From positions 1 through 32,373 of the forward strand of contig JAQVQA010000006.1 of NCBI GenBank assembly GCA_028701835.1: DNA of 32,373 nt, read 5' to 3'. The position numbers and the translations under genes are program-made. Numbering within the stretch: the first letter of the stretch is position 1; each line of letters opens with the position of its first letter. The notes under the pieces were generated by a model. The model made no database searches. It worked only from the letters and a program-made list of their open reading frames with translations, and was not told the DNA's origin. This document shows positions 1 to 32,373 of this stretch, in pieces. The stretch comes from Candidatus Iainarchaeum sp. GTDB taxonomy: Archaea; Iainarchaeota; Iainarchaeia; Iainarchaeales; JAAZKV01.

Positions 1-116
1 CACCATAAAAATCATTATTTTTATCTACCTCAAAGTCCACTGACTTTTCGGACACCATAAAAATCATTATTTTTATCTACCTCAAAGTCCACTGACTTTT
101 CGGACACCATAAAAAT
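1..116. repeat. Tandem direct repeat, 52-bp unit, about 2.2 copies, possibly continuing left of the window
   Basis: Units 1-52 and 53-104 are identical (caccataaaaatcattatttttatctacctcaaagtccactgacttttcgga); a third partial copy starts at 105. Each unit has two inverted repeats: ATAAAAAT-catt-ATTTTTAT and AAAGTC-cact-GACTTT. Confidence 0.95.
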
Positions 117-142
117 AAAAAAAATCACTGTGCTTCACACAG
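109..142 (-). terminator. Intrinsic terminator-like hairpin plus T-run for the L15e gene
   Basis: On the minus strand CTGTG-tgaag-CACAG is followed by TGATTTTTTTTATTTTT, just 3' of the L15e stop. Confidence 0.55.
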
Positions 143-165
143 CAATTCTTGTTTAAACTAATTAT

Positions 166-759
166 TTACCCAAAGTGCTTATCAAGAGCTTTCTTTGCTC
201 TTATCTTTCGCTTGTTCTTCAAGTTAGTAATTTTATTAGCTCCACCAGCAAAAGTCTTTCCTCTCTCTGCTCTACCTTGATGCCCATGAGCCAAGTACTT
301 TAAATTCTTGTCAGCCAAAATAGTTGAAGCACTCCTATCAGCCATAACTACTTCAAAATAATGCCACTTACCATCCTCAGCTATTTTATAAGAACCAAGT
401 GCTTCAGCATTTTCAAAATACTTTGAAACTTTCTCCTCAGCCATTGCCTGAGTACTAATTCTCCTTGATAATTTAGCTTGACCTTGTCTCTTTGGCCTTC
501 TTTTGTTTTTTGGTCTATGATGAGTACCAGTTCCTTTCCTAACCCTAGCTCTTGCAACAAAAATACCTTGCTTTGCTTTATACCCAACGCTTCTTGCACC
601 AACCAAATTAGTTGGCTTTTCTAACTTAATAACAGCTCTATCTTCTTTTCTAAACTCAATCCCTCTTTTTCTCATCAATCCAGAGTAATCATAATTGTCA
701 TCACTACTACCCTTCCACTCATTTTGAAACGTTTGTTTAATATATTTAGACGCACCCAT
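166..759 (-). CDS. rpl15e: 50S ribosomal protein L15e
   Basis: Full-length match to the L15e family by eye (MGASKYIKQTFQNEWK..., KGTGTHHRPKNKRRPKRQG...). Confidence 0.95.
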   Translation of the reverse strand: MGASKYIKQTFQNEWKGSSDDNYDYSGLMRKRGIEFRKEDRAVIKLEKPTNLVGARSVGYKAKQGIFVARARVRKGTGTHHRPKNKRRPKRQGQAKLSRRISTQAMAEEKVSKYFENAEALGSYKIAEDGKWHYFEVVMADRSASTILADKNLKYLAHGHQGRAERGKTFAGGANKITNLKNKRKIRAKKALDKHFG

Positions 760-842
760 TATAAATTCACCAAAGCTAATAAAAAGAATTCCTTAAAAAA
801 GCATTTATAAAGCTAACTACTAAACGAATTTTTTGCTTTTTA

Positions 843-984
843 CTACCCCCTCCACTAACTAAAGTAAGTGGTTTACCCCCAAATGCAAAAGAATTTCCCA
901 CAAAACAACACAATGCAACAAATGGTTCATTTACCCCCTAAAAGAATGAGTAGTTTTCGCTAACATTTCTTAAAAGTTGAATAA
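843..984 (+). promoter_or_regulatory. Intergenic element copy A, homologous to copy B at 8369-8508; strand assumed from downstream gene
   Basis: Alignable over ~140 nt with 8369-8508: shared CT[AG]CCCCCT..AC.AACTAAA, TTCCCCACAA-like, ACAAAACAACA.AAT, TCATTT.ACCC.TAAA.GAA, TAGTTTT.GC.AAC.TTT.TTAAA.GTTGAATAA. Confidence 0.6.
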
Positions 985-1048
985 GAAAAAAAAACCAAAA
1001 AAAGCTTTTTAGACTAATACTTAAAACTTTTGAATAACTAAATTAATT

Positions 1049-2110
1049 ATGCAAAAACAAGGCAAAAAGAACCCAAAAACCTGTGAACAATGCACAAAAA
1101 AAACTAGTGTTACATTACCTTACGGCCCACACTATTTTTGTGAAAAACACTTCACGAAATTCTTTGAGAATAGATTCAAAAAAACTATTAGAAAATACAA
1201 TTTATTTAAACCAAAAGAAAAGTTATTAATTGCATTAAGTGGCGGAAAAGATTCCTGCGTATTACTATACTTGATCACAAAATACTATTCAAAAAGCAAT
1301 TCTATCCAAGCATTGATAATAGACGAAGGTGTAAAAGGATATAGAGAAAAAGCAATCAATGTTGCAAAAGAATTATGTTCAAAACTCAACGTGAATTACC
1401 TCGTAGTCAAATTCAAAAAAGAGTTTGGGTTAACAAATGATAAATTAATGCCCTTAGTTTTATCAAACCCAACTCTTGGAGGAACATGTGCTTTTTGTGG
1501 AACAATGAGAAGAAACCTAATGAACAAATATGCAAAAAAATTAAGAGCAGATAAACTACTTACAGGACACAATTTGGATGATGAAGTACAAAGCTTTGTA
1601 ATGAATGTTTTTAACAATGATTTTAAAAGACTCAAAAGAATGAATGCAACAAGCGGAATAATTGATTATGAAGGATTTGTTAAAAGAATAAAACCACTTT
1701 ATGAGACCCCTGAAAAAGAAATAATAACATACGCCGCAATTAATGAAATAAAACATTACTCACAAGAATGCTGTCCATATTCTTGGACTGCAAAAAGAAA
1801 CGAATACCGCGAAATGCTAAACACTTTTGAGAACCGATTCCCAGGCACAGAATACTCTATATTAAGATTTTTTGAAAATCTAAAACCTTATTTAAAGTCA
1901 AATAAAAATAGTGAAAATAAAATAATTCACTCTCTTCACGAATGCAAAAATTGTAAAGAACCAACTGAAAAAGATTATTGCAAAACTTGCGAAATGATTC
2001 AACGAATAAAAAAAGAAGAAATGAAAACAAAAAACAAAAAAGAAGAAAAAGATTTAACTCACTTAAATAAATACAATAAAAAACTTACTTGTAAAACTAC
2101 AAAAAATTAA
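1049..2110 (+). CDS. tRNA 2-thiolation protein, Ncs6/TtuA (TIGR00269-like) family
   Basis: PP-loop LSGGKDS, CxxC motifs at both ends, central CAFCGTMRR and TGHNLDDEVQ motifs. Confidence 0.88.
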   Translation: MQKQGKKNPKTCEQCTKKTSVTLPYGPHYFCEKHFTKFFENRFKKTIRKYNLFKPKEKLLIALSGGKDSCVLLYLITKYYSKSNSIQALIIDEGVKGYREKAINVAKELCSKLNVNYLVVKFKKEFGLTNDKLMPLVLSNPTLGGTCAFCGTMRRNLMNKYAKKLRADKLLTGHNLDDEVQSFVMNVFNNDFKRLKRMNATSGIIDYEGFVKRIKPLYETPEKEIITYAAINEIKHYSQECCPYSWTAKRNEYREMLNTFENRFPGTEYSILRFFENLKPYLKSNKNSENKIIHSLHECKNCKEPTEKDYCKTCEMIQRIKKEEMKTKNKKEEKDLTHLNKYNKKLTCKTTKN

Positions 2111-2119
2111 TGATTTTTA

Positions 2120-3856
2120 TTAATTGCTCTTACTTAACACATTCTCCATTATTTGAGTGAATTGCTTTTCAAATTTAGTTAGTTCCTCCATTTTTGCGTC
2201 AATTGCAAGTGTTTTCTCTTCAAGAGTTTTTTGAGCAAATTCATTCTTTTTGTTTAACTCTTCGATTGAGGAATTTATTTGAGATAAACTCTTTTGCATA
2301 TTATCAATAAACTCTACCCTAAATTTTTCGAGCGTTTTTATTTTATCATCTAATAATTCAGGAGAAATTCTTTTATTAGTAGCTTGAAGTTTATTTAACT
2401 CGACTTCAAGTTTTCCAATCAATTCATCAGCCCGCGTAATAGCAATCTGTTCTATTTTTTGTTCTGCTTGAGAAAGCATTCCTTCAGCAATATTTTTTTC
2501 TAATTCAAGCGTCTTATTTACTCTAACATCCATTTGATTTAATTGATTTGAAGCCGAATCCAAAAAAGCTTGAGCTTGGGATTTAGTCTTAATCATTTCT
2601 GAATTAACTTCAATAAGCAACTGTGCTTTTGTTTTCTTTGCATCTTCCAAAGCAGATTTAATTCCAATAATTGATTCTTGTTGCTGTTTTTTTATTTCAT
2701 CCATTAGCTTAAGATTTTCTAAAAGATGTTTATTGTATTGTTTTAATTCAGCAATTTTCGAATCAATTATAAAAGTTATTTCTTTTTGTTTCTGTTCAAG
2801 AACCTCTTTATTACTTGAAATCAAAAGCTCTTTTTGAGAATCCATTAGAACCTTCATTTGATACAATTCTTTTCTCAATGCTTCATCCACACTTTGATTA
2901 ATCTTTAAATCAACTTCTTCTTTGAGTTGCTTCATCTCCGCTAATTTAGTATTAACTGCAACTACAATTCCTTTTTTCCAAAGTTCCTCAAAACCGGTAG
3001 AAGGTTTCACAAAATCATTTTTTGAATAAAAAGATTTTTCAGAATATTCTTCTTGATTATTTTTAATCCCCAAATTAATAGAACTTTTATCACTACTTTT
3101 TTCTAAATTAGACTTATTTTCCGAAAAATTAATTGACGCACTTTTTTTCGGATAAGAATTATCTAAATTAATTGAAGAAAAATCATTTTTATTAGGCAAA
3201 CTTTTGGCATCAATTTCTTTTGAAGAAGATTGATTCACAGAGTCCAAAACTCTCTTTGAACTCTCTTCAAAGTCAATTACTCCCTCACTACTAGCACTAC
3301 TAACAGGCTTTTTATTCAATAAATCATCTTTTTTTGCATTATCAGAATTAGTTTTAGTACCCTCACTTAAAACACTTGTTTCTTTAATTTCATTCCCATT
3401 TATTTTTAATGATTGGTTTGCAACATCACCAACCATTTTTTCACTAGATTCTTGAGTTGATTCTAGTTCTTGAGTTGATTCTAGTTCTTGAGTTGATTCT
3501 AGTTCTTGAGTTGATTCTAGTTCTTGAGTTGATACCCCCTTATGATTTTTTTTAACAAAAGGAATTTGCGAAATCACTTGATCATTCATACTCAATTTTT
3601 TTACAGTATCATCAAAAACTTCTTTTGAAGAAGATTTTGTTTTAAAATTAGTTTGATTTTCATTAACAATATTTTCTTGTTGAACATCTTCTTTTTTAAT
3701 AAAAGAAGTATTAATTTCTTTAGCTTCTTTGATCAATTCAATTGCTTCTTCCTTACTTAATCCGACATCAGACAAATTTTCCATTATTTCGCTATCAGAG
3801 ACATTCAAAGACAGCAACTTTTTAATGGACTCAATTACTAACTGACGCTTATCCAT
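2120..3856 (-). CDS. Long coiled-coil protein with UBA-like N-terminal helices and a Ser/Thr/Glu-rich repeat region
   Basis: ORF of 578 aa; N-term MDKRQLVIESIKKLLSLNVSDSEIMENLSDVGLSKEEAIELIKEA; (ESTQEL)n repeat; long heptad-like C-terminal half. Confidence 0.7.
   Translation of the reverse strand: MDKRQLVIESIKKLLSLNVSDSEIMENLSDVGLSKEEAIELIKEAKEINTSFIKKEDVQQENIVNENQTNFKTKSSSKEVFDDTVKKLSMNDQVISQIPFVKKNHKGVSTQELESTQELESTQELESTQELESTQESSEKMVGDVANQSLKINGNEIKETSVLSEGTKTNSDNAKKDDLLNKKPVSSASSEGVIDFEESSKRVLDSVNQSSSKEIDAKSLPNKNDFSSINLDNSYPKKSASINFSENKSNLEKSSDKSSINLGIKNNQEEYSEKSFYSKNDFVKPSTGFEELWKKGIVVAVNTKLAEMKQLKEEVDLKINQSVDEALRKELYQMKVLMDSQKELLISSNKEVLEQKQKEITFIIDSKIAELKQYNKHLLENLKLMDEIKKQQQESIIGIKSALEDAKKTKAQLLIEVNSEMIKTKSQAQAFLDSASNQLNQMDVRVNKTLELEKNIAEGMLSQAEQKIEQIAITRADELIGKLEVELNKLQATNKRISPELLDDKIKTLEKFRVEFIDNMQKSLSQINSSIEELNKKNEFAQKTLEEKTLAIDAKMEELTKFEKQFTQIMENVLSKSN
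3451..3532. repeat. In-frame 18-bp minisatellite inside the coiled-coil gene
   Basis: cttgagttga recurs with 18-nt period at about 3451, 3469, 3487, 3505 and 3523, encoding (ESTQEL)n. Confidence 0.95.
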
Positions 3857-4012
3857 AAAACCACAAAATTTAGTACAAATATCAAACTATCTTGTTTTTT
3901 CTTAAATAAAAAGGTTTTTATCAAAAAAAATTAGAATAAGAAATGAACAAAAAATAATTTTCTTAAATAAAATAAGAAAAAAATTTTTTGTTAGATTAAA
4001 AAATTCTTTTTA

Positions 4013-4246
4013 TTATGGAGAAACTAATATTACACTGTCCCCTCTAACAAGAACCGCACCATATTTAGTTTTAATTTCCCCTTCAACTATTTGTGAAGCA
4101 TTTTCTAAATGAAGATTCATGTGAATATCAAAAGCTTTCAATACCCCTCTAACTTGATTATTCCCTTTTAAAACAACCAATACTTCTTTATTCACTGCCT
4201 CATTTAAAAGATCAAATGGCCTATTACTCATTTCTAAACACCTCAC
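4013..4246 (-). CDS. Sm-like (LSm/SmAP) RNA-binding protein
   Basis: Sm1/Sm2-like motifs: RPFDLLNEAVNKEVLVVLKGNNQVRGVLKAFDIHMNLHLENA ... LVRGDSVILVSP. Likely start is the internal MSNRPFDLL. ORF overlaps the MinD stop. Confidence 0.9.
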   Translation of the reverse strand: MRCLEMSNRPFDLLNEAVNKEVLVVLKGNNQVRGVLKAFDIHMNLHLENASQIVEGEIKTKYGAVLVRGDSVILVSP

Positions 4247-5037
4247 TTCCTTTTGAAGAATGAAAATAATTTCTCCAAAAAACCAACTTTCTTTGCCTCT
4301 TGTGTTTGAGGCATTTTTACTCCAGTGAATCTTGAAGCTATTTTTGATATTTCTTGCGAAGCAGGAGAAGAAGGTTTTCGTATTATAACCGGTGCAATTT
4401 TTTCTTGCATGAAACTCTTCCTCACTTCAGGGTCATAAGGCACGCTACCATAAGAAGGCAATTCAAGCATATCCGAAATATCTTTTTTTGAAATTTCGCC
4501 CTTTTCATTCATAACAAAATTAATAACTACTCCAATAACTTTCGAACCAAGTCTTTGAGCAACAATCTTTGTTTTTAATGCATCAGCAATAGCAGGCGAA
4601 GTGGGCATTGTTACAAGAAGCGTTTCTTGGGCAGAACTCAAAGCAGAAAGAACATTTTTTTCTATCCCCGCAGCAACATCAAGTAAAATATAATCATATT
4701 GATCAGTTAACTGCGAAACTATGCTAGTTAACCTCTCACTATCAACCCGCTTATAATTATCAAGACTCAAACCAGATGGAATAAACCTAACTCCCTCTGG
4801 ACCATCATAAATAGAATCTTGAACTTGTGCTTCTCCCAAGAGAACATCATGAAGAGTAATTGGAGAAGATTGCATTCCAAGAATTAAAGATAAATTAGCC
4901 ATTGCAACATCAGCATCAATTAACAAAACTTTTTGCCCCATTTTTGCTAAAGCAATCCCCAAATTAGCTGTTATGGTTGTTTTACCAGTACCTCCTTTTC
5001 CAGAAGCAATTGCAATTACTCTACTCATAAAAAACAC
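4243..5037 (-). CDS. minD: MinD/ParA-family ATPase
   Basis: Deviant Walker A GKGGTGKTTITANLG, LLIDADVAMANLSLILG, YILLDVAAG; C-terminal amphipathic helix VGFLEKLFSFFKRK. Confidence 0.92.
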   Translation of the reverse strand: MFFMSRVIAIASGKGGTGKTTITANLGIALAKMGQKVLLIDADVAMANLSLILGMQSSPITLHDVLLGEAQVQDSIYDGPEGVRFIPSGLSLDNYKRVDSERLTSIVSQLTDQYDYILLDVAAGIEKNVLSALSSAQETLLVTMPTSPAIADALKTKIVAQRLGSKVIGVVINFVMNEKGEISKKDISDMLELPSYGSVPYDPEVRKSFMQEKIAPVIIRKPSSPASQEISKIASRFTGVKMPQTQEAKKVGFLEKLFSFFKRK

Positions 5038-5137
5038 TTATTAAACGAAATAATTAACTTTAAACAAAATAAAAAACTACTCTTTTTATGAAAAAACCTT
5101 TTTTTTGAAAATAAAAACTTTTTTATATTAAAAAAAA

Positions 5138-5617
5138 TTAAGCAACTTGAGTTAACTTTTTTCTATCCCCCGCGGTTTTATTCAAACTAAGCAAAGATTC
5201 AAGTTCAATTGAAAGTGCCCTTAATTCAATATTAGATAACTCCGAACCCGCTTTAACTATAAAAACTTTTTTGTTAAGAGAAAATAACATAAACCAACCA
5301 TCATTTCTTTTTATTAAAACAGACTCCGAATCAGGCAATTCACTCTTAATATAAGAAAGCATTGCAGTACCCATTATCCCGTCTGTATGACCATTACCCT
5401 CACTTGAAACAACAATGCTTCCATCAAGATTAGTAACCAAAAAAGAATCTACTAAATGCTTCTTCTTCAAAATACTCAAATTTTCCTCAAAATTCTGTGA
5501 ATAAACATATTTGTGTTTTGATAAAAAATCTTTTAAAAATTCTATTTGAACTATAGGACTAGAAGTATCATCATCTAATACTCCTCGTGCAAAATTTTTT
5601 AGTATTTTAAAAACCAA
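5138..5617 (-). CDS. Roadblock/LC7-like domain protein
   Basis: LVDSFLVTNLDGSIVVSSEGNG... plus beta-strand pattern WFMLFSLNKKVFIVKAGS. Confidence 0.6.
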   Translation of the reverse strand: MVFKILKNFARGVLDDDTSSPIVQIEFLKDFLSKHKYVYSQNFEENLSILKKKHLVDSFLVTNLDGSIVVSSEGNGHTDGIMGTAMLSYIKSELPDSESVLIKRNDGWFMLFSLNKKVFIVKAGSELSNIELRALSIELESLLSLNKTAGDRKKLTQVA

Positions 5618-5642
5618 TTAAACTCACCAAGACTAAATTAAT

Positions 5643-6092
5643 TTATTTTAATTCACTCAATCCATACACTTCAAGAGGGCTCTTAGAATCAAGTAATTTC
5701 TCGAATTTGACCGAGAATACAGACGGAATGCTCTTTGGAAGCTCTTTTAAATCTATTTTATTAACCAAAAGTTTTTCATCAAACGCGGTTATTAAATCCA
5801 CTTGTGAACGAGTTAATTCAACTAAATGAAAAAAACCTTTTCCTTTTGTTTGATTAAAAAAAAATTCAAGTGCATCATTTCCTTTAAGAGTTCGTTCAAC
5901 AGCCAAGCATTCTACAATACAACCAATAATTAATCCACTCTTAAAAAAAATTATCCCCTCTTCAACAAAATTGCCTTTAACTGAGAGAATTAAATAACCA
6001 TTAAAAGCTTTTGAGGATAAATCTTGCGCCATTGAAACAAAATCAATTGGAATACTACCCTTACCCAAAATATCTCCTACAGGAAAATTCAA
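5643..6092 (-). CDS. DUF2226-like protein (PATAN/DUF4388-like fold suspected)
   Basis: SSKAFNGYLILSVKGNFVEEGIIFFKSGLIIGCIVE pattern and C-term PLEVYGLSELK. Confidence 0.55.
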   Translation of the reverse strand: MNFPVGDILGKGSIPIDFVSMAQDLSSKAFNGYLILSVKGNFVEEGIIFFKSGLIIGCIVECLAVERTLKGNDALEFFFNQTKGKGFFHLVELTRSQVDLITAFDEKLLVNKIDLKELPKSIPSVFSVKFEKLLDSKSPLEVYGLSELK

Positions 6093-6238
6093 ACCATCAC
6101 CAACTAAACAAAAAAACTTAACAGAATAAGAAATAACTAGTACTTAAAAATAACTAATCCCAAAATAATATAATTTTTTAACAAAAAAAATAATAATTCT
6201 TATCGTAAAGATATTATGAGAATAAACTATTTTTTGTT

Positions 6239-6826
6239 TTAAGATTTACTCTCTTTTTTTTCATCAACTTTTGGTTGAACAGTTACTAGTTTTTGATTCA
6301 AATTAGTAGTTGTTCTTGGTGAATCTTTTTTGTGATCAATTTTATCATTTTTTGACTCAACTTTTTTCCCTTTCAAAAAAACAACTTTATCAGCAGTGTT
6401 TTTTAGAGCCGCAGCACTCATTTCTTCAGCAACTAGCGCAACAGTTTCCTTACCATGCTCTTTGGCTTTAATTAAAGCAGGTAAAAAATCACTATCCCTA
6501 GTAGCAAATATAATGACATCAATATTTGAATTAAATGCAACTTCAGTAGCATCACAAGCCATTACAACATCCACGTCAGTAGCAGAAATTATTGGGGAAA
6601 AACCTTGATTAACAGTTGCTTCAACTAATTTATCCGAAGCAAATTGATTAAGATAAACTCGCCCAATCTTAATTGAACCAAATTTTTGCGCCTCTTTTTT
6701 AATTGAATCAATATCAATACCAAATTCTTTTCTTAACAAATTTGGCCCGTCCACAAAAACAGCTACTCTTCTAGAACGTGCGTTAAACCAAGAATTAAAC
6801 CATTTTTTTAATGAACTCACAGCCAC
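6239..6826 (-). CDS. NYN/LabA-like (PIN-fold) domain protein
   Basis: VAVFVDGPNLLRKEFGIDID ... DVDVVMACDA ... VIIFATRDSDFLPALIKAKEHGKETV acidic-site motifs. Confidence 0.88.
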   Translation of the reverse strand: MAVSSLKKWFNSWFNARSRRVAVFVDGPNLLRKEFGIDIDSIKKEAQKFGSIKIGRVYLNQFASDKLVEATVNQGFSPIISATDVDVVMACDATEVAFNSNIDVIIFATRDSDFLPALIKAKEHGKETVALVAEEMSAAALKNTADKVVFLKGKKVESKNDKIDHKKDSPRTTTNLNQKLVTVQPKVDEKKESKS

Positions 6827-6894
6827 TCAACTCAATTATTTATTAATTACTAGAAAAGCCACTAATAAAAAAACTTCTCTAAAATGAATTTAGT

Positions 6895-7617
6895 ATGAAC
6901 CCCTTAAAAACCCTTCAAAACGAGTTAAAACTCGAGAAAAATGAGGAAAAAAGAGTGATTCTTCAAAGATTCTTCAAAACTAAAAAAGGAGATTATGCAG
7001 AAGGGGATTTGTTTTATGGAATAATTGTCCCAAAAATAAGAGAAAAAGCAAAAAAGTACACAAAAAAAATGAATCTAAAACAAATTGAAGAATTGCTTCA
7101 CTCAAAAATACACGAAGAGCGTTTATGCGCATTACTTATTTTAATTGAACAATTCAAAGACAAAAACTCTAACACAAAAAATAAAAAAGAGATTTATGAA
7201 TTATACTTGAATAATACTAAATCCATTAACAATTGGGATTTAGTTGATTTAAGCGCCCAACACATTGTCGGAAACTATTTATTTGAAAATAGAAACAAAG
7301 TTAGTATTTTAAAAAAAATGGCAAAATCAGATTTTCTTTGGGACAGAAGAATTGCAATAATTTCTACATTTTATTTTATTCACAGAAAAGACTTCGAACA
7401 CACTTTAAAATTAGCAAAAATACTTCTACACGACGAACATGATCTAATGCAAAAAGCAGTTGGGTGGATGTTACGCGAAATAGGTAAAAGAGATTTAAGA
7501 GTTGAAGAAAATTTTTTAAAAGAAAATTATAAAGTAATGCCAAGAACAATGTTAAGATATGCTATTGAAAAATTTCCTGAGAAAAAAAGACAAAATTATT
7601 TGAAAGGAAAGATTTAA
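6895..7617 (+). CDS. DNA alkylation repair protein, AlkD-like HEAT-repeat family
   Basis: YGIIVPKIREKAKKY, EERLCALLILIEQF, NNWDLVDLSAQHIVGNYL, LMQKAVGWMLREIGKRD. Confidence 0.88.
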   Translation: MNPLKTLQNELKLEKNEEKRVILQRFFKTKKGDYAEGDLFYGIIVPKIREKAKKYTKKMNLKQIEELLHSKIHEERLCALLILIEQFKDKNSNTKNKKEIYELYLNNTKSINNWDLVDLSAQHIVGNYLFENRNKVSILKKMAKSDFLWDRRIAIISTFYFIHRKDFEHTLKLAKILLHDEHDLMQKAVGWMLREIGKRDLRVEENFLKENYKVMPRTMLRYAIEKFPEKKRQNYLKGKI

Positions 7618-7757
7618 ACAAATTACCAAAAAATATTTTTCCCCAAAGCATAAAAGTAATAACTTGTTTTAATGAAAACAAATTTACAAAAGAATAAATC
7701 TAATAAAAAAAAGTTTTTTTTTAAAACCCGTGAGGTTTTTAAACCAATTCACCCAAG

Positions 7758-7796
7758 TTTTCATTAATTGTTGCAATAAAAATAGCAATATGAAAA
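7758..7796 (+). promoter_or_regulatory. Stem-loop in the 5' leader of aIF5A
   Basis: TTTTCAT (7758-7764) pairs with ATGAAAA (7790-7796), inner TTGC/GCAA; sits just before a GGTG Shine-Dalgarno-like motif. Confidence 0.45.
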
Positions 7797-7816
7797 ATAA
7801 AAAAGGTGTAGTATAA

Positions 7817-8212
7817 ATGGTTGATGAAAAAAAGTTTGATCAAGCAGGATCATTAAAACCAGGTAATTTAGTTCTAATAGATGGAGAAGTTTGTCAAGTA
7901 AAATCAACTGAAAAGTCAAAGCCCGGAAAACACGGTGCTGCTAAAGTAAGAATAGTTGCTTTTAATATTTTCACTAACCAAAAAAGAGGGTTATTGAAAG
8001 GAACTGATGGCGAAGTAGAAATACCTTTAGTGCCAAAAGGAGATGCTCAAGTAGTTGCAATAATGGGAGAAGTAATCCAAATAATGGATACTACTACATA
8101 CGAGACTTTTGATGCTCCAAAACCAGATGCTGAAATTGGTCAACTAAAGTCAGGTGATAGTATTGAATACCAAAAATATGGTACAGCAATTAAAATTGTA
8201 AGAAAAAGGTGA
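7817..8212 (+). CDS. Translation initiation factor aIF5A
   Basis: LKPGNLVLIDGEVCQVKSTEKSKPGKHGAAKVRIVAFNIFTNQKR with hypusination loop Lys; preceded by ggtg motif. Confidence 0.95.
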   Translation: MVDEKKFDQAGSLKPGNLVLIDGEVCQVKSTEKSKPGKHGAAKVRIVAFNIFTNQKRGLLKGTDGEVEIPLVPKGDAQVVAIMGEVIQIMDTTTYETFDAPKPDAEIGQLKSGDSIEYQKYGTAIKIVRKR

Positions 8213-8243
8213 AGGAACAAACTTCACTTTTTTGTCTTTTTTT
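8204..8243 (+). terminator. Intrinsic terminator overlapping the aIF5A stop codon
   Basis: AAAAGGTGAAG-gaacaaa-CTTCACTTTTTT stem followed by T-rich tract gtcttttttt. Confidence 0.6.
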
Positions 8244-8368
8244 ATAAATTTAATAACAAACCATTTTAAACAATTTAACAAAATCAAAACAATCCCTTAT
8301 AATTAAAGACTCTTATTGGATTCCTTCAAAAAAAAACTCTTTAAAAATAAAATTTTTTTAAAAACAAA

Positions 8369-8508
8369 CTGCCCCCTTTACCAACTAAAATCAACAAATT
8401 TTCCCCACAAGATATATAAGTTACATACAAAACAACATAATAACACAAGGACTCATTTTACCCTAAAGAAGGAATAGTTTTTGCCAACCTTTTTTAAAGG
8501 TTGAATAA
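8369..8508 (+). promoter_or_regulatory. Intergenic element copy B, homologous to copy A at 843-984; contains TATA-like gatatataag and 3' hairpin AACCTTT-ttt-AAAGGTT
   Basis: Near-equal length (140 vs 142 nt) and manual alignment to copy A, same distance class upstream of a PP-loop gene. Confidence 0.6.
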
Positions 8509-8547
8509 TTACTCAAATTAATTAACCTTTTCTAATAATAATACATT

Positions 8548-9213
8548 ATGAAGAACAAAAAAGCATTACTCTTAATGTCTGGAGGAATTGATTCACCCGT
8601 AGCAGGAAAATTAGCCATTGAAAACGGATACAAAATTTATGCAATTCATTTTTCTCAAGAACCATTCACTGATTCTACCCCTAAATTAAAATCAATTGCA
8701 TTATGTAAACTATTAGGACTAAAAGAAATCATTATTGTAAATGCAGGCGAAGAATTCAAAGAAATTGCTGATAATAGTTACCGAGAGTATTATTTTATTC
8801 TAATTAAAAGATTCATGATGAAAGTATCTGAATTAATTGCAGAAGAGAAAAAAATTGATTATTTAATAACAGGAGAGAGTATAGGACAAGTAAGTTCACA
8901 AACCCTAAGTAACCTAAACACAATAAATCAAAGCACCAAAATCGAGATTCTTAGACCAGTTCTATTCAAAAACAAGCAAGAAATAATTGATTTAAGTAAA
9001 AAATACGAGTACTTTGAAACATCAAAAGGACCAGAGATGTGCGATGCTCTTGCTAGCGGAAACCCAAGAACCCAAAGCACAATAGAACAAATACTAAAAG
9101 AAGAAGAGAAATGCAACATGAATCAATTAGTTAAAAGAACATTAAGAAAAATAACAATTGAAAAAACAAATCAAGAAATAACCTTTTCGAAAAAACTAAA
9201 TAGTTGTAATTAA
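8548..9213 (+). CDS. thiI: ThiI catalytic (PP-loop/AANH) half as a stand-alone protein; no THUMP domain
   Basis: LLLMSGGIDSPVAGKLA, YLITGESIGQVSSQTLSNL, ILRPVLFKNKQEIIDLSKKY match the ThiI C-terminal domain. Confidence 0.88.
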   Translation: MKNKKALLLMSGGIDSPVAGKLAIENGYKIYAIHFSQEPFTDSTPKLKSIALCKLLGLKEIIIVNAGEEFKEIADNSYREYYFILIKRFMMKVSELIAEEKKIDYLITGESIGQVSSQTLSNLNTINQSTKIEILRPVLFKNKQEIIDLSKKYEYFETSKGPEMCDALASGNPRTQSTIEQILKEEEKCNMNQLVKRTLRKITIEKTNQEITFSKKLNSCN

Positions 9214-9223
9214 CTAAATTAAT

Positions 9224-9697
9224 ATGCAAGAAAAAATAAAAATAGCTTCTTGGGAAACTTTAAACTCTTCACAAAAAAAAGCTTCAATGAAACTAATTGA
9301 CGAAAAAATACCTTCACTTGGAAAATACACTACAATTTTTCTTCAAAAAGCGCTGGATAAAAAATTCAATCGAATAAATGCAGAAAAAAATATTGCTTTA
9401 GTAGCACTTGAAGAAGAAAAAGTAATAGGAATTGTTGTAGCGAGAAAAGACTTGAATAGAAAACAATTATGGATTAGATTCGTTGCAGGAAAATACTCAA
9501 GAGGAGTAGTTGATTATGTTAAAAAAAATAAAAATACTCCTATAGTTTCAATGATTAAAAAAATAATTAGAAGAGCAGAAAAAGAAAGGTTTGAAACAAT
9601 GCCCCAAACACCACAAACAAAATCGGGTAAAGCAATGCTTGTTAAAAGAATACAAAAAATCCTTCCAAAAACAAAAAGAACTTTTAGATTACATTAA
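9224..9697 (+). CDS. Hypothetical protein
   Basis: 157-aa ORF immediately downstream of and co-directional with the ThiI half; no confident family. Confidence 0.65.
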   Translation: MQEKIKIASWETLNSSQKKASMKLIDEKIPSLGKYTTIFLQKALDKKFNRINAEKNIALVALEEEKVIGIVVARKDLNRKQLWIRFVAGKYSRGVVDYVKKNKNTPIVSMIKKIIRRAEKERFETMPQTPQTKSGKAMLVKRIQKILPKTKRTFRLH

Positions 9698-9738
9698 ACA
9701 AAACAACTAATAATACTATCCTATAAAAAATAATTTAA

Positions 9739-10023
9739 ATGGAAATATCTGATTACACTGGAAAACCTTGTAGAACAAAAATGGCTTACGAGTTCCTACC
9801 AAAAAGAAACACTCTAATTAATCTTGAAAAAGCAAGTGAAGAATTAAAATCAGTTGCAATAGTCGAAGTAAAAACAAAGATTCTTTTAATATTGAAAATA
9901 AACTTTGCAACAGTCTCTTTATTTCCTTCAGGAAAAATTCTAGTTAGAGGAGAAAGAGAAGAAGCTAAAGCAAAAGAAATAGCAAAAAAAATATTAGAAA
10001 GTATAAAAGAAAGTGTTAAATAA
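9739..10023 (+). CDS. Small protein with possible single TBP-like repeat
   Basis: LLILKINFATVSLFPSGKILVRGEREEAKAKEIAKKILESIK resembles one lobe of TBP (..[28 protein letters not shown]..). Confidence 0.5.
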   Translation: MEISDYTGKPCRTKMAYEFLPKRNTLINLEKASEELKSVAIVEVKTKILLILKINFATVSLFPSGKILVRGEREEAKAKEIAKKILESIKESVK

Positions 10024-10052
10024 GGTAAACAACCAATTTTTAATTACCTTAA

Positions 10053-10083
10053 AATTATGACTAACTCGAATTTAGTCATAATT
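10053..10083. promoter_or_regulatory. Perfect 12-bp inverted repeat just upstream of the DUF4013 Shine-Dalgarno
   Basis: AATTATGACTAA-ctcgaat-TTAGTCATAATT. Confidence 0.6.
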
Positions 10084-10104
10084 AAAAAAAAAGGAGGAAG
10101 AAAA

Positions 10105-10800
10105 ATGGTTGAATATATTGAAGCAATAAAAAAACCATTCTCTGACTTAAAAACCCTAGGAATAGGCTCAATTATTGCAGCTATCCCTCTAGTAAACTTA
10201 CTAGTAAGTGGATATGGTGCAGCAACAGCCCAAGACGTTTTAAAGAAAAAAAATAAGTTAAGAGAATGGAAACTAAATGATTTGAAGGACTACATAATCA
10301 AATTATTGATTGTACTAGTAATTCAAATAACTTATGTAATAATTCCAATAATAATAATCCTTGCAGGAGTAGGAACAGCAATAGCAACAGCTTTGCCAAC
10401 TATTCTAAACAGTGCAGGGGACCCAACTGCAATAGTTAATTCACTAATGCCAAGCATAATTGCAGGAGGCCCAATAATTCTAATAGGAGGATTACTACTA
10501 TTAGTATCTGCTTTTTTAGCCCCAATAGCTACAATGAAGTGGATAAAAAAGGACAAACTAGGCGCAGCTTTTGAAATCGGAAAAGTCGTTAAAAATGCCT
10601 TAACTATAGATTACATATTATCACTAATAGTAATTTTTGGTTATACAATAATTCTAGGTTTGTTAGTAGGAATAATAACAGGAATATTGGCTTTAATCCC
10701 AGTAATAGGATGGGTTTTAGCGTTGATAATAACGGGTGGTATGACATTCGCTTTAACAACAACACAATTCACTATCCTAGCACAAGTAGTTAAAGACTAA
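10105..10800 (+). CDS. DUF4013-like multi-pass membrane protein
   Basis: Start revised from 10057 to 10105 because of aaGGAGGaag SD 7 nt upstream; several TM segments. Confidence 0.8.
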   Translation: MVEYIEAIKKPFSDLKTLGIGSIIAAIPLVNLLVSGYGAATAQDVLKKKNKLREWKLNDLKDYIIKLLIVLVIQITYVIIPIIIILAGVGTAIATALPTILNSAGDPTAIVNSLMPSIIAGGPIILIGGLLLLVSAFLAPIATMKWIKKDKLGAAFEIGKVVKNALTIDYILSLIVIFGYTIILGLLVGIITGILALIPVIGWVLALIITGGMTFALTTTQFTILAQVVKD

Positions 10801-10814
10801 AAAAAAATTAATTA

Positions 10815-10855
10815 GAGTAGGGTTTTGAAACAAAACTCTACTCGAATCTTTTTTT
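10815..10855 (+). terminator. Intrinsic terminator-like hairpin
   Basis: GAGTAGGGTTTTG-aaa-CAAAACTCTACTC (13 bp with one G-U) followed by gaatcttttttt. Confidence 0.65.
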
Positions 10856-10958
10856 AAAAAACAAAACATTAAATACTTTTAAAATTATTTTAATACTTAA
10901 TTAAACAATAGTTTTGTAATTAACTAAATTAGTTAAATAAATTAAATGAGTGAATTAA

Positions 10959-11387
10959 ATGACTTACTTGGATAAAGAATGTTTATTTTGCAAATTTGTT
11001 AGAAAAGAAATTCCTTGCAAAATTGTTTTTGAGAATAGTAAAGTAATGGCTTTTTTAGATATTAATCCAGCAGGAAAACTATCAGGGCACACTCTTATAA
11101 TACCAAAAAAACACTTTGCACAATTAGAAGAAATAGAAGACTCTTATTTAGAAGAAATAATTAAAACTGCTAAAAGACTCTCAAAAGCAATTAGAAAAAC
11201 AAGTGGGGCAGAAGGAATAAACCTAATTCAAAATAATGGTAAAGTCGCAGGACAAGTAATAATGCACGCCCACTTTCATTTAATTCCAAGAAAACACGCT
11301 GACGGGATAAGATTAAACGAGAATAGAAGAAACATTAAACCCCTAGAACTTACTCAAACAGCAAAAGCTATTAAAGAAAACCTCTAA
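10959..11387 (+). CDS. HIT (histidine triad) family protein
   Basis: CLFCKFVRKEIPCKIVFE ... GQVIMHAHFHLIPR. Confidence 0.93.
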   Translation: MTYLDKECLFCKFVRKEIPCKIVFENSKVMAFLDINPAGKLSGHTLIIPKKHFAQLEEIEDSYLEEIIKTAKRLSKAIRKTSGAEGINLIQNNGKVAGQVIMHAHFHLIPRKHADGIRLNENRRNIKPLELTQTAKAIKENL

Positions 11388-11390
11388 AAG

Positions 11391-11665
11391 TTCGGATTTT
11401 GCTTCCCTTAAAGGAAGATGTTGTTTGAATTCTAAACACTCAAAGTATTAATCAAACAAGAATAGTATATATGCTAAAGAAAAAAAGACACGCTAAAGAA
11501 TTGGTGTGCCCCAACACTTTTTTTCTTGAAAATAACTTAAATAGTTAAAAAGACATTTTGTGAGCAAGAATTTATCTAAAAAAGGAATCACCCCTCAATA
11601 GATAAGGACTTGCTCCAAATTCTTTCCACCGGAAAAAAGGTTAGGAAAACCTTAAAGACGAGTGG
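11391..11665 (+). ncRNA. Candidate structured RNA locus or long structured mcm leader (strand assumed)
   Basis: Consecutive hairpins: CTTCC/GGAAG within TTCGGAT/GTTTGAA (11391-11429); AAGAAAAAAAG/CTTTTTTTCTT (11477-11527); GAGCAAG-aat-TTATCTA/TAGATAA-gga-CTTGCTC (11562-11615); CCAC..AAGGTT/AACCTT..GTGG (11626-11665). Confidence 0.4.
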
Positions 11666-11690
11666 AATAAGATAATACTTAAATAAAGAG

Positions 11691-14600
11691 TTGGGGAAAA
11701 TGGATTTAAACTTAGAAGAAATAGAAAAATCTCAAGGTTCTTTGTACCTAGAACGCTTTGAAGAATTCTTTAACTTAGAATACAAAAAACAAATAGAACG
11801 AATAATTGAATCCTACCCTGAAAACAAAACAGTTACAGTTGATTTTAAAATACTTGAAAAATTTGATCCTACCCTAGCTGATGAATTATTAGATAATCCT
11901 GATCCAGTTCTACAAGCAGCTCATAATGCTATTCAAAACATTCACTTACCAACCCTAACAACCGAAGCATTCAAACCACATGTTAGATTCAATAACTTAC
12001 CAAAAGACAGGGAAATTGATATTAGAAATGTTGGTTCCAAACACTTAGGAAAACTATTAAGCGTAGAAGGACTAGTAAGACAAATAACTGATGTTTTACC
12101 AAAACTCACTATGGCTGTTTGGAAATGCAAGCGATGCGGAAATGTATACAGAATCCCTCAAGAAAAACAACAACTCCACCCCCCAAGCATGTGCGAATGC
12201 CACTCAAAAGAATTTGCTCTAGAAGAAGATAAAAGTGAGTTCATTGATTATCAAAAAGTTCAAGTACAAGAAACATTAGAAAAATTAAAAGGAAACGAGC
12301 AAGCAACTTATTTAGATGTTTATGTAAGCGATGACTTAGTTAATAAAGTAGCAGCAGGAGACAAAACAAAATTTGTTGGAGTACTAAGACTCGTACCACC
12401 ACAAAAAGATAAAAAAACTGTTTATGGAAGATTCTTAGAAGTTAATTCACTAGAAGAAACTGCAAAAGAATTCTCTGAAGTAGATATAACAAAAGAAGAA
12501 GAAGACGAAATAAAAAAACTTGCAAAAAACCCTCAAATTTATGAAATGCTCGCACAAAGTGTCGCTCCTGCAATTTACGGACACGAAACAGTAAAAGAAA
12601 GTATTGCACTCGAACTCTTTGGAGGAGTAACAAAACACTTGCCAAACGATCAAAAAATCAGGGGAAACATTCACATTTTATTAATCGGCGATCCTGGGTG
12701 CTTGGTTGGCGATGAAAGAGTTGTGATGGGAAACGGGTCTATAAAAAAGATAAAAGATTTAGGAAAAACTCACTTAGAAGAGATTGATTTACAAGTTCTT
12801 ACAGGAGAAGGCGGAAAAAAAAGGGCAAAAGCAAAGACCTTCTTTAAGTACCAAAAAAAAGAAGTGATGGAAATAATTACTGAGAGCGGAAAGAGAATAA
12901 AAGGAACCTTAGATCACCCGCTTCTTTTTGTATCAAATAAAAACGGAAAAGTAAAAAGGGAATGGAAAAGGTTAGATGAATTCAAGGTTAATGAAAAAGT
13001 AGCAGTAATAAATTACATTCCTTGTACTATCACAAAACCAATAAATTCTAATTTTGAGTTAATGAAACCTACCTTAGGACCTAAATTTAAAGGAAAAATT
13101 CCTGAAAAAGTCACTTCGGATCTTGCCTCTCTTTTAGGGTATATGCTGGGTGATGGAGGGGTGAGAGAAAAAGAAGCATACCTAGTAGTTGCAGATCATG
13201 AAAAAGAACTTCTCCCAAAATTAACTAAATTAATAAAAAAATTATTTGATGTTGAACCTTCAATAACCTCAAAAAAACAAGAAGGAAAAAACGAAATTAT
13301 GCACAGAGTAGTAATACATTCAAGAGATATTGCACATAATTTAATGATGTTAAGAGAAAAAAGAGTTCCTCAAATAATAATGGGTTCTGGAAACAAAATT
13401 GTTAAAGACTTTTTGAAGTGGCTTTATCAAGCAGATGGTTGTGTTTTTAGCAAAGGAATAGGAAACAGATCAGTTTCTCTAAAAGCAAAAAATATTGAAT
13501 TATTAAGAGATGTGCAAGTTCTTTTGCTCAGATACAGTATTCATTCAAGAATAGTTGGAAACAATTTAATGATAAGAAGAGGAGAGTCAATAAAAAAATT
13601 TGGAAAAGAAATAGGATTTGTATCAACCAAAAAAGTTTTGAAAATGAAAACTGCAGTTAAAAATACAAAAATTCATGAAAGATTCAAACAACAAAAAAGT
13701 GAAAAAATAGTAAAAATAATCAAACACGGTTTAGAAGAAGTTTATGATATCGAAGTTTTAAATGTACACAGATTCATCGCAAATGGAATAGTATCACACA
13801 ACTGTGGAAAATCACAATTATTACAAGCTGCAAACAAAATAGCTCCAAAGAGTATATATGTTACTGGAAAAACTACTACCGGCGCAGGACTAACAGCAAC
13901 TGCGGTTAAAGACGAATTTGGGGAAGGGGGTTGGACTCTAAAAGCAGGTGCCCTTGTTTTAAGTTCTGGGGGAGTATGCATGGCGGATGAACTTGACAAA
14001 ATGGATCCAGAGGATAGAAGTGCACTGCACGAAGCAATGGAACAAGGAATGATTTCTGTTGCAAAAGCAGGAATAGTTTCAAGATTCAAAGCCGATGCTT
14101 CACTACTTGCAGCAGCTAACCCAAAATATTCTAGATTTGATAAATTCCAACCCTTCCTTGAACAAATAAACTTACCATCATCATTAATCTCCAGATTCGA
14201 CTTATTTTTTATGATTAGAGATATTCTTGATAAAACTCAAGACACAAAAATATCAGAACATATTCTAAAAACTCACCAAAGTGGAGAAAAATTAATGCAA
14301 TACGGGAAAAAAGGAATTTCTCTTAAAAAAGAAGAAAAAGAAGAGATTGATAAAAGAACAAAACCAAGCATAGATGCAGAAATATTTAGAAAATATGTTT
14401 CACTCGCAAGACAAAAATGCTTCCCAATACTAAGTCAAGAAGCTATTGAAAAAATATCTGACTTTTATGTTGGCTTACGTGACCAAGGAAGACAACAAGG
14501 ATCCTATGCAGCAACAGCAAGACAACTCGAAGGACTGGTGAGACTAGCTGAAGCAAGTGCAAGAGTAAGATTAAATGACTTAGTAGAAATAGAGGACGCA

Positions 14601-14921
14601 GAAAGAGCAATACGATTAGTTAGAAAATCCTTAGAAGAAACAGTAACTGACCCAGAAACAGGAAGAATTGACATTGATATTGTAACAACAGGAGTAACTC
14701 AAGCAAAACAAAACGCGATTAGCCAAGTACTACACATAATAAAAGAGCAAATGGGAACAGGAATAGACATGGTACCCTACGAAGAAATAGTGCTAAAAGC
14801 CATGGAAAAAGGGATTGATGAAGAAAAAGTAAAACTAGCTATTGAAGAACTAACAAAAAAAGGAGACATATATTCTCCACGCTACCACTTCCTAAAACCA
14901 ACTACAAACAAACCAAGTTAA
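11691..14921 (+). CDS. mcm: MCM replicative helicase precursor containing an intein (start TTG 11691 or ATG 11700)
   Basis: Zn-binding CKRCG..CEC, split Walker A GDPG-C...N-CGKSQLLQ, GGVCMADELDKMDPEDRSALHEAMEQ, SRFDLFF arginine finger region. Confidence 0.97.
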   Translation: MGKMDLNLEEIEKSQGSLYLERFEEFFNLEYKKQIERIIESYPENKTVTVDFKILEKFDPTLADELLDNPDPVLQAAHNAIQNIHLPTLTTEAFKPHVRFNNLPKDREIDIRNVGSKHLGKLLSVEGLVRQITDVLPKLTMAVWKCKRCGNVYRIPQEKQQLHPPSMCECHSKEFALEEDKSEFIDYQKVQVQETLEKLKGNEQATYLDVYVSDDLVNKVAAGDKTKFVGVLRLVPPQKDKKTVYGRFLEVNSLEETAKEFSEVDITKEEEDEIKKLAKNPQIYEMLAQSVAPAIYGHETVKESIALELFGGVTKHLPNDQKIRGNIHILLIGDPGCLVGDERVVMGNGSIKKIKDLGKTHLEEIDLQVLTGEGGKKRAKAKTFFKYQKKEVMEIITESGKRIKGTLDHPLLFVSNKNGKVKREWKRLDEFKVNEKVAVINYIPCTITKPINSNFELMKPTLGPKFKGKIPEKVTSDLASLLGYMLGDGGVREKEAYLVVADHEKELLPKLTKLIKKLFDVEPSITSKKQEGKNEIMHRVVIHSRDIAHNLMMLREKRVPQIIMGSGNKIVKDFLKWLYQADGCVFSKGIGNRSVSLKAKNIELLRDVQVLLLRYSIHSRIVGNNLMIRRGESIKKFGKEIGFVSTKKVLKMKTAVKNTKIHERFKQQKSEKIVKIIKHGLEEVYDIEVLNVHRFIANGIVSHNCGKSQLLQAANKIAPKSIYVTGKTTTGAGLTATAVKDEFGEGGWTLKAGALVLSSGGVCMADELDKMDPEDRSALHEAMEQGMISVAKAGIVSRFKADASLLAAANPKYSRFDKFQPFLEQINLPSSLISRFDLFFMIRDILDKTQDTKISEHILKTHQSGEKLMQYGKKGISLKKEEKEEIDKRTKPSIDAEIFRKYVSLARQKCFPILSQEAIEKISDFYVGLRDQGRQQGSYAATARQLEGLVRLAEASARVRLNDLVEIEDAERAIRLVRKSLEETVTDPETGRIDIDIVTTGVTQAKQNAISQVLHIIKEQMGTGIDMVPYEEIVLKAMEKGIDEEKVKLAIEELTKKGDIYSPRYHFLKPTTNKPS
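12699..13802 (+). mobile_element. Intein (368 aa) with LAGLIDADG homing endonuclease, in the MCM Walker A motif
   Basis: Begins Cys (CLVGDERVVMGNG), TLDHPLL block B, LGYMLGDGG and LYQADG dodecapeptide-like motifs, ends VHRFIANGIVSHN followed by Cys+1. Confidence 0.95.
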
Positions 14922-14984
14922 ATAAAATAAAAAAAAATCTTCAACAAGAACTAATTTAAATAACAAAAAACAATCTAATACTAA

Positions 14985-15872
14985 TTGATTAAGATGAAAC
15001 AAACAACCAAACAAAAAAAAAAGATTATTAAACAAAAAATAAAAAACCAAGACGAGAATTGGTTCACGACAGAAGCCATAACAAAACTAGGTTTAATATT
15101 TCTTGCAATTCAATTAATTGGTTTAATCATTGCACAAAACATTTATACACAAGGATACACTCAAGCACTATTCACTGAAAATATTAACGACGCAATTAAC
15201 GGAATATACTTATTTGGAATGATTATAATAACAACAATAATTTTTCTTTTAATAGTTAAATTCAAACGAACAAAAAAATTATTGTGGGGAGTAGAAATGC
15301 TTGCAATATTCTCTACTTCCTTGATAGTATTTTCTTCATTCTTCCCAACAAGTTACTTGACAGCACTAATACTTACCACAGTAATTTTTATCCTAAGATA
15401 TTCTCAAGTAAAAAATATTACAACAAGAAGCCTTGCAGCAGGAATTGCAATTATGGGAGCAGGAGCATACATAGGGACAAGCATAGGAATGATCCCCCTA
15501 GTTATTTTTGTTACAATCCTTTCACTATACGACATAATAGCAGTATTCTTTACAAAACACATGATACAAATAGGAAAAGAATCTACTCAAAACAACTACG
15601 CATTCACAATAGCAATCCCTACAAAAAAACACCACTTTGAAATAGGTAACGGAGATTTAGTAATTCCACTAGCACTAGCATCAAGCATAATAACAAGCGG
15701 ACCATTCACAAACAACTGGATTATTAGCGGATTAATTATTCTAATGAGTTACTTAGGAATCACTATAAGCTTACAATTCGTTTCAAAATACAAAACACCC
15801 ATGCCCGCACTCCCCCCACAAGTAATGTTAATGCTAATAACTATTCTCTTAGGATTAATTCTAGGAGCATAA
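14985..15872 (+). CDS. Presenilin/signal-peptide-peptidase family intramembrane aspartyl protease (A22-like)
   Basis: Multi-TM with YDIIAVF, GNGDLVIPL (GxGD) and PALPPQ (PAL) motifs. Confidence 0.88.
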   Translation: MIKMKQTTKQKKKIIKQKIKNQDENWFTTEAITKLGLIFLAIQLIGLIIAQNIYTQGYTQALFTENINDAINGIYLFGMIIITTIIFLLIVKFKRTKKLLWGVEMLAIFSTSLIVFSSFFPTSYLTALILTTVIFILRYSQVKNITTRSLAAGIAIMGAGAYIGTSIGMIPLVIFVTILSLYDIIAVFFTKHMIQIGKESTQNNYAFTIAIPTKKHHFEIGNGDLVIPLALASSIITSGPFTNNWIISGLIILMSYLGITISLQFVSKYKTPMPALPPQVMLMLITILLGLILGA

Positions 15873-15953
15873 AAACAAAGCAAAATTAACTTTGTAAAGC
15901 AATTTATATAAGTTTTGTTAGGAAAAATACTTTATAACAAAAAGAGGAAAACA

Positions 15954-16361
15954 ATGACTAATTACGAAAACTTGCTTTTGAAAGCATATAATAGTATACC
16001 AAAAAAAGCTCTTACTCAAGAAAGATTTGAAGTACCTAAAGTAGATTCATTTCTTCAAGGAACAAAAACGATAGTCAAAGGATTCAATCAATTACTAGAT
16101 TCTATGAGAAGAGACAAAAAACATTTTATAAAATGGTTAATGAAAGAAACAGCCCTCCCAATAAGTGAAGTGAATAACCAATTAATAATAAACGGAAAAG
16201 TAAATTCATACCAATTAAACAAATTAATTGAATCATACTTTAAACAATTTATACTCTGCCCAGAATGCAAAAAACCTGATACTAAAGTAATAACAGAAGG
16301 CGGAACAAAACTGTTAAAATGTGAAGCATGCGGAGCCATAAAATCAGTTTCAGGACTATAA
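15954..16361 (+). CDS. Translation initiation factor aIF2 beta subunit
   Basis: Start revised from 15915; RFEVPKVDSFLQGTKTIVKGF, Zn ribbon CPECKKPDT...CEACGA. Confidence 0.94.
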   Translation: MTNYENLLLKAYNSIPKKALTQERFEVPKVDSFLQGTKTIVKGFNQLLDSMRRDKKHFIKWLMKETALPISEVNNQLIINGKVNSYQLNKLIESYFKQFILCPECKKPDTKVITEGGTKLLKCEACGAIKSVSGL

Positions 16362-16401
16362 AAACAACAAACAAATAAAAAAATTAAAGTGATTAGAAAA
16401 A

Positions 16402-16692
16402 ATGATTGCAAAAATCCATGAAATTGAGTACAGAACAATTCTTGCAGTATGTGACAAAGAACACATAGGTAAAGAATTTGAAGATGGAAAAATTTTTTTT
16501 AAAGCAAGTGAAAAATTTTATAATGGAAAAAAAATTACAAAAAAAGAACTTGAAGAATTATTACAACAAGCAGACTCTATTAATTTGTTTGGAAACAAAT
16601 GCGTAGAAATCGCACTCCAAAAACAACTAATAAGTGAAAAAAATATTATTTTAATTAAAGGAATAAAACACGCTCAAATTTACCGAGTTTGA
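16402..16692 (+). CDS. DUF424 protein
   Basis: LAVCDKEHIGKEFEDGKIFFKASEKFYNGKKI ... DSINLFGNKCVEIALQKQLI. Confidence 0.85.
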   Translation: MIAKIHEIEYRTILAVCDKEHIGKEFEDGKIFFKASEKFYNGKKITKKELEELLQQADSINLFGNKCVEIALQKQLISEKNIILIKGIKHAQIYRV

Positions 16693-16798
16693 AAAAATAA
16701 TCCAAAAGAGAGGTTTTAATACTTTAACTAAAAACAATTAATTATAAAACTGGTGAGAAAATATAGCAAACTTTAATTCGCAAAAAAGAAAAAACCAA

Positions 16799-17146
16799 AT
16801 GAACACAAAGAAAAAAACAACTACTACTCAAGCACCAAACCCTCAACAACAAGAAAACACTTACTTTAGAATGAGATTACCAAATTCAAGAGAATTAGAA
16901 CAATTCGCTTTAGTAATTCAATTAATGGGTTCCAACCAAGTCAAAGCCATTTGCGAAGACGGAAAAGAAAAACAATTTAGAATACCAGGAAAACTCTTGA
17001 AAAAAGTTTGGATAAGAGAAAATGATATAATAATAGTTAAATTGTGGGAATTTCAACCAAGCAAAGGAGATGTTGTTTGGAGATACCTTGGAAACCAAGT
17101 AGAGTGGCTAAAAAGAAACGGTAAATTAGATAAATTACCAATTTAA
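16799..17146 (+). CDS. Translation initiation factor aIF1A
   Basis: FRMRLPNSRELEQFALVIQLMGSNQVKAICEDGKEKQFRIPGKLLKKVWIRENDIIIV. Confidence 0.93.
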   Translation: MNTKKKTTTTQAPNPQQQENTYFRMRLPNSRELEQFALVIQLMGSNQVKAICEDGKEKQFRIPGKLLKKVWIRENDIIIVKLWEFQPSKGDVVWRYLGNQVEWLKRNGKLDKLPI

Positions 17147-17315
17147 AAAAATGCTTTTTTAAAAAAAAATTAATTATTTTAATACTCTAAAAAATTAATA
17201 AATTTAATGAATTAAAACTAATTTAAAAAAAATATTTTCAAAAATCAAAATTAAAAAAAAACGTTTAAAAAATAAAACATTAAGCGTTAAAAGAACAGCG
17301 CAAAATAAGATTTAT

Positions 17316-18098
17316 ATGAATATTGATGAATTAACAAAAGATGGTTCGCTTGAAGATAAATTACACAAGCAAAAAAAGCTAATTAAAGACGAAAATTCAA
17401 GAACAATATTTAATGAAGTATTTGATAAAGCAACCATTACAGCAATTCATGAACTCTCAAGAAAAAAGTTTTTTGAAGAAATAGAATTTATAATATCTAC
17501 CGGAAAAGAAGGAAATGTATTTAGATGCAATTCAAAAAACAATTACTATGCAATAAAAATATTTAAAGTAGATACCTCTGATTTTAAACACATGACTCAA
17601 TATATTAAAGGAGATGAGCGATTCAAAGAAGTAAGAAAAGAAAAATTAGAGATAATTAAACTTTGGACTAAAAAAGAATTCAGAAACTTGGAAGATTTCA
17701 CTAAAGCAAAAATTAGAGTACCCTTACCAATTGCTTGGAACAGAAATTGCTTAGTAATGGAATTCATTGGAAAAAACGGAGAAGCCGCACCAAGAGCAAA
17801 AGAAAAACCTTTTAATAACCCAAAAGAAAAATACACTCTATTATGCGAATACATTGCAAAAATGCTTAACACAAAATTAATACACGCTGATTTAAGTGAA
17901 TACAATATTTTAAACAACGATGAAGAACTAGTAATAATTGATGTAGGCCAAGCCGTTACAACAATGCACCCTAATGCAAAAGAATTTTTCCAAAGAGATG
18001 TAATGAATATGAGTAAATACTTTGCAAAACAAGGTGTTGACACAAGTTATGATAAAATGTATCAAAAAATAAAACAATTAACAGAGAAATTAAAATAA
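17316..18098 (+). CDS. RIO1-family serine protein kinase
   Basis: ISTGKEGNVFRC, YAIKIFK, LIHADLSEYNIL, LVIIDVGQAV. Confidence 0.93.
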   Translation: MNIDELTKDGSLEDKLHKQKKLIKDENSRTIFNEVFDKATITAIHELSRKKFFEEIEFIISTGKEGNVFRCNSKNNYYAIKIFKVDTSDFKHMTQYIKGDERFKEVRKEKLEIIKLWTKKEFRNLEDFTKAKIRVPLPIAWNRNCLVMEFIGKNGEAAPRAKEKPFNNPKEKYTLLCEYIAKMLNTKLIHADLSEYNILNNDEELVIIDVGQAVTTMHPNAKEFFQRDVMNMSKYFAKQGVDTSYDKMYQKIKQLTEKLK

Positions 18099-18215
18099 AA
18101 AAATAGTTATAAAAAAAACACGCGAATTAAATAAAGTAATTTAAAAAAAAGAATTAGTTAAGAAAAATCATTTATTTAAAACCTTGCAAGCAAAGTTAAT
18201 ACAGAGGGTGTTTGA

Positions 18216-18422
18216 ATGAATATTGAAATGAATGGAAGAGTTTGGAAAAGAAGACTAAGCGTTGGAACACTCATGGTATCACTATTAATATTATCTTGGG
18301 GAATAGTTTGGTTAGGAAACGATCTTGGTTGGTGGCAAATGGCTTTCCCAATAATCCCAATATTACTAATCATACTAGGATTATCCCTTTTAGTTAACCA
18401 ATTATTAAGTATAATTTATTAA
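18216..18422 (+). CDS. Small two-TM membrane protein
   Basis: ORF with gggtg SD-like motif upstream and two hydrophobic helices. Confidence 0.6.
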   Translation: MNIEMNGRVWKRRLSVGTLMVSLLILSWGIVWLGNDLGWWQMAFPIIPILLIILGLSLLVNQLLSIIY

Positions 18423-18443
18423 AAAAAAAAGAGTTGATGTGAT

Positions 18444-18962
18444 TTGGAAGAAATAATAAGAATCCCCCAAGAAAGAATAGGTGCACTAATTGGCCCTAGC
18501 GGTAGTGTGAAGAGAAAAATAGAAACTCAAACAAAAGCAAAAATGGAAATTGATTCACACGAAGGAGAAGTAGTTCTAATCGGAGAGGGAGAAGAATTCT
18601 TCAAAGCAATGGATATAGTCAAAGCAATTGCAAGAGGATTCTCTCCAAAAAGAGCATTCACTTTAATAAAAGACGATTACTTGCTAAAAGTAATTGATAT
18701 TACTGAATTCACTGGAAAAAACTCTTCTGCTCAAAAAGCGAAAAAAGGAAGAGTAATTGGAAGAGAAGGAAAAGCAAGGGAAGAAATAGAAAAGAGAACC
18801 CACTGCTTAATTTCAGTATACGGAAAAACAGTAGCAATAATTGGACTTGCAGGAGAAATAGAAAATGCAGAAGAAGCAGTGAAACTACTCTTACTAGGAG
18901 CAAAACACGATACTATGGAAAACTTTTTGCACGGAGGAAGAAGAGAAAGATTCGAGTTATAA
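18444..18962 (+). CDS. KH-domain rRNA processing protein (PNO1/Dim2-like), TTG start
   Basis: RIPQERIGALIGPSGSVKRKIETQTKAKMEID and second KH GRVIGREGKAREEIEKRTHCLISVYG. Confidence 0.9.
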   Translation: MEEIIRIPQERIGALIGPSGSVKRKIETQTKAKMEIDSHEGEVVLIGEGEEFFKAMDIVKAIARGFSPKRAFTLIKDDYLLKVIDITEFTGKNSSAQKAKKGRVIGREGKAREEIEKRTHCLISVYGKTVAIIGLAGEIENAEEAVKLLLLGAKHDTMENFLHGGRRERFEL

Positions 18963-19104
18963 AAAATATTTGCAAAAATAAAACCATAAAATGATGCACT
19001 GCAAAAAACAAAAGTGAAAGATTAGGGCTTTTAAATGTTTTGGGCTTTTTTATCGTTGTAAAAAATTAAAAAAAAACCTTTACCTAATAAAATGGTGAGC
19101 AAAG

Positions 19105-20811
19105 TTGAGTGAAGATAAAAAAATAAAGATTACTAGTGATACAAAACCTGTTGCGGGCGCGGTTGATAACCTTGAAAAAGAATTCAAAGAACACTCTGTA
19201 GCAGAATTTTTCAAGAAAAACAAGCAAATGATTGGATTATACGGGAAAGTTAGAACACTAACCATGGTGATTCACGAGTATGTAACAAACTCGCTTGATG
19301 CATGTGAAGAAACAGGAATACTACCAAACATTGACGTGAAAATTGATGAATTGGGTGATGAGTACTACGAAGTAACAGTAACTGATAATGGACCAGGAAT
19401 TACAATTGAAAACGTTGGAAAAGCATTTGGAAAATTACTTGCAGGAACAAAGTTCCACAGGTTAATGCAATCACGTGGACAACAAGGAATAGGGGCTAGT
19501 GGATGCACTATGCTATCCCAAATGACTACTGGAAAAGCTTCAAAAATAATAACTGGAAAAGAAGGAAAAAAAGCAATTGCTTTAGAATTAGTAATTGATC
19601 CTAGAATGAACGAACCAAAAATATCTAATGTAAAAGAAATTGAGAAAGATTTTAGAGGAACTAGTGTTCAAGCAAAATTCAAGGGATGTTTATATCGTGA
19701 CTCTGACCAAGGGGCACTTGAATACTTAAAAAGAACAGCAATAGCAAATCCACATGCACAAATATCTTTTAGGGACCCTATGGGACAAAAAACTGTTTTT
19801 AAAAGAACTCACAATACACTCCCGCAAAGACCAGCAGAAATAAAACCTCATCCAAAAGGAACAACTGTTGACGATGTACTAACTTATTGTAAATCAACCA
19901 AAGGAAGAACAGTAGCAAGTTTTTTAACAAACGATTTTGATCGAATGGGTGCAAAGGGAATAGAAGAAATAAAAAAAAGAGTTCACTTTGATTTAAACAA
20001 GGACCCAAAATTATTAACTTGGGAAGAAGCTGAAGAAATAGTGAAAGCATTCAAAGCAATTAGCTTTATTGCCCCAAGTACTGATGCTTTAAGACCAATT
20101 GGAGAAGAACAAATTAGAAAATCCCTTCAAAGCATAGTACAACCAGAATTCTTAACAGTACTAACTAGAAAACCAACTGTATACGCAGGCGGATACCCTT
20201 TCCAAGTAGAAATAGCAATTGCTTACGGAGGGGGATCGGGCAGAAAAGTTGGGGACCAAACATCAATGGACATAATGCGATTCGCAAACAGAGTACCTTT
20301 ACTATTTGATAATGGTAACTGTGCACTAACAAAAGCAATACAAACAATTGATTGGAAGAGATACGATATCAAAGACCCCTCAACAGCACCAGTAACAGTA
20401 TTTGTTAACTTTATTTCAGTACACATTCCTTACACAGGAGCAGGAAAACAAGCAATTGCTGATGAAGAAGAAGTTCTTGAAGAAATAAGACTTGCACTAA
20501 TGCAAACAGGAAGAAAAGCAGGAATATACATTGCACATAAGAGGAGAGAAAGCGAGAACCAGCAAAAAAGATTAATGTTCTACAAGTACATTCCTGAAGT
20601 ATGCAAAGCTTTAAGTACAATAACAAAAGCAAACGAAGAAAACTTAAAGAAAAAAATGGAGAAAATGGTTCTTGAAAAATTAAAGATTGATGAACAAAAA
20701 GAAGAAGAAGATAGGAAAAAAACTGAAAAAACCCTAGCCAATGATGATAATAGTTTTATTACAAAACCAAAACCAGAGAAAGAAGAAAATAAAAAAAAAT
20801 TAAAGAAGTAG
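19105..20811 (+). CDS. top6B: DNA topoisomerase VI subunit B, TTG start
   Basis: GHKL motifs HEYVTNSLDACEE, VTDNGPGI, GQQGIGASG; preceded by ggtga. Confidence 0.97.
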   Translation: MSEDKKIKITSDTKPVAGAVDNLEKEFKEHSVAEFFKKNKQMIGLYGKVRTLTMVIHEYVTNSLDACEETGILPNIDVKIDELGDEYYEVTVTDNGPGITIENVGKAFGKLLAGTKFHRLMQSRGQQGIGASGCTMLSQMTTGKASKIITGKEGKKAIALELVIDPRMNEPKISNVKEIEKDFRGTSVQAKFKGCLYRDSDQGALEYLKRTAIANPHAQISFRDPMGQKTVFKRTHNTLPQRPAEIKPHPKGTTVDDVLTYCKSTKGRTVASFLTNDFDRMGAKGIEEIKKRVHFDLNKDPKLLTWEEAEEIVKAFKAISFIAPSTDALRPIGEEQIRKSLQSIVQPEFLTVLTRKPTVYAGGYPFQVEIAIAYGGGSGRKVGDQTSMDIMRFANRVPLLFDNGNCALTKAIQTIDWKRYDIKDPSTAPVTVFVNFISVHIPYTGAGKQAIADEEEVLEEIRLALMQTGRKAGIYIAHKRRESENQQKRLMFYKYIPEVCKALSTITKANEENLKKKMEKMVLEKLKIDEQKEEEDRKKTEKTLANDDNSFITKPKPEKEENKKKLKK

Positions 20812-20838
20812 TTAAAAAAAAATAAAATGGTGAAGTAA

Positions 20839-21975
20839 ATGACAGAGAAAGAAAAAAGAAAATCAAAAACAACTGAAAAAGTTTCCCCAAAACAAATTGC
20901 TGACAGAATAAAAAACTCTGCCGAATCAATGGTTAAACAAATTGACAAATTAGAAGACCCTGAATTTAAAACAATGCAAAGAGGAAAAAGTAATGTTATT
21001 TGGGATGAGAAAAAAGGATTCTTAGAATTAGGTGAAAAGGAAGTTACTAGATCATTTCTTAATATTGCACACGCAAGAAAATTCATGCAAACAAGCATGA
21101 TAATGGCAAAAACAAGAGAATACTTAGAACACAACAAAACAGCTTCAATTCGTGAGATTTACTATGAATTAAAACACACTGTAGCAGATACTAAAGAAAA
21201 CACTTTCGAAGGACAAGTAGAGAGTGACCCAATAATAGTGGATTTAGAACACTCAGTTGACACTATCAGAGAAAAATTAAATCTACACGCAAACCCTAAA
21301 GGCACTTTATACGGAGACATTACTCTACTTGACAGAATGCACCACAATGATAAATTCAATGCATCAAAACTAGGAAGAGGCGGATGGAGTATAATGTCAA
21401 GAGTAGAACCTGAAGAAATAGAAATAGTTGATTCTAGCGCAGAATACTTGCTAGTATGCGAAACGGAAGCTATTTATGAAAGACTAATAGAAGAAGGTTA
21501 TCCAAAAGAAAACAAATGCATCTTAATAGGAATAGGTGGACAAGCAGCCAGGGGAGCTAGAAGACTAATTCACAGAATACACAACGAACTAGATTTACCA
21601 ACAATAGTATTCACCGACGGGGACCCATACGGATGGTATATTTATTCAGTTGTAAAACAAGGTTCAATGGCTCTAGCAGCACACTCTGAATTCATGTCCG
21701 TACCAGAAGCACGATACGTTGGAATGACTATGGATGATATTGAAGAATACAAACTAGAAGCAGTAACAGAAAGAATGAGTGACGGGGACATTAAGAGAGC
21801 AAAAGAAATGCTCGCATACCCTTGGTTCCAAAACAAAGAATGGCAAGCACAACTAAAAAAAGCACTTGACAAAAAAGTAAGAATAGAACAACAAGCATTA
21901 GCAAACAAGAGACTAGATTTTGTTGCAACACACTACTTGCCCGAAAAAATCAAGAACAAAAACTTCTTACCTTAA
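20839..21975 (+). CDS. top6A: DNA topoisomerase VI subunit A
   Basis: SIREIYYELKH (catalytic Tyr), TOPRIM VCETEAIYERL and FTDGDPYGW. Confidence 0.97.
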   Translation: MTEKEKRKSKTTEKVSPKQIADRIKNSAESMVKQIDKLEDPEFKTMQRGKSNVIWDEKKGFLELGEKEVTRSFLNIAHARKFMQTSMIMAKTREYLEHNKTASIREIYYELKHTVADTKENTFEGQVESDPIIVDLEHSVDTIREKLNLHANPKGTLYGDITLLDRMHHNDKFNASKLGRGGWSIMSRVEPEEIEIVDSSAEYLLVCETEAIYERLIEEGYPKENKCILIGIGGQAARGARRLIHRIHNELDLPTIVFTDGDPYGWYIYSVVKQGSMALAAHSEFMSVPEARYVGMTMDDIEEYKLEAVTERMSDGDIKRAKEMLAYPWFQNKEWQAQLKKALDKKVRIEQQALANKRLDFVATHYLPEKIKNKNFLP

Positions 21976-22006
21976 AAAATAAGAAAGATTCTAAAAAAAA
22001 TAGTAA

Positions 22007-23218
22007 TCAATCACTTGCAATAGTCAATAACGATTCAACTTTATCAACTTCACCAATTGAAAGCAATTCAAAAACTCGTCTAGTATCAAAATCAATCAAA
22101 CCAGCTTCAATAACATTCTTCTCCAAAATATCCACTCCAAATTCACTAACACTCATCTTCTCACCATGAGCTAATTTTAAAGACTCAATTTTTTTTTGAA
22201 AAGAATCAACTGAAAAATCTTTTGAAACAGAAAAAATGGCTTTATTTGAATAATTTGATAAATCAATTGAGACATCCCCTTGAGTAAAACCCTTAGCAAG
22301 AGTGCCTGATAGTCTCAACCTAACAAGTGGCTTTAACTTAAACCCATCAAAATCAAACTCATTCAATTTAGAAAAAACCTCTTTTTTAATATCCTCTGGC
22401 TTTGCTTCACTAAATTTTATTTTCTCGTAAAATAATTTCCTTTGAACACTAAAAGGCAAGAACTTTAATTCCTTTGAAACAGAATCAAACAAAAAAACTC
22501 CCTTCTCACTCTTAGACTCTAAACTCTTCATTTGAGTAAAAATAGAAGAACCTGTTAATAAGAATCTTTTTGAACCCAAATTTTGTTCACTAGTCCAATG
22601 CAAGTGCCCATTAATAATCAAATCAAACCCATCAGGTAAATCTGTTAAAGAAAGAGAAGCAATAGAATCATCATCAAAGGGCAAAAACTCAACAAAAGAT
22701 TGGTGAAGTAAAAGCAAATTCACAAAACCCTCAATTGGTTTAGGTGAATAAGTACTAAGAGCATTCTTTGCAAACTTCTCAGGCACTCCCCCCAACCCAT
22801 GAACAAAAACCTTCTCCCCATTCTTTTCTAACTCAACAAACCCTACATGAACATGAACCAAACACCCACTCTCTTCCAAAACATCAAGAGCATTTGCAAA
22901 ATCCCTTCCCCTGTGTTCATGAGTTCCATGAATAGCAATAATTGGAATACCCTTAACAACAACACTCAAGACAGAACCATTCTTAGTTTTATTTAAACAA
23001 GAAAAACCACCATTATTCTTTGAAAAACATTCAAAAGTTTTTAACCAAACTTCTTGACTAGGAGTCGATTCATCAAACAAATCACCCGCGTGAAGAATAA
23101 AATCAACTTTATTATCTTTAAACATTTGAATGGATTCTTTAAACCTCTCAAAAGACTCTTCAAACCTATCCTCACCCAAAAAACCAAGGTGAGAATCAGA
23201 AAAAATACCAATAATCAT
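22007..23218 (-). CDS. Mre11/SbcD-like DNA repair exonuclease
   Basis: IFSDSHLGF, HAGDLFDES, IHGTHEHRG, INGHLHW metallophosphatase motifs. Confidence 0.9.
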   Translation of the reverse strand: MIIGIFSDSHLGFLGEDRFEESFERFKESIQMFKDNKVDFILHAGDLFDESTPSQEVWLKTFECFSKNNGGFSCLNKTKNGSVLSVVVKGIPIIAIHGTHEHRGRDFANALDVLEESGCLVHVHVGFVELEKNGEKVFVHGLGGVPEKFAKNALSTYSPKPIEGFVNLLLLHQSFVEFLPFDDDSIASLSLTDLPDGFDLIINGHLHWTSEQNLGSKRFLLTGSSIFTQMKSLESKSEKGVFLFDSVSKELKFLPFSVQRKLFYEKIKFSEAKPEDIKKEVFSKLNEFDFDGFKLKPLVRLRLSGTLAKGFTQGDVSIDLSNYSNKAIFSVSKDFSVDSFQKKIESLKLAHGEKMSVSEFGVDILEKNVIEAGLIDFDTRRVFELLSIGEVDKVESLLTIASD

Positions 23219-23320
23219 ATACTAATTATTAATAAGAAAGAATTAAATTAGTTATTGGAAAAAAAAACTACAAAATCTAGAACAAACAAAACAATCAACT
23301 TAACAAAACAAACAAAACAA

Positions 23321-24160
23321 TCAAAATAATAAAGGTGCAAAAACTTTTTCACCAATTAAATAACAATCAGTTTTAAAATCACCCTCGCTTCGAGCACAAG
23401 AAAAAAAGGCTCTCAAACTACCTTTTTTTGAATAATTTTTTGCAAGACTAAAAGGAATAATTTTTATTTTTATAAAAGAATTAAATTTTTCAAGCTCACT
23501 CAAATTAAAATCAATAACATCATCTGAAACAATTATTATTGAAATACCAAATTTAAGTAAATTTCTTCCAATTAAAAAAAAATCACTTTTATTTGTTTTA
23601 CTACTACAAATAATACCTGCTTTACCTTGCACACTAACAGGCATACCCCCAACAGCAGGAAAAGATTCAAAATAAATAAAAGCAACATTATTTTGAGTAA
23701 TGCAAAAAACTTCTTTTTGAGGATCTTTTAACTTAACCTTCATTTTAGGAAAACTATTAAGCACAACTCCCCCAAGTTCAATCTCAAGTTCTTTTGAGGA
23801 AAACCCTTTTGAGAAACTCTTACCCCTAATCGCAAAAGATTCATCACTAAACTTACCTTCAATAATATCACTCACTCTTAAACAAACATCTTGAAGAGAA
23901 TCAAACTCAAACCTTTGAACAGAATACAAACTTAAAATACCAAAACAATTACTCAAAACATCCAAAACTTTTTTTGGATTTTTAGTAGGAATAATTAACC
24001 TCCCTGCAATATAATAAATACTGTCATACCCCAAACCAAAATAATCTAAATACAAAATAATATTCTTTTTTAATTTATTAACCATAAAAGAACGAACAAC
24101 ACTACTCTTAATTGAAATTTCTGGAGCAATTAAAGCAATAACACAATTAGGCTCAAACAT
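23321..24160 (-). CDS. ThiI N-terminal half: THUMP domain protein with degenerate AANH remnant
   Basis: THUMP-like FAIRGKSFSKGFSSKELEIELGGVVLNSFPKMKVKLKDPQKEVFCI...FIYFESFPAVGGMPVSVQGKAGIICSSKTNKSD; SGGIDS motif replaced by SSKTNKSD. Confidence 0.82.
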   Translation of the reverse strand: MFEPNCVIALIAPEISIKSSVVRSFMVNKLKKNIILYLDYFGLGYDSIYYIAGRLIIPTKNPKKVLDVLSNCFGILSLYSVQRFEFDSLQDVCLRVSDIIEGKFSDESFAIRGKSFSKGFSSKELEIELGGVVLNSFPKMKVKLKDPQKEVFCITQNNVAFIYFESFPAVGGMPVSVQGKAGIICSSKTNKSDFFLIGRNLLKFGISIIIVSDDVIDFNLSELEKFNSFIKIKIIPFSLAKNYSKKGSLRAFFSCARSEGDFKTDCYLIGEKVFAPLLF

Positions 24161-24238
24161 AAAAAAATAATTAAATCGAGCAAAATAAAAACACTACCCC
24201 TAAAATAAAAAAATATTATTAAATAATTAAAAAAAATA

Positions 24239-24310
24239 TGCAGTTGCCGGGAATTGAACCCGGACCGCGACCTTGGGAAGGTCGAATCATAACCATTTGA
24301 CCACAACTGC
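24239..24310 (-). tRNA. tRNA-Gly (anticodon CCC)
   Basis: GCAGTTG/CAACTGC acceptor, CGACC-TTCCCAA-GGTCG anticodon arm, CCGGG-TTCAATT-CCCGG T arm. Confidence 0.93.
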
Positions 24311-24408
24311 AATTATTTTACAATAATACTATTCAAACTTCTTTTTTTAATTCTTTCAATTCAACAGTTTTTTAAATAAAACGATAGAAAATTTAGATAT
24401 TAGAGGTG

Positions 24409-24660
24409 CTAAGTAAAACTTAGTATTCTACTCATTGCCCTATAATGAGTAAGTAATTCAATGTAAAAACCATTGATTTTACGATGCGCCACAAAACCAA
24501 ATGGTTTTGTTTGATTGCGCACTTGGACAAGGCGCGAGGCTATCAAAGATAGCCAAGTTTTTAGTGCACGTTTAATTGTAGCACAATTAAAAGTGCAAGG
24601 GCTACCAAAGGTACCCAAAATTTTAATGCATGTTTAATTGCACCAGGCAATTAAAAATGC
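24409..24660 (+). ncRNA. Candidate structured RNA: tandem stem-loop repeat array immediately 5' of tRNA-Cys
   Basis: Eight back-to-back inverted repeats: 24409-24423, 24430-24450, 24458-24476, 24486-24520, 24538-24554, 24566-24596, 24599-24616, 24628-24660. TATA-like tttaaataaa at 24371-24380. Confidence 0.6.
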
Positions 24661-24728
24661 AGGGTTAGCAAAGCGGTTATGCGTTCGCCTGCAGAGCGAA
24701 TTAGGGGGGTTCAACTCCCTCACCCTGC
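24659..24728 (+). tRNA. tRNA-Cys (anticodon GCA)
   Basis: GCAGGGT/ACCCTGC acceptor, TTCGC-CTGCAGA-GCGAA anticodon arm, GTTCAACTC T loop. Confidence 0.93.
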
Positions 24729-24865
24729 TTAATACCCAAAATAAATTTATTAATTTAAAAGCCTCTTAACAAGCTTTTTAAAGGTTTCATGGGAGAATTA
24801 ATTTACAAAGTGCTTGAAAAAAGCTTTTTTAAAAAAAACAATTTTAATTATAAGTGGTGAGCGAA

Positions 24866-25618
24866 ATGGGATTGAGACCTGCAAAGTGTTACAGAGGAAA
24901 AAAAGTTAGACTAAGAAGAGGAGCAGGTGGACACGCAAGAAGCACTACTGTTCAAAGACCATACACAAGAATAGCAATAAAAGTTCCTAAAAAAAATTAT
25001 ATTGGAGCTTCTCCACAATTAAAAATAAGACAATTTAACATGGGTAACCCATTACTACCATACAATGTAATTGCGGACCTCATATCAAAAGAGAATTGTT
25101 ACATTAGAGACAATGCACTTGAAAGTGTAAGAAGTGGAGTTAATAGAATGCTAGTAAAAGCACTCGGAAAAGATGGTTACTTCATGAAAGTGAGATTATA
25201 TCCTTCACAATTAATGAGAGAAAATAAACAAGCTCAAGGAGCTGGTGCTGATCGTGTTTCCCAAGGAATGACACAACCATTTGGAATACCAATTGGAAGA
25301 TCTGCTAAAGTAAGAAAAGGACAAGCTATTTATAGTGTACTCTGCATGGACACTCAAAAAGATTTAATAAAAAAATGTTTAATGAGAGCAAAATCAAAGT
25401 TGCCTTGCAAGACAATCGTTGAATTCCATTTAGATATTAAAAGTATTGGAACACTACCTTCAAAAGCACAAGAAGATAGAGGAGCAGCAAAAGCAGCAGC
25501 TGATGCAGCAACAGCTAGTGCAGAAGCAGCTAAAACAGCCGAAGCTACAAAAGCTGGTGCAAAAACTCCTGAAAGTGCAGGAAAGACTCCTGTAGCAAAA
25601 TCAGCTGGAAAGAAATAA
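24866..25618 (+). CDS. rpl10e: 50S ribosomal protein L16/L10e with Ala/Lys-rich C-terminal extension
   Basis: GLRPAKCYRGKKVRLRRGAGGHARSTTVQRPYTRIAIKVPKKNYIG ...; start revised to ATG after ggtgagcga. Confidence 0.94.
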   Translation: MGLRPAKCYRGKKVRLRRGAGGHARSTTVQRPYTRIAIKVPKKNYIGASPQLKIRQFNMGNPLLPYNVIADLISKENCYIRDNALESVRSGVNRMLVKALGKDGYFMKVRLYPSQLMRENKQAQGAGADRVSQGMTQPFGIPIGRSAKVRKGQAIYSVLCMDTQKDLIKKCLMRAKSKLPCKTIVEFHLDIKSIGTLPSKAQEDRGAAKAAADAATASAEAAKTAEATKAGAKTPESAGKTPVAKSAGKK

Positions 25619-25632
25619 TAATATTAACTAGA

Positions 25633-25671
25633 GTGAAATGCAAACTCGCATTTCACCTAAACCTTTTTTTT
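25633..25671 (+). terminator. Intrinsic terminator-like hairpin after L10e
   Basis: GTGAAATGC-aaactc-GCATTTCAC followed by taaaccTTTTTTTT. Confidence 0.7.
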
Positions 25672-25677
25672 AATTCC

Positions 25678-26454
25678 CTAAACTTTTTTAACAAGTTCTG
25701 CTAAATCAATCCACTTATTTTTAACTAATTCTTCTTTTTTGAATTTATTTTTTAACCAAAATATTTTGTATCCACCCGCACTTTGTTTAGAAGCAATTAA
25801 CCTTGCCTTATCTCCAATAACCTCAAGCGCAGCACAATTATCAAGCGCGATTGCAACTCCGCTAGTTTTTTTCATCATCTTCTTCAAACTAATTTCCCTA
25901 TCTTTTTCTTTATTAAAATGAGGACACAAAAGGGCGGGAATAAAATTTAGACATTTTAACTTTATATAATCAGCTTCCTTGTTCTTGAATTTTCTTGAAT
26001 CAGAATTCCCTAACTTAAACCAACAAATTGCACCAGCACTCAAACCCGAGAGAACAATTCCTTTTTCTCTTGCTTTTTCTAATAATTTATCAACACCAAA
26101 CTTTTTCCAAATTTTTAACATTTTCAGAGTATTTCCTCCCCCCACATAAATTATGTCAGAAGAAAGAATCTTCTCTTTAATTTCTTTAAAAGAATAATTT
26201 TGTTTAACTAATAAAAGAGAATCTACTTTACACCCCAACTTTTTTTTAAAATAATTCTCAACAACACTAACATACCCACTTGAATCACTACTTGCGGTCG
26301 GTAAAAAAAGAACTTTAGGTTTTTTCTTGTTTGAAATTTTAATTATTTCTTTATCTATTAAAGTAGTTTCAATAGGATGAAATCCGCCACCTTCTTTAGG
26401 CCTACCAATCTCTCCCCCGCCAATCGCAACTATTTTTTGAATCAATAATCTCAC
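25678..26454 (-). CDS. Peptidase E-like (S51 family) protein
   Basis: AIGGGEIGRP, IIYVGGGNTLKML, LSGLSAGAICWF nucleophile elbow. Confidence 0.87.
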   Translation of the reverse strand: MRLLIQKIVAIGGGEIGRPKEGGGFHPIETTLIDKEIIKISNKKKPKVLFLPTASSDSSGYVSVVENYFKKKLGCKVDSLLLVKQNYSFKEIKEKILSSDIIYVGGGNTLKMLKIWKKFGVDKLLEKAREKGIVLSGLSAGAICWFKLGNSDSRKFKNKEADYIKLKCLNFIPALLCPHFNKEKDREISLKKMMKKTSGVAIALDNCAALEVIGDKARLIASKQSAGGYKIFWLKNKFKKEELVKNKWIDLAELVKKV

Positions 26455-26559
26455 AACCTACGCTAAAAAGCGCATATTAAATTTGTTTTTTGATTAATAT
26501 AAATCAATATTTTATTTTAATGTAACAAAATATACACTAATTTAAACTTAAAATTAATT

Positions 26560-27168
26560 TTAAGCCAAAGTGGATTCTATTCCAATAACCCCTTTTGAAG
26601 ATATTAATTCAAAACCTTCTCCATCAAAATCAAATTCAATTAAAGCACATTCCTCAACTTCACCAACTTCAAAACCAATTAACTCCCTAAAAATCACTTC
26701 AATTACACACGCGTGAAGAATAAATCCAATGCAGTTAGTTTTATTCTCAAACTCATTTTTTATAATTGAATTAAAAGAATCCGTGATTCTCTTAGCAAAA
26801 TCAAAGTAATTCTCTGATCCACTTACATTATGATAAGGTTTGTTTGATTCATAATCCTCTACTTCATCCAAAAATTTTTCCCTCGCCTCTTTGTGACTCA
26901 AACCCAAAAAAACTCCAAAATCATTCCTCCCCCTAAAATCACTCACACTATGAAGCTCTAGAGGAATTAATTTTTTTATAATCAACCCAGTTTCAAGTGC
27001 ACTTTGAAAAGAACTAGTAAATAATTTTGATAAATTCTTTTTCTTTAACTCGACTCCAAGTTCATGAGCCCTAATCATTCCTTCGTTTGAAAGAGATTCA
27101 TCCCCGACAGAATATTTTTTTAAATTACTATCCATGAAGTTAGGCGAATTAATTAAAACAATCTTCAT
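26560..27168 (-). CDS. Histidine phosphatase superfamily-like protein with altered active site
   Basis: Layout MKIVLINSPN...DESLSNEGMIRAHELG...LFTSSFQSALETGLII...GFILHACVIEVIFREL; N-terminal RHG motif absent. Confidence 0.68.
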   Translation of the reverse strand: MKIVLINSPNFMDSNLKKYSVGDESLSNEGMIRAHELGVELKKKNLSKLFTSSFQSALETGLIIKKLIPLELHSVSDFRGRNDFGVFLGLSHKEAREKFLDEVEDYESNKPYHNVSGSENYFDFAKRITDSFNSIIKNEFENKTNCIGFILHACVIEVIFRELIGFEVGEVEECALIEFDFDGEGFELISSKGVIGIESTLA

Positions 27169-27239
27169 AAAAAAAAACCTTTTATAAAATAAATTAAAAT
27201 CACAATCTTTTTAAACACAAAAATCCTCTTTAATACACT

Positions 27240-29651
27240 ATGCCTATGAAAAATATTCTCTGGTTCAAAGAAATTAATATGCAAAACGTTGCAGAAGCCG
27301 GTGGAAAAGGAGCATCTTTGGGAGAAATGGAACAAAAAGGTTTTCCTGTTCCAACAGGATTTGTTGTTACAAGCGAAGCTTACTTTAATTTCATGAAAGA
27401 AACTAAAATACAAGACAAAATAGTCAAGATGATTGATAGTATTGATGTAGAGAATACTCAACAACTTGAAGAAACAACTGCAAGAGTAAGAAGAATAATT
27501 GAGAATACTCCAATAATTCCAAAAATCAAGGCAGAGATTACAAACAACTACAAACTCCTCTCTATAAATGATGATGCTCTTGTTGCGGTTAGAAGCAGTG
27601 CAACTGCAGAAGACTTACCCGAAGCATCATTTGCAGGACAACAAGAAACTTATTTGAATATTCAAGGTAGTGAAGAAGTTGCTGTTGCAGTTCAAAGATG
27701 CTGGGCATCCCTCTTCACAGCAAGAGCAGTTTATTACAGAAAAAAACAAGGATTTGAAACTGGAAAAGTCGGACTTTGCGCAGTAGTACAAAAAATGATT
27801 GAAAGCGAAGTTAGTGGAATAATGTTCACTGCAGATCCAACTGGAGATGAGAACAAAATAATAATAGAAGCAGGATTTGGACTCGGCGAAACAATTGTCT
27901 CAGGAAGCGTTACACCTGATAATTACGTTGTTGATAAAACAACAATGCAACTCACAAGCAAAAAAATACTAAAACAAGAATGGATGTTAGTGAAAGAAGG
28001 CAAGAATAATATTAAAGTAAATCTTGGTAGAGGAAAAGCAGACGTACAAAAAATGAGTGATGAAAAAATTGTTGAACTTGCAAAAATAGGAAAAGAAATA
28101 GAAGAACACTACAAAAAACCAATGGATATAGAGTGGGCTATGGAAAATAATGTTTTGTACATTGTACAAGCAAGACCAATAACTACTCTAAAAACTAAAA
28201 CAAAAGGTGAGGAAATAATAACTGACGCGACCCCCCTACTTGAAGGGCTACCCGCAGCACCAGGAGTAATAACAGGAATAGTAAGAATTGTTCCAGAAAT
28301 AGATGATATTCAAAGAGTAGAAAAAGGAGATATTCTAGTAACAAAAATGACTTCCCCTTCATGGGTCCCAGTAATGAAAAAAGCAAGCGGAATAATTACT
28401 AACGAAGGAGGAGTTACCTGCCATGCCGCAATCGTTTCAAGAGAACTTCAAATCCCTTGCGTAGTTGGAACCTCAAATGCTACAAAAATTCTAAAAGACG
28501 GGCAAGAAGTTACTATTGATGGTTTTAGTGGAAAAATTTATTCAGGCAAAATAAGCATAGACCACAAAAAAGAAGATATTAAAGTTCTTCACGAAGAAGA
28601 GATTGATAAAATAGAGGAAGGGTTAAGAGAAAAAATTAAAGAGAATGAATCAAAACCAACTATAATAAAAAAAATGATTACAATAGAAACTGATTACGGC
28701 GGAATAAAGTACAAAACCATGTCAAAAGAACAAAAAGAAAAAGAAGAGAAAGAATTAATTGAATTACTAAAAGACTTATCAATTAAAGTAAAAGTTAACG
28801 TAGCACTACCCGACGCAGCAGAAAGTGCTAGCGCAACTAAAGCAGACGGAGTAGGACTCCTAAGAGCAGAGCACATGATTACTTCAAGTGGAATACACCC
28901 TGCAGAGTACATTAGACAAAACAAGGATGTTGAATTAAAAGATAATGTAAAAAAAGGAATTAGAGTAGTTGCTGAAAAATTCTCTGGCCCGGTTTGGTTT
29001 AGAACATTTGATGCGAGAAGCGATGAGTACAAAGAACTAATTGGAGGAGAAAAAGAACCAAAAGAAGAAAACCCAATGATTGGATGGCACGGAATTAGAA
29101 GAGACTTGGATGAGGACCGAATGCTAAAAACTCAACTAGTTGCAATAAAAGAATTATACAAAGAAGGAATAAAAAATGTTGGAGTAATGCTCCCCTTTCT
29201 AATTAGTCTTGAAGAACTAATGGGTGCAAAAAAAATTATGAGAGAAGTTGGACTACCAAGCGAAGTTGAAATAGGAGTAATGATTGAAACACCCGCATCA
29301 GTTTGGATAATAGACGAACTAATTCCACACATTAACTTCGTTTCGTTTGGAACAAACGATTTGACTCAACTAACACTAGGAATTGATAGAAATAATGAGA
29401 GAGTACAAAAAAGCTTTTCCGAACTACACCCCGCAATTTTAAGACAATTAGAATATGTAATAAAAAAATGCAAAGTGGCAGGAGTAACTACAAGTATATG
29501 CGGACAAGCTGCCTCAAATCCAGATATGGTTAAAAAATTAATTTGGTACGGAATAGACTCCGTATCAGCAAACATTGATGCAGTTGAAGAGATTAGAAAA
29601 ATAGTAATAATAGAAGAAAAGAAAAAAATACTTGAGATGTACAAGAAATAG
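27240..29651 (+). CDS. ppsA: Phosphoenolpyruvate synthase
   Basis: AGGKGASLGEMEQKGFPVPTGFVVT, GGVTCHAAIVSREL, SFGTNDLTQLTLGIDRN. Confidence 0.96.
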   Translation: MPMKNILWFKEINMQNVAEAGGKGASLGEMEQKGFPVPTGFVVTSEAYFNFMKETKIQDKIVKMIDSIDVENTQQLEETTARVRRIIENTPIIPKIKAEITNNYKLLSINDDALVAVRSSATAEDLPEASFAGQQETYLNIQGSEEVAVAVQRCWASLFTARAVYYRKKQGFETGKVGLCAVVQKMIESEVSGIMFTADPTGDENKIIIEAGFGLGETIVSGSVTPDNYVVDKTTMQLTSKKILKQEWMLVKEGKNNIKVNLGRGKADVQKMSDEKIVELAKIGKEIEEHYKKPMDIEWAMENNVLYIVQARPITTLKTKTKGEEIITDATPLLEGLPAAPGVITGIVRIVPEIDDIQRVEKGDILVTKMTSPSWVPVMKKASGIITNEGGVTCHAAIVSRELQIPCVVGTSNATKILKDGQEVTIDGFSGKIYSGKISIDHKKEDIKVLHEEEIDKIEEGLREKIKENESKPTIIKKMITIETDYGGIKYKTMSKEQKEKEEKELIELLKDLSIKVKVNVALPDAAESASATKADGVGLLRAEHMITSSGIHPAEYIRQNKDVELKDNVKKGIRVVAEKFSGPVWFRTFDARSDEYKELIGGEKEPKEENPMIGWHGIRRDLDEDRMLKTQLVAIKELYKEGIKNVGVMLPFLISLEELMGAKKIMREVGLPSEVEIGVMIETPASVWIIDELIPHINFVSFGTNDLTQLTLGIDRNNERVQKSFSELHPAILRQLEYVIKKCKVAGVTTSICGQAASNPDMVKKLIWYGIDSVSANIDAVEEIRKIVIIEEKKKILEMYKK

Positions 29652-29706
29652 AAACACTTAAAAAAAAACCAACTAATTTAAACCCTTTTTATTAATTAGT
29701 TAATTT

Positions 29707-30693
29707 ATGCTACAACTAGATTTAACTAACTCAATCAAATCCATTAAAAAGATTAAAGCTAAGAACATTCTCTTACAAATCCCAGAAGGACTAAAAACTA
29801 AAGTTGAGGGAATAATTAACGAACTAAAAGAAAATGGACTAAATGTAATAACTTCAATGGATCCCTGTTATGGAGCATGCGATATTAAACAAAGCGAAGC
29901 AAAGCAAATGAATTGCGATGCAATACTACACTTAGGACACACAAAATTTGTTGAAAAAAGTTCAATCCCAATAGTTTACGTTCCACTAAAATATGATTTA
30001 GGAGATAGGTTTGAGAGAATTACAAAAATAATTATTGAATATTTAAAAGACGAAGAAATTAGTGAAGTAGGATTAACTACTACTGCACAATTCTTAGGAT
30101 ATTTACCAGAACTTAAAAAAGAACTTGTTGGCGAAAAAATTAAATGCATTATTGGAAAAGGAAAAAGAGTAGAAGACGGGCAAGTCTTGGGTTGTAATTA
30201 TTCAAGCGCACAAATAAAAGCTCAAACTATTATTTACTTAGGAGATGGATTATTCCACCCCCTAGGAATTCATTTCTCAACTCAAAAAAATGTGATAATT
30301 GCAAACCCCTTAATTCTCGAAATAAATACTTTAAATGAAGAAAAAGACAAATTCATTAGACAAAGAATTTTACTAATTGAACAAGCAAAAAACGCTAAAG
30401 AATACGCAATACTAGTTACTACAAAAGAAGGACAAAACAGAATCACCAAAGCTTTGAAAATAAAAAAAGATTTAGAGAAAGCAGGAAAGAAAGCAAAAAT
30501 ATACTCAATGGATTTTATTTCACAAGAATCACTCCTTGGAATTAACGCAGAGGCATTCATTAATACTGCTTGCCCAAGAATCTCAATTGATGATTACTTT
30601 AATTACAAAAAACCCATAATAAATTACACTGAAGTTGATTACATGCTCAAAAAGAAAAGTTATGATAAATTTAATTTAGCGATTGTTTACTGA
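29707..30693 (+). CDS. dph2: Diphthamide biosynthesis enzyme Dph2
   Basis: MDPCYGACDI, LGCNYSSA, NTACPRISIDDY cysteine motifs. Confidence 0.93.
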   Translation: MLQLDLTNSIKSIKKIKAKNILLQIPEGLKTKVEGIINELKENGLNVITSMDPCYGACDIKQSEAKQMNCDAILHLGHTKFVEKSSIPIVYVPLKYDLGDRFERITKIIIEYLKDEEISEVGLTTTAQFLGYLPELKKELVGEKIKCIIGKGKRVEDGQVLGCNYSSAQIKAQTIIYLGDGLFHPLGIHFSTQKNVIIANPLILEINTLNEEKDKFIRQRILLIEQAKNAKEYAILVTTKEGQNRITKALKIKKDLEKAGKKAKIYSMDFISQESLLGINAEAFINTACPRISIDDYFNYKKPIINYTEVDYMLKKKSYDKFNLAIVY

Positions 30694-30713
30694 ATAAAAA
30701 TAAGCACAAGTAA

Positions 30714-31064
30714 TTAACTTCTTTTATAACCAAATTTTCTCTCATAATCCTTGTGGGTTATCCACTCCAACAAAACAGAAACTATTTCAATGCTATTTCC
30801 TCTTATAGTATACAACAATCTCCACCCGTTAGGCAAATCATATTTCCACAAGTTTTTAATATTATATTTTTGAATATATTCTTTAGGCCATAATTTTGAT
30901 GGAACTCTAAGTCCTGCTTGCTCATTTTTTTCTAAATCATCCATCGCCCTATTAAGATAATTAGCTAACTCAATATCTTCATTTTTACCACTTTTTAATT
31001 TATTAAAAGACTCTTTTAATTCCGATTCAATAAAACCAATTTTTTTTAAACGCTCACAGCTCAT
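30714..31064 (-). CDS. RelE/ParE-superfamily-like toxin
   Basis: VPSKLWPKEYIQKYNIKNLWKYDLPNGWRLLYTIRGNSIEIVSVLLEWITHKDYERKFGYK. Confidence 0.7.
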   Translation of the reverse strand: MSCERLKKIGFIESELKESFNKLKSGKNEDIELANYLNRAMDDLEKNEQAGLRVPSKLWPKEYIQKYNIKNLWKYDLPNGWRLLYTIRGNSIEIVSVLLEWITHKDYERKFGYKRS

Positions 31065-31360
31065 CTCCCAATCAACCCCTTACCTTTCAATTCTTCAATC
31101 AATAAAGGATCCCAAATCCAAACAATTTCTTTATTATTTGTAATAAGAATTTTTCCCGAATATTCCAAATAATCAAGGGTAGTCATAAAAGTTTGCCACA
31201 TTACTTTCTTTGGAAGCGACAACCAAATTTGTCTTACAGTTTTATCGCCTTTAGAATTTTCAATTGCTTCTTCAATCATTAAAACAGTATCAAGAGTAGG
31301 ATAACGAAGAACCTCAGATTTAAATTCAAACTTAGAATACATAGAAAACATGTATATCAA
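31061..31360 (-). CDS. Putative winged-helix antitoxin (probable start 31351 or 31342)
   Basis: ATGA overlap with the RelE-like gene; helix pattern KVMWQTFMTTLDYLEYSGKILITNNKEIVWIWDP. Confidence 0.6.
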   Translation of the reverse strand: MIYMFSMYSKFEFKSEVLRYPTLDTVLMIEEAIENSKGDKTVRQIWLSLPKKVMWQTFMTTLDYLEYSGKILITNNKEIVWIWDPLLIEELKGKGLIGR

Positions 31361-31368
31361 ATGATATA
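31353..31368. promoter_or_regulatory. Palindromic operator candidate of the toxin-antitoxin operon
   Basis: TATATCA-aa-TGATATA, perfect 7-bp half sites next to a TATA-like tttatatatc on the minus strand. Confidence 0.55.
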
Positions 31369-31466
31369 TAAACCTTTTCTTTAAATAAACTCTTTAAAAA
31401 ACAAAACTAAACAACATATTTTCGTTAAAAAATAATTGAAAAATAATAAAAAAAAATTAAACAAAA

Positions 31467-32342
31467 TTACTCTTCCACTTCTTCATTATTCAACGGATTT
31501 GGATTTGATTCTGTTCTAACAATTGTTCCTCTAAATTCATTTCCTCTTACACAATTCTTAAAATTATTCAAATCCTCCCCACTAACAAAAAAAGATTTAA
31601 TTTTACTTCTATTAATTATTGCAGCAGCGTGAGCATCAACAAAAGTATGAGCTCCAGGTTTTGAAGCCTGTGCTTTCAATAGAGAAACCATTTTCACATG
31701 AGTTAGTTCTTTATACATCTTAGCATTAGGTTCTTTATTTGGATCTGCACTGTAAATCCCATCAACGTTACTAAGATTAATAAATTCAGCATTCATCATT
31801 TCTGCAATTATGGCAGCAACTGAATCAGTAGTTTGGCCAGGAGTAGTACCCCCATAAACAGGGGTTTTACCTAAAAGTAAGACATTATCTGCTTGTTTTG
31901 GGTCAATAAGCACCTCTTTCCAAGCATTATCAATAATATGAGTAAATAATAGAGCATTTGCTCTTGTAATTTGAATAGCTACCTCATCCAAGTCAAAGTT
32001 ATTTGCCCCAAGGGCTTTTGCTCCTGCTTGATATGCTCTTGCAATCCTACCCCCGCCCACAACTATTACAAATTCAAATCCTTCCCTCTTCAACTCATTA
32101 ATTGCTTCACAAAACTTAGCAATCTTGGGTGCCCTTAATTTGTCACTAAAAAAAACACTACCACCCACACTTAAAACAAACGTTCTATTCTTTGGAGCAT
32201 AACTTGAGTTAGACGAATAAGAATTTGAATTAGGAGAATACTCCCCCTCACCCAAACTTGATTCTTGAGAACTACTCTTGGAATCACTCTTTGGAGTACC
32301 ATCAAACTTTTCAAACAAATCAAACATCAAAACCCTCTCCAT
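31467..32342 (-). CDS. pyrH: UMP kinase with Ser/Asn-rich N-terminal extension
   Basis: FVLSVGGSVFFSDKLRAPKI, VVGGGRIARAYQAGAKALGA, NLSNVDGIYSADPNKEPNAKMYKELT. Confidence 0.93.
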   Translation of the reverse strand: MERVLMFDLFEKFDGTPKSDSKSSSQESSLGEGEYSPNSNSYSSNSSYAPKNRTFVLSVGGSVFFSDKLRAPKIAKFCEAINELKREGFEFVIVVGGGRIARAYQAGAKALGANNFDLDEVAIQITRANALLFTHIIDNAWKEVLIDPKQADNVLLLGKTPVYGGTTPGQTTDSVAAIIAEMMNAEFINLSNVDGIYSADPNKEPNAKMYKELTHVKMVSLLKAQASKPGAHTFVDAHAAAIINRSKIKSFFVSGEDLNNFKNCVRGNEFRGTIVRTESNPNPLNNEEVEE

Positions 32343-32373
32343 TGCATCGAGCCTGCGAAGATGCTATTTTCGC

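Follow-up and report, generated by a model that had tools for sequence, protein, structure and literature searches.

Rickettsia palindromic elements and REP/BIME sequences are small dispersed palindromes, some of which reside in RNA genes. The Iainarchaeota element described here differs from them in that a Y1 transposase is missing in most carriers, the fold is different, and in-frame insertion is not the rule. Closer counterparts are found in mitochondria. Double-hairpin elements (DHEs) of Allomyces (Paquin et al. 2000, cited in PMC4478555 and PMC7218506) and repetitive hairpin-forming elements (RHEs) of sponges (PMC2800124 and PMC7218506) are tiny, non-coding, intergenic sequences of one or two hairpins that are optional among relatives and have no known transposase, all of which applies to the Iainarchaeota element as well. 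The latter is distinguished from DHEs and RHEs by its archaeal genome, a conserved bulged-U hairpin combined with a pseudoknot, long target duplications, and a position flush with the ends of tRNA and RNase P RNA genes. The mobile GC clusters of yeast mitochondria resemble it in being ~42 nt long, foldable, and mobile, and in that clusters merge (PMC4478555), whereas its stems are far more diverse. Besides, GC clusters are flanked by repeats of 2 to 3 bp (AG or ACT) (PMC4478555), but the flanking repeats here are 21 to 72 bp long, and the element is therefore not a member of the GC-cluster family. Like the DHE/RHE/GC-cluster kind, it consists of dispersed short hairpins without a gene whose presence is optional between close relatives. 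The mitochondrial DHEs and RHEs and the yeast GC clusters are the nearest in anatomy, and bacterial palindromic elements also belong to the nearest kinds known. In the archaeon Caldiarchaeum, a mobile element disrupted a tRNA gene and left a displaced 5' tRNA fragment (PMC3293823); that element is 1.8 kb long and carries a recombinase gene, in contrast to the gene-less element of about 45 bp considered here. We found no earlier description of the latter in Diapherotrites/Iainarchaeota in the open-access papers searched, and the pseudoknot, the long variable target duplications, and the tRNA-end placement appear to be new.

Hairpin array upstream of tRNA-Cys

In a 742-kb draft genome, the window, i.e., the whole stretch of 32,373 nucleotides that was analyzed, corresponds to contig C24. 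Directly 5' of its tRNA-Cys(GCA) gene (24659..24729, plus strand) stands an array of hairpins (24405-24661). The left neighbor of this array is a tRNA-Gly(CCC) gene (24238..24311, minus strand), and a gene predicted from the sequence to encode ribosomal protein L10e lies downstream of tRNA-Cys. Upstream of the array, a putative TATA-like promoter box (TTTTTTAAATA; 24368..24378, plus strand), recognized by the archaeal promoter consensus, can be aligned with the corresponding box before tRNA-Cys of relatives without the array, in agreement with a preliminary description that had placed such a box near 24371. Since the hairpins lie between this box and the tRNA, the array and tRNA-Cys may belong to one precursor. 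The folding energy of positions 24400 to 24658 was -83.9 kcal/mol, versus -53.0 ± 4.3 in 200 dinucleotide shuffles (z = -7.2), none of which was as low.

All the stems quoted in the preliminary description were found at their positions, and the compensated pairs reported there hold in the hairpins. RNA folding added three further hairpins on the plus strand (24405-24427, 24429-24451, and 24453-24482; 24405..24482 overall), which extend the array. Three units with clamps had been proposed; those at 24560-24596 and 24621-24660 indeed belong to the same family, whereas GCGC-ACAAAACCA/TGGTTTTGT-GCGC (24486..24520, plus strand) is another hairpin, with a second dispersed copy in a tRNA flank on contig C19 of this genome. 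The distal unit consists of hairpin A, GGCTATC-AAA-GATAGCC (24538..24554, plus strand), and hairpin B, TTTAGTGCACG-TTTAATTGT/ACAATTAAA-AGTGC (24560..24596, plus strand), a member of the dispersed TTTAGTGCAGG family. In the proximal unit, hairpin A is GGGCTACCAAAGGTACCC (24599..24616, plus strand), a member of the GNGCTRCCNAAGGYGCNC family, and the 3' clamp of hairpin B (24621..24660, plus strand) overlaps the first two bases of tRNA-Cys. The two A-B units form a tandem duplication (46 nt, 80% identity, period 62). The proximal element ends at the 5' end of tRNA-Cys, which its last 2 to 3 nt (GC/GCA) overlap. The earlier statement that no standard RNA family is present held as well, the Rfam search of the window giving the two tRNAs alone; at gathering and permissive thresholds, only tRNA and RNase P RNA were matched, and the hairpins were unmatched.

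The third unit had also been read as continuing into the 5' part of tRNA-Cys, and tRNA-derived repeat amplification had been offered as one possibility. In such a case, foldback hairpins and the 5' part of tRNA-Cys would have been copied jointly by slipped replication. The stretch in common turned out to be GCA(A)GGG only, beyond which the array holds no tRNA-Cys fragment. Partial tRNA copies do lie beside hairpins at other tRNAs in these genomes, but hairpin A recurs across the phylum whatever the tRNA sequence, and A-B copies away from tRNAs have flush duplications of their own. Because hairpin A and the flanks of hairpin B are dispersed motifs that match nothing in tRNA-Cys, we regard such an amplification as most improbable. 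Instead, it is very likely that non-autonomous mobile elements of Iainarchaeota, all of them very small, have accumulated in the array in tandem and nested fashion, situated between the tRNA-Cys promoter and the 5' end of the gene.

Dispersal and covarying fold

Searches for the unit, a check envisaged in the preliminary description, gave further copies at other genes, in relatives too. Counted by fixed patterns in draft metagenome assemblies, hairpin A (GNGCTRCCNAAGGYGCNC) occurred 35 times in 11 of the 87 genomes of the class, versus 2 occurrences of the reversed control. The long-B pattern TTTAGTGCAGGTTT (≤1 mismatch) had matches, part of them due to chance, in all 10 genomes of the family. 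The hairpin was also found in assemblies named Candidatus Diapherotrites or Iainarchaeum, which places the organism in Iainarchaeota (DPANN). Fixed patterns with reversed controls were used instead of a covariance model because the B stems were too variable for MAFFT alignment.

In an element unit, about 43 to 65 bp in all, a short linker joins hairpin A to hairpin B. The unit has no terminal inverted repeats, and its structure is asymmetric. Hairpin A is 18 nt long, GNGC-U-RCC-NAA-GGY-GCN'C, with the bulged U (T in DNA) in all 41 copies. Among these copies, positions 2 and 17 form GC in 29, TA in 8, and AT in 2, and positions 6 and 14 form AT in 28 and GC in 9; the search pattern imposed no pairing at either of these covarying pairs.

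The B stem was distinct in 28 of the 31 resolved copies and complementary throughout, complementarity being itself a criterion for locating B in this set. Compact copies show complementarity between the linker and the loop of B, which gives an H-type pseudoknot, and its compensated pairs include TCAC/GTGA, ACGTC/GACGT, ACCTC/GAGGT, GCCC/GGGC, and TCGCC/GGCGA. The linker/loop complementarity was 7.97, versus 2.50 ± 0.68 with loops permuted among copies, and none of 5,000 permutations reached the observed value; this permutation leaves kinship among copies in place, and the linker/loop pairs differ even within a single genome (G014). The pseudoknot evidence covers the compact copies; those of the window represent the longer B variant, TTTAGTGCAGG-[stem]-AGTGC, for which 17 distinct, perfectly complementary stems were found among real copies. 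Recent copying from one master was not seen, as the B stems differ too much between copies.

At one locus (L160 in G041), one hairpin is seemingly nested within the B hairpin of another element, which suggests that elements insert into each other.

Target duplications, empty sites, and placement at gene ends

When the two flanks of each of 40 copies were compared, 7 copies exceeded the 99% control level, versus 0.4 expected. Four copies are framed by direct repeats of 21 to 72 bp whose distance from the element ends is 0 to 7 nt. The repeats of 72, 49, and 21 bp finish exactly at the start of A and resume 0 to 3 nt from the end of B, and a 33-bp direct repeat is offset from the element by 6 to 7 nt. 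For the 49-bp duplication, found in G009, the homologous gene is present in seven relatives. All six of those with sequence past the stop codon have unrelated sequence there, with neither the element nor a second 49-bp copy, so that, among the compared homologues, both are confined to G009. In the window array itself, no target duplication is visible. The syntenic interval bounded by tRNA-Gly served for the empty-site comparison here: the spacing from tRNA-Gly to tRNA-Cys is 347 bp in the window versus ~95 bp in G001 of the same genus, where the array is missing, as it is at tRNA-Cys of G006. At tRNA-Cys of G004, G005, and G007, the number of units is one to three, and the B stems differ. Presence at the same site is thus optional between close relatives.

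Copies show a clear polarity toward RNA genes. A tRNA end follows hairpin A by 25 to 43 nt in 12 of the 41 A copies, with B toward the gene in every one; in 10 of them this is the 5' end of a tRNA on the same strand, and in 2 it is the 3' end of one on the opposite strand, the latter arrangement being seen in two more copies (L205 and L213). In other Iainarchaeota (Diapherotrites, DPANN), units were located at the 5' ends of tRNA-Asp, -Glu, -Thr, -Gly, and -Ser and, on the opposite strand, at the 3' ends of tRNA-Leu and -Trp and of RNase P RNA. Copies found with the array as the query lie at tRNA-Leu 3' ends (G001 and G003), tRNA-Asp (G005), and RNase P RNA (G008). Likewise, long-B copies are flush with the 5' ends of tRNA-Glu, -Arg, -Cys, -Thr, -Asp, and -Gln and, on the other strand, with the 3' ends of tRNA-Leu, tRNA-Trp, and RNase P RNA, and such a placement, with B toward the gene, holds for most of them. 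Other copies are at protein-gene boundaries, either past stop codons or shortly before start codons. This gene-end placement may reflect either an insertion preference or the survival of harmless insertions. One long-B element (L244, position 1598, G007) was observed within the intron of a tRNA-Leu gene.

The role linked to Cys that had been suggested for the array could not be maintained, because the unit is also at many other tRNAs, RNase P RNA, and protein genes and is missing before tRNA-Cys of G001. A conserved functional tRNA leader, in which A and B would act on the end processing of pre-tRNA, by guiding or protecting it, or control the supply of tRNA-Cys, would account for the A/B units before tRNA-Cys in G000, G004, G005, and G007 and, by our reading of the sequence, in G014 of another family, for B being flush with mature tRNA ends, and for the compensation that keeps the fold. 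We nevertheless consider it unlikely in view of the tRNA-Cys genes of G001 and G006, which have no unit, the copies beside protein genes, those that face 3' ends of tRNA and RNase P RNA from the opposite strand, and the flush target duplications. The resident copies may still have a part in tRNA processing. Even less credible is an immobile cis-acting RNA (riboswitch-like or an mRNA processing signal) repeated by chance. Indeed, a hairpin combined with an H-type pseudoknot is a fold typical of regulatory RNAs, gene starts follow shortly after some copies, and in Thermoplasmata predicted surface-protein genes are preceded by the same 18-nt hairpin, but the adjoining genes are unrelated, both orientations are present, and the target-duplicating insertions have empty sites.

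Other repeats were observed in the course of this survey. A second structured repeat, GATGCAAYACCTTTTCTAAAGGGRTTGCGGYGTTA, has its end exactly where duplicated 3' fragments of tRNAs (e.g., GATTCCCTACGGGCTCG) are located downstream of intact tRNAs, at L033 1740 (G000 tRNA-Lys), L123 3152 (G005 tRNA-Gly), L096 636 on the minus strand (G001), and L054 (G000 tRNA-Arg), its 5' extent varying among copies. In a third tRNA-flank family (L002, L090, L096, L100, L138, and L143), a hairpin of the form GAACCTTTTT..AAAAAGGTTCGCGAAA comes after duplicated 5' fragments of tRNAs, which lie upstream of the intact tRNAs. Downstream of tRNA-Gln at L043 (G000, contig C31) and tRNA-Val at L107 (G003), tandem units of ~100 bp each close with a copy of the tRNA 3' end. 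In Thermoplasmata (L182, L186, L191, and L192), the 18-nt hairpin GGGCTACCRAAGGTGCCC is part of a longer conserved motif and, at L182 and L192, precedes long predicted surface-protein genes; it had no match in Rfam and is a candidate structured RNA.

Candidate enzymes and possible mode of insertion

Several enzymes were considered as mobilizers. The Y1 (HUH) transposase (PF01797) does not track with the elements and is missing from most positive genomes; it was not found in the carriers G000, G005, G007, G008, G014, G023, and G034. A reverse transcriptase (RVT_1, PF00078), such as a retroposon spreading by target-primed reverse transcription would need, was found in no hairpin-A-positive genome, a source in another cell or virus being possible. 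Tyrosine recombinases occur in nearly all genomes and are therefore not discriminating; in several carriers, the sole one is common to nearly all genomes of the order and is probably XerA. Furthermore, a tRNA-integrating element of a tyrosine integrase does not fit, as there is no single fixed att sequence that would regenerate the tRNA, the duplicated sequence differs per insertion, and many targets are not tRNAs.

The observations above show the fold and the mobility of the elements. Insertion duplicates a variable target stretch of about 21 to 72 bp, and B abuts RNA genes with its outer end. An enzyme might recognize RNA or ssDNA in its folded, single-stranded form and insert it at staggered cuts with variable offset. 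We infer that this kind of insertion fits better than classical cut-and-paste transposition, because terminal inverted repeats are missing, the structure is asymmetric, and the duplications are long and variable. Copies would persist mainly at gene borders, since an insertion there, with its duplication, would keep the gene intact. The copies in the window would ride passively in the pre-tRNA leader and be removed by 5' end processing. Only tentatively do we propose a new class of transposition, possible but rather doubtful at present, in which a gene-less folded strand of ~45 nt (hairpin plus pseudoknot, RNA or ssDNA) would be inserted at RNA-gene ends with long variable duplications by an enzyme of the host or of the symbiont's host.

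These elements would rank with the smallest known mobile elements of archaea. Their stems change freely yet remain compensated, which suggests that spread keeps structure rather than sequence. How such long and variable duplications arise without any transposase or reverse transcriptase to match is a concrete question of mechanism. Besides, by settling where tRNA and RNase P RNA genes end, beside duplicated tRNA pieces, the elements offer a testable origin of the disrupted and fragmentary tRNA genes of DPANN archaea.
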